From assembly GCA_022823725.1 (NCBI GenBank), contig JAJEHL010000015.1, positions 1 through 64,000 on the forward strand: DNA of 64,000 bases. The letters run 5' to 3'. How positions within the stretch are numbered: the stretch's first letter is position 1; the number at the start of each line of letters is the position of its first letter. The position numbers and the translations under genes were made by a program. The notes below the pieces were generated by a model. The model saw nothing but the letters and a program-made list of their open reading frames with translations. It did no database searches and was not told the origin of the DNA. This document shows, piece after piece, positions 1 through 64,000 of the stretch. Origin of the DNA: Candidatus Latescibacterota bacterium (lineage in GTDB: Bacteria > Latescibacterota > UBA2968).

Positions 1-115
1 AGATGCGTGCGCGGTTGATTTCTCGTGCGTTCTTATTCCCGCAACTTACAAAGGCTTCAAGGGCTTCGCGTTCTTGTCTGCTCAGCACAACGGGGGGTAG
101 GAACTTGCGACGCAT
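1..115 (-). CDS. IS630-family transposase, N-terminal fragment (runs off the window)
   Basis: Only the first 38 codons lie in the window. The reading frame starts at an ATG at 115 with an AGGAGG ribosome site at 123-128 and begins MRRKFLPPVVLSRQEREALE, continuing with a run of the type GNKNAREINRARI. That pattern (a short basic start, an E/A-rich helix, then an AREINRARIL-like helix) is typical of the helix-turn-helix start of IS630/Tc1-mariner-like transposases. The catalytic DDE part would lie to the left of base 1. I could not identify the terminal inverted repeat or the TA target duplication in the AT-rich bases that follow. The family call rests on a short stretch, so it is a moderate-confidence recognition. 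Confidence 0.6.
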   Translation of the reverse strand, partial: MRRKFLPPVVLSRQEREALEAFVSCGNKNAREINRARI

Positions 116-342
116 AGACAAACCTCCTGTTTGGCTTTTTATGTAGTCTATGATATCCCAACACAATTGGCAAATATTTTTTTTGACAGAGCACTAAGGA
201 CTACTTTTTAGATATAGTCAATTTATCGAGGAAAACAAGGGTTTTTTTTGCAGTTTACTATACTTTGGACAAGCAGTGTACAAATTCCCAAGAAGTTCAT
301 CTGAAGGTGATAATGGATCGCATTATTCAAATTTAAGACAAT
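116..342. other. AT-rich intergenic region beside the insertion sequence
   Basis: No convincing gene is present. The stretch holds long T runs (about 176-184 and 241-248) and is much richer in A+T than the flanking genes. It should contain the end of the insertion sequence whose transposase starts at 115, but no inverted repeat could be assigned because the other end is outside the window. Confidence 0.5.
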
Positions 343-912
343 CTATTTTACGGTGTATGTGCTCAGCATTGTGTCGCTGTATTTTTTTTCTCGGGAGAGG
401 GAGAGGTTGGGAAAGGATTTGGGTAGTGTTGTCTGAGAGGCGTGTTGGACGAGAATGCGGGCGTTGGGCGCGAGTATCGGAGTTGTTGCGAGGCGGGTGA
501 GTATGGCGCAGGACATGGGGTGTCCGTCTAATTGCTGGTGATAGGGGGGGTCGAGGTAGATGATGTCGAATATGGAACGCGACCGCGCGAGTTGGGGCAA
601 GAGTCTTTGCGCGGGACGCGCATAAAGCTGGATGCGGTCGTTGAGATGCCAATTGTCTATGAGTTGCGCGATGAAGCGGTTGCAACGGCGGTCGGGTTCA
701 TTGATGACCACATGCGCACCGCGGCTACAGGCTTCGAGGCCGATTTGGCCAGAACAGGCGAAGAGGTCGAGGAAATATTTGCCGCAGAGGATTTCGCCGA
801 GGGAAGAGAATAAGGCTTTTTTTACAAAGTCGGATGTGACGCGGGCATTGCCGTGCTTTTTGTTGTTAAAGGGGATGCGGCGGCCCTTAAATTCGCCAGA
901 GATGATGCGCAT
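343..912 (-). CDS. rsmD: 16S rRNA (guanine966-N2)-methyltransferase RsmD
   Basis: A 189-residue protein of the RsmD family, which methylates N2 of G966 in 16S rRNA using S-adenosylmethionine. It opens with MRIISGEFKGRRI, the usual RsmD start, followed by ARVTSDFVKKALFSSLG, a variant of the family's RPT..vReALFnil segment. The SAM-binding motif is FLDLFACSGQIGLEACSRG and the catalytic motif is IIYLDPPY near residue 120. Length matches the family (about 185-200). The gene follows the GWxTD protein by 11 bases on the same strand and is probably cotranscribed with it. The C-terminal third is less conserved than usual. Confidence 0.88.
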   Translation of the reverse strand: MRIISGEFKGRRIPFNNKKHGNARVTSDFVKKALFSSLGEILCGKYFLDLFACSGQIGLEACSRGAHVVINEPDRRCNRFIAQLIDNWHLNDRIQLYARPAQRLLPQLARSRSIFDIIYLDPPYHQQLDGHPMSCAILTRLATTPILAPNARILVQHASQTTLPKSFPNLSLSREKKYSDTMLSTYTVK

Positions 913-923
913 AAGAGCGTGTT

Positions 924-3407
924 TTAATTCCCATACCGGAAGCGCACTTCGCGTTCGACGCTCTTGCCACTGACCAGATCGGTTACGATGACTTCGAGTG
1001 CGTTGACCCCGGGTCTGACTTTGTTGAGTACGATTTCGACGTATTCGCGCTCGTCAACTTCGCGTCCGGTGCGTTCGTTGGAGATAGCCACCTGGGGTTT
1101 GCTGGTTCTAAAGATGGTTCGCAACCCCGTGGCCACAGCGCCAAATACGCCAACAGCGGGCATGGCACTGGAGCGAATGCGGTATTCGGTTTTGTAATTG
1201 GTTTGTCCAAAGGTGTCTTTGGTCAGATTGTAGATTTCAAAGTAGGCATAGACATTTTGCGTTGCGGCATAACTGCGCGTGGGAATGGGAATGATCCACA
1301 CGTCTTCTTTTTGAAATTTTGTCGCGCCTTCTTCCGCGATGTTCGAGGCCAGTTGAATTTCGCTGACTTGAAGCTCCGGGATTTGATAGTCTCTGACTGC
1401 GAGTTCTTGCCGGTAGAGTCCGGTGCGTCCAGAGACGAGGTCTTTCATTTGCACCTGGAGTTCGTATTTGCCGGGCGGTACCTGTGTCTTGATGATTTCA
1501 GGCACAAAAGTACCCTGTTCGGTTGTGTTGGGGACTTGCGCGCCGCGATACGCGAACTCATCGGTTGTGCGATAGATGGATGTGTGACCTTCATTTGCCA
1601 GCGCGACGGCCAATTGTACGTGTATGAAACTCGAATCGGCTTCTTGCTCAATTTCGACCTGTTCGGGCGGAATGCCGTAATAAATCTCGAGATTGGTTTG
1701 TCCATCGGGCCCGCGGAAGTGCGCCAGATCATAGTAAAAGTTGAGTATATCGCCGGGGAGTCCAGGGCGATAAAAATCGGGCGAAGTCGATACGGCTTGC
1801 TGGTAGATGACTTCGGGTGTGTGTTCGGTCATGCGGGCGATATAAGCGATGGCGTCGGGATCTTCGGTCGTGGCTTCGGGCAATGGGGCAAAGTCATAGC
1901 GTCCATTGCCCATTTCGTCGGTAAATGTAATCTCTATGCCCCCATTGAGTTGAATATAGGTCCAGGTTTCCCAGGGCACGGTATCAATTTCATTGCCAAT
2001 GGTAATGGGTGCGTATCGGCCAAATTGTAAGCGGGTGTTGAGTTGTCCCGTTTGCTCATCGAGGACGCTTTCGATGGTGCCATCGCGTTCAAATGGATTG
2101 CGCTCAAAACCGAGTCTGAAATTCGCAGCTTCGCCGCCTTCGGCCTCGGGAAGTTCGGTCATACTTTCATCGGCAGCTTCGCCAGCTTCTTCGGACGTAA
2201 AATTTTCGTCAGCTAATATGTCGGAAGGGGAGTCCGGATCAAAGAGAGTGCCTGTCTCGCTGCTGGTGCGAATGGGAAAGACGGGACCTGTGAAGGTGAA
2301 AAAGGCCGCTTCAGGACCGTAGATGTCAACGGCCATCTGCGTGCGCACGCGCTCTACTTCGGCGGTTTGAACAAAATTGCGGTCGTTGGAGCGCGAGCGG
2401 TAGTCGGGTTCGCCATATCGAATGTAAACGGCGCCTCGCTCATCCCAGGGATAGACATTGGATGAAAAATAGGTGCGTGCATACCATGTGCGGCGGTAGT
2501 GTTCGATGACGCGCTCGTTGAGTTTGGTGAGGATATCGGGATCGCGCCGTGCCCAGAATTGTTCGCGATATGCCTGTTGTTCGGGTCCCGGTGTGGTGGC
2601 GTGGTATTCTTCGAGTTCTGTGTCTGAGGCAACGTAGGAAATATTGGTGTAATGTGCGCGTTCACTACCTTCGGTGTTGGCGAGATAACGCTCGAAGAGT
2701 TCGAGGGCTTTTTGCGCCTCGTCGTTGTAAAAATGACCCTGTGCCACAATGGGTAAGAGATGAACGACGTCGGGATTTGCCGAGAGATAGGGGGCAATAT
2801 GTTCGAGAATTTTGTCAAATGCTTTGGCCTGTACACAGGCTAAACCGTAATAATAGAGGCCCTCGGGGTTATCGGGTTCGAGTTCGACGTATTTCTGATA
2901 ATACTGCATGGCCTTGGTGTGGTCTTCTTGAAATCGCTCATAGACTTCGCCGAGCAAGCGATAGGCCGGGCCGTAGTTGGGATTGAGTTTGGTGGCGCGC
3001 TTGGCTTCGCGAATGGCTCTGCGGAAATTGTAATAAGATTGCATCCCCCGCGTGGGTGCTTCGGCATACGTAAGGCCAAGCCCGACATAGGCTTCGACGA
3101 GATTTTTGTCGAGTTTTTTGGCTGTTTTGAAGGCGTCTTCAGCTTCTTTGTATTCTTTGCGTTTGAGATGGATATAACCCAGTTGGGAATACACATGGGC
3201 GTCTTCGGGAAAGTTTTCTAAAATCCGTTGGAGAGTCGCCATGGCCTCGTTGATTTCACCATCTTGAATCTGACGCTGACCCAGGGCAAACATCGTATTT
3301 CGATAGGCTTTGTCTTGTTGAGGTGTTTCATCTTCTTCGGCAAAAAGAGGCAGTGCAATGCAAAAGGCACAGCAGACAACCATCCAAAACCGCAATCCTA
3401 TTTTCAT
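924..3407 (-). CDS. Secreted TPR and GWxTD-domain protein
   Basis: An 827-residue exported protein. I start it at the ATG at 3407, because MKIGLRFWMVVCCAFCIALP followed by LFAEED is a clear signal peptide preceded by a GGGAGA ribosome site; a longer frame upstream adds 27 residues without signal character. Residues of about 35-240 are tetratricopeptide repeats (ALGQRQIQDGEINEAMATLQ, then QLGYIHLKRKEYKEAEDAF, and others). Around 255-330 follows a GWxTD-type domain: FWARRDPD, then a helix ending in TYFSS, then RGAVYIRYGEPD; the name-giving GWxTD is replaced by PWDER. The rest is beta-rich. GWxTD proteins are common in Gemmatimonadota, Latescibacterota and Bacteroidota-related phyla, and their function is unknown; a periplasmic scaffold is only a guess. 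Confidence 0.85.
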   Translation of the reverse strand: MKIGLRFWMVVCCAFCIALPLFAEEDETPQQDKAYRNTMFALGQRQIQDGEINEAMATLQRILENFPEDAHVYSQLGYIHLKRKEYKEAEDAFKTAKKLDKNLVEAYVGLGLTYAEAPTRGMQSYYNFRRAIREAKRATKLNPNYGPAYRLLGEVYERFQEDHTKAMQYYQKYVELEPDNPEGLYYYGLACVQAKAFDKILEHIAPYLSANPDVVHLLPIVAQGHFYNDEAQKALELFERYLANTEGSERAHYTNISYVASDTELEEYHATTPGPEQQAYREQFWARRDPDILTKLNERVIEHYRRTWYARTYFSSNVYPWDERGAVYIRYGEPDYRSRSNDRNFVQTAEVERVRTQMAVDIYGPEAAFFTFTGPVFPIRTSSETGTLFDPDSPSDILADENFTSEEAGEAADESMTELPEAEGGEAANFRLGFERNPFERDGTIESVLDEQTGQLNTRLQFGRYAPITIGNEIDTVPWETWTYIQLNGGIEITFTDEMGNGRYDFAPLPEATTEDPDAIAYIARMTEHTPEVIYQQAVSTSPDFYRPGLPGDILNFYYDLAHFRGPDGQTNLEIYYGIPPEQVEIEQEADSSFIHVQLAVALANEGHTSIYRTTDEFAYRGAQVPNTTEQGTFVPEIIKTQVPPGKYELQVQMKDLVSGRTGLYRQELAVRDYQIPELQVSEIQLASNIAEEGATKFQKEDVWIIPIPTRSYAATQNVYAYFEIYNLTKDTFGQTNYKTEYRIRSSAMPAVGVFGAVATGLRTIFRTSKPQVAISNERTGREVDEREYVEIVLNKVRPGVNALEVIVTDLVSGKSVEREVRFRYGN

Positions 3408-3575
3408 GGTATTCTCCCGATGGAAAAGTCGGAGGACCAGATGTGTTTTAGTATTCGTTAAAATATTGTAAGAACAGGTCTTTGTCAATAGGTTCCAATC
3501 AGTTAAACATCGTACATGAGACTATGTTGATAACGCTTGACTGATGGGGCGGTTCCGATTTTTGCGATTCTGTAC

Positions 3576-3605
3576 TTGACCCCCCAAAAAGAAGAGTCTT
3601 ATGTT
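3576..3605 (+). promoter_or_regulatory. Putative sigma70-type promoter for the beta-barrel protein gene
   Basis: TTGACC at 3576-3581 and TATGTT at 3600-3605 are separated by 18 bases. The predicted start of transcription lies near 3612, about 38 bases before the ATG at 3650, which has its own AGGGGGA ribosome site. Based only on hexamer similarity. Confidence 0.4.
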
Positions 3606-3649
3606 GAAGCAACGGACAAAAGAGGATCTAAACCATTTAGGGGGATTTA

Positions 3650-4972
3650 ATGCGGTATCAATTTTGTTGGATTGTCGCGTTTTGGGGGCTGATTCTTGAA
3701 GGTGTTTCGGCAGATGCAATACCGGGAATTCCATTGGACTTGTCTGCGATACTGGGCTCTGTAACGGTTGAGCAGGAGCAGAGGCAACGCTATAATATAC
3801 AGCCTCGCATACGCATGGGGGACTTGTCTGCGGCTTTTGATCTGGAGATTTTTTTGGATCATGAAGGGCGTATTCGGGACAGTGGCTGGGATTTTTCGAG
3901 TCGCCGAAGAGGGGTGGAGAGTCTGTTGCGAAAAATTCACTACGTGCGCTATGGGGATATCGATGATCGCAATCGGCGGTTGTCTCTGCACGTCGGTGCT
4001 TTGGAATGGGTGACATTGGGCACGGGGCTGGTGATGCGCAACTATCGCAATACGCACGGTTCGCCGGGAATAAAACGCGCGGGTTTGGACATGAGAATTC
4101 GCCATATTTTTCGGGGTTTGACAGTGCGCACCCTGATCGGAAATTTGCTGGATATAGAAGGCGGTGGACCGGTTTTTGGGGGGCGCGCCGAATTTCAACC
4201 GGTTCCGCTATTGGATATGGGCGTCACGGCAGTTGTGGATGCGGATCAACTCAGTGGCTTGCCAGATTCAATTCGCGCAGGTCTGCCGCGCGATACATTT
4301 GCGGCTGCGAGTGTCGATGTGGGCTATCCCTTTATCGATAGGCGGCATCTAAGGGCGAGGCTATATGCGGCCGCTGGGCGAATTCTGGATGAGGATAGTG
4401 GTACGGGTCTCGCTTTGCCCGGTGTTATGGTTGATGCAGGACCGGCGCGATTGCAGGCGGAGTATCGATGGGTGAGCGGTCGGTTTCAGCCCGGGCATTT
4501 CGACGCGCTCTACGATGTTAATCGCGCACTTGTCGATCCGCGTACAGGGGCTATCACAACGCGCGAAGCCACGTTGCAGTCCGGGTCGATGCGAGGGGTG
4601 TTTGGCAGTGCGCTTGTGAGATTTTACGGCATTTTTGTGGCAAGTGGGTCCTATCAGCACTTGCGCGGAGATGCCGGAGGTGCACAGATTGTGGAAGGCC
4701 GCGCGGGTATGATACCAGAATTTTTAAAACAGATGCCCAAATTAAAAAAAGTGACACGGGCAGAGGGTTATTTTGAGAAGCGCTTTCAGAACATCAGCCT
4801 GAAAAATTTATTCGATGGCACGCCCAATACGCGGTTTGGATATGTGGTTGCGCTGGAACCCGTAAAGAATACGGTGGTGATAATGGAGGCTGAATTTACT
4901 TATTTGCCAGATGGCACTGGCGGATTTAAGCGCGAACGGATTTTGAATATTCAGACAAAGATAGAACTTTGA
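3650..4972 (+). CDS. Putative outer-membrane beta-barrel protein, unknown function
   Basis: A 440-residue protein with an N-terminal hydrophobic stretch (MRYQFCWIVAFWGLILEGVS, probable signal peptide) and then alternating hydrophobic/polar strands rich in Gly, Arg and aromatic residues, such as LHVGALEWVTLGTGLVMRNY and LRARLYAAAGRIL. The C-terminus ends in short amphipathic strands (NTVVIMEAEFTYLPD, ILNIQTKIEL). This pattern suggests a beta-barrel or a large beta-sheet surface protein. I do not recognise a named family. The gene is divergent from the GWxTD gene and convergent with glyQS, whose stop lies 5 bases beyond this gene's end, and it has its own plausible promoter and a good ribosome site (AGGGGGA). 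Confidence 0.7.
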   Translation: MRYQFCWIVAFWGLILEGVSADAIPGIPLDLSAILGSVTVEQEQRQRYNIQPRIRMGDLSAAFDLEIFLDHEGRIRDSGWDFSSRRRGVESLLRKIHYVRYGDIDDRNRRLSLHVGALEWVTLGTGLVMRNYRNTHGSPGIKRAGLDMRIRHIFRGLTVRTLIGNLLDIEGGGPVFGGRAEFQPVPLLDMGVTAVVDADQLSGLPDSIRAGLPRDTFAAASVDVGYPFIDRRHLRARLYAAAGRILDEDSGTGLALPGVMVDAGPARLQAEYRWVSGRFQPGHFDALYDVNRALVDPRTGAITTREATLQSGSMRGVFGSALVRFYGIFVASGSYQHLRGDAGGAQIVEGRAGMIPEFLKQMPKLKKVTRAEGYFEKRFQNISLKNLFDGTPNTRFGYVVALEPVKNTVVIMEAEFTYLPDGTGGFKRERILNIQTKIEL

Positions 4973-4977
4973 GTCGT

Positions 4978-7900
4978 TTAAAATCCCTCAAACTGACTCA
5001 GGTCTGCAATGCCGTCGGGCAGGGCGGCGATGTGCTGAGCAAGGGCGAGACGCGATTGCTTGAGGTCGGGGTCATCGACCATGATGAGCACGTCTTCGAA
5101 GAAGCGGTTGATGGGGTCGCGCAGTTCGACCATGACCTGAATCAGGGCGGTGAGTTTGTCGTCGGCTGCGTCCATTGTTTTGCGCGCGGTGAGATAGGCT
5201 TTGTGCAGTGCTCTGGTGGCTTCTTCGGGGTCGCGGTCGGGATTGAGGTCGTATTGTTCCGAGAGGTCGCGCACAATGCGTTTGCACCGCGCATGGGCGT
5301 GCAGGATATCGAGCCATTGGTCGGAATGGATTTGCGCGGTAAATGCCCGGGCGATCCGCTGGATTTGATAGGGGTCGTCCAGATTTTCCGCAATCGCAGC
5401 GGAAATCGCGTCGTGGCGCAGGCCCTCGTCGCGCAAGACGACTTCGAGGCGGCGGATGATGTAGTCAAAGGCTTCGTCGAGGGCTTCTCGTTTGACTACA
5501 ACGGGCAAGTGATTGGCGGCTACATTGAGGCCCTGACGCAGTGAAAAGTGTATTTTGTAACCGAGGAGATTGGAGAGCAGGCCCAGGGTATCGCGCCTGA
5601 GACCATAGGGGTCGGCATTTGATCGGGGTTTGATGCCCACGCCAAAAAGACCGGCGAGGCTGTCGAGACGGTCGGCTATTGAGACGGCGAGGCCGGGTTG
5701 TGTTTGGGGCAGGGAGTCGCCCGGAAAGCGCGGATGATAATGGTCTTCAATGGCGCGCGCAACGGCTTTCGTTTCGCCGGAAGACAGGGCGTAGTAGCGT
5801 CCCATGATGCCTTGCAGAGAGGTCATTTCAACGACCATGCTGGTCGCCAGGTCGGCTTTGCACAATACGGCTGCACGCAGAGCCGTTTTTTTATTTTCTC
5901 CCTGAAGTTCAAGCGCATCAGATAGGTCGTTGACGAGTTTTTCAACGCGGCGGGTTTTGTCGCGCATAGAGCCGAGTTTTTCTTGAAAGGTGAGGGTGTC
6001 CAGGCGCGACAGAAAGTCTCCGAGTTTTTTGTTTGTGTCGTCTTCGTAAAAGAATCTGGCGTCGGCATATCGGGCGCGTATGACGTTTTCATTGCCTTTG
6101 ACGACGAGGTCGGGGTCGTCGGGTAGCCCATTGCACACGGTGATGAAGTTGGGTTTGAGGTTGTCTTTTTCGTCGAGTAATGGGAAATATCGTTGGTGTT
6201 TTTTCATGACGGCGATGAGCATTTCGCGGGGTAGGGAAAGGTGTGCGCTTTCAAAGGTGCCACAAAGCGCGTGCGGGGCTTCGACGAGGTCGGTGACTTC
6301 GTCAATCAGGTCGGGGTCGTCGGGCACGTTGCCGTCGATTTGTCGGGCTACTGTTTCGACTTGTTGTTTGATGGCTTCCCGCCGTTTGTCGCGGTTGACT
6401 ACGATGCCGTGTTTTTGCATTTGCGCGCGATAGTCAGAAGCAGAAGCGATTTCGATTTCTGCATTGGAGCGCAGCCCGCGGCTCGTGCGTCCTGCTGTTG
6501 CGCGCGCATAGGTGAATGGGATGATTTGATCGCCAAAGAGGGCGACAATCCAGCGGAGGGGACGCGGATATGCAATGTCGTCGGAATCCCAGCGCATGGT
6601 TTTGCCAAAGCTGAGTTTGGCGATGAGTTCGGGTAGCAGTTCAGAGAGGATTTCCTGGGTTTTGCGCCCGTAAATGGTGATGCCCGCCCAGACGTAGTCG
6701 TCGCGCTGTTCAACGTCTGATGGATCAATGCCCTGTCCGCGGGCAAATCCCTGAAGTGCTCGGGTGGGATTGCCGCCATTGTCATAGGCGATGCGGATGG
6801 CTGGTCCGCGCGCTTGTTTGTTTTCATCGGGTTGCCGTCCCAGCAGATTTTTGACGATGGCATATTGTCTGCGCGGCGTACCGCTGACTTCGATGCTGTC
6901 GTACGTGAGATTTGCTTCGCCGAGGTGTTCGGGTAGCAAATTTTCGAGTTGTGCTATGGCACTGACCACATCGGCAGGAGGCAGTTCTTCAGAGCCGATT
7001 TCGAGCAAGAGGTCGGCAGTATCTACTTCGGGCAGGTCTTCGGGTTTGGATACTGGTGAGGACTTGTCCTTTAATGGTTTTATGAGGGGCCTGCCCCTTG
7101 ATGATTCTACAAGGGGATGTCCCTGGTCTTCGCGCTGTTTGAGATATGCTTCGGCTATTTGGCGCGATAGGTCGCGCATTTGGGCGAAGAAACGGGCGCG
7201 TTCGGTTACGCCAATTGCGCCGCGCGTGTCGAGCAGATTAAAGGTGTGCGAGCAGCGAATGACGTAGTCGTGTGCGGGGATGACGAGGTCGCGGTCGAGG
7301 GCTGCCTGGGCTTCGGCTACAAAGATGTCGTACATGGATTTGAGACGGTTGACGTCGGCCCAGTAGAATTCGTAGTTGCAGTATTCTATTTCTTGTTTTT
7401 TGAGGATGTCGCCATAAGTTACCGTGTCATTCCACTGTAGTTTCCAGACTTCATCGACGCCCTGGAGATACATGGCAATGCGTTCGAGGCCGTAGGTGAT
7501 TTCAACGGCAACGGGGTCGAGTTGCATGCCACCCGCTTGTTGGAAATAGGTAAATTGCGTGATTTCCATGCCGTCTAACCACACTTCCCAGCCGAGGCCC
7601 CATGCTCCCAGAGCGGGGGATTCCCAGTTGTCTTCGACAAAGCGGATGTCGTGTGCTTTGCAATTGAGTCCCAGAGTTTCGAGGCTTTTGAGATACAGTT
7701 CCTGTGGGTTGCCGGGGTCGGGTTTGAGTATGACCTGGTACTGGGTGTGCATTTGCATGCGGTTGGGGTTTTCACCAAAGCGCCCATCGTCGGGGCGATA
7801 GGAGGGTTCAGTGTATGCCACGTTCCAGGGTTCGGGTCCGAGTACGCGCAATACTGTGGCGGCGTTCATGGTGCCCGCGCCCACTTTTTCGCTGTAGGGT

Positions 7901-7980
7901 TGCCAGATTATACAGCCGTTGTCGGCCCAGAAGCGCTCGAGGCGCATGATCAGATCTTGAAAGTTCAGGTGGTTGCTCAC
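4978..7980 (-). CDS. glyQS: Glycyl-tRNA synthetase, alpha and beta subunits fused in one chain
   Basis: A 1000-residue protein that charges tRNA-Gly. Residues 1 to about 300 match the alpha (GlyQ) subunit: [46 protein letters not shown] and the stretch from [19 protein letters not shown] onward. After a linker of about 30 residues the beta (GlyS) subunit begins at [17 protein letters not shown] and runs to the end, with the family's [11 protein letters not shown] and FGKTMRW segments and a C-terminal anticodon-binding region. The frame is open across the joint, so the two usual genes are one. I choose the GTG at 7980 ([11 protein letters not shown]) with GAGG upstream; an in-frame TTG at 8019 gives 13 more residues. 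Fused GlyQS is known in chlamydiae and plant organelles but is uncommon. Confidence 0.93.
7056..7126. repeat. Three spaced palindromes encoding the GlyQ-GlyS linker
   Basis: Three short dyads follow each other at a spacing of about 27 bases: AGGACTTGTCCT (7059-7070), AGGGGCCTGCCCCT (7085-7098) and AGGGGATGTCCCT (7112-7124). On the coding strand they give the linker as three roughly nine-residue units: [18 protein letters not shown] and [10 protein letters not shown] multiple of nine codons keeps the frame open. It looks like a palindromic repeat element captured inside the gene, exactly where the alpha and beta subunits are joined. Confidence 0.6.
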
Positions 7981-8078
7981 GGTTGGTTCCTCGGTTGGTG
8001 GTTCGTGGTCAAAGGCCAAATGATACCCTGATTTTGGGTTTGTGTCAACTTGTGGTCGGTTTCAAGCGTTTTTTCCTC

Positions 8079-8107
8079 TTGCAAAAGCCCATTTTCTGGT
8101 CTATATT
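8079..8107 (+). promoter_or_regulatory. Putative sigma70-type promoter of pyrB
   Basis: TTGCAA (8079-8084) and TATATT (8102-8107) with a 17-base spacer. Transcription would start near 8114, giving a leader of about 77 bases that holds a short reading frame and the hairpin at 8148-8179. Hexamer match is 4 of 6 and 5 of 6. Confidence 0.45.
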
Positions 8108-8116
8108 TTGGGACAA

Positions 8117-8143
8117 ATGACGACTGGGCAAAACAAATATTGA
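8117..8143 (+). other. Possible 8-residue leader peptide of pyrB
   Basis: An ATG at 8117 opens a frame reading MTTGQNKY and stopping with TGA at 8141-8143, five bases before the terminator-like hairpin. There is no clear ribosome site, and the ATG lies within a few bases of the predicted transcription start. A ribosome stopping here would cover the left arm of the hairpin, which is how leader-peptide attenuation works in other pyr operons, but nothing in the peptide itself points to pyrimidines. Confidence 0.25.
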
Positions 8144-8147
8144 ATAC

Positions 8148-8179
8148 AAACGCTCCCTCATAAGGGGGCGTTTTTTTTT
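8148..8179 (+). terminator. Attenuator-like intrinsic terminator in the pyrB leader
   Basis: A 10-base-pair stem (8148-8157 with 8164-8173, one G-U pair) closes a 6-base loop TCATAA and is followed by an uninterrupted T run to 8179. The T run abuts the GGAGG ribosome site (8180-8184) of pyrB. The upstream neighbour glyQS is divergent, so there is no plus-strand gene for it to terminate; it must act on the pyrB transcript itself. Confidence 0.75.
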
Positions 8180-8190
8180 GGAGGTAAGAT

Positions 8191-9117
8191 ATGGATAATC
8201 TGTTTCACGTAATTGAGGCGCAGCAATTTAGTCGAGATATCATGAATGAGATTTTTGGTGTGACGCGAGAGATGGAGAATGTGGTCAGCCGCTATGGTTC
8301 GAATCTTTTGAATCGGCGGATTATGGCGACTTTGTTTTACGAACCGAGTACGCGCACGCGGTTGTCTTTTGAAGCGGCGATGTATCGCCTGGGTGGCGAG
8401 GTGATTACTACAGAGAGCGCGCGGGAGTTTTCATCGGCTGCAAAGGGTGAGACGCTGGAGGATACGATCCGTATTGTAGAGGGGTATTCCGATGTGATTG
8501 TGTTGAGGCACTACGAGGGCGGCTCTGCACGGCGGGCAGCAGATGCGTCGTCGATTCCCATTATCAATGCGGGTGACGGGCCTGGGCAGCATCCCACGCA
8601 GGCGCTTTTGGATGTGTACACGATTCAGAAGGAGATCGGCAGGTTAGATGGTATTCATGTGGCATTGGTCGGCGATCTGGCAAATGGTCGGACGGCGCGG
8701 TCACTGGCTTATTTGTTGACAAAGTACGAAGATGTGAAGTTGTATTTTGTGGCGCCAGATATGGTGCGTATGAGAGATGATATCAAGGGGTATCTGATAG
8801 AACACGGGGTGGCGTTTGAGGAAGAAGACGATCTGATGAGCGTGATGTCGAAGGTGGATGTGGTGTATCAGACGCGGATTCAACGGGAGCGGTTTGGCGA
8901 TCGGATACAAGATTACGAGCGAGCGCGGGGAAAGTATATTATCGATGTGGAGACGATGTCGGCGCTTTCAGAGAATGCGATTGTGATGCATCCCCTGCCC
9001 CGGGTTGATGAGATTGATCCGGCTGTTGATACAGATCCCCGCGCTGCGTATTTTCGCCAGGCACATAACGGTGTTTTTATTCGCATGGCGCTGTTGCAGA
9101 TGGTGTTGGACGTATAA
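8191..9117 (+). CDS. pyrB: Aspartate carbamoyltransferase, catalytic subunit
   Basis: A 308-residue enzyme that joins carbamoyl phosphate and aspartate in the first committed step of pyrimidine synthesis. The carbamoyl phosphate motif FYEPSTRTRLSFE lies near residue 50, INAGDGPGQHPTQALLD near 130, and HPLPR with the following acidic stretch near 267. Length matches the catalytic chain of the PyrB family. The ATG at 8191 has GGAGG at 8180-8184. No pyrI regulatory subunit gene follows, so feedback control through PyrI is not visible here; the leader hairpin may provide control instead. Confidence 0.95.
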   Translation: MDNLFHVIEAQQFSRDIMNEIFGVTREMENVVSRYGSNLLNRRIMATLFYEPSTRTRLSFEAAMYRLGGEVITTESAREFSSAAKGETLEDTIRIVEGYSDVIVLRHYEGGSARRAADASSIPIINAGDGPGQHPTQALLDVYTIQKEIGRLDGIHVALVGDLANGRTARSLAYLLTKYEDVKLYFVAPDMVRMRDDIKGYLIEHGVAFEEEDDLMSVMSKVDVVYQTRIQRERFGDRIQDYERARGKYIIDVETMSALSENAIVMHPLPRVDEIDPAVDTDPRAAYFRQAHNGVFIRMALLQMVLDV

Positions 9118-9133
9118 AAAAAGCAATAGGCCA

Positions 9134-9162
9134 TTGACAACAGATGGCAAATCCGATAAAAT
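9134..9162 (+). promoter_or_regulatory. Strong sigma70-type promoter of the TonB receptor operon
   Basis: TTGACA (9134-9139) and TAAAAT (9157-9162) with a 17-base spacer, one mismatch in twelve from the consensus. Transcription would start near 9169 and leave an untranslated leader of about 130 bases before the ATG at 9300. Confidence 0.65.
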
Positions 9163-9299
9163 TTTTTGCTTGTATTCCCAAATAACTATTTGCTGGGGTA
9201 GAAATGGAGGTTGCTCGGAAATAGATTAAAATTGTGGGAGAGAAGGTGTTCTCGACGAACTGTTCATCAAGAGATTTGGTTGTCAGTGAAGGAGGCGTT

Positions 9300-12290
9300 A
9301 TGCGCGTTTTACAGAAATGGATTTTTACCCTGATGGTCTGGGTAGTGCTTGGGATGTGGACCTCACAAGCACTTGCGGCCAATGGCAAGATCGCGGGGGT
9401 GGTAAAAGATCGGGGTTCCGGTGAAGTTATTCCCGGAGCCAATGTAACAACGATTGTCGGCGGTGTGACAGAAGGTGCGGTTACAGATGCCAATGGGCGG
9501 TACTTTCTTTTGAATCTCGCGCCGGGAACATATACGGTGAAGGCCAGTATTGTGGGTTATGGTCCCGTTGAAAAAACAGATGTTCGCGTGCGGCAAGATT
9601 TGACATCACAGGTGGATTTTGAATTGGCCGAGCAGAGTATTCAGGCCGAGACCATTACCGTTGTGGCCGAGCGTCCACTGGTCGAAAAGAGCCTGACATC
9701 GAGTCGCACGAGCATTGCGGTGTCCGAGATTAACAACGTAATGCCAGTGGCCGATTTGGCTGATTTGATCGATACGTCGCCCAGTGTTTTTCGCGGATTT
9801 GTGCGGGGTGGACGCAAGTCGGAATCGAAAATTCTCGTGGATGGCATCGATGTGTCAGATACGTATTTTCGCGCAGGTGAAGGCACCGGTGTGTGGAGTC
9901 CCTACACTTCGACTAATCGGTCGCAAGACGGAGAGTTTGGCGTGGGGATCAACGCGAGCGCAGTGCAGTCTCTCGATATTATTTCGGGGACTTTTAATGC
10001 CGAATACGACGCGGCCAGTGCCGGTGTGATCAATGTGGTGACGCGCGAGGGCGGGGATCGCCTTGAGGGTCGGTTTTTTATGCGTTCGGGACAGGGTGTC
10101 AAAAATGCTGGTCCCGATGTTTTTAACAATAGTTTTGCTTCGGGCGACGCCACGTCGAGCCTGTTGCAGGAGTACGTCAGAGAGCGCGATGCTCTGCTCA
10201 ATTCGGGCGACGAGGCCAATCGCGCCAAAGCCACGGAGATTTACACGTTTAGCAGTGAGCAAACGGATTACGGCACTGAGCGTCCCCTCGAAGCCGAGTT
10301 GTCGCTCGGCGGGCCTTTGGGCCACGCGGGCGGGTTTTATTTTACCACGCGCTACAACAAAGCGCGCGCTCATTTGCCCAATGAATCCCATCTGACGATG
10401 CGGCATTCTATAAAGCTGACGGTCAGGCCCACAGAGGCGGGTAAACTCACGGGTAAATTTATGGTTGATGATGGCGGCAAATTGGGCGGTTGGACCAATC
10501 GCGATTTTTCGCCGCGATACATTTTTTATTTGCCAGGTTATTCGGGAAATAAAAAGCTCGGTCTGATGGGCTATTTGAGCTGGACGCAATCGCTTTCGCC
10601 GCGGACATTTTACGAGATAAAGGTGTCGCAACTCAATCGCAACAGCGAGTTTGGCTATTCGGACGACGACAATGACGGGTTTGTCGAAGTGGGTGAAGAT
10701 GGCGATTTTATTGTGCTCACCTCTTCTGCTGATTCGGACAAATATCTGGGTGTCAATGGTTCGGCCGTGCTCGCCGATGGGCGGCGGTCCTTTTTCTCTC
10801 CCGATCCCGGCAATGAGAAGTTTTTCAATTTGACATTCGGCAATAACCGGTTTCGCACTGGACAGCCCGGCTTTTATTACGAGGATCTGGATCGCAATGT
10901 GTTCCAGATCAAAGCCGATGTGACCAGTCAGGTGAATTATCACCATCAGGTCAAAGCGGGCATTTTGTATCGCCATCACACGGTGTCGCAGTTCCAGCAG
11001 CGCACGCAGGTGAAGGTGATTTACGACAATTTGTTCCCTTTTGAGACCACCGAATACACGGTTAATCCAAGGGAATACGCGATTTACGTGCAGGACCGCA
11101 TTGAGTATGAAGGCATTATCATCAATGGCGGTGTGCGGTTTGATGCGTTTGATGTGGGCGTGAGTAACTTCACGGATTTCTTCAATCCGTCTGAAGAAAT
11201 CACGCTTGATAGCGGGCAGAAGGTGCGCCAGCAAATTCGCGGAAAGAGCGTGGATGTGAAGTGGTTTTTCCAGCCGCGATTGGGCATCTCACATCCCATT
11301 ACGGAAAATGCCGCCATGCACTATTCGTGGGGCAAGTTTTATTCGCCTCCCGCCTTTTCATACCTGTACGATAATTTTGGTGTATTTGCCAATCCATCAT
11401 TGCCATTTGTGGTGGATGTGGATGCCGATCCGGTGCAGGCTACGGCTTATGAGATGGGCATTCAGTACGGTTTTGATCGCAATCATTTGATCGATGTGAC
11501 GGGGTATTACCGCGACATCGAAAACTACGGGCGGATTGGCTATGCGATTAACCCCGATCAAGCGGGCAATCCAGGTTTTGGTTCTTATACATTCCAGACC
11601 AGTTTTGGCTATGCGGATGCGCGCGGTGTAGAATTTGCACTCGAGCGCAGGGCGGGCAGCCCGTATTTTTCCGGGCGCGCAAATTACGCCTACAGTTATA
11701 TCAAGTCTGCGGCCAATGCAGGCGGCACATCCCATGTGCCGGATAAGACTTCGTATTCTGCGGTGAACGACAATGAGATCCCATTGGAAGACCGCCGCAC
11801 GTTTAATACGTACGAGCAAAATGTGAATGGCGGAGATAATGCGCTGATCGGGGGGTACGACCGCAAGCACCGCTTTGGGTTCACTTTGACGGGTGATTTC
11901 TCAACGCTCACACCCGGTGAAGGCGATCAGTTGCTGTTGACGGGTATTACTACGCTCAATAGCGGCTTCTTTTTTCGCGTGCAAGAAACCACAGATGATC
12001 CGCGTGACCGCGAAGTAGATGAAGGTCCCTGGACATTTCGCACGGATATGCGCTTGACTTATGGGTTCAAAATGGGCGAGGGTTTGTTGGCCAGTGCATT
12101 TTTTGAAATCCGCAATGTGTTTGACCGCGAAAATATTCAGGCTTATTTGAGAGATACAAATCAGGCGCGCAAGTTGTGGGAAGAGGAACGCGATCCGACC
12201 GGCGAACTCAATCTCGCTTTTGGAACGCAGGGGCGTTTGCTCTACGATATTCCGCGGGAAGTGAATTTCGGCATTTCGGTGGATTTCTAA
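9300..12290 (+). CDS. TonB-dependent outer-membrane receptor with carboxypeptidase-regulatory-like domain
   Basis: A 996-residue outer-membrane transporter. The start is the ATG at 9300 with AAGGAGG at 9289-9295; upstream codons in frame lack signal character. After a signal peptide ending near ALAAN comes a CarboxypepD_reg-like domain (about 30-115: GKIAGVVKDRGSGEVIPGAN, then LNLAPGTYTVKASIVGYGP), then the plug (ESKILVDGIDVSDTYF, SAGVINVVTREGG), then a large beta-barrel of aromatic-rich strands ending in VNFGISVDF, with the terminal Phe typical of barrel proteins. SusC-like in layout, but no SusD-like lipoprotein follows. It opens a three-gene group with a secreted protein and a PorV/PorQ homologue. 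The substrate is unknown. Confidence 0.88.
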   Translation: MRVLQKWIFTLMVWVVLGMWTSQALAANGKIAGVVKDRGSGEVIPGANVTTIVGGVTEGAVTDANGRYFLLNLAPGTYTVKASIVGYGPVEKTDVRVRQDLTSQVDFELAEQSIQAETITVVAERPLVEKSLTSSRTSIAVSEINNVMPVADLADLIDTSPSVFRGFVRGGRKSESKILVDGIDVSDTYFRAGEGTGVWSPYTSTNRSQDGEFGVGINASAVQSLDIISGTFNAEYDAASAGVINVVTREGGDRLEGRFFMRSGQGVKNAGPDVFNNSFASGDATSSLLQEYVRERDALLNSGDEANRAKATEIYTFSSEQTDYGTERPLEAELSLGGPLGHAGGFYFTTRYNKARAHLPNESHLTMRHSIKLTVRPTEAGKLTGKFMVDDGGKLGGWTNRDFSPRYIFYLPGYSGNKKLGLMGYLSWTQSLSPRTFYEIKVSQLNRNSEFGYSDDDNDGFVEVGEDGDFIVLTSSADSDKYLGVNGSAVLADGRRSFFSPDPGNEKFFNLTFGNNRFRTGQPGFYYEDLDRNVFQIKADVTSQVNYHHQVKAGILYRHHTVSQFQQRTQVKVIYDNLFPFETTEYTVNPREYAIYVQDRIEYEGIIINGGVRFDAFDVGVSNFTDFFNPSEEITLDSGQKVRQQIRGKSVDVKWFFQPRLGISHPITENAAMHYSWGKFYSPPAFSYLYDNFGVFANPSLPFVVDVDADPVQATAYEMGIQYGFDRNHLIDVTGYYRDIENYGRIGYAINPDQAGNPGFGSYTFQTSFGYADARGVEFALERRAGSPYFSGRANYAYSYIKSAANAGGTSHVPDKTSYSAVNDNEIPLEDRRTFNTYEQNVNGGDNALIGGYDRKHRFGFTLTGDFSTLTPGEGDQLLLTGITTLNSGFFFRVQETTDDPRDREVDEGPWTFRTDMRLTYGFKMGEGLLASAFFEIRNVFDRENIQAYLRDTNQARKLWEEERDPTGELNLAFGTQGRLLYDIPREVNFGISVDF

Positions 12291-12310
12291 TGATTTAAGA
12301 GGAGAACAGC

Positions 12311-14812
12311 ATGTATCGCATTTTGAAACGCATTGGAGCTGCGGCGATGATCGCGCTCAGTGCCGGTTCGGCAATGGCTCAGCCCGTCAATCCGGGTGGG
12401 GTTTTTGTGGCTGGCGACTTGTGGGATACGTTTTTGCCGACCAATGTGGGCAAGACGTATTACGAACAAGTGGATAATCCCACGCAGCTTTATTATTTGT
12501 TCCGCGTTGGCAACCTGGATCGGCAGTGGACCACGCCGACGCAGATGTATCCGGGCGGCGAGAATCTCCATATTCCCTGGAAACAGGCGATTGAGATGAT
12601 CGAGTACAGTCCGGATCCCAATTTCAACAATTATACCACCAGTTCAGACCCTGCGGCCGCGCATTATTCTTACGCGTTTGAAACATCGAGGTTGCAGCGC
12701 AATGGCAATATCTGGCCGACAGATGCGGCGGCTATGTGGGTAGATGCCAATAAGCGACATCAGGTGATCTATCAGGGCGGTACGCCGACAAATCTGGGCG
12801 TGAATGTAAATTACCGCATTCGGCAATTTACACTGAATCACGCCAATATAAACGATTTTATCGTTTTGGAACTGGAGTTGACGAATACGGGTGTGCTGGA
12901 CGTAGATGGCGATGGCAACCCGGAAAAGACCGATAATAAGATCAATGCGCTTGTACTGAATATGCGCAATGAGTTGATCAACTCGATGTCGAACAGTCTT
13001 GCGGGGCGCCGCGGTGCTTCCGGCTGGTTTACCGGTCCCGTATCGGGGTATGATGGCTCGTCCGATCCAGATGGCAATCCCTGGGATGTTCCCGTGACAT
13101 TTACGGGGCCTTCTCCATCAACGCTCGATCAAACCCTGCCCGACGGTACGGGGTGGGCAAGCGATGGCAAGCGCATGTTGGGCAATACGATGCGCCGTCG
13201 CGCAAATTACTACGATGTTTATACGGGTACGCAGTGGATTGCCGCCAAGCAGGGGCCATTACCAGGCGATAAGACCGCGAGCAGTGTGGCTCAGGCAGAT
13301 AAGGAGACGATTTTTGACAGCCACGGTGTGGGTACAGGTGCTCAGCGCGGCTGGTTTACATCGGTGAGCAAAGGATATGGCAATAACGACCACGATCCGT
13401 GGACAAACCACACGTTGTCGATGGGTACTTTTTACCAGGAAGGCGGTAAGACGCTCGATAAAACGGCATTTGTGTTGTTGCCCGATCCGAATTATTTCGA
13501 TCCCACACATCCCGATATTGTGCAGGGCAATCCTCTTAGCTTTGTCAATGCGGTGCGTCCAGAAGGCCAACGCGGGCAACCGCGCGGCGATATGAAGTAC
13601 AATGGCACCTGGGCACAAAATTGGGAGCGGAACAATGCTGGCACGGCACCCGATGGATCGGATACAGATTGGATGTCGGGCTATTCGATTGCCCACGGAT
13701 TTGATGGCGATGCGTATGTGGGGATCGGGCCATTTTCACTGGAAGTTGGTGAAACGATTAATATTGTGATGGTCGAATACGGCGGATTTCGCTTGCAGGG
13801 TGTTCGCAAGGCGCGCAAGGCCGCGCAGTGGGCTTATGAGAGCAACTGGCAAGTGCCCGAGCCGCCCCCTACGCCGACTATCAGCGTACAGCCCAATACG
13901 GATTTGAAAGTGACCGTAAAGTGGGATGATAGCGCGGAATCTGCATCGGATTTTGCGGGCTACAAAGTGTATCGGTCAACGCTGTTTCCCCGGGTGAGTT
14001 CCCTGGAGTTGGGCACGCGGTTGGTGGATACGTATCATCTGCAAACGCAGGAAGAACCCACCGATGCATCTTTGGCTGCGCTGGGTGTGGCAAATAACCC
14101 CAATATCAGTTCAAGTGCTTACAGGGATCAAGAACCCGGCGCGTGGGGTCCCTATCGCCTGATCAAAATGATTTCCAAAGCCGAGGTGAGCAATTATCTC
14201 AACGGCGATGGCGATAGTGGCACGTATAAATACGCGTTTCAGGACAATAGCGATCTGGTGACTTTCGGGTTCACGTATTATTATTACGTGGCGGCTTATG
14301 ACAATGAGCAGGGCGAGATCGCCGGTTTGCCGTATTCATCGCTGGAGACGCACAAGACCAATTTCAACGGGCGTTCGGGTCTGTGGGAAGGCACGTATCA
14401 CTATGCTACGGCCAATGCCAATTTCCCCGATAACAGCGATTTGACGGGTCTGAAAGATATCGGTGCCGCTTTTGTGCTGAAAGCGCCATTAGCCAATCCA
14501 AATGATCTGGTTGCGGGCGATTTGAAGGTGCAGGTCAAGCCCAATCCCTATAAGAAGCAAGCATTGCACGATACGGGTGTTGAGCACAAGTTGCTGTTTA
14601 CGAATTTGCCCACTGGGACAAAGATTACCATTCTGGATGTGTCGGGGCAGGTTGTAGATCGGCTCGAGTTTAATGGCACAAACCCGTTTGACGGTACCCT
14701 GTTCTGGGATATGTTCTCCAAAGACGGTATTGAGGTTGCGAGCGGTCTTTATATTTTTGTTGCAGAATATCCCGGCGGCAAGCAGGTGGGGCATTTCTCC
14801 ATTTTGCGATAA
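12311..14812 (+). CDS. Large secreted protein with fibronectin-III-like and FlgD/T9SS-like C-terminal domains
   Basis: An 833-residue protein with a signal peptide (MYRILKRIGAAAMIALSAGS, cleaved near AMAQ). The central part is not recognised. Around residues 520-700 there is a fibronectin-III-like region (DLKVTVKWDDSAESASDFAG followed by YKVYRS). The last 90 residues (VKPNPYKK, FTNLPTGTKITILDVSGQVV, SGLYIFVAEYPGGKQ, HFSILR) match the FlgD-immunoglobulin/T9SS type A sorting-like fold found on secreted proteins of FCB bacteria. It sits between a TonB receptor and a PorV-like protein with gaps of 20 and 34 bases, which suggests a surface-exposed partner. The T9SS reading is an inference, since no other T9SS genes are in the window. 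Confidence 0.8.
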   Translation: MYRILKRIGAAAMIALSAGSAMAQPVNPGGVFVAGDLWDTFLPTNVGKTYYEQVDNPTQLYYLFRVGNLDRQWTTPTQMYPGGENLHIPWKQAIEMIEYSPDPNFNNYTTSSDPAAAHYSYAFETSRLQRNGNIWPTDAAAMWVDANKRHQVIYQGGTPTNLGVNVNYRIRQFTLNHANINDFIVLELELTNTGVLDVDGDGNPEKTDNKINALVLNMRNELINSMSNSLAGRRGASGWFTGPVSGYDGSSDPDGNPWDVPVTFTGPSPSTLDQTLPDGTGWASDGKRMLGNTMRRRANYYDVYTGTQWIAAKQGPLPGDKTASSVAQADKETIFDSHGVGTGAQRGWFTSVSKGYGNNDHDPWTNHTLSMGTFYQEGGKTLDKTAFVLLPDPNYFDPTHPDIVQGNPLSFVNAVRPEGQRGQPRGDMKYNGTWAQNWERNNAGTAPDGSDTDWMSGYSIAHGFDGDAYVGIGPFSLEVGETINIVMVEYGGFRLQGVRKARKAAQWAYESNWQVPEPPPTPTISVQPNTDLKVTVKWDDSAESASDFAGYKVYRSTLFPRVSSLELGTRLVDTYHLQTQEEPTDASLAALGVANNPNISSSAYRDQEPGAWGPYRLIKMISKAEVSNYLNGDGDSGTYKYAFQDNSDLVTFGFTYYYYVAAYDNEQGEIAGLPYSSLETHKTNFNGRSGLWEGTYHYATANANFPDNSDLTGLKDIGAAFVLKAPLANPNDLVAGDLKVQVKPNPYKKQALHDTGVEHKLLFTNLPTGTKITILDVSGQVVDRLEFNGTNPFDGTLFWDMFSKDGIEVASGLYIFVAEYPGGKQVGHFSILR

Positions 14813-14846
14813 TTGATTTTACAGCGTAATATTGTGGAGGTTTAAG

Positions 14847-15890
14847 ATGAAAAAGTGGATAAAACTCTCGCTGGCAATTGCCGCGGTGTGCTGGATATTT
14901 TCGCCCCTGTCTTCAGATGCACAGGTGCGAAAGGCCGGGCTGACCGGTGCGAGTTTTTTGAAAATTGGTGTAGGTGCTCGCGCTGTCGCGCTGGGGTCTG
15001 CCTATACGACGGTTCGCGGCGATGCCAATCAGATGTTCTGGAATCCCGCGGGGATCGCGCTTTCGGGCGGTCAAACACAGGCGACGTTTTCATATAATCA
15101 GTGGATTGCCGATCTGAGTCATTACGCGGCGGGTATTAGCCGGGATATGGGGGATTGGGGTACCTGGGGGTTTGGCCTTGTGGCGATGGGGGTGAGCGAT
15201 ATCGAAGCCAACCGCGATGTGATTCCGGGTTTTCTGGCCGGGACATATACGGGTTTTGTCGATCCAAATTCAGATCCGACTTATGATTATAACGATACGG
15301 CTGTCAGTATTTCGTGGGCGTATCAATTCACGGATCGGCTGTCAATGGGTTTGACTGGTAAATATATCAGTCAGTCGATTGATGGCGAGAATGCCCGGGC
15401 GTATGCGGTTGATGCCGGTGCGATTTACGATATCGGTTATAAGGGTGCGCGGGTTGGTGCGCGGATCAACAATCTCGGTTCCGATATGAAGTACTATGTC
15501 ATCGGTGCGCCGCTGCCGTTGATTTTTAGCGTGGGATCGTCAATTAACCTGGTGGAGCAAGAAGATAGTGGAATGCGTTTGACGGCGATGGTCGATGCAA
15601 CCAAACCTCAGGATGGCGAGCAGTTGCTGTATTTGGCCGGGGAGTTTCAGGTTGCGAAGTATTTGATGGTCCGGGGGGGATATAAGTTGAATTATTCGGG
15701 TGTGACAGATCAAAAGACCGATGAAGTTACCCGCCAGCCACTTTCGGCGAATCGCACTGAGGAAGGCTATACTTTAGGCGCAGGTGTGGCATATCCGATG
15801 GGCGGTATGCACATAGGGGTGGATTATGCGTACACGGAGTTCGGTATTTTGGACAATGTGCATCGCATGACGGTGAATATCGGGTTCTAA
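14847..15890 (+). CDS. PorV/PorQ-family (UPF0164) outer-membrane protein
   Basis: A 347-residue barrel protein. The ATG at 14847 has GGAGG at 14836-14840 and leads into a signal peptide (MKKWIKLSLAIAAVCWIFSP). The segment LKIGVGARAVALGSAYTTVR, then NQMFWNPAGIAL, is the hallmark of PorV/PorQ and UPF0164 proteins, which are FadL-like barrels. The C-terminus ends in MTVNIGF with terminal Phe. In Bacteroidota PorV carries type IX cargo to the attachment machinery; here it follows a protein with a T9SS-like C-terminal domain, so the two may work together. A terminator closes the operon. Confidence 0.88.
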   Translation: MKKWIKLSLAIAAVCWIFSPLSSDAQVRKAGLTGASFLKIGVGARAVALGSAYTTVRGDANQMFWNPAGIALSGGQTQATFSYNQWIADLSHYAAGISRDMGDWGTWGFGLVAMGVSDIEANRDVIPGFLAGTYTGFVDPNSDPTYDYNDTAVSISWAYQFTDRLSMGLTGKYISQSIDGENARAYAVDAGAIYDIGYKGARVGARINNLGSDMKYYVIGAPLPLIFSVGSSINLVEQEDSGMRLTAMVDATKPQDGEQLLYLAGEFQVAKYLMVRGGYKLNYSGVTDQKTDEVTRQPLSANRTEEGYTLGAGVAYPMGGMHIGVDYAYTEFGILDNVHRMTVNIGF

Positions 15891-15908
15891 AGAAGCGTCG
15901 TACAGACA

Positions 15909-15941
15909 AAAAGCCTCTGGTGTAATGCCAGAGGTTTTTTT
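15909..15941 (+). terminator. Intrinsic terminator after the PorV-like gene
   Basis: Stem CCTCTGG (15914-15920) with CCAGAGG (15928-15934), loop of 7 bases, followed by seven T. A run of A on the other side also allows use from the minus strand for the convergent lipoprotein gene. Confidence 0.8.
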
Positions 15942-15960
15942 GTGCCGATTTTTAGAGCGA

Positions 15961-16386
15961 TTAAGAGAGTCTCCCCAGATCTCTTTCAAATACGAAGAGT
16001 ACAATAGAACCAGATAGCGATTCCGTTACGGCAATCCGACTTTGTTTGTCGTAGAAAAATCCCGAAAAATTTCGTCCTGGCGTAGAAAATGTAATTTCGA
16101 GTTTCGAATTTACAGCGTAGTTTCCATTGACCTCCCAAACACTTTGTTCTGGGCTGCCAAAGCTCGCAGATAAGCGATAGGTTCTGTCCGGGTTTAATTC
16201 AATAAATCCAGTGGGCGGATTTTTTTCCGCTTCGCGATTCTGATAGACCAGAGCGCGTCCGCGACCCGAATCAATTTTGACTGCCTGCAATGTGTAAATC
16301 CCCGCCACGGCCTGTGGCGATGTGGGTGACTCCGCGCCACAGGTACTCAAGAGCAATCCGAAAAGAATAATCGCGATCCGTTTCAT
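15961..16386 (-). CDS. Small lipoprotein, lipocalin-like, unknown function
   Basis: A 141-residue protein starting MKRIAIILFGLLLSTCGAES, a signal peptide with a lipobox (LSTC) whose Cys17 would be lipidated. The mature part reads as a short beta-barrel: IYTLQAVKID, FIELNPDRTYRLSASFG, WEVNGNYAVNSKLEITF. The order GxY/T..., pattern D..Y.l, W...G.Y resembles small lipocalin-like lipoproteins (the YD-type lipocalin_5 and META-like groups), without a firm match. Convergent with the PorV-like gene. Confidence 0.72.
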   Translation of the reverse strand: MKRIAIILFGLLLSTCGAESPTSPQAVAGIYTLQAVKIDSGRGRALVYQNREAEKNPPTGFIELNPDRTYRLSASFGSPEQSVWEVNGNYAVNSKLEITFSTPGRNFSGFFYDKQSRIAVTESLSGSIVLFVFERDLGRLS

Positions 16387-16479
16387 AACAACCTGTCTAT
16401 AGGTGCTCTTTTCCGCTCAAATCATAAGTTTTCTAAAATTAACCCAACTGTTTTGTTTATGCGAGTATTTTCTATCACC

Positions 16480-16509
16480 TTGACGGATTGGCTGTTGTGC
16501 GAGTATATT
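16480..16509 (+). promoter_or_regulatory. Promoter giving a leaderless transcript
   Basis: TTGACG (16480-16485) and TATATT (16504-16509), 18-base spacer. Only six bases separate the -10 box from the ATG at 16516, so the predicted first transcribed base is at or next to the A of the start codon. Confidence 0.5.
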
Positions 16510-16515
16510 GTGCTT

Positions 16516-17460
16516 ATGATTTCTGATGAGATGAGAAGACGCATTGCCGCGCTCAATCGCCGCGACTTGAAACACGCAGATGAGGTTTCTGAAGCCGAGG
16601 GACAATCGGAACCCGAGGTCCGTCCTGCCCGTGGAGAGAGACGCGCGTCCGACGATGTTATGCGCGCACCAGATCCCGGCGAGTTGCACGTGATGGCTAC
16701 TGCGTCCGATGCGCGATTGCATCTTTCGCTGGACGAAGTAGTACAGGGCGAGGAGATTTATACGCCCGCAGGTACATTTCTGTTGATTGATCAGACTGTT
16801 CAAGAGGTTCTGCGCGGCGGGCACGCGTTTGGTGCGCGATACGAACGCGCGATTGGCGCGTTACATGCGGGCAACGTGCCGCATGATCCGTATGATACGT
16901 TTCATTCTTTGATCGATGTACGCGCCGAAGATGTGATTTATGTCGATATTGAGACGACGGGATTGACGGCTGGTACGCCGCTGTTTTTGGTTGGTGTGTT
17001 GGGGTATTTTAATGGCGAGTTGCGCGTTGTGCAATTGCTGGCGCGAGATTATACGGAAGAGGCCGCGTTGTTGTCGCATTTTGTGACTTTGCTGGATGCT
17101 TCGCAGGTGGTTGTGAGTTTTAATGGCAAGTCGTATGATTTGCCCTATATCCGCGACCGGTGTTTGTTTATGGGTGTGCCGTTTCGGCTGCGACAAGCGC
17201 ATATCGATATGTTGCATGTGGGACGTCGTATATGGGGCAGGCAGTTGCCCAATTGCAAGTTGCAGACTTTGGAACAATATATTTGCCGCCGCATTCGGCA
17301 AGGCGATATTCCGGGTGCAGAGATTCCCAATGCGTATCACCGGTTTGTAAAGTCGGGAAATGCCGTGCAGATGCGCGATATTTTGCATCACAATGCGCTG
17401 GATCTGCTGACGACGACAGAGGTGTTGTTGCGTGTGATAGAGGGGGAGAGAGAAGTGTGA
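16516..17460 (+). CDS. YprB-like RNase H-fold exonuclease-domain protein
   Basis: A 314-residue protein of the YprB/ribonuclease-H-like family. The DEDD-type acidic residues are visible: VIYVDIETTGLTAG (Asp and Glu), VVSFNGKSYDLPYIRDR (Asp), and HHNALDLLTTTEVLLRV near the C-terminus (Asp). Expected activity is nucleic-acid hydrolysis, but no substrate has been established for this group. I use the ATG at 16516 rather than one at 16453, because the promoter at 16480-16509 overlaps the longer version; no ribosome site precedes 16516, which fits a leaderless message. In some genomes this protein neighbours a DEAD-box helicase (YprA); none is seen here. Confidence 0.8.
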   Translation: MISDEMRRRIAALNRRDLKHADEVSEAEGQSEPEVRPARGERRASDDVMRAPDPGELHVMATASDARLHLSLDEVVQGEEIYTPAGTFLLIDQTVQEVLRGGHAFGARYERAIGALHAGNVPHDPYDTFHSLIDVRAEDVIYVDIETTGLTAGTPLFLVGVLGYFNGELRVVQLLARDYTEEAALLSHFVTLLDASQVVVSFNGKSYDLPYIRDRCLFMGVPFRLRQAHIDMLHVGRRIWGRQLPNCKLQTLEQYICRRIRQGDIPGAEIPNAYHRFVKSGNAVQMRDILHHNALDLLTTTEVLLRVIEGEREV

Positions 17461-17612
17461 GAGAGCCTCACACAAAGACATAAGCAGTAGGAGGGAAACC
17501 CTTTCCCGACGCCGTCATCGCGGCATGCTTAAAGCCGCGATCCAGAAGGTTTTGGCTGTTATTACTGACATTGTGCTGCGCGGTTAGCCCAACCAGTCCC
17601 CAGTCCCTTTTT
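17461..17612. other. Intergenic space carrying a dispersed palindromic repeat
   Basis: No gene. Contains the repeat described at 17514-17557 and a T run at 17609-17615 close to the icd stop codon. The two flanking genes converge. Confidence 0.5.
17514..17557. repeat. Dispersed palindromic repeat, short form
   Basis: The core is an 8-base-pair inverted repeat ATCGCGGC (17517-17524) / GCCGCGAT (17534-17541) around the loop ATGCTTAAA, flanked by GTC on the left and CCAGAAGGTTTTGGCTG on the right. The same unit, with an extra inner hairpin, occurs at 44766-44838. Two copies in 64 kb, both between genes, suggest a genome-wide intergenic element. Confidence 0.75.
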
Positions 17613-20598
<2,986 letters not shown>

Positions 20599-20614
20599 GA
20601 TGAGAGAAGCAACC

Positions 20615-20641
20615 GTAGGGGCGAGGCATGCCTCGCCCTAC
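20615..20641. repeat. REP-like palindrome
   Basis: GTAGGG, an extra G, then CGAGGC facing GCCTCG and CCCTAC: a nearly perfect 26-27-base palindrome centred on GCATGC, 16 bases after the YceI stop codon. GTAGGGGCG...CGCCCTAC units are frequent intergenic elements in many environmental bacteria. No T run follows, so it is not a typical intrinsic terminator. Confidence 0.65.
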
Positions 20642-20746
20642 TTAATCCCCAAAATTGTAAAAAAACAGAAATACGCGGTGGAAATCACAAATACGCGGGG
20701 ACTTTTTGGGTTGAATTTACAGGCGTGACAGTATTATCATAAAAGA

Positions 20747-20812
20747 GCCGCTGACAAGACCATGGCTAGTCATCTGTCAGCGGCGACAAATATCTCAAGC
20801 TGATAACTTGAG
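20747..20812. promoter_or_regulatory. Inverted repeats, possible activator-binding region
   Basis: GCCGCTGACA (20747-20756) is exactly repeated in inverse orientation as TGTCAGCGGC (20775-20784), followed at once by CTCAAG/CTTGAG (20794-20799, 20807-20812). No T run follows. The block lies about 200-260 bases upstream of the sigma54 promoter, within the range used by enhancer-binding proteins, so it may be an upstream activating sequence. It could equally be a structured RNA or a mobile-element trace. Confidence 0.35.
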
Positions 20813-21006
20813 AAGGTTAAACTAAGGTAGCGACCCCAGGCGCGGTTGTCAATGCGAATTAAAGTGTCTGAGGACAAATTGTTCAGGGGCAGGTGAACGA
20901 TGTTTTCCACTTCTCAATGCGATATTTAGTCTGGATTTTGCGCGATAATAATTCTATGTAAAGTAAAAATAATGGTTTACAAATATTATTCTCTAAAAAG
21001 CTCAGA

Positions 21007-21024
21007 TTGGCACACAGGTTGCAT
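21007..21024 (+). promoter_or_regulatory. Sigma54 (RpoN) promoter of the accessory island
   Basis: TTGGCACACAGGTTGCAT contains the -24 element TGGCAC and the -12 element TTGCA with the exact 5-base spacing of the RpoN consensus (TGGCAC-N5-TTGCW). Transcription would begin near 21034, giving a leader of about 56 bases to the ATG at 21090. The match is much better than any sigma70-type candidate in this gap. Sigma54 needs an AAA+ activator; none is encoded in the window. Confidence 0.65.
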
Positions 21025-21089
21025 ATATCTGTTTGAGTAGCAAGTATTTTGAATGTGAGAGTAGAAATCTTTTGGCGTACGGAGAAAAT

Positions 21090-21809
21090 ATGAACGAGCA
21101 GAAAGTACTAATTGTAGATCGCGACTCCTGCGTTGTATCGACTCTTTGTGAATACTTGAGTAATGAACTTTACGATGTATTCACCGTGAGAAATGGGACA
21201 GATGGTCTTGAAACTTTGAGACGCGAGAAGATTGATCTCGCTGTGGTTGACAAAGATATAAGAGACCTCGATGCGATATCTCTTTTGACTTGTCTAAAGG
21301 GTGAGGAAATTCAAACAAATGTTCTGATCATGGGGGGGATGGAACGCCTGGAATCAATGGAAAGGATGCTCAAGCTGGGTACTGTAGGTGTACTGGATAA
21401 ACCGATCAGCAAGGATAAATTTTTAGCGAAGGTCAAAAAATTTATGCCTTCTCCCGATTGGATAAAAAGGAGTTTTGAGTCGTTTTTGGAAGAGCATTAC
21501 AGCGATCCGGAGCTGAATTTTGATGACCTTATGAACCATTTCGGGTTTTCCAGATCCCACGGTTGCAAACTGTTCAAAAAACATGTGGGCAAGGCTTTCT
21601 CAGAAAAATTGAGGGAGATCAGGGTTTCACGAGCACAGCATTTGATAAAAGAACCCTCAATATTAGTCTATGAAATTGCAAGTGCATGCGGGTTTCTTTC
21701 GCCAAATCGTTTGCGCGAGGCTTTTAAGACCATACACGGAATGCCGCCTACCGAGTACCGCACAAAAGTTATGCGCGGGGAAATTCAGGCGTTTTCGGAA
21801 GATGTTTGA
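21090..21809 (+). CDS. Orphan response regulator: receiver domain with AraC-type DNA-binding domain
   Basis: A 239-residue regulator. Residues of about 4-120 form a receiver domain: acidic residues D10 and D12, probable phosphorylation site D54 (AVVDKD), and the switch lysine K104 (LDKPI). The Ser/Thr normally found about 28 residues after the phospho-Asp is replaced by glycine (LIMGG), so signalling may be atypical. Residues of about 135-230 are an AraC-family double helix-turn-helix (MNHFGFSRSHGCKLFKKHVG, then IASACGFLSPNRLREAFKTI, GMPPTEYR). No kinase gene is adjacent. The start at 21090 has GGAG upstream. As first gene behind the sigma54 promoter it probably controls the export and maturation genes that follow. 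Confidence 0.85.
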   Translation: MNEQKVLIVDRDSCVVSTLCEYLSNELYDVFTVRNGTDGLETLRREKIDLAVVDKDIRDLDAISLLTCLKGEEIQTNVLIMGGMERLESMERMLKLGTVGVLDKPISKDKFLAKVKKFMPSPDWIKRSFESFLEEHYSDPELNFDDLMNHFGFSRSHGCKLFKKHVGKAFSEKLREIRVSRAQHLIKEPSILVYEIASACGFLSPNRLREAFKTIHGMPPTEYRTKVMRGEIQAFSEDV

Positions 21810-21846
21810 ATTGAGTGTTCAGTTTTGATAGTGAGCTAAATGAGTT

Positions 21847-23127
21847 ATGGCACATAGTGAAAAGATTGTAAAGTTCAATGGCTATCCCCAAAAAGATGTG
21901 TCTTTTGAAAACACAGAGGCGCGAGAAGCTCTCTCAACTTCGGGGATTGGCTTTCGGTTTGTGCGCTATTTCTTGCTCACCATTTTATGCGTTGTGGGAA
22001 GTATGGTCGCGTTTATATGTCTTTTGGGCTGGCATCTGGGTATGGAAATTACGGTTGCAGGACAAGGTCGTTTGCAGCCCACTGCGCGTTATGAAGTGAA
22101 AGTGCAACGATCAGGCTTGATCCAGGCGGTTCATGTGCAACACGGACAAGAAATTAGACAGGGCGATTTGATGCTGACTTTAGATGATACCGATTTACGC
22201 ACGGAATTGGAACAATTCGAGCATGAACTGGCGATAAATCAGAATCGGCGTGTGGCTCTCGTGGCAGAATTGCAACGCGAGCGTGCTGTTTTGGAAACAG
22301 AGATTGCACGGACTGAAGTAGAGTATGAGACCGCAAAGTTACAATTGGAACAGGTTCGGCAAGAATACCAGATCTACCGCAAATACGCGCCTTCTCGTGA
22401 GGATGGAAGCATGCGACCGCCTGTTGATACGTTGATTCCTATTCGGGTGCATCAGACGCGGGTGCAACGTGGAGAAGTAGAAATTGAGCGAGCAAAAAGA
22501 CGGTTGATTGCTCTGGACAATCGCCAGGAGGAATTGAAGACCCTGGAGCAGATGTACGAAAAATTACAGGTCAGCCATCGCCTTATCAAAACACGTTTGG
22601 AAAAGATGAAGATATACGCCCCTGTTTCTGGTACCGTGCTGACGCGCGATTTGGTTAAACGCGAGGGAGACCGCATTGAGGCAGGTGAGGCCGTGATCGA
22701 GTTGGCCGAGTTGCACAGTTGGCAAGCAGAGGTGATGATTCAAGAAGTGGATATCCCAAAGGTGAAAGAGGGACATAAGGTACGGATCTATGTGAATGCT
22801 TTTCCTCACATGGAATACAAGATTTTTGAGGGTAGGGTGACAGATGTGCCGAGAAAACCCGAACCCGTCACACCTATGAGTGCCAGTCTCGTACCGGGCG
22901 GTATGAGTACTGTATATCCTGTGAAGATCAGTGTGATAGATCCGCATTTATCTGACGGAGAATGTCCGCTTGCTTATGGTATGGGAGTGGAAGCAAAAAT
23001 TGTGACAGAACGCGGTCCCATCGTTGACTTGCTGTGGAAGAAGTTTTTGAAAACCGTAGGCAAAATTGGGCGTCCTGAGATTTATCGGTTGGAAGAATCC
23101 CTTGAAACCGTACAGACCGGGAACTGA
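21847..23127 (+). CDS. HlyD-family membrane fusion protein (ABC exporter adaptor)
   Basis: A 426-residue periplasmic adaptor anchored by one membrane helix (about residues 38-60, RYFLLTILCVVGSMVAFICL). Then comes the first lipoyl-like half (VKVQRSGLIQAVHVQHGQEI), a long coiled coil (about 120-270), and the second half beginning APVSGTVLTRDLVKREGDRI, followed by a beta-barrel domain. This is the HlyD/EmrA-type layout used in type I secretion and peptide export. It ends 2 bases before the ABC transporter, so the two form one exporter. No TolC-type outer-membrane gene is present in the island. Confidence 0.88.
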   Translation: MAHSEKIVKFNGYPQKDVSFENTEAREALSTSGIGFRFVRYFLLTILCVVGSMVAFICLLGWHLGMEITVAGQGRLQPTARYEVKVQRSGLIQAVHVQHGQEIRQGDLMLTLDDTDLRTELEQFEHELAINQNRRVALVAELQRERAVLETEIARTEVEYETAKLQLEQVRQEYQIYRKYAPSREDGSMRPPVDTLIPIRVHQTRVQRGEVEIERAKRRLIALDNRQEELKTLEQMYEKLQVSHRLIKTRLEKMKIYAPVSGTVLTRDLVKREGDRIEAGEAVIELAELHSWQAEVMIQEVDIPKVKEGHKVRIYVNAFPHMEYKIFEGRVTDVPRKPEPVTPMSASLVPGGMSTVYPVKISVIDPHLSDGECPLAYGMGVEAKIVTERGPIVDLLWKKFLKTVGKIGRPEIYRLEESLETVQTGN

Positions 23128-23129
23128 AT

Positions 23130-24845
23130 GTGCGTCAGATACTCAAAATCATCAAAATGCTCCGTCCTTACTGGCGGTTTATCTTCCAATCCCTCCTCGT
23201 GGGTATCATGGTCATGTTCTTGCAAATTCCGGGACCGTACATCACCAAGGTTTTGATTGATGACGTGTATCCCCACAAAGACTACACGCTCCTCACCTTC
23301 ATTATGATTATAGGTGCTGTGCTTTCGACAGGGGTGGGTTTTACAGGACTGTTAAGCACTTATTTTGGGCGTTATGTGGGTATCAACATGGGACTGGATT
23401 TCAAATCTCGGTTCTACTCCCATGTGCAATCTTTGGACTTCAGCTTTTTCGACAATCGTCAGACGGGTGAAATCCTGTCTCGATTCAGGGATATGGACCG
23501 ATCTATCAACAGCACCATTGGAATGGTGAATAGTTTGATTATGAACACGCTTCAGTTGCTCATTTTTCCACCTATCTTGCTTTATATCAACTGGAAACTG
23601 GCTCTGATCAGTTTGGCGGTACTGCCTTTTGATACCGTGTTGGTTATGATTTCAAAGAAATATCTCAGCAGAGTGTCAAAAGAAGTGACCGAAGTAGCGG
23701 CTGAGTCATCCGCTAAGTCCTACGAATCGCTGTCAGGTATTCGCACTGTACAGGCACTGGGACTGGAAGCCGCGTTTTATCACAAGCTCAGAGATATCTT
23801 TCTCAATGTTGCAATATTGAGAATCAGGTCAACGCATTTAAGTGGGGGATTTGGATTTATAGGGTCGTTGGTGAAAACAGCGGGTACGTTGGCTTATGGT
23901 TGGTATGGCTGGACGCAAGTTCTGAACGGCAATCTTTCGCTGGGTAGTTATATGGCTTTTTCGGGGTATGTGGGGTATCTCTACGGTCCAATAGGCAATC
24001 TCATCGGCCTTGTGGGACAGGTTGAAATGGCATTGGTTCGCATCAATCGCTTTTTTGAAGTCTATGATCTGAGACCCGAGATTCAAGATCGTCCCGATAT
24101 GCCTGTGTTGCCCCGGGTGCGTGGTGAGATCGATTTTCACGATGTGAGTTTTTCGTATCAAGAAGATCAACCCGTTTTGCACCACATCAACCTGCACATC
24201 CCCGCACAAGCTACTATTGCATTGGTCGGTAAGAGTGGGTCTGGCAAATCCACACTTGCCAAATTGATCCCGAGATTTTACGACCCGCAAGAGGGCTATG
24301 TGTCTATAGATGGGTACGATATTCGGAACTATCGCTTAAAATCCATCCGGCAGCAGGTGGGATTTGCCCTGCAGGGCAGCACCTTGTTTCAGGGTAGTAT
24401 TTTAGACAACCTGACCTTTGGACACGACATACCCTTGCGAGATGTTCAGGCTGCGACACACGCAGCGTACATCCACGACTTTATTGCATCATTGCCCGAA
24501 GGATATGAAACACTGGTGGGCGAGCAGGGAGCACAGATGTCGGAAGGACAGAAACAGCGCATTGCCCTATCGCGTGTGTTGTTGATGGACACGCCTATTC
24601 TGATATTAGATGAACCCACTGCCGCACTGGATATGGAGTCTGAATATCACATTCAAGAAGCATTGAAAACCGTGCGACAAGGCAGAACCACCCTCATTAT
24701 TGCACACAGACTTTCAACCATCCAAAACGCAGATGAGATTGTGGTATTGGATGAGGGACAGATCGCAGAGCGGGGCACGCATGAGTGGTTAGCGATGCAA
24801 GATGGAGTTTATGCTCATTTGTATGAAAAAACAGCAAGTATATGA
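23130..24845 (+). CDS. ABC exporter, fused membrane and ATPase domains
   Basis: A 571-residue half-transporter: six predicted membrane helices in residues of about 15-300 and an ATPase domain from about 330. Walker A is GKSGSGKST, the signature is MSEGQKQRIALSR (Glu in place of the usual first Gly), Walker B is ILILDEPTAALD, and the switch His is in IIAHR. There is no N-terminal C39 peptidase domain, so any leader removal must be done by another protein. The start is a GTG at 23130, two bases after the HlyD stop; the overlapping ATG is out of frame. Fits export of a peptide or small protein together with the HlyD adaptor. Confidence 0.88.
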   Translation: MRQILKIIKMLRPYWRFIFQSLLVGIMVMFLQIPGPYITKVLIDDVYPHKDYTLLTFIMIIGAVLSTGVGFTGLLSTYFGRYVGINMGLDFKSRFYSHVQSLDFSFFDNRQTGEILSRFRDMDRSINSTIGMVNSLIMNTLQLLIFPPILLYINWKLALISLAVLPFDTVLVMISKKYLSRVSKEVTEVAAESSAKSYESLSGIRTVQALGLEAAFYHKLRDIFLNVAILRIRSTHLSGGFGFIGSLVKTAGTLAYGWYGWTQVLNGNLSLGSYMAFSGYVGYLYGPIGNLIGLVGQVEMALVRINRFFEVYDLRPEIQDRPDMPVLPRVRGEIDFHDVSFSYQEDQPVLHHINLHIPAQATIALVGKSGSGKSTLAKLIPRFYDPQEGYVSIDGYDIRNYRLKSIRQQVGFALQGSTLFQGSILDNLTFGHDIPLRDVQAATHAAYIHDFIASLPEGYETLVGEQGAQMSEGQKQRIALSRVLLMDTPILILDEPTAALDMESEYHIQEALKTVRQGRTTLIIAHRLSTIQNADEIVVLDEGQIAERGTHEWLAMQDGVYAHLYEKTASI

Positions 24846-24894
24846 TGTGAACTTGGCCTTCGGGGGCTTAATCTTTTTCACAAGGAGATTTGCT

Positions 24895-25347
24895 ATGCAA
24901 CTTTGCAAGAAACCTGTACATTCTTATGGCAGGTATAAACAGGCTGTACAATTGTACATGCCAGGATCAAGCTCACCACCGACAGCTTTCGTAGAAGCGT
25001 CAGTAGAGGTAGGAAAAGAGGTTGCCGAATCCCTGGTAGATATTGGCAATGCAGCTCTTGAAGCCGCTGATAGGCTTACTGATGACTTCTTTACTAATGG
25101 GATTGAGTTGTGGGGCGGTGACCTTCCAGGAGGGGGTCGTGAGACCACAGTGGCACAATATCCATTCGTTTCAACGCAATATAACAACAGAGAGCCTGAC
25201 CCCGGAGTCCCTGATTCCGTTAGTGTCACTGTACCATTCATCCCGCCATTCATCCAGAAGAGAGTTACACTTCCAATAGTGCCAGAAGATGCACCAGAAA
25301 CAGATACAGATGACGACGAAAAGAAAAAATCAACAACGGGGGATTAA
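24895..25347 (+). CDS. Small protein in the exporter operon, candidate exported substrate
   Basis: A 150-residue protein with no family I recognise. The ATG at 24895 has AAGGAG at 24882-24887. The first 25 residues are basic and aromatic (MQLCKKPVHSYGRYKQAVQL), then comes an acidic amphipathic helix (about 33-67), then a Gly-rich turn (LWGGDLPGGGRE) and a C-terminal half rich in Pro, Val, Asp and Thr ending in a highly charged tail. There is no signal peptide. Its N-terminus loosely resembles that of the small protein at 31473 (MQ-L-K-K/R...H...Y...V..Y.P). Placed directly after an exporter and before proteases, it could be the precursor that is processed and exported; this is inference. Confidence 0.65.
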   Translation: MQLCKKPVHSYGRYKQAVQLYMPGSSSPPTAFVEASVEVGKEVAESLVDIGNAALEAADRLTDDFFTNGIELWGGDLPGGGRETTVAQYPFVSTQYNNREPDPGVPDSVSVTVPFIPPFIQKRVTLPIVPEDAPETDTDDDEKKKSTTGD

Positions 25348-25418
25348 GCTATCCGCTTGTAAAAGCTAACACCCGTTCAATTCATCAATTCAGCTCCCGA
25401 AGGCTATCCAAAAGGTTC

Positions 25419-26210
25419 ATGATGAGCAGCAATAAAAATTTAAAATCTACACCATGGCCACGCGAAGTCGATATAGGATTTGGTCGAGGTATTGTTCTGA
25501 CAATCACTGTGTTTTGCGGTAGCAGGTTATTGTACTGGATCTCTGACTATACCCAAAAAACTGTTCTATCTTTTTTTGATTACACCCTAAGTAATACCGG
25601 CATTGGTATCGAAATCTATACTGGTATTTTAGTCATTTTGGGGTTTATTCTTGTTTACATATTTGTCCAAAGGATTGGGAAAATCAATATCCAAACCCTA
25701 TTGTGGCATACGCCACCTTCATTAAAACAAGGTATTAAATGGGTATTTTGGGGTTTTTGCTTGTCCTTTTCCTTTTGCTTGCTTCAACTATATGGAAAGG
25801 GTTACATGATAAAAGACTATAGCGATAAGTCTTTTCTATATGTTTGTACAATAACATTTATTGACATCGCAGTGTCTGGTATTTTGGCTCCAATTAAGGA
25901 AGAAATCTCTGAGAGAGGTATTCTTTATCCAGCTCTGAGAAAAAAAGGAAAGATAATAGCGTATTTTTTTTCTGTATTTTGGTTCGTATTCCTTCATGTA
26001 CCTTCGTATTCAAATTTGTTTTTTAATGGCATTATAGGGCTTACACTGCACCACTTCATTTTTATTATTTTGATGGGAATTATTACAGCGTATATTTATG
26101 AATCCACTGGAAAGCTTATACTGTGTGTTATTTTTCACAGCGCGAGTAATGCGACTCTTACAATGAGTTCCTTCTTGTATTACTTGATCACCCAAATCAT
26201 TATAGCGTAG
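25419..26210 (+). CDS. CPBP-family intramembrane metalloprotease
   Basis: A 263-residue membrane protein with about six to eight hydrophobic helices. The three CPBP (Abi, Rce1-like) motifs are present: EEISERG (EExxxR), FVFLH (FxxxH) and HSASN (HxxxN), all in the C-terminal half. Members cleave CAAX-type or bacteriocin-related peptides, or serve as immunity proteins in bacteriocin clusters. Here it lies between the small protein and the TPR/subtilase genes, which makes processing or immunity plausible. The sequence is visibly more AT-rich than the housekeeping genes, suggesting recent acquisition. Confidence 0.82.
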   Translation: MMSSNKNLKSTPWPREVDIGFGRGIVLTITVFCGSRLLYWISDYTQKTVLSFFDYTLSNTGIGIEIYTGILVILGFILVYIFVQRIGKINIQTLLWHTPPSLKQGIKWVFWGFCLSFSFCLLQLYGKGYMIKDYSDKSFLYVCTITFIDIAVSGILAPIKEEISERGILYPALRKKGKIIAYFFSVFWFVFLHVPSYSNLFFNGIIGLTLHHFIFIILMGIITAYIYESTGKLILCVIFHSASNATLTMSSFLYYLITQIIIA

Positions 26211-26283
26211 ATGATAAATGCGCTCTGCTGAGGTGTGTGTTCAGGTATTCAGGATACGCGACATCAATGTCGGAAAAAATAAA

Positions 26284-27201
26284 ATGCAAAAAATAAAATC
26301 CTTCTTTTTATGGATGGGCATTGTGCTTGCAGTCGTTATTGGGAGCACGCTTATTTGGCCGTATTTGAATTATGCCAATTCTGAATATTGGCATAATAGA
26401 GGTAGAGCTTTTTATGATAAAAAAAATTATGAAAAAGCTCTAAAAGCGTTTGAGCATGCGATATCTTTGGATCCAAATTATACCTCTGCCTATCAGTGGA
26501 AGGCGGCGGTTTATCTCGCAACGGAGTCTTATGATCAAGCCATTGACGCCTATGACCAAATCCTTGCATATAGCCCTGATAATCCCAAAATAGTACTTCT
26601 GAAAGGGCAGACTCATGCCAGGGCGAAACAATTTGAAGTGGCACTCGAAATATTTGATCAGGCGATTAGCACGGGAATCGATAGGCCCGTGAAGATTCAG
26701 AATGGCACATTTTCTTTTCAGTATTTACTATTGATCCAGAAATCAACGGCACTGATGGAGTTGGAGCGGTATGAAGAGGCACTTAGCGCACTTGAAGCCG
26801 CACTTCAAAAGTCATCTAAAGATGCTAATTTGTGGCATAGCAAAGGTGTGGTACTACTGATGATGGAACGGTTTGAAGATGCTATCAAATGTTTTGACTA
26901 TGTTCTTCAGATAGATCCGGATTCTACTAAAGCTACTGTGGCCTGGAATAACAAAGGAGTTGCATTGTTCGGATTAAAGAAATACGATGATGCTCTCAAA
27001 GCGTTTGATCAAGCACTTCTACTCGACGCTGATTATGACTCGGCCTGGTATAGTCGTGCCCGTGTCCAGGTCTCTTTGGGCAATCGAGATTCTGCCGTTT
27101 CTTCCCTGCAAAGGGCTATTGCATTGAATCCTGATCAGAAACAAAATATGCAGTCAGATGAAGCATTTCAATTCCTGAAAGGTTTGGAAGTTTTTAAATA
27201 G
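26284..27201 (+). CDS. Membrane-anchored TPR protein
   Basis: A 305-residue protein with one N-terminal membrane helix (about 7-28, FFLWMGIVLAVVIGSTLIWP) and then six to seven tetratricopeptide repeats, for example YWHNRGRAFYDKKNYEKALK, AYQWKAAVYLATESYDQAID, AWNNKGVALFGLKKYDDALK and AWYSRARVQVSLGNRDSAVS. TPR arrays bind other proteins, so it may scaffold the maturation enzymes at the membrane. I use the ATG at 26284 because the helix starts there; the open frame extends 22 codons further upstream. It ends 2 bases before the subtilase fusion gene, so they are almost surely translated together. Confidence 0.82.
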   Translation: MQKIKSFFLWMGIVLAVVIGSTLIWPYLNYANSEYWHNRGRAFYDKKNYEKALKAFEHAISLDPNYTSAYQWKAAVYLATESYDQAIDAYDQILAYSPDNPKIVLLKGQTHARAKQFEVALEIFDQAISTGIDRPVKIQNGTFSFQYLLLIQKSTALMELERYEEALSALEAALQKSSKDANLWHSKGVVLLMMERFEDAIKCFDYVLQIDPDSTKATVAWNNKGVALFGLKKYDDALKAFDQALLLDADYDSAWYSRARVQVSLGNRDSAVSSLQRAIALNPDQKQNMQSDEAFQFLKGLEVFK

Positions 27202-27203
27202 AA

Positions 27204-29138
27204 ATGCCAAGTCCAAATACTTCAAGCATTATAGAGAACAGAATGCGTGATAAGCAGGTTGTGAAAGTAGCTATTATCGACAGTGGTATTGATATATCAC
27301 ATTCGAGCATTGGGGTGATTGCAGGTGGTGTAAATATCTCGATTAATAAAGATAGTCATTTTATTTATTCTGAAGAAGTCGCCGATTGTGCAGGGCATGG
27401 TACGGCGTGTGCTGGAATTATTCGTAAGAAGGCTCCTGATGCGGCACTGTATAGTGTGCGGATTTTTGATGAGTCTTTGATAGCAGGCGGACGGGTGTTA
27501 ATTGCCGCGATTCAGTGGTGTATTGACAATGAGATGGATGTGGTGAATTTGAGTCTGGGCACGACGGATGTGACGTTTAAGGAGGCTCTCCAAAAGGTGT
27601 GTCGCAAGGCGGTTGATACTGGCGTGATTCTCGTAGCTGCTGAGAGCAATGACGGGGGTGAGAGTTATCCTGCGGTATTTCCCGAAGTGATTGGTGTCAC
27701 AGGTGGTGCGATCCATGAAGTAGATGGATTTTATTTCCGCAAGGATCTCCGCATCGAATGTGTGGCGCGGGGCGATGAACAGCGCGTGTGCTGGTTAAAC
27801 GGAAAACATATTATGACTGGGGGTAATAGCTTTGCTGCCCCCCATATTACGGGCATTATCGCACGGTTTTTAAAACAGCATCCCAAATGTTCTGTTCAAG
27901 ATATTCGGCTATTATTACAAAAAAAAGTATTAAGTGAAATTCCTCAGAATAAAAATAAGTCCAAATCTGATGGTCAGTCACACCGAAAAAACTTTCAAGA
28001 GGACTATGCCCATATCAAAAAAGCCGTGTTGTATCCATATAACAAAGAGATGCACAGCATGGTGCGCTATAGCGATTTACTCGCGTTTGAGATTGTCGGT
28101 GTAGCCGATCCCATTGGTAAGGGAATGGTAGGCAAAGATGCGGGCAAAGTGATTGGCGAATCTCAGGTAAATTTGCGGATTAGTCCGAATATCCGCCGTG
28201 CTATGGCAGATGCGGATACGCTCATTCTCGGCTATGTGGATCAACTATCTCGTATCCGCAAGCGCGATTTGCTCAGAGAATATGTGCAATTGGCTCTTGA
28301 TGCGGGATGCCATGTGTTCAGTTTTCAGGCACTTGATCCAAACCTTTACGGTGATCTGTATGAGTTGGCGGATAAAAAGGGTCTGCGCCTTGTCTATCCT
28401 CATATTTATAGCGAAGAAATCGCGTATGCGATCCAGCATTTCAACGCGCTCCCGCCTGTGGATGTGCCCGTGCTTTCTGTAATGGGTACGAGTTCTCAGC
28501 AGGGCAAGTTCACCTTGCAACTCGCGCTCAGGCGCAGGCTTATCCAAAAAGGGTATAAAGTCGGGCAGATTGGCACTGAGCATCACTCTCGGTTATTCGG
28601 CATGGATGCAGCATTTCCAATGGGCTACGCTTCGCCACTCAAACTGCCATTTCAACATTACATACCGTATCTGGATTACAAAATGCGAGAGATCTGCCAG
28701 CGCACACAGCCCGATATTATCCTGACAGGCTCTCAGTCGGGGACCATTCCCTATCATGTCCAGGAACACAGCACACATTGCTTGTCTTCACTGGCGTTTT
28801 TACTGGGTGTGAAACCCGATGCCTGCATTCTGGTGGTCAACAGCATTGATGCAGAAGAATACATCCGAGATACAATTGATGGCATACGTGCCGTGTGCAA
28901 AGCACCGGCTATCTTACTCGCGATGGGAGACCACGAAAAACATATCCGAACAGCTTATGGGCGCAGTATGATCACGCCCAAAAAGATGGCACAATCTCAA
29001 ATTGATTGTCACCTGAAAAAATTAGAAGATAATTTTTATGTGCCCGCGATTGAGATTCTTTCGGAGACGGGTCAACAGCGTCTTGTGGAAACTGTGATTC
29101 AATATTTTTCAAAGGATGATACATCAACTATCGCATAG
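27204..29138 (+). CDS. Subtilase (S8) fused to a DUF1611/DgcN-like P-loop protein, copy 1
   Basis: A 644-residue two-part protein. Residues of about 18-245 are a subtilisin-like protease with the triad D26 (VAIIDSGID), H65 (GHGTACAGI) and S209 (GGNSFAAPH). The usual oxyanion-hole AAGN is AAESN. There is no signal peptide or propeptide, so it should act in the cytoplasm. After a Lys/Ser-rich linker (about 250-275), residues 280-640 resemble DUF1611 (DgcN-type): a Rossmann-like half (FEIVGVADPIGKGMVG) and a P-loop half (MGTSSQQGKFT at about 427, QIGTEHHSRLFGMD, DIILTGSQSG). I know of no described S8-DUF1611 fusion. The gene is followed 8 bases later by an acyl carrier protein gene. A role in peptide maturation is inferred from context. 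Confidence 0.85.
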   Translation: MPSPNTSSIIENRMRDKQVVKVAIIDSGIDISHSSIGVIAGGVNISINKDSHFIYSEEVADCAGHGTACAGIIRKKAPDAALYSVRIFDESLIAGGRVLIAAIQWCIDNEMDVVNLSLGTTDVTFKEALQKVCRKAVDTGVILVAAESNDGGESYPAVFPEVIGVTGGAIHEVDGFYFRKDLRIECVARGDEQRVCWLNGKHIMTGGNSFAAPHITGIIARFLKQHPKCSVQDIRLLLQKKVLSEIPQNKNKSKSDGQSHRKNFQEDYAHIKKAVLYPYNKEMHSMVRYSDLLAFEIVGVADPIGKGMVGKDAGKVIGESQVNLRISPNIRRAMADADTLILGYVDQLSRIRKRDLLREYVQLALDAGCHVFSFQALDPNLYGDLYELADKKGLRLVYPHIYSEEIAYAIQHFNALPPVDVPVLSVMGTSSQQGKFTLQLALRRRLIQKGYKVGQIGTEHHSRLFGMDAAFPMGYASPLKLPFQHYIPYLDYKMREICQRTQPDIILTGSQSGTIPYHVQEHSTHCLSSLAFLLGVKPDACILVVNSIDAEEYIRDTIDGIRAVCKAPAILLAMGDHEKHIRTAYGRSMITPKKMAQSQIDCHLKKLEDNFYVPAIEILSETGQQRLVETVIQYFSKDDTSTIA

Positions 29139-29146
29139 GAGGGGTT

Positions 29147-29425
29147 ATGTCTATTGAACATCGGGTCAAACAGGTGATCATTCGCACGTTGTCTCTTGAA
29201 GTTGATGCAGACGAAATTGACGATGAAGACGAACTTTTTGGAGGTGGACTGGGGATTAATTCAATGGCGACGATTGAGATTATTGTGGGCCTGGAAGAGG
29301 AATTTGGCATTGAGGTGCCAGATGAAGATTTGCGCGTGGAACTGTTTGATAGCGTGCAGACCATGGCCGATTATGTTCGTGCAGTGTTACAGAAAGTACC
29401 TGAGGTCGTCGGACAGATAGAATAG
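29147..29425 (+). CDS. Acyl carrier protein, copy 1
   Basis: A 92-residue member of the acyl/peptidyl carrier protein family: helix one around HRVKQVIIRTLSLE, the phosphopantetheine site in GGGLGINSMATIEIIVGLEE (Ser39; Asn precedes it instead of the usual Asp), then FGIEVPDEDL and a helix-four region ending VQTMADYVRAVLQ. It would carry an acyl group on a 4'-phosphopantetheine arm. It has an AGGAGG ribosome site and lies between the subtilase fusion and the papain-fold protein. No fatty-acid or polyketide synthase genes are nearby, so it seems dedicated to this pathway. Confidence 0.92.
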   Translation: MSIEHRVKQVIIRTLSLEVDADEIDDEDELFGGGLGINSMATIEIIVGLEEEFGIEVPDEDLRVELFDSVQTMADYVRAVLQKVPEVVGQIE

Positions 29426-29468
29426 ATTTTTTGCTCGCACTCAGATGATATAGCTTTTGAGACATATT

Positions 29469-30488
29469 ATGAAAAAAACACTTCCCATCCAGGTATCCCC
29501 ACCCATACACGGCTATCCTCGCCATGGCTATCGGCTTTCGATTATGTCACTTCAGGATGATTATATTCCCTGGTTCTTCTGCAATTACATCCAGCTATTT
29601 GCCGTTGACCTGTTGCATGAGAGCAAACACAACATCCGATTCAACTTCTATTTTCAAGGCCAGTACTCCCCGCCGTGGCTGTCTATCTACACTGTTCCAA
29701 GGCGATCAATCGTCAGAGTATATAACCAGATTGTGCCGTTTATTCGCGATCAAATTGATGAGGGCTTCTATGTCCAGTTAACTGCCGATGAGTATTTCTT
29801 GCCGCATACATCATTTTATGAGAAAATACATCATCCACATGCTATTATGGTATTCGGATACGATGACGATACAGAAACGCTTGAGACTCTGGGATTCAAT
29901 CGAGCGCGAAGTTACGCTGTTTCAAGGGTTGCATATTCAGATTTTGAAGCAGCGTTTCGCTGGGTTGATCCCGAGAAACCCAGATCGTACCTGGTGACTC
30001 TTTTTGAGTATAATGAGGACGGTATCTATGAATTTGACATTGACGCTGTCATTGATCAGTTGCGAGCCTATATCCATTCTGAGAATCCGTCTATCCACTA
30101 TCGGACATTGCGTAAGCCAGTTGAAGGCGTCTTTGGGATGGCGACGTATAAGCTCTTGCGAGATTACTTTACGCATTTGTTTGTTCATCCTCGGTTGTGG
30201 GATCGTCGGCATCTGTTCACGCTTTGGGAGCACAAGCGTTGTATGTTAAACAGGCTTGCTTATCTGGAGAAGCACGGGTATTTGCGTCCGTCAGACCAGT
30301 TTCATCAGGCGTACAAGGAGGTTGAGCATAAGGCGTATCAGATTCATTTGATGATGCTTAAATTGCGGGCGTTAGGGGAGATTAAGAGAACGTGGGATGT
30401 GGATCGTATTCTGAAGATTATCACCTTGTTAGATGATATTTATCAAAGGGAAGAGCGCATTTTGAAGAATGTTTTGAAAGCCCTTTGA
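29469..30488 (+). CDS. Putative papain-fold (C39/BtrH-like) protein, possible acyltransferase, copy 1
   Basis: A 339-residue protein that I recognise only loosely. It has no signal peptide. Cys38 (IPWFFCNYIQL) and His124 in HPHAIMVFGYDDD fit a Cys...His dyad: the H-x3-V-x-GYDDD segment is the second motif of C39-like and BtrH N-terminal proteins. BtrH transfers an acyl group from the carrier protein BtrI to an amine in butirosin synthesis, so pairing with an acyl carrier protein makes an ACP-dependent acyltransferase reasonable. The C-terminal third is helical and charged (YLEKHGYLRPSDQFHQAYKE). The ATG at 29469 is the conserved start shared with copy 2 (MKKTLPIQ / MKKSLPIQ). About 37 of 339 residues differ between the copies. 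Confidence 0.75.
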   Translation: MKKTLPIQVSPPIHGYPRHGYRLSIMSLQDDYIPWFFCNYIQLFAVDLLHESKHNIRFNFYFQGQYSPPWLSIYTVPRRSIVRVYNQIVPFIRDQIDEGFYVQLTADEYFLPHTSFYEKIHHPHAIMVFGYDDDTETLETLGFNRARSYAVSRVAYSDFEAAFRWVDPEKPRSYLVTLFEYNEDGIYEFDIDAVIDQLRAYIHSENPSIHYRTLRKPVEGVFGMATYKLLRDYFTHLFVHPRLWDRRHLFTLWEHKRCMLNRLAYLEKHGYLRPSDQFHQAYKEVEHKAYQIHLMMLKLRALGEIKRTWDVDRILKIITLLDDIYQREERILKNVLKAL

Positions 30489-30511
30489 GGCGCGTACACG
30501 ATAGTACATAA

Positions 30512-30552
30512 AATCCCCTATCGCGCGTTATTGCGGTGGGGATTGGTTTTTT
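30512..30552. terminator. Terminator after copy 1 of the papain-fold gene
   Basis: AATCCCC (30512-30518) pairs with GGGGATT (30538-30544), with a GC-rich inner segment that can pair further, followed by GG and six T. The same element lies after copy 2 (35866-35906), where it separates convergent genes. Confidence 0.65.
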
Positions 30553-30777
30553 ACATCAATTTTTTGCGTTTTGCGAGGTAGTTGAAGAGGGCGGTGTCAA
30601 AGGGTTCTGAGGTTTCGAGGAGGACGTAGTCGATCATGGCTTCGCGGCATTCGCGGCGGTAGCGGTCGATGAGGGTTTCCATGTGGTCGCGGTACTCGGG
30701 TGCGAGATGCCAGAGTTCTGTGGCGATTCGCGTGCCGGATTCGAGATCGACAAAGCGCATTTCGCGGTTGAAGTCGC
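30551..30777 (-). pseudogene. 3' fragment of the DUF58 gene
   Basis: This stretch encodes the last 70-75 residues of the DUF58 protein at 35908-36798, beginning within the segment DFNREMRFVDLESG and ending at the same stop. Over the 69 residues from MRFVDLES to KRKKLM I count only two differences. It has no start and is cut off abruptly at about 30777, where the sequence switches to an ABC-exporter fragment on the other strand. It is a by-product of the duplication that made the two maturation modules. Confidence 0.85.
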
Positions 30778-31057
30778 GCTTGCACGAGTGTTATTGCAGA
30801 ACACACCCATCTTGATTTTAGATGAACCCACTGCTGCACTGGATAACGAATCTGAGTTTTATATTCAGGAAGCGATGAAGGAAATTTGCAAACAAAGGAC
30901 CGTGATCGCGATTGCCCATCGTCTGTCAACCATTCGGCGTGCTGACAAAATCGTGGTCATTGATCAGGGAAGAATTGCAGAAGAAGGTAGCCACGAAGTT
31001 TTGATGCTGCAAGATGGCGTTTATTCCATGCTCCAGGAGCGAGCCGCGAGGATTTGA
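30772..31057 (+). pseudogene. 3' fragment of an ABC exporter gene
   Basis: The last 94 residues or so of an ABC exporter ATPase: VALARVLLQNTPILILDEP (end of signature region and Walker B), IAIAHRLSTI (switch His), ending VYSMLQERAARI. Walker A and all membrane helices are missing. It is only about half identical to the end of the intact exporter at 23130-24845, so it comes from a different exporter gene. The frame is open further left (to 30683), but those codons are the antisense of the DUF58 fragment. It is followed 1 base later by a zinc-ribbon gene. Confidence 0.85.
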
Positions 31058-31058
31058 T

Positions 31059-31391
31059 ATGTTCAAAGCAAAATGTCCAAACTGTGGATGTAAAAACGAT
31101 TGGGGAGGATCATTTAAATGGTTTAATCCCCCTCGCACCTGGCCCTGTAAGAAATGTGGCAGCATACTTGAAATGGATCGCAGGAGAGGATTCTTGGTGC
31201 TAATCATATATGCGGCTTTCTGGTTATTTTTTGAGTTATGGGTCAAAGATTGGGGCTTTCTTGTCTATTGTCTCCTGCCGGTTGGTATTTTTATCATTCT
31301 TTCATTGAAGCGCGTTAAAATTGTGCAATCTTCAGATCAAAATTCTGACGCTGATAGTCAAAAAGCACTTCTTGACAAGGAAAGGGGGTAA
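31059..31391 (+). CDS. Small zinc-ribbon membrane protein 1
   Basis: A 110-residue protein: a zinc ribbon at the N-terminus (CPNCGCKND at about 6-14, then TWPCKKCG near 32) and two hydrophobic helices (about 46-65 and 70-90), ending in a charged tail. It belongs to the same loose family as the proteins at 31961 and 32287. The start ATG overlaps nothing and lies 1 base after the stop of the ABC fragment, with GAGGA upstream, which suggests it was translationally linked to the lost exporter. The function is unknown; zinc ribbons with two helices occur in DUF983-like proteins. Confidence 0.7.
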   Translation: MFKAKCPNCGCKNDWGGSFKWFNPPRTWPCKKCGSILEMDRRRGFLVLIIYAAFWLFFELWVKDWGFLVYCLLPVGIFIILSLKRVKIVQSSDQNSDADSQKALLDKERG

Positions 31392-31420
31392 ATGAGATCA
31401 CTACACGGTGCTTTGTTCAT

Positions 31421-31440
31421 GGTGAATGGAAACATTCACC
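31421..31440 (+). other. Perfect hairpin with GAAA tetraloop before the second small protein
   Basis: GGTGAATG (31421-31428) and CATTCACC (31433-31440) form an 8-base-pair stem with a GAAA loop, 32 bases before the ATG at 31473. There is no T run, so it is unlikely to terminate transcription. A stable GNRA hairpin at this place could protect or separate the message for the small protein. Confidence 0.55.
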
Positions 31441-31472
31441 GATTTCTAAACTTCATTATATTGGAGGATCAC

Positions 31473-31856
31473 ATGCAAAAGCTGGTAAAAAGAAAGATGC
31501 ATTACGAGACCATTATGCCTGTTGAGGCCTATCACCCCGAAGATGATACTTGGCAAGATGAAATTTCTCTTGGTCTTACTATTGCGGGGGGGGGGCTTGC
31601 ATTTGTTGCTTGTCCTTGGGTAGGAGTTGGCGTTGCAGTTGCAGGTGTTGCTAATCATTTTTTTCATGATGAAATGGTAGATGGTGTTGAAGCGATGGCT
31701 GAGGGTGAAGTTGAGAGGCAAAATATCGAGCAAGAAAACCATGACGCGATGCACAATGCTGTGGTTGATATTAATAATGTCATGGGAGATGCTGTAATAG
31801 ACTTTGTAGGCGACATTGACCAAGACGACCCAATGGTACAGTTATATGGTGAATAA
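31473..31856 (+). CDS. Small glycine-rich hydrophobic protein, candidate exported substrate 2
   Basis: A 127-residue protein with GGAGG at 31463-31467. The basic N-terminus (MQKLVKRKMHYETIMPVEAY) is followed by an acidic stretch and then a strongly hydrophobic Gly/Ala/Val segment (LGLTIAGGGLAFVACPWVGV and on to about residue 65) like those of pore-forming bacteriocins. The rest is an acidic, Asn/Asp-rich helix region. No signal peptide cleavage site is evident. Its position mirrors the small protein at 24895, and the N-termini are loosely alike. I do not recognise a family; a bacteriocin-type precursor is a guess. An upstream in-frame ATG at 31392 is less likely because it would include the hairpin. 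Confidence 0.68.
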   Translation: MQKLVKRKMHYETIMPVEAYHPEDDTWQDEISLGLTIAGGGLAFVACPWVGVGVAVAGVANHFFHDEMVDGVEAMAEGEVERQNIEQENHDAMHNAVVDINNVMGDAVIDFVGDIDQDDPMVQLYGE

Positions 31857-31868
31857 GGAACGCCAAAG

Positions 31869-31970
31869 TTGGGTATCTTGATGGTTGCAGGTATTGTACT
31901 CTTTTATATTGGGGTGCAATACCTGCTGACTTCTCTCATCCAGGATGGAGGACCTAAAATATGCCAATGA
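31869..31970 (+). CDS. Possible single-helix microprotein
   Basis: A 33-residue frame starting with TTG at 31869 behind AAGGAA reads roughly MGILMVAGIVLFYIGVQYLL and ends TSLIQDGGPKICQ. The first 20 residues would form one membrane helix. Its stop overlaps the start of the next gene (ATG at 31961), which is compatible with translational coupling. Too short to judge by composition; it may be chance. Confidence 0.3.
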   Translation: MGILMVAGIVLFYIGVQYLLTSLIQDGGPKICQ

Positions 31971-32266
31971 AGATAAAAAACATTTATACCTGTCCAAAGT
32001 GCGAACATCCCATTGGATGGCGACGCAAGTTGAGTGCTAACATCTTCAGTATATGGCCCTGCAAGAATTGCGGTACGCCTTTGGGATTTGGTTCCGTGAG
32101 ACGCCTGATTTTAGTTCCCCTAATTACCTTGTCAGCCTGGTTATGGCTTAAACCCTATGTGAATTTTTGGGTCTTTCTGGTAATCTTTACTTCAGGAATG
32201 ATCTTTGCAGGATATGTCGATCCGGTTGTTGAGAAGCATGAACCCAAGCGGCCTGATGCAGAGTGA
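31961..32266 (+). CDS. Small zinc-ribbon membrane protein 2
   Basis: A 101-residue protein with the ribbon YTCPKCEHPIGW...WPCKNCGTPLG (four Cys in residues of about 11-38) and two hydrophobic helices (about 48-85), ending in a short charged tail. GGAGG lies at 31947-31951. Its N-terminus (IKNIYTCPKC) and tail (PVVEKHEPKRPDAE) closely match the protein at 32287, so the two are a recent tandem pair. Function unknown. Confidence 0.72.
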   Translation: MPMKIKNIYTCPKCEHPIGWRRKLSANIFSIWPCKNCGTPLGFGSVRRLILVPLITLSAWLWLKPYVNFWVFLVIFTSGMIFAGYVDPVVEKHEPKRPDAE

Positions 32267-32286
32267 GAATTTGGAGTTCACCATAT

Positions 32287-32598
32287 ATGCCGATAAACAT
32301 AAAAAACATTTATACCTGTCCAAAATGCGGCCATCCCGTTGGGTGGTGGCGCAAATTGCGTGCCGGTACTATCAAATATCCCTGCAAAAACTGTGGTACG
32401 ATTTGGAGCGTTAATTACTGGAAACGCGGTATTTCGATCCTCATAGTTCTCTTGTTACTCTACTTATGGATTAGGCCTGAAGTAATAACTCTAATGAATT
32501 TTATTATAGGAGGCTATGTTTTGTTAGATATTTTTGTAAAAATGTTTATCAGTCCCATTGTAGAGAAAGGCGCGAGTCAGAAGCCTGATACAGAGTGA
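32287..32598 (+). CDS. Small zinc-ribbon membrane protein 3
   Basis: A 103-residue paralogue of the preceding gene: MPINIKNIYTCPKCGHPVGW, then PCKNCGTIW, two hydrophobic helices (ISILIVLLLLYLWI and a second around FIIGGYVLLDIFVK), and the tail SPIVEKGASQKPDTE. I choose the ATG at 32287, aligned with its neighbour's start; a GTG at 32263 that overlaps the previous stop would add eight residues. TGGAG precedes the ATG. Function unknown. Confidence 0.72.
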   Translation: MPINIKNIYTCPKCGHPVGWWRKLRAGTIKYPCKNCGTIWSVNYWKRGISILIVLLLLYLWIRPEVITLMNFIIGGYVLLDIFVKMFISPIVEKGASQKPDTE

Positions 32599-32637
32599 GC
32601 GTATCGAAGATGGTGTGTGGACAACGGTGGGCTAACC

Positions 32638-34554
32638 ATGAAATACAAATGCAATTTCCACGATCTAAACGGAGAGGGTGTCAAAGTTGCAATTATTGAC
32701 AGCGGGATTGATCGCTCTCATGAAATGTTGCAGAGTGTGAGCAGAGGAATCTGTTTTGAGTTTTCTGCGGGTAATGTCCTTACGTCTGAAGGCTATCGAG
32801 ACACATCTGGTCACGGCACGGCGGTTGCGAGCATTATAAAAAAGAAGGCTCCGGGTACAGAGCTATATGCGATAAAAATCTTCGATCAGTCTCTGATTGT
32901 CGAACAAAAAATTCTCCTTGAGTCCATTCGCTGGGCAGTTGATCAGAACGTCGATATCATCAATCTGAGTCTTGGGACAACGGACATCCAGGTCAAGAAT
33001 ACGCTATTGGATATATGTAAGGTGGCAACGAAAAAGGATATTATAATCGTCGCTGCCGAACATAATTCAGGTCAGGAGAGTTATCCCGCCTATTTCTCCA
33101 ATGTGGTCGGTGTGAAAGCGGGAGATATAAAAGGGCGTTACAATTACTTGTTTCGCAGGGGAGAACCCATTGAATGTATCGCACCTGGAACAACCCAGCG
33201 CGTTCTCTGGGCAGGTGGGCGAGAGCATATTGTTGAAGGCAGCAGCTTTGCCGCGCCCCACATTACGGGCATTATCGCGTTAATCAGACAGGCCTTTCCC
33301 AAAGCCAATCTGAATGAGATTAGAGACATATTGGAGGTGAATGCCAGTCGAGAAGTGCAGCAAAGAATCCCACCGGGTCGCAAGATTCGCGTGCCTATTT
33401 TCCAAACACCCCAATCCTTTGATCCAAATAAAATCAAAAAAGCAGCTATTTATCCCTATAACAAGGAAATGCATAGTCTAATGCGTTTTCGGGAGTTATT
33501 AAATTTTGAAATTGTGGGTATCGCTGATCCCATCGCCAAAGGTTATGTCGGGAGAGATGCTGGTGAAGCGATTGGCATACCGCCTGTTGACATACGGATT
33601 CAGCCGCGATTTCAAGAGATATTGAAAGAGGCTGATACACTTATTTTGGGCTATGTAGATGAGCTGAGTCGAATTACGAAAAAGAATGTCCTGCGCGAGA
33701 GTATTGAGAAGGCCATTGATGCCAACTTAAATGTGTTCAGCTTTTTGTCCGTTTACCAGAAGGATTTAAGAGATCTGATCGAAAAGGCAAAAAAAAAGAA
33801 TCTCTGGATTTATTCGCCCGACATTCATCAAAACGACCTGCTCAAAACACTTCAGCCCCACCATTATCCAGCCGTTGATGTGCCAGTTATCGGTGTTTTT
33901 GGCACGAGTGCTCAACAGGGTAAGTTCACTGTTCAACTCGCCTTGAGGTCAAAGCTGATAAAAGAAGGATATAAGGTTGGGCAAATCGGCACCGAGCACC
34001 ATTCTCAGTTATTTGGCATGGATGTGGCATTTCCAACGGGCTATGCTTCTCCACTGCAATTTCCGATACAACTTCACGCGCCCTATCTGGATTTCAAAAT
34101 GCGCGAGGTCTGTGCCAAGAAGAAACCGGATTTAATGCTTGTCGGCGCGCAGTCGGGGAGTATCCCTTATGATGTCCATGAGCCGGGAAATCATACGCTT
34201 TCAACACTCGCTTTTATGCTGGGCACAAAACCCGATGCCAACATATTGGTCGTGAATAGCGTTGATGATGGCGAGTATATACGCGATACTATGAATACGC
34301 TCAAGGCAATTACCAAAGGTCCCGTTTTATGCCTCGCAATGAGTGACAAAGAAAAACACATTCGAGCAGCTTATGGCCGAACACTGATCAGTCCACGTCA
34401 AATGTCAAAAGAAGAAATCAAAGAGAAGTTGGCGTATTTGGAGGATAGATTTGAGATTCCAACCGTAGAAATTGTCTCAGAGGAAGGACAACAGAGGATG
34501 GTTGACCTCATTATAAGCTACTTTGCAGATGAGCAACAAGGAGGGGATGTATGA
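32638..34554 (+). CDS. Subtilase (S8) fused to a DUF1611/DgcN-like P-loop protein, copy 2
   Basis: A 638-residue paralogue of the protein at 27204 with the same layout. The protease triad is D21 (VAIIDSGID), H59 (TSGHGTAV) and S203 (GSSFAAPH); the oxyanion region is AAEHN. The linker is shorter and richer in Pro/Arg. The DUF1611 part has IVGIADPIAKGYVGRDAGE, FGTSAQQGKFT, QIGTEHHSQLFGMD and LMLVGAQSGSIPYD. The C-terminal halves of the two copies are more alike than the protease halves. An upstream GTG at 32617 would add seven residues. The stop overlaps the acyl carrier protein start (ATGA). The C-terminal half probably binds a nucleotide; the coupled protease function is inferred. Confidence 0.85.
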   Translation: MKYKCNFHDLNGEGVKVAIIDSGIDRSHEMLQSVSRGICFEFSAGNVLTSEGYRDTSGHGTAVASIIKKKAPGTELYAIKIFDQSLIVEQKILLESIRWAVDQNVDIINLSLGTTDIQVKNTLLDICKVATKKDIIIVAAEHNSGQESYPAYFSNVVGVKAGDIKGRYNYLFRRGEPIECIAPGTTQRVLWAGGREHIVEGSSFAAPHITGIIALIRQAFPKANLNEIRDILEVNASREVQQRIPPGRKIRVPIFQTPQSFDPNKIKKAAIYPYNKEMHSLMRFRELLNFEIVGIADPIAKGYVGRDAGEAIGIPPVDIRIQPRFQEILKEADTLILGYVDELSRITKKNVLRESIEKAIDANLNVFSFLSVYQKDLRDLIEKAKKKNLWIYSPDIHQNDLLKTLQPHHYPAVDVPVIGVFGTSAQQGKFTVQLALRSKLIKEGYKVGQIGTEHHSQLFGMDVAFPTGYASPLQFPIQLHAPYLDFKMREVCAKKKPDLMLVGAQSGSIPYDVHEPGNHTLSTLAFMLGTKPDANILVVNSVDDGEYIRDTMNTLKAITKGPVLCLAMSDKEKHIRAAYGRTLISPRQMSKEEIKEKLAYLEDRFEIPTVEIVSEEGQQRMVDLIISYFADEQQGGDV

Positions 34555-34820
34555 ATGATGATCTAAAGCCACAGATAAAACAGACGATTGTGCGTGCATT
34601 AAATCTTGAAATTGCGCCTGAAGAGATAGGAGATTCAGACGTACTTTTTGGTGGAGAAATGGGTCTTAACTCAATGGCAATGGTAGAACTCGTCGTGGGC
34701 ATAGAAGATGAATTTGGCATTGAAATCTCTGATGAAGACCTGAGTACCGAAATTTTTAAAAGTGTGCAGACGATTGAAGATTATATCCGGTCTGTGCGTG
34801 AGTGCGTTTTGACTGCCTGA
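34551..34820 (+). CDS. Acyl carrier protein, copy 2
   Basis: An 89-residue acyl carrier protein with the phosphopantetheine serine (Ser41) in GGEMGLNSMAMVELVVGIED and the usual FGIEISDEDL and VQTIEDYIRSV segments. The start codon overlaps the stop of the subtilase fusion (ATGA) and has AGGAGGGG just upstream, so the two are translated together. It is only about half identical to the copy at 29147, clearly less conserved than the gene that follows. Confidence 0.92.
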   Translation: MNDDLKPQIKQTIVRALNLEIAPEEIGDSDVLFGGEMGLNSMAMVELVVGIEDEFGIEISDEDLSTEIFKSVQTIEDYIRSVRECVLTA

Positions 34821-34822
34821 AA

Positions 34823-35842
34823 ATGAAAAAATCGCTTCCCATCCAATTATCCCCACCCATACACGGCTATCCCCGCCATGGCTATCGGCTTTCGATTATG
34901 TCGCTTCACGATGCCTATATCCCCTGGTTCTTCTGCAATTACATCCAGCTATTCGCCGTTGACCTGTTGCAGGAGAGCAAACACAACATCCGATTCAACT
35001 TCTATTTTCAGGGGCCGTACTCCCCGCCGTGGCTGTCTATCTACACCGTTCCGAGGCGATCAATTGCTAAAGTATATCACCAGATTGTGCCGTTTATTCG
35101 CGATCAAATTGATGAGGGTTTCTATGTCCAGTTGATGGCCGATGAGTATTTCCTGCCACATACGCCATTTTATGAAAAAATACACAATCCACATGCTATT
35201 ATGGTATTTGGATATGATGACGATACGGAAACGCTTGAGACTCTGGGATTCAATCGAGCGCGGGACTACTCTGTTTCCAGGGTTGGGTATTCAGATTTTG
35301 AAGCGGCGTTTCGCTGGATTGATCCCGAGAAACCCAGATCGTACCGGGTAGATCTTTTTGAGTATAACGAGGACGGTGTCTATGAGTTTGACATTGACGC
35401 TGTCAGAGATCAGTTGCGAGCTTATGTCCATTCTGAGAATCCGTCTATCTATTATCGGATGTTGCGTAAGCCAGTTGAAGGCGTCTTTGGGATGGCGACG
35501 TATAAGCTCTTGCGAGATTATCTTACTCAGTTATTTGTCCATCCCCGGTTGTGGGATCGTCGGCATCTGTTCACGTTTTGGGAGCACAAGCGTTGTATGT
35601 TAGACAGGCTTGCTTATCTGGAGAAGCACGGGTATTTGCGTCCGTCAGACCAGTTTCATCAGGCGTACAAGGAGGTTGAGCATAAGGCGCATCAGATTCA
35701 TCTGATGATGCTTAAATTGCGAGCGCTATTGGAGGTCAAGAAGGTGTGGGATATGGATCGTATTCTGAAGATTATCACCTTGTTAGATGATATTTCTCAA
35801 AGGGAAGAGCGCATTCTGAAGGATGTTTTGAAGGTGCTTTGA
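34823..35842 (+). CDS. Putative papain-fold (C39/BtrH-like) protein, possible acyltransferase, copy 2
   Basis: A 339-residue near-copy (roughly 89% identical by eye) of the protein at 29469. Cys38 and His124 (NPHAIMVFGYDDD) are kept, as are the RHGYRLSIMSL start and the RHLFTFWEHKRC segment. It starts 2 bases after the acyl carrier protein stop. The same cautious reading applies: a cysteine-protease-like fold possibly working as an acyltransferase on the carrier protein. The high identity compared with the neighbouring genes points to gene conversion or recent duplication of this end of the module. Confidence 0.75.
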   Translation: MKKSLPIQLSPPIHGYPRHGYRLSIMSLHDAYIPWFFCNYIQLFAVDLLQESKHNIRFNFYFQGPYSPPWLSIYTVPRRSIAKVYHQIVPFIRDQIDEGFYVQLMADEYFLPHTPFYEKIHNPHAIMVFGYDDDTETLETLGFNRARDYSVSRVGYSDFEAAFRWIDPEKPRSYRVDLFEYNEDGVYEFDIDAVRDQLRAYVHSENPSIYYRMLRKPVEGVFGMATYKLLRDYLTQLFVHPRLWDRRHLFTFWEHKRCMLDRLAYLEKHGYLRPSDQFHQAYKEVEHKAHQIHLMMLKLRALLEVKKVWDMDRILKIITLLDDISQREERILKDVLKVL

Positions 35843-35865
35843 GGCGATTACACGATAGTACATAA

Positions 35866-35906
35866 AATCCCCATTGCGCATTATTGCGATGGGGGATTGG
35901 TTTTTT
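35866..35906. terminator. Bidirectional terminator between the island and the DUF58 operon
   Basis: CCCCAT (35869-35874) pairs with ATGGGG (35889-35894), with inner CGCA/TGCG pairs and an outer AAT/ATT extension, followed by GG and six T. It separates convergent genes. The DUF58 stop codon lies immediately beyond it. Confidence 0.7.
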
Positions 35907-35907
35907 C

Positions 35908-36798
35908 TCACATCAATTTTTTGCGTTTTGCGAGGTAGTTGAAGAGAGCGGTGTCAAAGGGTTCTGAGGTTTCGAGAAGGACGTAGTCGATCATGGCTTC
36001 GCGGCATTCGCGGCGGTAGCGGTCGATGAGGGTTTCCATGTAGTCGCGGTACTCGGGGGCGAGATGCCAGGGTTCTGTGGCGATTCGCGTGCCGGATTCG
36101 AGATCGACAAAGCGCATTTCGCGGTTGAAGTCGAGGTCGCGTTCTCGGGGGTCCAGGATGTGGAAGACGATGACTTCGTGGTTGCGATGGCGAAAGTGTT
36201 TGAGGCCGTTGAGCAGGCGATCCGGGTCGTCGAAGAGGTCGGAGATGACGATGACGAGGCCGCGGCGCACAATGCGTTCGGCGAGTTCGTGAAAGGTGGC
36301 GGCAAGGTCGGTGTCAGTGCCTTCGGGGCTGGTGTTTTGAAGGGTGGTCAGGAGGGTGTGCAGATGACTGGTGACCGAGCGGGGCGGCAAATACGTGCGA
36401 ATGCGGTCGTCAAAGGCGATTAGTCCGACGGCGTCGCGCTGGCGCAACATGAGGTGGGATAGGGCGGCTGCGGTATAAGATGCGTATTGGAATTTGGAGA
36501 TGGCGTCCGAGCCATAAGCCATTGAGGCACTGGCGTCTATGAGGAGATGGGATTTGAGGTTGGTTTCTTCTTCGTATTGTTTGACGTAGAGGCGGTCGGT
36601 TTTGCCAAATACTTTCCAGTCCAGGTCGCGCAGTGAGTCTCCCGGCATATATTGACGGTATTCGGAAAATTCGACGGAGAATCCGTGGTAGGGGCTTTGA
36701 TGCAGGCCGGTAATAAATCCTTCGACAACCATGCGGGCGATCAGGTCCAGGCGTGCGAGCCGGGAGACAACTTCGGGTTTGAGATATTCCTGGTTCAT
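35908..36798 (-). CDS. DUF58 protein (MoxR-associated, von Willebrand A-like)
   Basis: A 296-residue cytoplasmic protein. The DUF58 signature GFSVEFSEYRQYMPGDSLRD is followed by LDWKVFGKTDRLYVKQYEEE, then a von Willebrand A-like fold with LLIDASASMAYG (DxSxS metal-binding motif) and LVIVISDLFDD. DUF58 proteins usually accompany MoxR AAA+ ATPases in chaperone-like complexes; no moxR lies here. I start at the ATG at 36798, two bases after the ChrA stop; the frame continues upstream but inside chrA. A 3' copy of this gene lies at 30551-30777. Confidence 0.88.
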   Translation of the reverse strand: MNQEYLKPEVVSRLARLDLIARMVVEGFITGLHQSPYHGFSVEFSEYRQYMPGDSLRDLDWKVFGKTDRLYVKQYEEETNLKSHLLIDASASMAYGSDAISKFQYASYTAAALSHLMLRQRDAVGLIAFDDRIRTYLPPRSVTSHLHTLLTTLQNTSPEGTDTDLAATFHELAERIVRRGLVIVISDLFDDPDRLLNGLKHFRHRNHEVIVFHILDPRERDLDFNREMRFVDLESGTRIATEPWHLAPEYRDYMETLIDRYRRECREAMIDYVLLETSEPFDTALFNYLAKRKKLM

Positions 36799-36800
36799 CC

Positions 36801-37964
36801 CTATAATCCTGCAGCGAGGATGATCCAACCCACAACGGCTCCGCCAACGACCAGCCATACTGCGCCGACTCCGCGCCACAATATCAGGATAGATGCGATG
36901 CCTGCGATTGCCATTTTGGGTACTGAATCCAGGGTTAGATAGCCCAGTTCTATTGTCACGGCAGCCATCAATCCCACGGCACAGACGTTTACGGCGTCGA
37001 GGAATGATGCCACCCATTCAGATTCGCGCAGGCGGGGCAAGAGGGGATTCAGGGCAGCGACAAAGACAAAGGAAGGCAAGAAGATCGCGCCCGCAGCGAC
37101 GAGTGCGCCCGATAATTTGCCGCCGGTGACGAGATAGCCGATGAAGGCCGCGGTCGATAATACGGGTCCGGGTGTAAATTGGCCGATGGCAATGGCTTCC
37201 AGCAATTGCTCCTGGGTTAGCCAGGCATATCCAAGTACGAGTTCTTCTTCGAGAAATGCAATGAGCAAGTATCCGCTACCATAGAGGATTGCGCCAATTT
37301 TGAGAAAGAATAGGCCCAGTGCCCACAGGGTTGGTCCTGAGGCTACTGCGCCTTGACTTGCCAGTATTGTGAATCCTGTGCCTGCTATAGGCGCGATTAC
37401 AGCCATGTGTTCGCGGTCTCTGGATCGGGTCATTCTAAGCCAGAACATCCCGATGATTCCGCCGCCAATCAGTGCGAGCACGCCGCTAAATGTCGTGAGG
37501 GACACGAGCATTACAGCCAGGCCCAGAAAGCTCAGTCGCCAGCCTTTTACGGCTTTTTGACCCAGTCGCCAGAGTGCGCCCAGGATGACGGCGAGTACCG
37601 CTGGTTTTATGCCATAGAGCAAGTCGGCGACCTGTGGGATGGCGCCATAAGTCATGTAGGCCCAGGCGAGGATTGTTGTCAATGTAACGGCAGGGAATAT
37701 AAAACATCCGCCAGCCAGCAATAGGCCTATCCAACCGCCGCGCAAGAATCCCAGGTGAATCGCCATTTCAGTCGAGTTTGGTCCGGGGATAATACTGGTT
37801 ACGCCGACGAGATCTAAGAATCGCTCGCGCGATAGCCACGCGCGCTTTTCAACGACTTCGTCTTCCATCAGGGCGATATGCGCTGCGGGTCCACCAAAGC
37901 CAATTACGCCAAGTTTAAAAAATAATGCCGCTATTTCGCGGAGTCGTCCGGATTTTTTTTCCAT
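36801..37964 (-). CDS. chrA: ChrA-type chromate/anion transporter
   Basis: A 387-residue inner-membrane protein of the CHR family with two homologous halves. The first has FFKLGVIGFGGPAAHIALME and SIIPGPNSTEMAIHLGFLRG; the second has FFLKIGAILYGSGYLLIAFL and GQFTPGPVLSTAAFIGYLVT. Each half carries the PGP motif. Such proteins export chromate or related oxyanions such as sulfate analogues. The ATG at 37964 has AGAGG upstream. It lies 4 bases after the aminotransferase gene, which suggests an operon, although a link with chromate is not evident; sulfate released by the sulfatases may be a substrate, as a guess. Confidence 0.88.
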   Translation of the reverse strand: MEKKSGRLREIAALFFKLGVIGFGGPAAHIALMEDEVVEKRAWLSRERFLDLVGVTSIIPGPNSTEMAIHLGFLRGGWIGLLLAGGCFIFPAVTLTTILAWAYMTYGAIPQVADLLYGIKPAVLAVILGALWRLGQKAVKGWRLSFLGLAVMLVSLTTFSGVLALIGGGIIGMFWLRMTRSRDREHMAVIAPIAGTGFTILASQGAVASGPTLWALGLFFLKIGAILYGSGYLLIAFLEEELVLGYAWLTQEQLLEAIAIGQFTPGPVLSTAAFIGYLVTGGKLSGALVAAGAIFLPSFVFVAALNPLLPRLRESEWVASFLDAVNVCAVGLMAAVTIELGYLTLDSVPKMAIAGIASILILWRGVGAVWLVVGGAVVGWIILAAGL

Positions 37965-37968
37965 GTAT

Positions 37969-39336
37969 TTACCTCTGTATATCATCCACAACTTCAGCAA
38001 GTACCTGTAAGCCGTCTTCGAGCGCGTCTTGTTCTATGGTTAAGGGCGGAGAGATTTTTACGGTTTGTCCCCACGCGCCCACGGGGGCAAAGAATAACAG
38101 TCCTTTGTGAAAACAGCGCAGTACAATTTCGTGCGCCAGATCCGGGTCGGGTTCTTTTTGACCGGCTTTTACCATTTGTACACCGCCTACGAGTCCTTTG
38201 CAGGTTACGTGCCCGACGACATCGGGATGCGCGGCTTGAATTTTTTTGATTCCTTCCGCTAATACGGGTTCGAGACGCGCTGCATTGCCGGTTAAGTCGT
38301 CATTTACGATTTTTTTCAGGCTGGCAAGTGCCGCTGCACAACAGACGGGGTTGCCCGTGTGGGTGCTTGTCATTGACCCGGGGGGATATAAGTCCATGAC
38401 CTCGGTTCTGCCGATTACACCCGATAGGGGTAGGGAACTGCTTACGCCTTTGCCAAAGCAGATGAGGTCGGGAATTACGCCGTAGTGCTCAAATCCCCAC
38501 ATTTTGCCGGTGCGCCCAAAGCCCGCCTGTACTTCATCAAAGATCAACAGGGCACCGTGTGCTTTGCACCATTCAGATAGTGCCTGGACGTACGCTACGG
38601 GCGCGAAATCAGGTCCCACGCCCTGGTATGTTTCGAGCATGACGCCGCATACGTCGTCTGCATTTAGTCCTTTGTCTTTGATTGTAGAGCAGAAAAAGTC
38701 GAAATCTACATTTTCCGTCCAATACCCGTCGGGAAAGGGTACCTGTACGATGGCGGGGTCTTCGTTTCCGATCCAGTCTTTTTGTCCGGGCATGCCGCCG
38801 ACTTGTTGTGCGCCCATTGTGCGTCCGTGAAATCCGCGTTCAAATCCCACAAAGCCGATTTTCTTTTTTCCTCCGGTTGTAATGCCGTGTGTTCGCGCGA
38901 GTTTTAAGGCATTTTCTGTGCTTTCAGATCCGGTTGTTAGCAGAAATGCTTTATCCAATCCTTCTGGTGCCAGATCTATCAAAAACTCGACGAGTTGCGC
39001 CCGTTCTTCGCTGGGGAATACGTAGTTGTGCAATAGTCCGGTATTTACTTGATCTATGATTGCTTGTCGAACTTCGGGCATCCCGTGCCCGGCATTGGTG
39101 ACGAGTACGCCCGAGCTCCAGTCGAGCCACATGTTGCCGTATTTGTCATAGACCTGACAATCTTCTGCGCGGTCCCATACAATGGGCGGTTGTCCGCGCA
39201 TGGAGATGGGTTCTATCTGGTGCAGCGTTTCCAAAGTTGTTACCGAGTTTGGATGAGGCACAGGGGTCACGATGCGGCGATATTTTGTATCGATTTTTGG
39301 TACGTTAACAGGGGTGATGTCGAATTCTTTTCCCAT
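37969..39336 (-). CDS. Class III aminotransferase (PLP-dependent)
   Basis: A 455-residue enzyme of the ornithine/4-aminobutyrate aminotransferase fold: VYDKYGNMWLDWSSGVLVTN, TTGSESTENALKLAR (phosphate binding), GRTMGAQQVGG, LLIFDEVQAGFGRTGKMWGF (Asp binding the pyridine N), and ICFGKGVSSSLPLSG with the Schiff-base lysine. Substrates of this class are omega-amines or amino acids; the exact one cannot be read. The start codon overlaps the stop of the upstream oxidoreductase (TAATG), so the two are translationally coupled. Together they suggest oxidation and transamination steps of one catabolic route. Confidence 0.9.
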   Translation of the reverse strand: MGKEFDITPVNVPKIDTKYRRIVTPVPHPNSVTTLETLHQIEPISMRGQPPIVWDRAEDCQVYDKYGNMWLDWSSGVLVTNAGHGMPEVRQAIIDQVNTGLLHNYVFPSEERAQLVEFLIDLAPEGLDKAFLLTTGSESTENALKLARTHGITTGGKKKIGFVGFERGFHGRTMGAQQVGGMPGQKDWIGNEDPAIVQVPFPDGYWTENVDFDFFCSTIKDKGLNADDVCGVMLETYQGVGPDFAPVAYVQALSEWCKAHGALLIFDEVQAGFGRTGKMWGFEHYGVIPDLICFGKGVSSSLPLSGVIGRTEVMDLYPPGSMTSTHTGNPVCCAAALASLKKIVNDDLTGNAARLEPVLAEGIKKIQAAHPDVVGHVTCKGLVGGVQMVKAGQKEPDPDLAHEIVLRCFHKGLLFFAPVGAWGQTVKISPPLTIEQDALEDGLQVLAEVVDDIQR

Positions 39337-40619
39337 TATAAAGGCCTATCGTATATTTTTTCAAATACTGCGTCGGGTCCTTCAGATGCGCGGTTGGGAT
39401 CGACGATGGTGATGCCGTCTGCGCCGAATTGCGCTGTGACAGTGGCGCCTTTGCCTTCGCGCATGTATTCAAAGTTGCGGTCGCGGACGATGCGCGCGGC
39501 ATCTACGATTGCCGTTGTGATTCGCCCGTCTTCAGCGGTGGGATAGATTTCTTTTACATCCGATAGGGTTTCGCCCAAAAATTCAATGCGACATATTGCG
39601 ACTAAGGCCACGATGATGCTGTCTGTGCCATATCCGACATAGACTTCTGAGCCGTCGGGGCGTTTGACGTTGCGCGTGAAGTGGTTGTTTGAACTCTGGC
39701 TGCCGCCGTCCGCGTACCAGAATCGAAATCCGCGATATTGCTGGTCGGATTCCACTTTGCCGTCGGTGCCGACGATTTCGTGTCCCTGATTGACAGGTCC
39801 TTCAAAGTCATCGGGTGTGATCCAGTTGTTGTGGAAGTAAATGCTCATGCCATTGTCAAAATCTACGCGTACCTGGACGGCGTCATAAGCGTCAATCCCG
39901 TCGCGTATGAGGCGTTTTTTTTGTCCTACGGCTGTGAGGGATACGGGCTTGCTGCGGTAGTAGTTGTAAAATAGATCGACCCAGTGGGGTCCCACGTAGG
40001 AAAAGGGGTCGCTTTCTTCTGCCCACTTAAATGTGCTGGTGGATACTTCGAGCGGCTCTTCCAGCATGGCGAGTCCATAGATTGGATCGCCGATGCGGTT
40101 GGCGATGTCGTGCTCGATGCGCATGTGATCCGGGTCATAGCGTTTGTGCATATCGACCGCACATACCAGTCCTTTTTCATTGGCGAGTTCGATCATTTCA
40201 TCGGCTTCGTGAACGGACAAACACATCGGTTTTTCGGTGATCACATGGGTGCCGTTGTTCAATGCTGCGAGTACCACAGGTGTATGCAGGTTGTCGGGTG
40301 TGGCGACGGCCATTACGTCCAGGTCTGGAAAGTCGCGCAATACATCTTCCCAGGGTGTTTCGCCCCAGTAGGGTGCGGGCGCGTGTCCGGTCCATTGTTC
40401 AAAGTTGGCTTTTGCGCGTTGTGCGGATGCTTCGCTGCGCGTGGCTACTGCAACGAGATCAAATTCGATGTCTGAAAGGTCGCGCGCCCAGGCGTCGAGT
40501 CCGACTCGTCCCATGAGGCCGCTGATGCCGTTGCGTTGCAGGTCCGCAAACGCCCGGGCGTGGACATCGCCGCCAAACATCCCGGCACCAATCAATGCTA
40601 TTGTTACTTTTCTCGCCAT
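39336..40619 (-). CDS. Gfo/Idh/MocA-family oxidoreductase
   Basis: A 427-residue NAD(P)-dependent dehydrogenase. The Rossmann start is VTIALIGAGMFGGDVHARAF; the substrate lysine is in THVITEKPMCLSVHEADE; and the C-terminal alpha/beta domain follows (GLAMLEEPLEV, IVGTDGKVESDQQYRGFRFW). These enzymes oxidise sugars, inositols or related hydroxyl compounds. At 427 residues it is longer than the usual 330-380. GGAG precedes the ATG. It overlaps the aminotransferase start and follows a TIM-barrel isomerase-like gene by 12 bases, a typical catabolic pairing. Confidence 0.9.
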   Translation of the reverse strand: MARKVTIALIGAGMFGGDVHARAFADLQRNGISGLMGRVGLDAWARDLSDIEFDLVAVATRSEASAQRAKANFEQWTGHAPAPYWGETPWEDVLRDFPDLDVMAVATPDNLHTPVVLAALNNGTHVITEKPMCLSVHEADEMIELANEKGLVCAVDMHKRYDPDHMRIEHDIANRIGDPIYGLAMLEEPLEVSTSTFKWAEESDPFSYVGPHWVDLFYNYYRSKPVSLTAVGQKKRLIRDGIDAYDAVQVRVDFDNGMSIYFHNNWITPDDFEGPVNQGHEIVGTDGKVESDQQYRGFRFWYADGGSQSSNNHFTRNVKRPDGSEVYVGYGTDSIIVALVAICRIEFLGETLSDVKEIYPTAEDGRITTAIVDAARIVRDRNFEYMREGKGATVTAQFGADGITIVDPNRASEGPDAVFEKIYDRPL

Positions 40620-40631
40620 TAAATACTCCGT

Positions 40632-41417
40632 TCAAGGTTGGGATTTACTACGTAAAAATGACAGATCGGCTTGTGCCGCTGTCCAGAGGTCGTCCATGTT
40701 TTCGCCGGGTTCGCGCGTTCCTTTGGCGAATTCGACGGTGATGGAGCCGGTAAATTTGTATTCGGCCATGAGGTCCAGTGCCGTCTGGGCGCGCTCGGGA
40801 TGGTCATTAAGCAACTGGACATTGCTGTTTTCATCGCGCAATTGCGTGTGTGCGTGCGTGACTTTGGGTCCAAAGAGGTCAAACCATCGCTTTAAGATAT
40901 CCATCTCGGGGATGAAGCAGTGTACGATGATTTCCCAGCCTTCGATGCTCAGGTCGTCAAAGAATGCTCTGGCGTCATCGGGGTGTTCAACAATTGTGCC
41001 CGGGTGGCATTCACAGAGCAGTGTACAGGTTTTCGGGACTTGTTCGCGCCAGGCGCGCAGGTTGTTCAAATAGGTTTGGCGCAGGGCAGGGTCTTTGCCT
41101 ACGTTGAATTTCACACCGGCTGAGCCGAATAGGCCGATCATTTCTGCCGCGTTTTGGCGCGCATCGGCAGAGGGGTCGTCAAAGTCGCAATACGTGTTGT
41201 AAATTGTTGCGGGGAAATTAGAGGATAGCAATTTTTCGCGTTCGGCGTTTGAACACAGTGTGGCGTGATATTCCCAGAGTTCCATGCCGTCAAATCCCGC
41301 TTCCCGAAATCGGTCAGTCCACTCGCTTACTTCATAAGACGGGGTTTTGGGATCGCCCCAGCGGTTGAGGTCCAGCAGTATGGAGCCGATCAAGATTTGG
41401 TTATTGCGATTTGACAT
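40632..41417 (-). CDS. Sugar phosphate isomerase/epimerase-like TIM-barrel protein
   Basis: A 261-residue protein of the xylose isomerase-like (AP endonuclease 2) family: WTDRFREAGFDGMELWEYHA at the start, TYCDFDDPSADARQNAAEMI, LLCECHPGTIVEHPDDARAF (metal-binding Glu and His), and TGSITVEFAKGTREPGENMD at the end (Glu). The start is the ATG at 41417 with GGAG upstream; the frame is open to 41693 but the added residues are without family character. It likely isomerises or cleaves a keto-sugar acid produced by the neighbouring oxidoreductase. Confidence 0.82.
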   Translation of the reverse strand: MSNRNNQILIGSILLDLNRWGDPKTPSYEVSEWTDRFREAGFDGMELWEYHATLCSNAEREKLLSSNFPATIYNTYCDFDDPSADARQNAAEMIGLFGSAGVKFNVGKDPALRQTYLNNLRAWREQVPKTCTLLCECHPGTIVEHPDDARAFFDDLSIEGWEIIVHCFIPEMDILKRWFDLFGPKVTHAHTQLRDENSNVQLLNDHPERAQTALDLMAEYKFTGSITVEFAKGTREPGENMDDLWTAAQADLSFLRSKSQP

Positions 41418-41431
41418 AATTATATCTCCAT

Positions 41432-42298
41432 TTACTTGTTCCAATTTCGCATCAACCGGCGCCAAACTTTTATAATCTCGTTTTTTTCTCGAATGGCATC
41501 TTCCCAGATGTCGGGGAAACAGGCAAGCGCGTATCCAGAGCCTTGTGGTCCCAATTCGGGTACGATGTGGAGTGTTTTGCCCGGTTTTGCGCCCTGTATC
41601 CACGCTTCGAGGGCGGGTTCGAGGTAATTCGTCAACCAGATTTTGAAATCGCGATCCAATCGCCCTTTGCCATTTGTCACGGGGGTTTGACAATGGCTGC
41701 CCGTGAAGGGGCGAAAGTGGATGAGTTCGTGCATTTGCAAGAGGTCGGTGCGTTCAGATAATCGCTCCCAGTATTCGTGCGGGCGGAGTTGTTTGATGAT
41801 TGCCGGGTGGGAGTGGTCGAAGTTCATTCGCAGTTTCTTTTTATATTTCTTTTTGTACGCATCGGCCAGTGCAAATGCCTTTTCTGGTGTTTCTGTACAT
41901 GTGTCGCGATGGATCTCGATTGCGGGTTTGACTTTGTGCTTTTTTCCGGCTTTCACGACGGCTCGCGCGACTTTTACCGCGTCTTTTGTTCGCGTGTCGT
42001 GGTCGCACAATTGGACGTTGATGTGAACCACGCCTATGTCGGCAAATGCTTTCATTTTTGCGTCGGCTTCTTTTTTGCTGCCCACATCTACTCCGCCGAC
42101 CATTTCCAATTTGTTGTTTTGCAATTCGGCAGCTAACTCGGGGTCAGCCCCGGATGACATGCCGTGAAATCCCGCTTCTTTCACTTTTCGCACTTTGGTC
42201 CGAATTGTCCAGGGGTTTTTTGCAGAAGGATAATCTCTCAATGACCAGTCTGCTGCCAGGATTTTAATTTTTGGTTTTTGAACTGGTTTTTTTGCCAT
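41432..42298 (-). CDS. TIM-barrel isomerase-like protein, second of the pair
   Basis: A 288-residue relative of the xylose isomerase-like family: KVRKVKEAGFHGMSSGADPE, VHINVQLCDHDTRTKDAV, KPAIEIHRDTCTETPEKAFA, LRMNFDHSHPAIIKQLRPHE (Asp/His metal site) and LHIVPELGPQGSGYALACFP. The metal-binding Glu and His residues are present. It starts at 42298 with GGAGGT; the N-terminus is Lys/Pro-rich (MAKKPVQKPKIKI). The last residues DIWEDAIREKNEIIKVWRRL are typical of family members in these bacteria. Substrate unknown. Confidence 0.8.
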   Translation of the reverse strand: MAKKPVQKPKIKILAADWSLRDYPSAKNPWTIRTKVRKVKEAGFHGMSSGADPELAAELQNNKLEMVGGVDVGSKKEADAKMKAFADIGVVHINVQLCDHDTRTKDAVKVARAVVKAGKKHKVKPAIEIHRDTCTETPEKAFALADAYKKKYKKKLRMNFDHSHPAIIKQLRPHEYWERLSERTDLLQMHELIHFRPFTGSHCQTPVTNGKGRLDRDFKIWLTNYLEPALEAWIQGAKPGKTLHIVPELGPQGSGYALACFPDIWEDAIREKNEIIKVWRRLMRNWNK

Positions 42299-42320
42299 GT
42301 AACACCTCCGCATAGTGTTT

Positions 42321-43778
42321 TTACATTGGTCCAATGCGTTCTGGACCTCTATCCATTGCGAGCATTGATGCATCAAAGCTGCGTTGCATTAAGTCGAGTT
42401 TTACATCTGCATGATCGGGACTGTCCCACAGATTGTCAAATTCGTCTGGATCCTCCTGTAAGTCGTAGAGTTCGCCCAGGCCGTGTCCGTGATAGACCAC
42501 GAGTTTGTACCGCCTGTTGCGATACATCGTGGCAAATGTTCCGTCGGCTTGATCGAGTGCGTCGTAGTATTCACAGCGCACAAAATCGCGGTGTTCGTCG
42601 GCGAGGTGATCCCCGCTGAGCATGGGCAATAGAGAATGCGGTTGCATGCGCTCGGGCACTTCTATGCCAGCGAGTTCCAATAAGAGGGGGGCAATGTCGC
42701 GCAATTCGACGAGTGCGTCGCTTTTTTGTTCCGATTTTACATAACCCGGCCATGAGAAAATGAGTGGTACGCGCACCAGTCCTTCGTAAAAACGGCAGCC
42801 CTTTTGGATTAGTCCATGGTCTCCGAGAGTTTCTCCGTGGTCGCTGGTGAAGATAATCAATGTGTTGTCGCGCTGTCCAGTTTCTTCCAGTGCGGCAATT
42901 ATGCGCCCGAGTTGGTCGTCGATCAACTTGATCATGGCGTAATAGGCGGCGATGAGTGTTTTTGCATCGCGTTTTCCGGCTGATTCTGATTCGTGCAATC
43001 CGCGCGTCGGCGTCCTGGGGATCACGGGACTTCGTATATCCAGTTCATCTGGATGTCGGCCTTTGGACTGAAAGTCTATGGCTTGTAGTTTTTCTTGTTG
43101 CGCGAGATCGCTTTCTCGAAATAGGGGACCGTTTACCTGTGCGGAATCGAACATTTCGCGGTACGTTTTGGGTGGGTTAAACGGTGGATGCGGGTCGTAG
43201 ATGTTCACAGAGGCCAACCAGGGTCCGTCGCGCTGTTCGCTCAAAAATTCGATGGTCTTTTCCGCACACCATGTGGTCTGGTGCAGTTCTGCGGGTACGC
43301 CGTCGGGACTTTTGATGAGTTCGCCCAATATCTCGCCTTTTGATCGCACCCAGTCGGCATAATCGTGTCCGGTTTCCCAATCGTCCCGGGGCGCGTGGCT
43401 GTATTGCCAGTATCGATATCCGTCATCTGTTCTTTTTTCTATGCGTCCATGCGCGCTCGATAAGTGCAATTTGCCGATTAGCCCACAGTCGTATCCATTG
43501 TCTGCGAGTATTTTGGTGACCAGGGGTGGCGCGTCTGGGAAATGCGAGTTGCCATTGCCATTTACGTGTACGGCGCTGGCGTATTGTCCGGTCAAAAAGC
43601 TCGTCCGACTCGGTGTGCAAATCGGACTCTGGCAATACGCATGGGTAAATGCAAATCCTTCGGCGATCAGTCGATCGATATTGGGGGTATCTACATGGGG
43701 ATTGCCCAATGCACCAATGGTGTCATATCGCTGCTGGTCTGTACAGATCCACAAGATGTTTGGTCTCGTTCCTTTCAT
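42321..43778 (-). CDS. Sulfatase (formylglycine-dependent), arylsulfatase family
   Basis: A 485-residue sulfatase. The N-terminal metal site is NILWICTDQQRYDTIGALG, the formylglycine site is SPICTPSRTSFLTGQYAS (CxPSR), then KLHLSS, YDPHPPFNPP, and the second metal site FTSDHGETLGDHGLIQKG. It cleaves sulfate esters; no signal peptide is visible, so it would act in the cytoplasm on transported substrates. The start at 43778 overlaps the upstream nitrilase stop by 4 bases and has AAGGAG. An anaerobic or aerobic maturase is not encoded in the window. Confidence 0.93.
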   Translation of the reverse strand: MKGTRPNILWICTDQQRYDTIGALGNPHVDTPNIDRLIAEGFAFTHAYCQSPICTPSRTSFLTGQYASAVHVNGNGNSHFPDAPPLVTKILADNGYDCGLIGKLHLSSAHGRIEKRTDDGYRYWQYSHAPRDDWETGHDYADWVRSKGEILGELIKSPDGVPAELHQTTWCAEKTIEFLSEQRDGPWLASVNIYDPHPPFNPPKTYREMFDSAQVNGPLFRESDLAQQEKLQAIDFQSKGRHPDELDIRSPVIPRTPTRGLHESESAGKRDAKTLIAAYYAMIKLIDDQLGRIIAALEETGQRDNTLIIFTSDHGETLGDHGLIQKGCRFYEGLVRVPLIFSWPGYVKSEQKSDALVELRDIAPLLLELAGIEVPERMQPHSLLPMLSGDHLADEHRDFVRCEYYDALDQADGTFATMYRNRRYKLVVYHGHGLGELYDLQEDPDEFDNLWDSPDHADVKLDLMQRSFDASMLAMDRGPERIGPM

Positions 43779-44626
43779 GAATGCTCCTTTTTGCAATCTA
43801 CTAATTTTACACCTTTTTTCATCCATTCGCGCAGGCGCGTTGTGTCATTCACGGCTCGCAATGCGATGTTTCGCGATGCTTGATGGAGGTCTAATTTGCG
43901 GATTATGGTCTCGTCCGTGAATATGCCAGCTTCGGCTATGACGTTGCCATTGGGGTGGATGATTTTTGATTCGCCGTGGGAAGATCCCGCGCGATTGATA
44001 TCCAGGGGGTCGGCGGGCGCATTTGCCATGACGACGTAAATGTCATTTTCGGTTGCGCGGCTGATGGGCATGGCGCGATAGGCGGACAATTTGTGCTCTG
44101 AGGTGACAGAGCTTTCACAACTGGCGAAGAAGCAGATTTTTGCACCGGCTGCAGCGGGCAATCTCACGAGTTCGGGATATCGAATATCGTGACAGATTAA
44201 AAAACAACAGGGTACACCGCACAGGTGGTAAATGGGCAGGTGTTGCGCGGGGGCACACCATTTTTCACCCGCCAGATGTATTTTGCCATAGCGTCCCTGT
44301 ACTGTGCCATCGCGATCTATGACGAGCAGGCTGTTGTAGCGGTGTTCATCTTCGAGATGTGTTGAGCCGACGATTGCGGCAATGCCTTTTTCACGGCATA
44401 CCTGTATAATTTGTCGTTCGGCTTTTTCAATGCGCGTTTGATCCAGGTTTGACCAGAAGTCGGGGCAGTTGGAATAGCCGTATAAAATCCCTTCGTGGAA
44501 TGCGGCTATATCCACTTTTTCACGCGCACAGGTGCTCAGGCGGTCGATAATCTCACATGTATTTTTTTCGATGTTCTCATCGGCATGCATTTGACATGCG
44601 GCAACGCGCAACCATTTTTTGGACAT
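43775..44626 (-). CDS. Carbon-nitrogen hydrolase (nitrilase superfamily amidase)
   Basis: A 283-residue amidase-type enzyme with the Glu-Lys-Cys triad: Glu in FHEGILYGYS, Lys in GRYGKIHLAGEKWC, Cys in FLICHDIRYPELVRLPAAAG. Family members hydrolyse amides, carbamoyl groups or nitriles in the cytoplasm. The ATG at 44626 has GGAGGA; the frame extends further upstream without family sequence. It is the first gene of a tightly packed eight-gene minus-strand run, so the pathway probably starts from an amide or carbamoylated compound that also carries a sulfate. Confidence 0.9.
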   Translation of the reverse strand: MSKKWLRVAACQMHADENIEKNTCEIIDRLSTCAREKVDIAAFHEGILYGYSNCPDFWSNLDQTRIEKAERQIIQVCREKGIAAIVGSTHLEDEHRYNSLLVIDRDGTVQGRYGKIHLAGEKWCAPAQHLPIYHLCGVPCCFLICHDIRYPELVRLPAAAGAKICFFASCESSVTSEHKLSAYRAMPISRATENDIYVVMANAPADPLDINRAGSSHGESKIIHPNGNVIAEAGIFTDETIIRKLDLHQASRNIALRAVNDTTRLREWMKKGVKLVDCKKEHS

Positions 44627-44765
44627 GTCTTCCTCCGGATCAATAGTCAGTTGCAGAATATAATCACTATTTGTGAGAAATGAAGAAATTTTTGGTCGTG
44701 GAGTAATATTTGGTTTGAAGTGTTTTGTGTGATATATTTTGAGAGGCGAGACGTTAAAGGCACTC

Positions 44766-44838
44766 GTCATCGCGGCATGATCCCCGTATAAAAACACTAC
44801 GGGGCATGCTTAAGCCGCGATCCAGGAGGTTTTTGCTG
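44766..44838. repeat. Dispersed palindromic repeat, long form with inner hairpin
   Basis: The same unit as at 17514-17557 (GTCATCGCGGCATG at 44766-44779; CTTAAGCCGCGATCCAG at 44809-44825; then GAGGTTTTTGCTG), but with 29 extra bases inside the loop. The insert contains CCCCGTA (44782-44788) facing TACGGGG (44798-44804) and repeats CATG at its edge, as if an inner hairpin had been inserted with target duplication. It lies in the leader of pckA. Confidence 0.75.
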
Positions 44839-44889
44839 ATTGCCGCTGGAGACCATCCTGATCATCCTGATCCTGAAAGGAGTTCATTT

Positions 44890-46470
44890 ATGACCGGAAT
44901 AAATCTGGAACGCTACAATATCACCAGGCCGTTTATTTTGCGCAATGCTTCGCCAGCGGTGCTTTACGAAGAGGCGCTGACCTACGAGACCGGATCGACT
45001 ATTACGAGTACAGGGGCACTTATTGTGCGTTCGGGAGAAAAGACCGGGCGCAGTCCCGAGGATAAACGCATTGTGCATCATCCCGATAGTGCGGATGATA
45101 TCTGGTGGGGTGAGGTCAATATCAAACTCGATGAGCGTACGTTTCTGATTAATAGAGAGCGGGCTATCGATTATCTCAATGTTTGCGATCGCATCTATGT
45201 GGTTGACGGTTATGCGGGTTGGGATCCCAAATATCGCATTAAGGTGCGGGTTGTTTGCGCCCGCGCGTACCATGCCCTGTTTATGCACAATATGCTTATG
45301 CGTCCCTCGCGTACGGAACTCGAAAATTTTGGCGAGCCGGATTATGTCATTTTTAATGCAGGCAGATTTCCCGCGAACCGATATACGGCTGAGATGACCT
45401 CGACGACGAGTGTGGATGTGAGTTTTGAAATGCGAGAGATGGTTATTTTGGGGACGGAATATGCGGGTGAGATGAAAAAGGGTATTTTTACGGTTCTGAA
45501 CTATGTTTTGCCCAAGCAGGATATTTTGTCGATGCACTGTTCGGCCAATGTGGGTGCAGCGGGTGATACGGCGCTCTTTTTTGGTCTGTCTGGTACGGGA
45601 AAAACGACGCTTTCAGCCGAGCCACGGCGCCGTCTTATTGGCGATGATGAACACGGGTGGAGCGATCGCGGCATTTTCAATTTTGAGGGCGGTTGTTACG
45701 CCAAGTGCATTGGTCTTTCGCAAGCGCGCGAGCCGGAGATTTACAATGCGATCCGTTTTGGGACGGTGCTCGAAAATGTCGTTTTTGACGAGAACACGCG
45801 CGTGGTTAATTACGACGATGATACGATTACAGAAAATACGCGCGCGGCATATCCCATCGAGTATATTCCCAATGCTCAAATTCCATGTGTGAGTGGTCAT
45901 CCCAAGAATGTGATTTTTTTGACGTGCGATGCGTTTGGTGTTTTGCCTCCGGTGAGCAAGCTTACGCCCGCACAGGCGATGTACCATTTTATCAGCGGTT
46001 ATACGGCTAAGGTCGCGGGTACAGAAATGGGTGTTACCGAACCACAGGCTTCTTTTTCGGCCTGTTTTGGCGCGCCTTTTCTCGTGTGGCATCCGGGGAA
46101 ATACGCCGAGCAATTGGCAGAAAAAATCCAGCAACACAATTCGGATGTGTGGCTGGTCAATACGGGCTGGTCGGGCGGTGGCTACGGCGTTGGCAAGCGC
46201 ATTACGTTGACGAATACCCGTTCAATTATTCGGGCGATACACAATGGTGCTTTGACAGATGTGGCGTACGAAACAGACCCGCGCTTTGGTTTTGAGGTTC
46301 CCAAAACCTGTCCAGATGTTACGGGTAGTATTTTGTCTCCGCGGGCAACGTGGTCCAATCCGTCTGAATACGATGCGAGGGCTACGTATCTGGCGCGGTT
46401 GTTTAAGGAGAATTTCAAGCAGTTTGAAGATGGGGTCAGCGATGAGATTCTGAAGGCGGGTCCTGTTTGA
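44890..46470 (+). CDS. pckA: Phosphoenolpyruvate carboxykinase (ATP)
   Basis: A 526-residue enzyme making PEP from oxaloacetate and ATP, the entry to gluconeogenesis. Motifs: [15 protein letters not shown] at the start, [20 protein letters not shown] with the P-loop continuing [29 protein letters not shown] (metal/substrate site), [19 protein letters not shown], and [15 protein letters not shown]. Length is as expected (about 530). The start is the ATG at 44890 with AAGGAG at 44876-44881; the longer open frame upstream crosses the palindromic repeat and is not coding in style. Consistent with growth on organic acids or amino acids from the catabolic blocks. Confidence 0.96.
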
Positions 46471-46477
46471 GGAGAGA

Positions 46478-47734
46478 TTACAGGTAGGGGATGACCAGTG
46501 GGCCATCGGGCAATACGGCTACGCGGGCATCTTCGGCTTTTAAGTGGTCGCGTATGGATTCGTTGAGGTCGGGAATGACCTGTAGTTTGCAGGCGCGGAC
46601 TTCGTCCTTATTCATTTCGGTATAGACTTTTACGTTTACGCGGTCTAATATGCCCGATAGTATTTGCGCCTGCCACTGGTCGAGTATTGGTTCGCGTGCA
46701 TAGACCGATTCTATCACGTCTGCAGGTGTATGGCCTTCGCGCATCAATGCCGCAAAATTGCCGTGATCGGGCACGCCATCGCTGCACGCACTCGCGACCA
46801 GTATTGTGCCGCCGTCATTTACGATACGCGCTGCGGCAGAGATGCCTTTTACGGTTTGATACAGGTTTTGATCCAGAGGAAAGCCGCTGTTGGATGTGAC
46901 GACCAGCGGGAAGGGGGTTTCGACGGGTACCATTGCCGAGGCTTTTACATCGGCGCACCCTTTTGCATGGGCTTGGGAGAGGTCGCCCGCGTAATATCCC
47001 GAGATTTTCTTTTCTGCATTGAGTGTCACGTTGAGCAAAAAATCCGGGGGACACAGGGCGACGCATTCGCGGATTTCACTGTGTAGTGGGTTTTCATGGA
47101 GTACGCCCCAAGTGCTGTTTGGGTCGGCGATTAGTTCGGCGCGATGCAGTCGAAAAATGGTTTCAATGCTCGCCACACCGGGTGCGACGGCTTTTGGTCC
47201 GCCTGAGAATCCCGCAAAGAAGTGTGGTTCGATAAATCCGAGGGCAATGCGTATGTCTGCATTGATGTATTCCCGGTTCAAAAATACGGTTGTTCCATCC
47301 GCAGTTTTGCCCACCCGTTCGTTTTGCGTTTCGCTAAATGCATCGTGATTGACAATGCGTACGCTGCGAACCATCTCTTTGCCAAACATTTCGACAATTT
47401 CGCGCTTTGTATTTGGCCTGTGCGTGCCCGTGCCGATCAATACGGTTACCTGGTCAGGGGATACGGGTAGTTCTTCGAGTAGATAAGGGATCAGTTGTTT
47501 GTTGGGGACGGGGCGGGTGCCGTCGGATGTTGCGATTACGACCCGGTCTGAAGGCTTGACTATTTCTCTGAGGGGTTTTGTGCCGATGGGGTCGCGCACG
47601 GCTTCGTGAAAGAGCCGTCTGGGGTCTTCCAGTGCGGGTTCAAATGAGGGGCGGATTACATCCCATTGCGCCAGTTTGGGGTCTGTTTGAACAGATACAG
47701 ATCCCCGGCCATAAGGTATATCGATGTGTTTCAT
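46478..47734 (-). CDS. LarA-like (nickel-pincer lactate racemase family) protein
   Basis: A 418-residue protein of the DUF2088/LarA family. The hallmark segments are VVIATSDGTRPVPN, VLIGTGTHRPNT (His contacting the cofactor), EPHFFAGFSGGPKAVAPGVA (His and Lys) and VVTSNSGFPLDQNLYQTVKG. LarA-type enzymes racemise or epimerise alpha-hydroxy acids with a nickel pincer cofactor made by LarB, LarC and LarE; none of those genes is in the window. The start is the ATG at 47734, two bases after the ceramidase-like stop; the frame runs further upstream without family sequence. Last gene of the long minus-strand run. Confidence 0.88.
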   Translation of the reverse strand: MKHIDIPYGRGSVSVQTDPKLAQWDVIRPSFEPALEDPRRLFHEAVRDPIGTKPLREIVKPSDRVVIATSDGTRPVPNKQLIPYLLEELPVSPDQVTVLIGTGTHRPNTKREIVEMFGKEMVRSVRIVNHDAFSETQNERVGKTADGTTVFLNREYINADIRIALGFIEPHFFAGFSGGPKAVAPGVASIETIFRLHRAELIADPNSTWGVLHENPLHSEIRECVALCPPDFLLNVTLNAEKKISGYYAGDLSQAHAKGCADVKASAMVPVETPFPLVVTSNSGFPLDQNLYQTVKGISAAARIVNDGGTILVASACSDGVPDHGNFAALMREGHTPADVIESVYAREPILDQWQAQILSGILDRVNVKVYTEMNKDEVRACKLQVIPDLNESIRDHLKAEDARVAVLPDGPLVIPYL

Positions 47735-47736
47735 TT

Positions 47737-49008
47737 TTAATTCCGTGCTAAAGCGTCCGCTGTTTGCAAGATGATCTCTTCTTCGCCCTGATATGGCGCG
47801 GGTTCTCCGTAATACGGATAGGCATTGGGTTCGTATCCGCCTTCTTCGTATTGCCGCTCTGTACACAAATATCCCACCTCGTCATTGGCATATCCCACAG
47901 GCCAGAGGTCCGCGCTGATATCCTGTAGCCTTTTTTCCATTGCATGCCCAATTTCCTGTACGGGTTCGCCCGGTATGGTGACCAGTGATAGTGGTCCCAC
48001 CTGCACGAGTTGCATTTCGGTGGGTTTTTCGGTTGGGACGGTGTCTGATGCTGCCATTTCCAATACTTTTCTTGCCCAGGGTCCCGTTAACAATTGCCCG
48101 CGGTCGCTTTTGTCTGCTGCCATCTTTTGCAGTTCTTCTTCGGGCATGAGGTCGCCATAAGGTATTGCGATGTCGGTGCGGCGGGCAGATATGCCTTCTG
48201 CGCTTCTGGTGCTCAGTCCTGTGGCTACGCGGCATACTTCATCGCCGAGTTCGTGACCGCATGCGTCTAATTGCTCTCTGGTGGCGGAGGCAAATCCTCC
48301 GGTTTCGCTCAGGATGGCGGGGCGGATGTTGCCAAAGCATCCGGGTAAGAAGAGCGCTTTGCTACCGAGGGTTTGTTCAATTCGAGTGCGGGCAATGCCG
48401 GGGTAATCGGGCGAGATGATGCCGTTGGCGCCGCTCAATGTGGTCGGGTGACAGGCGTAGTGGAATAATGTGGCGAGAGGTGCGTCGTTTGCTCCTGTTA
48501 CGTGTAAGACCCGTACGCGGCGATCGACGATTCCACCGTAGTTCAAGGTCATGCTCGAGGCTCCAGGGAGCGGACGGCGGTTGATGTTGAAATGCGCGGA
48601 TCCACATCCCAGGCCAAGGGTTACGGGCTGAAGATTTGCGGCTGCTTCGGCTATGCATGCGGCGGTGGTTTCGACTATGCGATCCATATATTTGGGGTCG
48701 GGGGTCATGCCCAAACACGGCAGTGTGGGGAAGGCGCAGTGCGTGTGGCTGCACGCTACCATTACGCTGTCTCCCGGGATTCCACACGCGCTTGCCACCT
48801 GCGCGCGGATTCGATCCGTGATAGCTTTGGTTATGCCGATGACGTCGAGTGTGGCGATGGCTATTTGCGCGTTTTCTTCGGCAAATACGACCGCCCGCAC
48901 TTCCAGAGGATAGAGTACGGAATGCGATGGGTTGGTATTCCAATGCCCCTGAAGCACTGGGCCGGGTTCTGGCGTGATGTCTCCGCTTGCAACGCCGCTC
49001 TGGATCAT
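47737..49008 (-). CDS. Neutral/alkaline ceramidase-like hydrolase
   Basis: A 423-residue member of the neutral/alkaline non-lysosomal ceramidase N-terminal-domain family: SGVASGDITPEPGPVLQGHW at the start, SVMVACSHTHCAFP (zinc His pair), FHYACHPTTLSGANGIISPD (zinc His), and ALFLPGCFGNIRP. It lacks a signal peptide and the C-terminal domain of true ceramidases (which reach about 650 residues). Short homologues like this are frequent in Planctomycetes and Latescibacteria-type genomes, and their substrate is not known; amide bond hydrolysis is likely. AAGGAG precedes the ATG. Confidence 0.85.
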   Translation of the reverse strand: MIQSGVASGDITPEPGPVLQGHWNTNPSHSVLYPLEVRAVVFAEENAQIAIATLDVIGITKAITDRIRAQVASACGIPGDSVMVACSHTHCAFPTLPCLGMTPDPKYMDRIVETTAACIAEAAANLQPVTLGLGCGSAHFNINRRPLPGASSMTLNYGGIVDRRVRVLHVTGANDAPLATLFHYACHPTTLSGANGIISPDYPGIARTRIEQTLGSKALFLPGCFGNIRPAILSETGGFASATREQLDACGHELGDEVCRVATGLSTRSAEGISARRTDIAIPYGDLMPEEELQKMAADKSDRGQLLTGPWARKVLEMAASDTVPTEKPTEMQLVQVGPLSLVTIPGEPVQEIGHAMEKRLQDISADLWPVGYANDEVGYLCTERQYEEGGYEPNAYPYYGEPAPYQGEEEIILQTADALARN

Positions 49009-49025
49009 GGTATGTCTCCTTACAA

Positions 49026-49745
49026 TTACAACAAAGCCTCCTGGTGTGCTTTGACGAGATCGGCCATGCTATTGAATTGAAAATTGTAGTTTGGCTTTTC
49101 GCCCGGGTCTATGGTCGCGCCGAAGCCTTCTTCATTGGAGCGTCTGTAGATCCAGCAGGAGGCGAGTCCGTTTTTGTTTGCCGGAATGTGGTCGTGGAAT
49201 AAGCTCTCTGCGGTATGTAAAATTTCCGATTTTTCGATGCCGAGCGACTTGAGGTGTTCCAGCATGTATTTGAAGTTTCGATCCGCAGGTTTGTACGATC
49301 CTATGTCTTCAGCCGTGTATATGGCGTCAAATTCGACACCGAGACGGTCGTTGCTGTATTTGAAGCTGTCGTTATCGACGTTGGACAGGATCGCGAGCTT
49401 ATAGTGTTTTTTGAGATATTGCAGTGCGTCGGCAGAATCGGAAAACGCTGGCCATTGTTTTATCGATTGACCGTACGCGGCGCATTCATCGGGCGTGACG
49501 GCGACGCCCCATTCTTCGGCGAGGCGTTTATATACGATGGCGAGGAGTTCGGAATAGCGCATGCCCGGGGTCCAGGTTTGTTGTGTTGATTCGTGTCGCG
49601 CGTGTGCTTGTAGAATTTCATTGCGCGACACTTTTCTTTCGACCTTTGATAGGAGTGGCTCCAGCCCTTTGATCATCCCGGATTCCCAATCGATAAGCGT
49701 GCCATAGCAGTCGAATGTCAGGACTTTGAAATCGGTGAGTTTCAT
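49026..49745 (-). CDS. Haloacid dehalogenase type II, copy A
   Basis: A 239-residue HAD-superfamily protein: nucleophile Asp in FKVLTFDCYGTLIDWESG, Ser/Asn in LAILSNVDNDSFKYS, Lys in DIGSYKPADRNFKY, and the acid in LHTAESLFHDHIPANKNGLA. The cap region and sequence fit the L-2-haloacid dehalogenase-like subgroup, although many members are phosphatases. The gene begins 3 bases after the upstream HAD gene and has a poor ribosome site (AAAAA), so it probably relies on translational coupling. Confidence 0.85.
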   Translation of the reverse strand: MKLTDFKVLTFDCYGTLIDWESGMIKGLEPLLSKVERKVSRNEILQAHARHESTQQTWTPGMRYSELLAIVYKRLAEEWGVAVTPDECAAYGQSIKQWPAFSDSADALQYLKKHYKLAILSNVDNDSFKYSNDRLGVEFDAIYTAEDIGSYKPADRNFKYMLEHLKSLGIEKSEILHTAESLFHDHIPANKNGLASCWIYRRSNEEGFGATIDPGEKPNYNFQFNSMADLVKAHQEALL

Positions 49746-49748
49746 TTT

Positions 49749-50456
49749 TTAATAACACCCCAGTTGATCGGCGAGGTCGTGAAAATCATGGGCTATGATG
49801 TCGAAGTCCAGATCGGGAGGCAGGTCTTTTTTTGCGTTGGGTCCCTGCTCGAGGGGTCGGAATACATAAGCCGTTTTCATGCCGACGCGCGCTGCATGGT
49901 GCAGGTCGCCCTGATGGGCGGCGACCATCAGGACTTCGCGGGGTTCACAACTGAGCAGTTCGATGGCTTTCAAATAGGTCTCGGCGTCGGGTTTGTAATG
50001 CCCGGCTAATTCGGCTGAGAAGATGCAATCCCAGGGCAATCCGCCGTGTTTCGCCATATTGGCGAGTAGCGATACATTGCCGTTGGATAGTGTGGCGATC
50101 AGGTACCGCGATTTTAATCGCCATAAGCCGCCTGCGGCGTCGGGCCAGGGGTCGAGGCGATGCCAGACGCGATTGAAGTCCGCGATTTCTTCTTCGGATA
50201 ATCCCGAAATGCCGAATTTTTCTATGAGTTCGTCCAGGATCATGCGGTGCAGGTCGTCGATTTTTGTCCAGGGCAATTCGCCCGTGCGCACGCGGTTCAT
50301 GGATGGGCCATAGCCCCCGCGCCACGCATCGGCGAATGCGGCCCAATCTATGTTCAATTCCTTGCGCTCGCCCAGGCGCTCGCCGTCGCGGATGACTGAA
50401 CTGCGCCAATCAACTACTGTGCCGAATACGTCGAATGTCAATGCTTTGACTGTCAT
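49749..50456 (-). CDS. Haloacid dehalogenase type II, copy B
   Basis: A 235-residue HAD-superfamily protein with VKALTFDVFGTVVDWRSSVI (nucleophile Asp), YLIATLSNGNVSLLANMAKH, LAGHYKPDAETYLKAIELLS and VLMVAAHQGDLHHAARVGMK. This is the clearest match to L-2-haloacid dehalogenase (the VAAH.-.DL..A motif). It is adjacent to and distantly related to the HAD protein at 49026, and follows a luciferase-like oxidoreductase by 9 bases. Marine organohalogen turnover is one reading. Confidence 0.88.
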   Translation of the reverse strand: MTVKALTFDVFGTVVDWRSSVIRDGERLGERKELNIDWAAFADAWRGGYGPSMNRVRTGELPWTKIDDLHRMILDELIEKFGISGLSEEEIADFNRVWHRLDPWPDAAGGLWRLKSRYLIATLSNGNVSLLANMAKHGGLPWDCIFSAELAGHYKPDAETYLKAIELLSCEPREVLMVAAHQGDLHHAARVGMKTAYVFRPLEQGPNAKKDLPPDLDFDIIAHDFHDLADQLGCY

Positions 50457-50465
50457 TTTTGACCT

Positions 50466-51563
50466 CTACGGTACCGCGCCCACTGCCTTGTTCAATGCTG
50501 GCATTAGTTCCCGGGCGAATAATTCCATGCTGTACACCCAGCTATCTTTGTCGTCCCAGTCGTAGCCCATGAGCACCAGAGTGCCAAAGGGTCCGGTTTC
50601 CTCGAACAGAGTTAGCAAGCGACGCAGTGCTTCATCAACGTCGCCAGCGATGATTTGTTCGGTCATCAAATAGTCCAGATTGCACTCGGAGTCGGGCATG
50701 TCCAGGTCACGCTTGTACACGCGGCGCCCCAGGCCCTTGTCGAATAGACGCCCGATGTATTCGTAATTTTTTGCCAGGGAATTGTTCTGCGCCTTTTTTA
50801 CGGCTTCGGCTGTGGTGTCGGCCAGAAAGATTGAACGGGCGATTTTCCAGTCGGTTCGCTGCGGTTGCCGTCCCGCTTGCAGGGCACTCTGCTCATAGAT
50901 TTGCCAGTTGTCGGCCACCACATTGCCCGCTATCAGGCAGGCGGAAAAGGGCTGGAAGCCGCGCTCGCCAGCGGTTTGCATGCTGTGTGAGTTGCGGCTC
51001 ATTCCCGGCATGGCGATGGGCGGGTGGGGCTGTTGAAAGGGTTTGTGGATGAAGCCGATCTGGGTTTCTTCGTCAATATTGTCTTTGAGCTGGAACTGCC
51101 AGTATTTCCCCCGGTGCTCGTAGGGTGGATCCGATGTCCACAAGTTGAGGATGGCGTCAATCGCTTCCTCGGTCATTGCGCCGCCCGATTTGGGATCCAG
51201 GCCGTACAGTTCCTGGTCTGAGGTGACACTGCCCGGGCCAAAGCACAGGTTGAGTCGGCCTTTGGATAGGTGATCCAAAAAAGATAGACGGCTGGCCACA
51301 TAGGCGGGGTGGTGCAGGTTCAAACAGACCGGTGCCGGTCCCAGGCGGATGTTTTGGGTCTCACCCAGGGCGCGTCCGATGAAAATTTCGGGCGTGACGA
51401 TGGTTTCGTATTTCATGGTGTGGTGTTCGCCGATCCAGAATTCATCAAAGCCCAGTTCCTCGGCTTTGACAACGAGTTCCAAATCTTCGTCAAATCCCTG
51501 ACTCAACGGTTTGTCCGGGGCGTGGAAGGGCATGATGAACATACCGTATTTGATTGGTTCCAT
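50466..51563 (-). CDS. Luciferase-like (LLM class) flavin-dependent oxidoreductase
   Basis: A 365-residue monooxygenase-type protein: KYGMFIMPFHAPDKPLSQGF, AEELGFDEFWIGEHHTMKYE, IRLGPAPVCLNLHHPAYVAS, LDHLSKGRLNLCFGPGSVTS and HPPIAMPGMSRNSHSMQTAG. These fit bacterial luciferase-family FMN-dependent monooxygenases (about 330-380 residues). Needs reduced FMN from a separate reductase, which is not seen here. AAGGAG precedes the ATG. It neighbours two dehalogenases and a C-terminal-hairpin gap; the substrate is unknown. Confidence 0.9.
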   Translation of the reverse strand: MEPIKYGMFIMPFHAPDKPLSQGFDEDLELVVKAEELGFDEFWIGEHHTMKYETIVTPEIFIGRALGETQNIRLGPAPVCLNLHHPAYVASRLSFLDHLSKGRLNLCFGPGSVTSDQELYGLDPKSGGAMTEEAIDAILNLWTSDPPYEHRGKYWQFQLKDNIDEETQIGFIHKPFQQPHPPIAMPGMSRNSHSMQTAGERGFQPFSACLIAGNVVADNWQIYEQSALQAGRQPQRTDWKIARSIFLADTTAEAVKKAQNNSLAKNYEYIGRLFDKGLGRRVYKRDLDMPDSECNLDYLMTEQIIAGDVDEALRRLLTLFEETGPFGTLVLMGYDWDDKDSWVYSMELFARELMPALNKAVGAVP

Positions 51564-51642
51564 AGAGGTGCTCCTTCCTGCGGTTTTTTAATCCTGAAAA
51601 CCCTTTCATCACTGGATAAAATCCTTCCAGTGCAGGCTCTTA

Positions 51643-52350
51643 TCATCCTGATCCGTATTTGTTCACGATTACCAGATCAGAGGTTTCGAGATGGATAAAT
51701 TTTACGAGCAGTGAAACGCGATTGTCTTCGTCTAACAGATTCCAGAATACATCGGCGGTTTGCTGTATGTCGTCGAATAATTCGACGGCATACGGCTCTC
51801 CTTTGAATGAGGGCAAGGGGTTGCCGTCGTCTATGTATGTTGTGATACAGTGGCCCGTGCCGGGGATCGCGGTTTCATAGTCGAAGAATTGGCGCGAACA
51901 ATAGCGCGCATCACCGCCAACGGTTTTTAAGACTGAGAGTCGATAGGCTTGCGGGTCGCCCAGGTCAGTAAGGCCAGAGATGCGCGGTGTAAAGTTGGGA
52001 GCATCGGGTTCATAAGTGCGGGTTTTGAGGGCGGATTCAAACGAGCCGCCGTTTTGCAGGGTATGGACGATTGTGTCGGTCTGATCGCCATTTGTGACGA
52101 TGTGCATGTCGCCCAGTACGCGGATGGGATAGTACAGGGTTAGTGGATCTACATCCTGGGATTTATCCACGGTGTCGGTTTTAACCGCATCGCCTTCTCG
52201 CACAAATACGCGGTTGCGGCTGCTGGGACTGCGGCCCATGATCCAGTAGATCTGAACCAGGCATGAGGTATCGGGCGTTTGTCCTATTACAATACCGCGA
52301 CCGGGATAGGTGGCGTTTTTCAAGCGATTCATGCCGGCGTCTATGGTCAT
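51643..52350 (-). CDS. IMP cyclohydrolase-like (PurO-type) protein
   Basis: A 235-residue protein. The segments NATYPGRGIVIGQTPDTSC and VQIYWIMGRSPSSRNRVF resemble the PurO/IMP cyclohydrolase-like family, in which the Y-P-G-R-G and GRS..SRNR motifs bind the nucleotide. PurO closes the purine ring in archaea; bacterial members are uncommon and often annotated only by similarity. The start overlaps the M16 peptidase stop by 4 bases (ATGA). No other purine genes are nearby. Fairly confident of the family, less of the activity. Confidence 0.68.
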   Translation of the reverse strand: MTIDAGMNRLKNATYPGRGIVIGQTPDTSCLVQIYWIMGRSPSSRNRVFVREGDAVKTDTVDKSQDVDPLTLYYPIRVLGDMHIVTNGDQTDTIVHTLQNGGSFESALKTRTYEPDAPNFTPRISGLTDLGDPQAYRLSVLKTVGGDARYCSRQFFDYETAIPGTGHCITTYIDDGNPLPSFKGEPYAVELFDDIQQTADVFWNLLDEDNRVSLLVKFIHLETSDLVIVNKYGSG

Positions 52351-55202
52351 TTTTCAGCTATCCCTTCTTCTGGTAACAGGACGAATCGCGCATAGTTTTC
52401 CATGTTGAAGTATTGCTGCGTTGCTTTCTGTACGTGTTCTGCTGTGAGTTTTTTGATGACTTCGTCTTTGTAAATCAGGAGAACCATCAAATCCTGTTTG
52501 TGTTCGTAATACCAGCGGAGGGTGTTGAGCCAGTACCTATTTTCTTTTTCATCTGTTTCCCAGCGCCGCAAGTCCATTTCGGTCACTTTGTTGATGTAGG
52601 ATTGATCGACGGGTTTTTGTTTCATGCTGTCGATTTGGACAAAGACGAGTTGCGTCAATTCTTCCAATCGCTCGGGATCGCATCCAAAGCTGATTGATAG
52701 GCTGTACCTGCCTTCGGGCCAACGCGAGCGAGATGTGCGCACGCCAACGCCGTACGTGCCGCCTTCATCTTCTCGGAGTACTTCTCGAAGTTTTATCTGT
52801 AAGACTTCGCCCATGGAATCATAAACATACCGCTCAAATCGATCGTTGTAATCAATAGGTCCGGTGAAAATCAGCCGTGTGCTACTTTTGGGTTCTTGTC
52901 CCCGTTTCACGGTTTTTTCAATGACGCCTTTTGGTGCTCTGACGCCTGTGTCGCGCCAGGTTTCTCCGCGGTTGAGTGCGGGCAATCCGCCGAGATAGAT
53001 TTCTATTAGTGGTTTTATTTTTTCTGGCTCAAAGTTGCCGACAAATACGAATGTGAAGTCACTGGCGTCGGCAAATCGGTCTTTGTAAAATGCCAGCGAT
53101 TTTTGCAGGTCCATTTCTCCCAGTATTTCGTTTGATAGCGGGCGCGATCTGACGTGGTATTGGGACATGGTAACCTGGATTGTATCGGAATAAGCAGTCG
53201 TTGGCCTCATGTCCCGATTTTGCAACATGCCTCGATAGCGGTCCAGTAGTGCTTGAAATGCCAGTGAGTCTGCACGCGGTTCTGTGAAGATGAGATATAT
53301 GAGTTGAAACATGGTTTCTATGTCTTCGGGAGACGCGCTGCCCGATACGCCTTCGCTGAGGCTGCTGATGCGGGGCGATACGCGCACGACTTTGCCAGCG
53401 AGTTTTTTATTGAGTTCAATTTGATTGAATTTGCCCAGGCCGCTTTCCATTATGGCTGAAGTCGCTGTGGATGCCGCCATGTAATTTTCATCGCTTGATA
53501 GAGAATGTCCGCCCGGGCTGAAGGATGTGAACAGGATTTCGTCGTTTTTGAAGTCCGTGGGTTTCATGACGACTTTTACCCCATTGCTCAATTTCCACTC
53601 TGTGACGCCAAAGGTGTCAATTGTGGTTTCGCGTACGACCTTTCCTGGCGTTGGCATATTCGCAATGAGGGGGTCGTCGGATACATCCTCCACATAGGGT
53701 TCGACCTCTTTTTGTTGTACTTCGTTGATTATGTTTAGCAAGTCCGCTTCGGAAGGAACAGGTAGGCCTTCTTTCTCGGGTGCGCTGACTACGATGACGC
53801 GGTTTTTGTCGGTGATCCATTCGCCGACGAGGCGGTTGATTTCTTCGACTTGAATGCCGGGGAGTAAGTCACGAAATAAGTCGCGTTCGATTTCAATGCC
53901 CGGGATGGGTTCGCCTGTCAAGATATGACGGATGTATTCCGATGCAAAACCGCGCGAACGGCGTCTGTCGCGTTCGCGATAAGATTGTTCGATACCGCGC
54001 AACATGTTGGTTTTTAAGCGATCTACTTCGGGTTGCGTAAATCCATGGCGTTGGACGCGAATGGCTTCTGTTAAGACGGCTTCCAGGCCGCGTTCAATGC
54101 CCCCTTCTTTGACGCCTGCACCCAGGATGTATGTCGCTTTGGTTCGGACGAGGTTTCCACGGCTGGATCCCGCGCCTAAAAATGGCGGATCGGGTTTTTT
54201 GGTCATTTCTCTAAATCGCTGATTGAGCATGCTGTTGAACATATTGCGGATGAGCATGCTGCGGTAATCTTCTACTGTTCCTTCAGGCGCGACATCTTGC
54301 ATGAAATAAATGGAGATGGAAGATTGAGAATTTTCCGGATCTGTTGTAATCGCAAAGAGGGTTTCATCGTGATCGGGAACCGTATAGGCGGTTCGGGCAC
54401 GCGGGTTCTCTGCTTTTGGTATCGGATCAAAGGTCTTTTTGATCAGGGTTTCAATCGCGTCTATTTCAAAGTCTCCCACTGCGATGACGGCCATGAGGTC
54501 GGGGCGATACCAGTCGCGATAAAAGCGCGTGAGGGATTCGTGCTTGAAGGTGTCGAGCAATGCTTTTTGGCCGATGGGCAGACGCTCGGCATAACGCGAG
54601 TCTTTGAGCAAGACCGGCAATTGTTTGTCGCGCATGCGCGCTCTGGCTCCGCGTCCCGAACGCCATTCTTCAATGACCACACCTCTTTCTTTTTTTATTT
54701 CTTCGGAATCAAATTTTACCCGATGCGCCCAGTCGCCCAGAATGCGAAATGCTTTTTCCATGACTTCGGTGCTGTCTGTGGGCACGCGAAGCATATAGAC
54801 GGTCTCGTCAAAGCTCGTGTAGGCATTTAAGTGCGCGCCAAAGCGCATGCCGATGCTTTCGAGGAAATCGATAATTTCCTGTTTGGGAAAGTTGGCCGTG
54901 CCATTAAATGCCATGTGTTCGGCAAAGTGCGCCAGTCCCTGCTGGTCTTCGTCTTCCAGAATAGATCCCGCATTGACTACGAGGCGCAATTCGGCGCGGT
55001 TTTCCGGTCGTTTGTTTTCTCGAATTACGTAGCGAAGCCCATTTGCCAGTTTGCCCGTTCGCACAGCCGGATCGATGGGCAGGGGGGGTGATGGTGGCGG
55101 TTGAGGGGCTGGTGGTTGAGGTGTTTCAACTTCTGTCTGTGTTGTTGCACACGAGGTTATGACACACGCGCAGCAAAGTAGAATAAAGTAGTTCCTGATC
55201 AT
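52347..55202 (-). CDS. M16-family zinc metallopeptidase lipoprotein
   Basis: A 951-residue peptidase with a lipoprotein signal (MIRNYFILLCCACVITSCAT, Cys18 in the lipobox) and a Pro-rich spacer. The inverted zinc motif HFAEH lies in DQQGLAHFAEHMAFNGT, with the distal Glu in KKERGVVIEEWRSG. Two M16 halves follow; the second half is catalytically degenerate, as usual for pitrilysin-type double-domain proteins. It would degrade peptides at the inner face of the outer membrane or in the periplasm. The start at 55202 has AAGGGA upstream; the frame is open for 29 more codons without signal character. Coupled to the following IMP-cyclohydrolase-like gene. Confidence 0.92.
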   Translation of the reverse strand: MIRNYFILLCCACVITSCATTQTEVETPQPPAPQPPPSPPLPIDPAVRTGKLANGLRYVIRENKRPENRAELRLVVNAGSILEDEDQQGLAHFAEHMAFNGTANFPKQEIIDFLESIGMRFGAHLNAYTSFDETVYMLRVPTDSTEVMEKAFRILGDWAHRVKFDSEEIKKERGVVIEEWRSGRGARARMRDKQLPVLLKDSRYAERLPIGQKALLDTFKHESLTRFYRDWYRPDLMAVIAVGDFEIDAIETLIKKTFDPIPKAENPRARTAYTVPDHDETLFAITTDPENSQSSISIYFMQDVAPEGTVEDYRSMLIRNMFNSMLNQRFREMTKKPDPPFLGAGSSRGNLVRTKATYILGAGVKEGGIERGLEAVLTEAIRVQRHGFTQPEVDRLKTNMLRGIEQSYRERDRRRSRGFASEYIRHILTGEPIPGIEIERDLFRDLLPGIQVEEINRLVGEWITDKNRVIVVSAPEKEGLPVPSEADLLNIINEVQQKEVEPYVEDVSDDPLIANMPTPGKVVRETTIDTFGVTEWKLSNGVKVVMKPTDFKNDEILFTSFSPGGHSLSSDENYMAASTATSAIMESGLGKFNQIELNKKLAGKVVRVSPRISSLSEGVSGSASPEDIETMFQLIYLIFTEPRADSLAFQALLDRYRGMLQNRDMRPTTAYSDTIQVTMSQYHVRSRPLSNEILGEMDLQKSLAFYKDRFADASDFTFVFVGNFEPEKIKPLIEIYLGGLPALNRGETWRDTGVRAPKGVIEKTVKRGQEPKSSTRLIFTGPIDYNDRFERYVYDSMGEVLQIKLREVLREDEGGTYGVGVRTSRSRWPEGRYSLSISFGCDPERLEELTQLVFVQIDSMKQKPVDQSYINKVTEMDLRRWETDEKENRYWLNTLRWYYEHKQDLMVLLIYKDEVIKKLTAEHVQKATQQYFNMENYARFVLLPEEGIAEK

Positions 55203-55276
55203 GATATTCCCTTCTATTTGAGTTATTACTCCGAACACCAGACTGCACCATCCACTTGCAATTTCATTGTCCTCAT

Positions 55277-56614
55277 TCATCCGCGCCATCCGCGTAATCC
55301 CTGTAATCCGCGATCACGATGTGTAAATGTTCTGGCATTTTCGCCGATGTAATCGTCCGCAATATGTCCGTCACCTGTTACTATATACTTGTAGATAACG
55401 AGACCTTCGAGGCCGACGGGACCGCGGCTGTGCAGGCGATTGGTGCTGATGCCCACTTCGGCACCGAGGCCATAGCGAAATCCGTCGGCAAATCGCGTGG
55501 AAGCATTGTGTATGACGGATGCCGAATCCACGGCTTGCAAAAATCTCTGCGCGGCTTGCTGGTCTTCGGTGACAATCGCATCGGTGTGATGGCTGCTGTA
55601 ATGGTTAATATGCAGGATGGCCTCGTCCAAATCATCCACGATTTTTACAGAAATAATCATATCGAGATATTCGGTGCGCCAATCGGTTTCAGTGGCGGGA
55701 AGTACCCCTTCGCTCAGTTCAAGAACAGCCGCATCGCCGCGCACTTCCACATCGGCGTCCCGGTAAATGTTCACCATCTCCGGCACAAAAGTTGATGCGA
55801 TATCCCTATGAACGAGCAGGGTTTCCACAGCATTGCACACCGACACATATTGCACTTTGGCATCGAGTGCAATGCGCTTTGCGCGTTCTATATCCGCCGC
55901 CTTATCCACGTACACATGGCAGATGCCGTCGGCATGTCCCATGACGGGGATTTTGGTGTTGTTCATGATGTGTTGTACGAGTTCGTTGCCACCGCGCGGG
56001 ATGATCAGGTCGATGAGGTCGTGTAATTCGAGAATGGCTGCGACTTCTTCTCGCGCTTCCAGAAGGTGCATCCATCCTTCGGGGATGCCATCCAGGTCGG
56101 CCGTTGCAGCGACCATGATTTCGGCCAAGGCGCGGTTGGTGTGAAATGCCTCGCTGCCGCCTTTGAGCATGATGGCGTTACCCGATTTTAAGCACAGGGT
56201 TGCGATTTGTACCAGGGCGTCGGGTCGCGATTCAAAGACCACGCCTATGACGCCGATTGGGACGGTTACGCGATAGAGATTTAAGCCTTCGTCCAATTCG
56301 GTCGCGGCCTGTGTTTTGCCAATGGGGTCTTCCTGGGCTGCGACACTGCGAACGCCAACTATTATTTCACTGTCCAGTTTTTCAGTATCTACTTTCAGGC
56401 GCTTGATCAGGGGGAGGGTGATTTCTCCCTGCGCCAGCATTTTTTCTGCTGCCGCCTGATCGCGTTTGTTGGCGTCTAATATGCGGTCGCGATTTGCATG
56501 CAATGTCTGTGCTATGGCTTCAAGCGCGGCATTGCGCTGTTTTTCCGTGGTCTGACTCAATGCGAGTGCAGCCTGCCGCGCAGTTCTCGCCGCAGCTTTG
56601 ATATCATCTGCCAT
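55277..56614 (-). CDS. proA: Gamma-glutamyl phosphate reductase
   Basis: A 445-residue enzyme of proline synthesis that reduces gamma-glutamyl phosphate to the semialdehyde with NADPH. Signatures: TVPIGVIGVVFESRPDALVQ, LKSGNAIMLKGGSEAFHTN, IPRGGNELVQHIMNNTKIPV, HADGICHVYVDKAADIERAK, catalytic Cys in QYVSVCNAVETLLVH, and FADGFRYGLGAEVGISTNRL. Length is longer than the usual 415-430 because the frame reads on into HRDRGLQGLRGWRG, a Gly/Arg-rich tail encoded by an ATCCGCG-type repeat. GGAGGA precedes the ATG. No proB lies in the window. Confidence 0.94.
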   Translation of the reverse strand: MADDIKAAARTARQAALALSQTTEKQRNAALEAIAQTLHANRDRILDANKRDQAAAEKMLAQGEITLPLIKRLKVDTEKLDSEIIVGVRSVAAQEDPIGKTQAATELDEGLNLYRVTVPIGVIGVVFESRPDALVQIATLCLKSGNAIMLKGGSEAFHTNRALAEIMVAATADLDGIPEGWMHLLEAREEVAAILELHDLIDLIIPRGGNELVQHIMNNTKIPVMGHADGICHVYVDKAADIERAKRIALDAKVQYVSVCNAVETLLVHRDIASTFVPEMVNIYRDADVEVRGDAAVLELSEGVLPATETDWRTEYLDMIISVKIVDDLDEAILHINHYSSHHTDAIVTEDQQAAQRFLQAVDSASVIHNASTRFADGFRYGLGAEVGISTNRLHSRGPVGLEGLVIYKYIVTGDGHIADDYIGENARTFTHRDRGLQGLRGWRG

Positions 56615-56674
56615 GTTTCCTCCTGACGGGAAAGGCTTTCTATGGAACACTTTTTTGGTTTGACGAATAGGCTT

Positions 56675-57043
56675 TTAAATCAGATCCATTCCTTCTTTTA
56701 GTGCTTGAAGAACAAAGGCATTTTTAGATATTTGCATCGCGTCCAGTTCAGGACGCGTGTACGCAAAAATATCTACGCCGATTCCGACATTTTTGGGGAT
56801 ATAATAGGCACTGCGTTCTCGAAAAGACAGCGCACTTTCCCGAAGCACCAGCAACACATCGGCGTCACTACCAGGAACAGCATCACCGCGGGACAAAGAG
56901 CCGAATAGGACTGCGCGTTCAATCTCGGGATGCCGGGTCTTCAGTATTTTCATCGCCTTCCGAATCCGTTGGATCGTCTTTGGGCGGTTCAAATAGAAAA
57001 CCCGAACAGAAGGTGATGATTTTTTCGGCGTTTGATACAGCAC
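56675..57043 (-). CDS. Minimal nucleotidyltransferase (MNT), antitoxin-type partner of HEPN
   Basis: A 122-residue protein with the MNT signature VLFGSLSRGDAVPGSDADVL (GSxxRG...DxD) and a downstream acidic strand (VGIGVDIFAY). With the neighbouring HEPN protein it forms a HepT/MntA-type toxin-antitoxin pair, in which MNT proteins AMPylate and silence the HEPN RNase. I use the GTG at 57043, with AAGGAG nine bases upstream and a helix (RPKTIQRIRKAMKILKTRHP) typical of the family; an ATG at 56953 would remove it. This start overlaps the HEPN gene by 125 bases, which is long for such pairs. Confidence 0.75.
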   Translation of the reverse strand: MLYQTPKKSSPSVRVFYLNRPKTIQRIRKAMKILKTRHPEIERAVLFGSLSRGDAVPGSDADVLLVLRESALSFRERSAYYIPKNVGIGVDIFAYTRPELDAMQISKNAFVLQALKEGMDLI

Positions 57044-57377
57044 GGTCCGCCTCTCCTTGTGTATAGTATTCAAATGGTGCGCCCTGAGGATGCGAATTGG
57101 GATACCGCGCCGGGATATAATGTTTGTCCAACTCTTTTGCCGCATCTAATAGGGTGTCGTCGAGTGGAGAAATATCGGGTAAAGCCTCTAATAGTGCCGC
57201 AACGGAATGCCCCCAGGCGACGGCACCGACTTTTTGAAAGACTGCCTTAACGGCTTTTTCAGCACCTTGCTGAGCGGCAAAGCAGGCCCATTCATAATCG
57301 CCATGCTCTGTTGCTCTGCGCGCGTGTTCCACGTCGCGTTCCCCCTGTCTAAACCAATCTGCGTGCCGACTTGCCAT
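56919..57377 (-). CDS. HEPN-domain toxin-type protein
   Basis: A 152-residue HEPN protein. ADWFRQGERDVEHARRATEH, then YEWACFAAQQGAEKAVKAVF, are the first two helices; the RNase motif Rx4H is RYPNSH in the segment HYIPARYPNSHPQGAPFEYY. The C-terminus is a disordered acidic tail overlapping the MNT gene in another frame. HEPN RNases with an MNT partner act as toxin-antitoxin or abortive infection modules. Start at 57377; the two genes are part of a small defence-like insertion between catabolic and proA genes. Confidence 0.85.
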   Translation of the reverse strand: MASRHADWFRQGERDVEHARRATEHGDYEWACFAAQQGAEKAVKAVFQKVGAVAWGHSVAALLEALPDISPLDDTLLDAAKELDKHYIPARYPNSHPQGAPFEYYTQGEADRAVSNAEKIITFCSGFLFEPPKDDPTDSEGDENTEDPASRD

Positions 57378-57386
57378 GTTTTTTTC

Positions 57387-57908
57387 CTATACCAGTTTTG
57401 AAATGATTTCTGATGGGACGTGCGATTTTAGAAAGGGATAAGTTTCAATGAGGCGAGCAATATCGGCGAGATCTTTTTGCCGTTTGCTGCTGCGTCGATC
57501 CGTATCCATTGCAGCCCATATTTTGCCCTGTAATGTATCTTCAAGGCGTGCAACTGGCAGTTCAAGGCCGAGTATTTCGCGTGGTGTAGCGCGATCTGGA
57601 AAATCAAAATATCGCTCATCTGTTTGGATCTGCACGCGCAAGTCGGATCCTTTTTGATACACATTGAGGCTATGTGGAAAGTGCTTTATCTCAAAGTTCG
57701 TTTCTAACAGGGTCACAACCCGGTCAAAGTGTGCAATAGCGACAACCAGATCGAGATCCAGGCTGACTACTGGCTCTGCATAGGCATTGACAGCTTGACC
57801 GCCAATTACGCAATACGCAATGTCGTGTTCTGTCAATAAAGCGATCAGGTTCTCTAAAAAATGGCTGTGATCCATTGTCACTGTTTTCCAGAAATCGAGT
57901 GCGTGCAT
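57387..57908 (-). CDS. Nucleotidyltransferase-fold protein (AbiEii-like)
   Basis: A 173-residue protein with the nucleotidyltransferase motif CVIGGQAVNAYAEPVVSLDL continuing DLVV (GG...DxD), and a helical C-terminal half (LPVARLEDTLQGKIWAAMD, DLADIARLIETYPFLK) like AbiEii/UTP-type DUF proteins that accompany HEPN genes. It lies 9 bases before the HEPN gene on the same strand. Whether it is part of the toxin-antitoxin set or a separate system cannot be read. Two starts are possible (57908 or the ATG at 57875); I list the longer one. Confidence 0.78.
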   Translation of the reverse strand: MHALDFWKTVTMDHSHFLENLIALLTEHDIAYCVIGGQAVNAYAEPVVSLDLDLVVAIAHFDRVVTLLETNFEIKHFPHSLNVYQKGSDLRVQIQTDERYFDFPDRATPREILGLELPVARLEDTLQGKIWAAMDTDRRSSKRQKDLADIARLIETYPFLKSHVPSEIISKLV

Positions 57909-57975
57909 AGCATTTGCCTGTGAGAATAGCGGTTAGTCCCTTCCGATCAACCCTTCCCGATACACGCTCCATACT

Positions 57976-59451
57976 CTAAAAGAATTGTCGCTTTGTGTCA
58001 ATCCATCGGCTGATTGTTACTTTTTGTCGCGTAAAGAACGAAATGCCTTCGGTGCCCTGTACATGTAAGTCGCCGAAGAAGGAATTGTTCCATCCGGAGA
58101 AGGGGAAGAATGCCATGGGCGCGGGGACGCCGATGTTGATGCCGACCATGCCTGCGTTTACTTCGTGGCGAAATTTGCGCGCGGCTCCGCCACTGGAGGT
58201 GAATAGTACGGCTGCGTTGCCGTATCCGCTGGCATTGCACCGGGCAATGGCCCCCTCTAAGTCGTCCGTGTGCATAGTCGATAATACCGGTCCGAAAATT
58301 TCTTCTCGCGCAATGGACATCTGGGGTTTTACCCGATCGAAAATTGTCGCGCCGAGGTAGAAACCCTGCGGCGTTTCTTCGACTTTTACATCGCGGCCAT
58401 CCACGATCAGTTCTGCGCCTTCTCTCAGCCCATTTTCGATGTGTTGATGGATGCGGTCCAGGTGCGTTTTGGTCACTACTGGTCCCATATCCACACCGGG
58501 GTCGCGGTCGGTTGGTCCCACCCGAAATTCGCGTGCGGTTTCACTGAGGGGTTCAAGGAAACGGTCACCGGCTCCTTCGGCACAGACGAGTACACTGCCA
58601 GCCATGCAGCGTTCGCCCGCGCAGCCATAAGCAGATCCCATGACGGCAGCTACGGTTGAGTCCAGGTCGGCGTCAGGCAATACGATTATGTAATTTTTCG
58701 CGCCACCGGCTGATTGTACGCGTTTGCCATTGCGGGTGGCTGTCTCATAGACATAGCGCGCCACGGGTGTTGATCCGACGAATGAAATGGTTTTTACTTC
58801 GGGATGGGCGAGCAGGGCATCTACCGCGTCCTTTCCACCGTGTGCGATGTTGAATACGCCGGGTGGTAATCCGGCTTCGGTCAGTAATTCGCCAATTCGG
58901 ATCGCGCTCAAGGGCACGCGCTCCGATGGTTTTAATACGTAGGTGTTGCCGCATACGAGGGCAATGGGCAATGTCCACATGGGCACCATAGATGGAAAAT
59001 TGAATGGCGTGATACCCACGGATACGCCCAAGGGTTGCCGGATGGTGTCGCAATCTATTCCCTGTGCGATATTTTCCAGCGCGTCGCCCATCAAGAGCGC
59101 GGGCGCACCACAGGCAAATTCTGCGACTTCGATCCCACGTCGAATTTCACCGCGTGCATCTTCTATGGTTTTGCCGTTTTCGAGGGTTACGAGTTGGGCC
59201 AGTTCTTCGAAGTGGGTTTCCATGAGTGCGACGAGCCGGAACATCACGCGGGCGCGATCAACGGCTGGTGTATTTGCCCATTCGGAAAATGCATCTGCGG
59301 CCGATTGTACCACGCGATCTATTTCCGATGCGTCACATAAGGGTGTTGCCGCTATTTCCGTTCCATCCGATGGGTTGTAAACGGGTACTGTTTCCGTTGC
59401 TTCAGATGCCACCCATTCGCCATTGAGGAATAATTTGACGGTTTCAGCCAT
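57976..59451 (-). CDS. mmsA: CoA-acylating methylmalonate-semialdehyde dehydrogenase
   Basis: A 491-residue aldehyde dehydrogenase of the MmsA/IolA type, which converts methylmalonate or malonate semialdehyde plus CoA to propionyl- or acetyl-CoA with NAD. Features: [60 protein letters not shown], catalytic Cys in [20 protein letters not shown], and [20 protein letters not shown]. Such an enzyme ends inositol, valine, thymine or beta-alanine degradation. It lies downstream of a sulfatase, a cupin, an isomerase-like protein and a Gfo/Idh oxidoreductase, consistent with an inositol- or sugar-like catabolic route. AGGAG precedes the ATG. Confidence 0.93.
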
Positions 59452-59466
59452 GATGATCTCCTGTGC

Positions 59467-60924
59467 TCACTCCGTTCCATGCTGTCGAAATTTTGGCGCT
59501 TCGCCGGGTACGGGCGAGTTGTCAAATGCACCCCGATGAATTATGGCTTCTTCGCCACCCAGAGATTCAATCATTTCTCGTTGTGAGGCTTTGGCCCGGG
59601 TATCTACAACTTCGGGATCGAGGAGGTCGCGCAGTTCGCGTTCGAAATTTTCCAGGATTTCCCGATGATCGGGCGACTGCGCGAGGTCGCGGCACTCTTC
59701 GGGGTCGTCTATTGTGTCGAATAGTTGCGGTGGATTATTGACGTGATATATGTATTTGTATTTTTGGTTTCGCAACATGTACGCCCCGTTCTGCGCGCCT
59801 ATCGCGTGATATTCGCTAAAGACTGTGCGGTCGCGGTTTTCTTCCTGTGCAATGGACCACAGGGATTCGCCCGGTAAATCCGCGTCTTCCTCGGTTTGTT
59901 GCGCGCCCACGGCTTCCAAAATTGTCGGGAAACTATCGACGAGCGATACGGGTGTTTCTACGACTTTGCCCGCGGGAACGTCGGGACCTGCCATCAAAAA
60001 TGGCACGGCGGCAGATTCTTCATGCATTGTAAATTTGCCGTAGATACCGCGTCCGCCCAGGTGTTCACCGTGGTCTGTTGTATAGATCAGGCGCGTTGTG
60101 TTGGTTAATCCCAGTTCGTCCAGGGTATTGAGTACCCGACCTATTTGTTGGTCCAGATATGTGCATACACCGTAGTACGCCGCATTTAGTTGCCGTACGA
60201 TGGCTTCGGGAAATTGCGGATCAAATGTGAAGAATCGCCTGAAGTAGTCCATTGCGGGATGATCGGGCCAGTCCTCAGTTCGCCATTGCGGCGGCATGGG
60301 CAATTCGTTCGGGTCGTAGATGTCGTATGCGTCTGGCGGCGAGATATACGGTGGGTGTGGGCACACAAATGATAAAAACAGACACCAGGGTTTTTCGTCG
60401 TGCCGATGCTCCTGTAACCACTTTATGGCGTTGTCTGCATTGCGCTGGTCGTATTGCAAGTAGGTCGAGTCACCCGGTCCGGCCTCTCGGATTCCCGGTC
60501 GTTTGTTGCGAAAGGGCGGTTGTTCCCGGATACAGCCGAGTACATCGCCTGTGCCATCGACGACGTTTAATGGTTCGATTTCTTCGGTGAATCCGTGATC
60601 CGTGCCCTGGCCCTTAAAGTGCAGTTTGCCTATTGATGTGGCGTTAAAACCCTGCGCGCGCAAGCGATGATGCCAGCTTGGCGTGTCCCCGATGTATGGA
60701 TGTCCATTGTCCCAGTTGCCAATTTGATGTACGTAGCGTCCGGTGGCGAGAGATGCGCGCGCCGGTACGCAAATTGGACAGTTGGTGTAGGCATTGGTGA
60801 ACCGCGTGCCCTGTTCGGATAGCCGGTCCAGGTTGGGCGTTTGCACCACCGGATGCCCATAACATCCGAGTAGATTGCGATTGTGTTGATCGGAGATGAT
60901 GTACAGCATGTTTGTCTGTTGCAT
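59467..60924 (-). CDS. Sulfatase (formylglycine-dependent), second
   Basis: A 485-residue sulfatase: NMLYIISDQHNRNLLGCYG (metal site), NCPICVPARASLATGRYVHQ (formylglycine CxPAR), GKLHFKGQGTDHGF, FVCPHPPYISPPDAYDIYD and YTTDHGEHLGGRGIYGKFTM. No signal peptide, so cytoplasmic. Its formylglycine motif (CVPAR) differs from that of the other sulfatase (CTPSR), and the two proteins share only the general family features, so they act on different substrates. GAGG precedes the ATG. It lies 15 bases upstream of mmsA. Confidence 0.92.
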   Translation of the reverse strand: MQQTNMLYIISDQHNRNLLGCYGHPVVQTPNLDRLSEQGTRFTNAYTNCPICVPARASLATGRYVHQIGNWDNGHPYIGDTPSWHHRLRAQGFNATSIGKLHFKGQGTDHGFTEEIEPLNVVDGTGDVLGCIREQPPFRNKRPGIREAGPGDSTYLQYDQRNADNAIKWLQEHRHDEKPWCLFLSFVCPHPPYISPPDAYDIYDPNELPMPPQWRTEDWPDHPAMDYFRRFFTFDPQFPEAIVRQLNAAYYGVCTYLDQQIGRVLNTLDELGLTNTTRLIYTTDHGEHLGGRGIYGKFTMHEESAAVPFLMAGPDVPAGKVVETPVSLVDSFPTILEAVGAQQTEEDADLPGESLWSIAQEENRDRTVFSEYHAIGAQNGAYMLRNQKYKYIYHVNNPPQLFDTIDDPEECRDLAQSPDHREILENFERELRDLLDPEVVDTRAKASQREMIESLGGEEAIIHRGAFDNSPVPGEAPKFRQHGTE

Positions 60925-60931
60925 AAAAACC

Positions 60932-61456
60932 TCATTTTTTCCATAAATTCATTACGGCACCATTTATTCCAAAGACCGGATCGGATGCGGGCATTGGCAC
61001 TTTGGGTATATTTTCCAGTGCGTGTCTGTGTTCACGAGCACTTTCTCGGCACAGGTCCGGGTGCTGTCCATCGGGATACGCGCCTACGACCAATAGATCT
61101 GAACTCGCGCCCAGGTTTTTGTGTCCCACGCCCGCGGGAACGACCATGACATCGCCAGGTCCGATTGTCAAGCGCACGCCCTGTTCACCTCCCATGCATA
61201 CTCTGGCACTTCCCTGTGCGATGCCCAACACTTCGTGCGCTGTGGCGTGGTAGTGGTGAAAGGGATAAATGCCATTGCGCCATGAACGCGACCAGCGATT
61301 GGCTGCAAATACCTGCTCAAATGCCTGCGCAGGGTCGTCTTCGGGCAATGATAGGGCGCCTTGATAGACTATGAGGGGGAACGCGCTGTTTGGAACCGTA
61401 CCGTCGTCTCGAAAATAATGCGGTGTTATTTGTACGTCTTTTTGAACGAATTCCAT
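60932..61456 (-). CDS. Cupin-domain protein
   Basis: A 174-residue single-domain cupin: GIYPFHHYHATAHEVLGIAQ (first motif with two metal His and a Glu), GSARVCMGGEQG, then the second motif IGPGDVMVVPAGVGHKNLGA with a third His. This is a metal-binding beta-barrel as in dioxygenases, isomerases or sugar-binding regulators of catabolic operons. It starts 31 bases after the isomerase-like gene with AAAGGA upstream. Sequence alone does not identify the reaction. Confidence 0.82.
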   Translation of the reverse strand: MEFVQKDVQITPHYFRDDGTVPNSAFPLIVYQGALSLPEDDPAQAFEQVFAANRWSRSWRNGIYPFHHYHATAHEVLGIAQGSARVCMGGEQGVRLTIGPGDVMVVPAGVGHKNLGASSDLLVVGAYPDGQHPDLCRESAREHRHALENIPKVPMPASDPVFGINGAVMNLWKK

Positions 61457-61486
61457 AACTGTCCTTTCGCGAGGATTCAGGGGATT

Positions 61487-62269
61487 TTAAGTTATTGTCC
61501 TCATTACTTCGATGCATTCGGCTACCTGTGCCTCTGGGGATGGGGCGTTATTTTCTTCTTCTAAAACCAGCCAGCCGGTAAATCCTTCTATGGCGTTTTG
61601 CAAAGCTGATAGATCTAATACGCCCGTGCCCAATTGCGGTCGGACTGCATTGCCTTTGGCGTCTTTTGAATGGTCTGCGAGGTGGATGATGTGTAGCCTG
61701 TCTGAGAGTTCTCCCACCAATGCGATCGCATCTTTGCCCGCCCGTATGTGGTGCCCGGTGTCAAAGGCAAATCCCACGTATGCCGGTTCGGTATATGCCG
61801 CGAGTTTGACCAGGCCTTCTTGCTCAGATTCCCACCAGTGGTTGTGATAGGCGAGTTGGATGCCTTTGGGCGCGCAGTGTTCACCCAGGAGGTTCAGTCC
61901 TTCTGCGGTTTTTTTCCACATTTCGTCTGATACAGATCCCTGATTTGGACGCCGCCCGCTGCAGACGATGTACTGTCCGCCGACGGCGGATACAAAGTCA
62001 GCGATCTGATCCCCTTCAGTTCTGATTTGCTCACGCGAGGATTCATCCCAGTGAGCGGCTCCGTAATGCGCGCCAATCAGTTCGAGATTGGTTTCGGTCA
62101 GGATGCGTTCGAATGCTTCGGGGTTTTGAAAATATCGCTCCAGATTTTTCCAATTTGCTTCCAGTCCCTTAAAACCGAGGTTTCCGATCTGGCGGACAAC
62201 TGCGAGGAAGTCCGCTTCGTTGGGGTATATGCCTTTGCCATAAGATCTCGCCTGGCATCCGAGTTTCAT
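61487..62269 (-). CDS. Sugar phosphate isomerase/epimerase-like protein (IolE/Hyi-like)
   Basis: A 260-residue TIM-barrel of the xylose isomerase-like family: FLAVVRQIGNLGFKGLEANW, LELIGAHYGAAHWDESSREQ, GIQLAYHNHWWESEQEGLVK (metal-binding His), YVGFAFDTGHHIRAGKDAIA (Asp/His) and FTGWLVLEEENNAPSPEAQ (Glu). The HNH and DTGH motifs are the family hallmarks. Paired with the Gfo/Idh gene (15-base gap), this resembles inositol or keto-sugar catabolic sets. AAGGAA precedes the ATG. Confidence 0.86.
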   Translation of the reverse strand: MKLGCQARSYGKGIYPNEADFLAVVRQIGNLGFKGLEANWKNLERYFQNPEAFERILTETNLELIGAHYGAAHWDESSREQIRTEGDQIADFVSAVGGQYIVCSGRRPNQGSVSDEMWKKTAEGLNLLGEHCAPKGIQLAYHNHWWESEQEGLVKLAAYTEPAYVGFAFDTGHHIRAGKDAIALVGELSDRLHIIHLADHSKDAKGNAVRPQLGTGVLDLSALQNAIEGFTGWLVLEEENNAPSPEAQVAECIEVMRTIT

Positions 62270-62284
62270 TTTATTTTCCTTCGG

Positions 62285-63286
62285 TTAAAGCGAGACTGTG
62301 GTGGCTTTTCCCTCGCGGGACGAGAAATACGCGCCTTCGCTTACCGCTACTTGTGCGAGTCCATCTCGCAGGCTCGCGCCGGGCGATACATCTGTTCGCC
62401 CTTCTTTCACACATTGCGCGAAATGCGTCCACATGTCTGTCGGTGGCTGTCCCGATCCCGTCCATTCTCCTTTTTTCAGGTCAATCGGTGTTTTGTCTTC
62501 TTCAAATCCGCGATGGGTGACGTATCGGATTCGATTGCGCTCTGTCGCCGAGATGTTTCCCTTCAAACCCGCCATCTGATAGATGTTCTGCATCTGGATG
62601 CCCGCCATGCTGCCCGTCATGCACACGATTTGCCCGTTTTCGCATCGGGCTGTGATGTTGACGAATTCTACGGCGTCTTTGTCGGGTTTGAATAAGCCGC
62701 AACGCTCGTGCCCCATAACTTCCACGGGCAAAGATCCCGTCCACCACAAAGCCAGGTCCATGGTGTGCGATAGCGCGTCGAGGATGCCGCTGTAGTGTTC
62801 GGGAAAGAAATACTGCGGGTTAAAAAATCCGCGCTGAAGTGTTACGTTGGTTTGTATCAGGTCGATCTGTTCCGCCAGTGCTTTCATTTCCTGGGCAAAA
62901 GCCGTGAAGCGAGATTGATATCCCACCATCGCTACGACGTTATTTTTTTCTGCCGTTTCACAAATTTCGACGCCCGATTCAATGCTGTCGCAGTATGGCT
63001 TTTCGACCAGAAACGGTTTGCCTGCCGCGGCGGCATCGCGCATGACGCCTGCGTGGTGTCGCGTGTGCGTTGCAATTGCCAGGGCGTCGATGTCGTCCCG
63101 CGCGATGACTTCCCGATGGTCGAGTTCGTATTTTACGTTGAAATTTTCAGCCGCGTTTTTGGCGCGTTCTTCGTCCAGGTCGCACACGAGCGCGAGTTCG
63201 GCTTCATCGCATCCCAATAGCTCGCGCGCATGCGACGGTCCGCGCTGTCCTGTGCCGATTACTGCGACTCGAATTTTATTTGACAT
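62285..63286 (-). CDS. Gfo/Idh/MocA-family oxidoreductase, first gene of the run
   Basis: A 333-residue NAD(P)-dependent dehydrogenase with KIRVAVIGTGQRGPSHAREL (Rossmann fold), KPFLVEKPYCDSIESGVEIC (substrate lysine), and a C-terminal domain with LDALSHTMDLALWWTGSLPV (the conserved D..H segment). AAGGAG lies just upstream of the ATG. Likely initiates oxidation of a cyclitol or sugar whose later steps are the isomerase-like, cupin, sulfatase and mmsA genes downstream. It is divergent from a membrane protein gene at 63523, which may be the transporter for the same substrate. Confidence 0.9.
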   Translation of the reverse strand: MSNKIRVAVIGTGQRGPSHARELLGCDEAELALVCDLDEERAKNAAENFNVKYELDHREVIARDDIDALAIATHTRHHAGVMRDAAAAGKPFLVEKPYCDSIESGVEICETAEKNNVVAMVGYQSRFTAFAQEMKALAEQIDLIQTNVTLQRGFFNPQYFFPEHYSGILDALSHTMDLALWWTGSLPVEVMGHERCGLFKPDKDAVEFVNITARCENGQIVCMTGSMAGIQMQNIYQMAGLKGNISATERNRIRYVTHRGFEEDKTPIDLKKGEWTGSGQPPTDMWTHFAQCVKEGRTDVSPGASLRDGLAQVAVSEGAYFSSREGKATTVSL

Positions 63287-63522
63287 AATACGCTCCTTTC
63301 ATCCGTGAACATGATTTTGAGGGTAAGAAATAACTACCAATCTCCCAATACGTCAACAAAAATAGCCCGTTCTGTCTTGACAAGTGCTCAGAGGTGTCAG
63401 TACTTTTAGTTTTAACAGGTATTGAGATACCCGTAAAGTGGATCCAGAGGTGTATGTCAAGACCTACGCGGTAGAGATTGATGGCGATGATGTTGTCGTT
63501 GCTTATGAAGATTAAGGTCGTT
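63287..63522. other. Divergent intergenic region with a short open remnant
   Basis: No clear gene. From 63438 (GTG) to 63515 a short open frame reads VDPEVYVKTYAVEIDGDDVV followed by VAYED and a stop; an in-frame stop lies just upstream at 63423-63425. It could be the tail of a lost gene or chance. TTGACA occurs at 63377-63382 without a good -10 box at the right distance. Confidence 0.4.
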
Positions 63523-64000
63523 ATGGCACGCGCTCAACCTTCAGAGGATGTATCCGAACAAAAATGGCCGGTTATTACTGTGCGGGCGGTTGTATTGGGC
63601 GTGGCTACGGGGGTTTTGCTCAATACTTATACGAATTATACGGGCATGGTGCTCGTCAATAGTGCGCTGGTTAAGTCGCAACTCCCGATGTCCGTGTTGT
63701 TGCCTTTTGTGGGTTGGATTGGAGTCAATCTCGTTCTCAGATTTTTTTGGCCTCGCATTGCACTTTCCAGTTCTGAACTCGTTTTGATTTACAGTATGTC
63801 GTGGATCGTGGGGACGATTCCCGTTGCGGGATGGGCCACGTACTGGGGCGGTATTGTCAGTTCCCCGACTTATTATGCTTCGCCGGAAAACCGATGGGAG
63901 GAGTTTCTTTTTGACGTTATGCCCTGGTGGGTGTTGCCCCAGGTGTCGGAGGGGTCTATAACGACTTTTTACGAGGGTCTGCCGCCGGGCGAGAGTATTC
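63523..64000 (+). CDS. Large membrane protein, DUF6785-like, N-terminal part (runs off the window)
   Basis: The first 159 codons of a membrane protein starting at the ATG at 63523 (AAGG upstream). It has a short polar N-terminus (MARAQPSEDVSEQKWPVI), then hydrophobic helices (TVRAVVLGVATGVLLNTYTN; MSVLLPFVGWIGVNLVLRFF; ELVLIYSMSWIVGTIPVAGW), then the segment YYASPENRWEEFLFDVMPWW and FYEGLPPGE. The ASPENRW...P.W.....FYEGLP pattern is what I recall from the DUF6785/DUF6784 membrane proteins frequent in Latescibacteria- and Poribacteria-like genomes. Transport of a substrate for the divergent catabolic run is a guess. Confidence 0.68.
   Translation, partial: MARAQPSEDVSEQKWPVITVRAVVLGVATGVLLNTYTNYTGMVLVNSALVKSQLPMSVLLPFVGWIGVNLVLRFFWPRIALSSSELVLIYSMSWIVGTIPVAGWATYWGGIVSSPTYYASPENRWEEFLFDVMPWWVLPQVSEGSITTFYEGLPPGESI

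Follow-up and report, generated by a model that had tools for sequence, protein, structure and literature searches.

The accessory operon analysed here lies in a 64-kb stretch of DNA (64,000 nucleotides, referred to below as the window), and the sigma54-type element in front of it appears, from comparison with related genomes, to be one layer of a control cassette that is repeated in the genus. The operon is probably governed by a two-layer circuit, triggered by sigma54 and autoactivated by an AraC-type regulator, rather than by RpoN alone.

The sigma54 layer and its conservation in the genus

The sigma54 layer and the first gene of the operon consist of the following features.

21008-21023, + strand: sigma54 -24/-12 element TGGCACACAGGTTGCA (TGGCAC-N5-TTGCA), identified by pattern scan, genome counts and genus conservation
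21034, + strand: predicted sigma54 transcription start, placed from the -12 GC at 21021-21022
20893-20910, + strand: dyad GTGAACGATGTTTTCCAC, candidate enhancer (UAS) for a sigma54 activator, conserved in aligned genus promoters
21090-21809, + strand: receiver/AraC-HTH regulator of 239 aa with no AAA+ domain (Pfam Response_reg and HTH_18), whose ATG is shared by relatives

The initial annotation described TGGCAC-N5-TTGCA with exact spacing 66 bases before the first gene, and the element is present as claimed. The span 21007-21024 corresponds to TGGCACACAGGTTGCA plus one flanking base on each side, its GG-to-GC distance is 10 bp, as in the -24/-12 geometry, and the regulator ATG at 21090 lies 66 bases past its last base. 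A TTG start at 21033, which gives a longer ORF, was dropped in favour of this ATG because the latter is preceded by GGAG and is kept in relatives. The exact pattern has a single match in the window, and when up to two mismatches are allowed, the 26 matches found against 21.9 expected are at chance level, so that the perfect copy alone rises above background. TGGCAC-N5-TTGC occurs 57 times in the genome as a whole versus 10 times for a reversed-pattern control (5.7-fold), and 12 of 30 examined copies are located just 5' of a same-strand ORF, versus 64 of 600 random positions (about fourfold, with ORFs defined simply by their length). We have high confidence that TGGCACACAGGTTGCA would work as a sigma54 promoter.

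The machinery for such a promoter is encoded in the genome, in which both of the components that the annotation proposed to look for were found, viz. rpoN (PF04552 at C40:20806, 1.8e-59) and genes for enhancer-binding proteins, with 20 strong AAA+ activators based on PF00158 matches. All 20 lie outside the part of contig C47 that the window covers. Since the first gene, as the annotation had stated, is a receiver/AraC protein without an AAA+ domain (only Response_reg and HTH_18 are matched in Pfam), a separate enhancer-binding protein acting from elsewhere is needed, which agrees with the second regulator that had been postulated. The G000 activators that could be retrieved with full reading frames were set against those of G004, G007 and G008, and no activator family tracked the presence or absence of the promoter footprint across these genomes. 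Several families are missing in G008; however, G004, which also lacks the footprint, has them, and assignment of the activator by presence or absence was therefore ruled out. Two expanded families of giant AAA+ activators were observed in G000, one of about 1090 aa (C11, C15, C27, C42) and the other of 1170-1660 aa (C32, C33, C35); they have no close counterparts in G008 and several of them have a sigma54 site nearby.

Queries with both the regulator and the promoter footprint against the 11 genomes of the genus showed that TTGGCACACANNTTGCANRTATCTG or a near copy of it is present at about 20 loci in 9 of the 11 genomes. At 19 of 20 footprint loci it heads a receiver/AraC paralogue, so the scan of homologous clusters suggested in the annotation did find the same element; two of these 19 are in this genome, where the second copy is on contig C49. 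At the remaining locus, G002:C13, the gene behind the element is sulfotransferase-like (named by eye), and an orphan paralogue at C35 of this genome is preceded by a different sigma54 site, TGGCACGGATATTGC. In the genus promoter alignment, the -24/-12 bases are 98% identical in pairwise comparisons, which is the best value for 228 windows of the same shape, whereas the 5-bp spacer shows 78% identity and the part of the 5' UTR that lies 40-68 nt behind the element shows 40%. The contrast between the core and the flanking 5' UTR points to selection and not merely shared descent. At four loci (L132, L135, L141 and L146; G006:C56, G010:C406, G001:C186 and G003:C87) receiver sequence has been lost with the promoter intact, and three of the four are reduced to a near-AraC-only protein. 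G004 has no footprint, yet it keeps three RNA/regulator loci, so the cassette can do without its sigma54 layer.

Further conserved blocks are seen upstream of -24/-12 in the genus alignment, giving a long footprint, and one of them, GTGAAC-N5-TTTTCAC, is centred about 108 bp upstream of -24; sigma54 enhancers usually lie about 70-150 bp upstream (PMC3844500). The form of this dyad in relatives is GTGAACAATGTTTTCAC, and in the window copy the right arm is longer by one base. The dyad 15-mer occurs at these promoters and elsewhere in coding frames only, and its use as a probe for other targets was given up, the remaining matches being in coding frames or at chance. The dyad is a candidate enhancer for the sigma54 activator. 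In its GG/GC distance, the position of the dyad, and the presence of rpoN and AAA+ activators, the system is similar to sigma54 -24/-12 promoters with an enhancer (PMC3844500), but unlike these it has another promoter and a structured RNA stacked in front of it.

The upstream promoter, direct repeat and structured RNA

About 300 bp upstream of the sigma54 site, in the same intergenic gap, lie the features below.

20669-20698, + strand: direct repeat AAATACGCGG-N10-AAATACGCGG with a 20-bp period, putative regulator site 12 bp before the -35
20711-20740, + strand: sigma70-type promoter TTGAAT-18-TATCAT, scoring 9 of 12 in the scan and kept at paralogous loci
20743-20854, + strand: two-hairpin structured RNA element (model R1, 126.5 bits here)
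20747-20784, + strand: hairpin 1 of this element
20793-20813, + strand: hairpin 2 of this element

The earlier statement that no comparable sigma70 box is present in the gap does not hold, as the box at 20711-20740, with its 18-bp spacer, is conserved in the genus: the paralogous loci share TTGNAN-18-TATYAT, and a score of 10 of 12 is reached at L091. With respect to the repeat, its computed self-match over 20 loci peaks at a lag of 20 (9.85 of 12, versus 6.24 in shuffles), and none of 300 shuffles reaches 7. Further, the repeat sequence tracks the HTH of the regulator across the loci (partial Mantel r 0.55-0.56, p 0.0002, after controlling for the similarity of RNA and promoter), although this correlation could come in part from linked inheritance despite the use of the nearer RNA and promoter as controls. 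The exact AAATACGCGG-N10-AAATACGCGG has one copy in the genome, before the regulator's own gene, and a whole-genome scan for other targets of the regulator gave only repeats with three mismatches, few above the control count.

AraC/XylS-type autoregulated promoters have tandem half-sites with a period of about 21 bp. The arrangement in the window is similar, with direct repeats one 20-bp step apart before a weak -35 and an HTH_18 regulator; it differs in its period of 20 bp, in that the site is putative, and in being coupled to sigma54. In an AraC-type operator one would look for tandem units spaced by about two turns of the helix, adjoining the -35 and specific to the regulator. The repeat shows this arrangement, apparently with regulator specificity, and is likely to be the binding site of the receiver/AraC regulator, through which, we infer, the regulator would control its own synthesis. 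Because the repeat adjoins the -35, autoactivation seems likelier than repression. As seen by eye in the alignment, the phosphoacceptor position is Glu in most paralogues, while the window regulator and its nearest orthologue keep the Asp and are missing the usual Thr/Ser switch residue; these features would fit control of the regulator by synthesis and not by phosphorylation.

Model R1 has 38 matches in 10 of the 11 genus genomes, and none in 49 more distant genomes under strict filters or in viral contigs; nor did any of 4227 Rfam models match the element, with E-values of up to 5 allowed. Its 3' box is TTGTCAATG. The computed fold z-score is -4.66 for the window RNA, and the values overall are from -3.7 to -5.1. 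Across 30 RNA copies, 97.7% of the pair cells are kept, and the variation is modest, with 10 cells at two pairs changed on both sides in a compensatory manner. In the same copies 13 G-U cells are seen on the + strand, which favours an RNA, and + strand transcription, over a DNA palindrome. The first RNA alignment was gathered with a pattern fixing hairpin 1, so that the invariance of this hairpin is partly built in, and the variation is carried by diverged copies recovered in the model search. It was also observed that the hairpin-1 strand GACAA is able to pair with a conserved downstream TTGTC box (20840-20854), and that in diverged copies GACAG occurs together with CTGTC; this joint change hints at an RNA switch.

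The proposed circuit and other readings

In the circuit that we consider probable, the sigma54 promoter would fire once an enhancer-binding protein, probably located at the dyad 20893-20910, is activated, and would start a transcript near 21034 that covers the receiver/AraC gene and then the exporter and peptide-maturation genes. In this scheme, regulator synthesis would first be switched on by sigma54 and its activator. The regulator, probably bound at 20669-20698, would then activate its own upstream sigma70-type promoter (20711-20740), from which transcription would read through the two-hairpin leader RNA and probably into the regulator gene, since no + strand terminator was found between the RNA element and the sigma54 site or regulator gene in the window scan.

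If instead sigma54 alone controls the system, then the sigma70-type promoter would make a separate RNA ending before the regulator gene. At L091, L094, L095 and L102 the RNA is 3' of the regulator gene and has its own promoter and a hairpin resembling a terminator, with the next gene convergent. The RNA can therefore form a gene of its own, and of the two promoters the sigma54 site is closer to consensus. However, L092, L103 and L121 have no sigma54 site, the RNA promoter is their only evident promoter, and just 26-71 nt separate the RNA element from the regulator ATG; together with the missing terminator in the window, this makes the sigma54-only explanation unlikely. The claim that the whole system is under RpoN is hence not upheld, given the upstream promoter, repeat and RNA and the paralogous loci without a sigma54 site. 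A bolder reading would be that a transferable cassette caps varied cargo, with the RNA gating the autoactivation loop and only the sigma54 start, which is 3' of the RNA, bypassing the gate. The gate may be a switch between hairpin 1 and an alternative pairing, in which the GACAR strand is taken up by YUGUC, the conserved box further downstream. We regard this scheme as speculative and similarly unlikely.

Two other readings concern the elements themselves. The conserved hairpins could be paired DNA operators and not RNA, as perfect palindromes with variable centres also suit protein dimers on DNA. In a DNA palindrome, however, the + strand G-U cells would be mismatches, and the doubly changed cells, the fold z-scores and the conserved promoter of the same direction, which ends at the base of hairpin 1, speak against this reading as well, so that it is distinctly improbable. 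Less probable still is a reading in which TGGCAC-N5-TTGCA has decayed as a sigma54 site or fallen silent, or is bound by another factor. Many genomic matches to the consensus are no promoters, and 14 of the 30 examined here are intragenic, but this copy is intergenic, correctly oriented and of exact sigma54 geometry, its core is near-invariant over about 20 loci with a diverged flank, and rpoN and activators are present in the genome.

The cargo operon and significance of the cassette

The two-layer circuit would control the following genes behind the regulator.

21847-23127, + strand: HlyD-family export adaptor, 37 bp past the regulator gene
23130-24845, + strand: ABC exporter, permease and ATPase (family matches)
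24802-25347, + strand: small protein, possible precursor, with no family match; the true start may be inside the ORF
25419-26210, + strand: CPBP (Rce1-like) intramembrane protease (family match)
26218-27201, + strand: TPR protein (family match)
27204-29138, + strand: subtilase (QhpE-like) fused to a TIGR04066/DUF1611-like peptide maturation domain (NCBIfam, below cut-offs)
29147-29425, + strand: acyl carrier protein (family match)
29457-30488, + strand: BtrH_N-like protein, weak (24.7 bits, cut-off 29.7)

We interpret this cargo as genes for maturing and exporting a peptide, of which the precursor is a candidate only. It resembles QhpE-like subtilase and TIGR04066 systems in combining a subtilase and a TIGR04066 domain with a carrier protein and an ABC/HlyD exporter, but here the two domains are fused and score under the curated NCBIfam cut-offs (133.8 versus 200 bits for TIGR04066 and 153.6 versus 165 bits for QhpE). 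Other cassettes are followed by glycosyltransferase-like genes (L088 and L090, by eye) or by carrier protein-subtilase sets (L105). The constant part thus appears to be the cassette and not the cargo, paralogous cassettes heading unrelated genes.

Downstream, at 30554-30781 on the - strand, the 3' end of the flanking DUF58 gene (35911-36798) recurs with 95% identity, and the C-terminal fragment of an ABC protein (30683-31054) comes next. Both stem from an old tandem duplication that took in the carrier/subtilase/BtrH unit and is also found in G009:C292. The same DUF58 gene adjoins sigma54/receiver-AraC loci also at G002:C32 and G007:C1:6333000-6343000, and this recurrent neighbour suggests a fixed hot spot and not a freely moving island.

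In Myxococcus xanthus, sigma54 controls natural-product clusters from promoters that are mostly intragenic, and the activator Nla28 is known (PMC7910581). The likeness to our case is that accessory biosynthetic genes are under sigma54 promoters, whereas the promoter described here lies between genes, ahead of a regulator that has no AAA+ domain. As a sigma54 promoter, the site is of a familiar type, and what is new is the stacked cassette with its undescribed RNA, by which a candidate RNA family missing from Rfam is added. A promoter guess has in this way grown into a circuit that can be put to the test, proposed for the accessory secretion clusters of a poorly known, uncultured genus, in which the starting signal (sigma54 and its activator) and the upkeep of expression (the regulator's own site) are both framed. 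In addition, AraC-type recognition could be read from the covarying pairs of regulators and operators.
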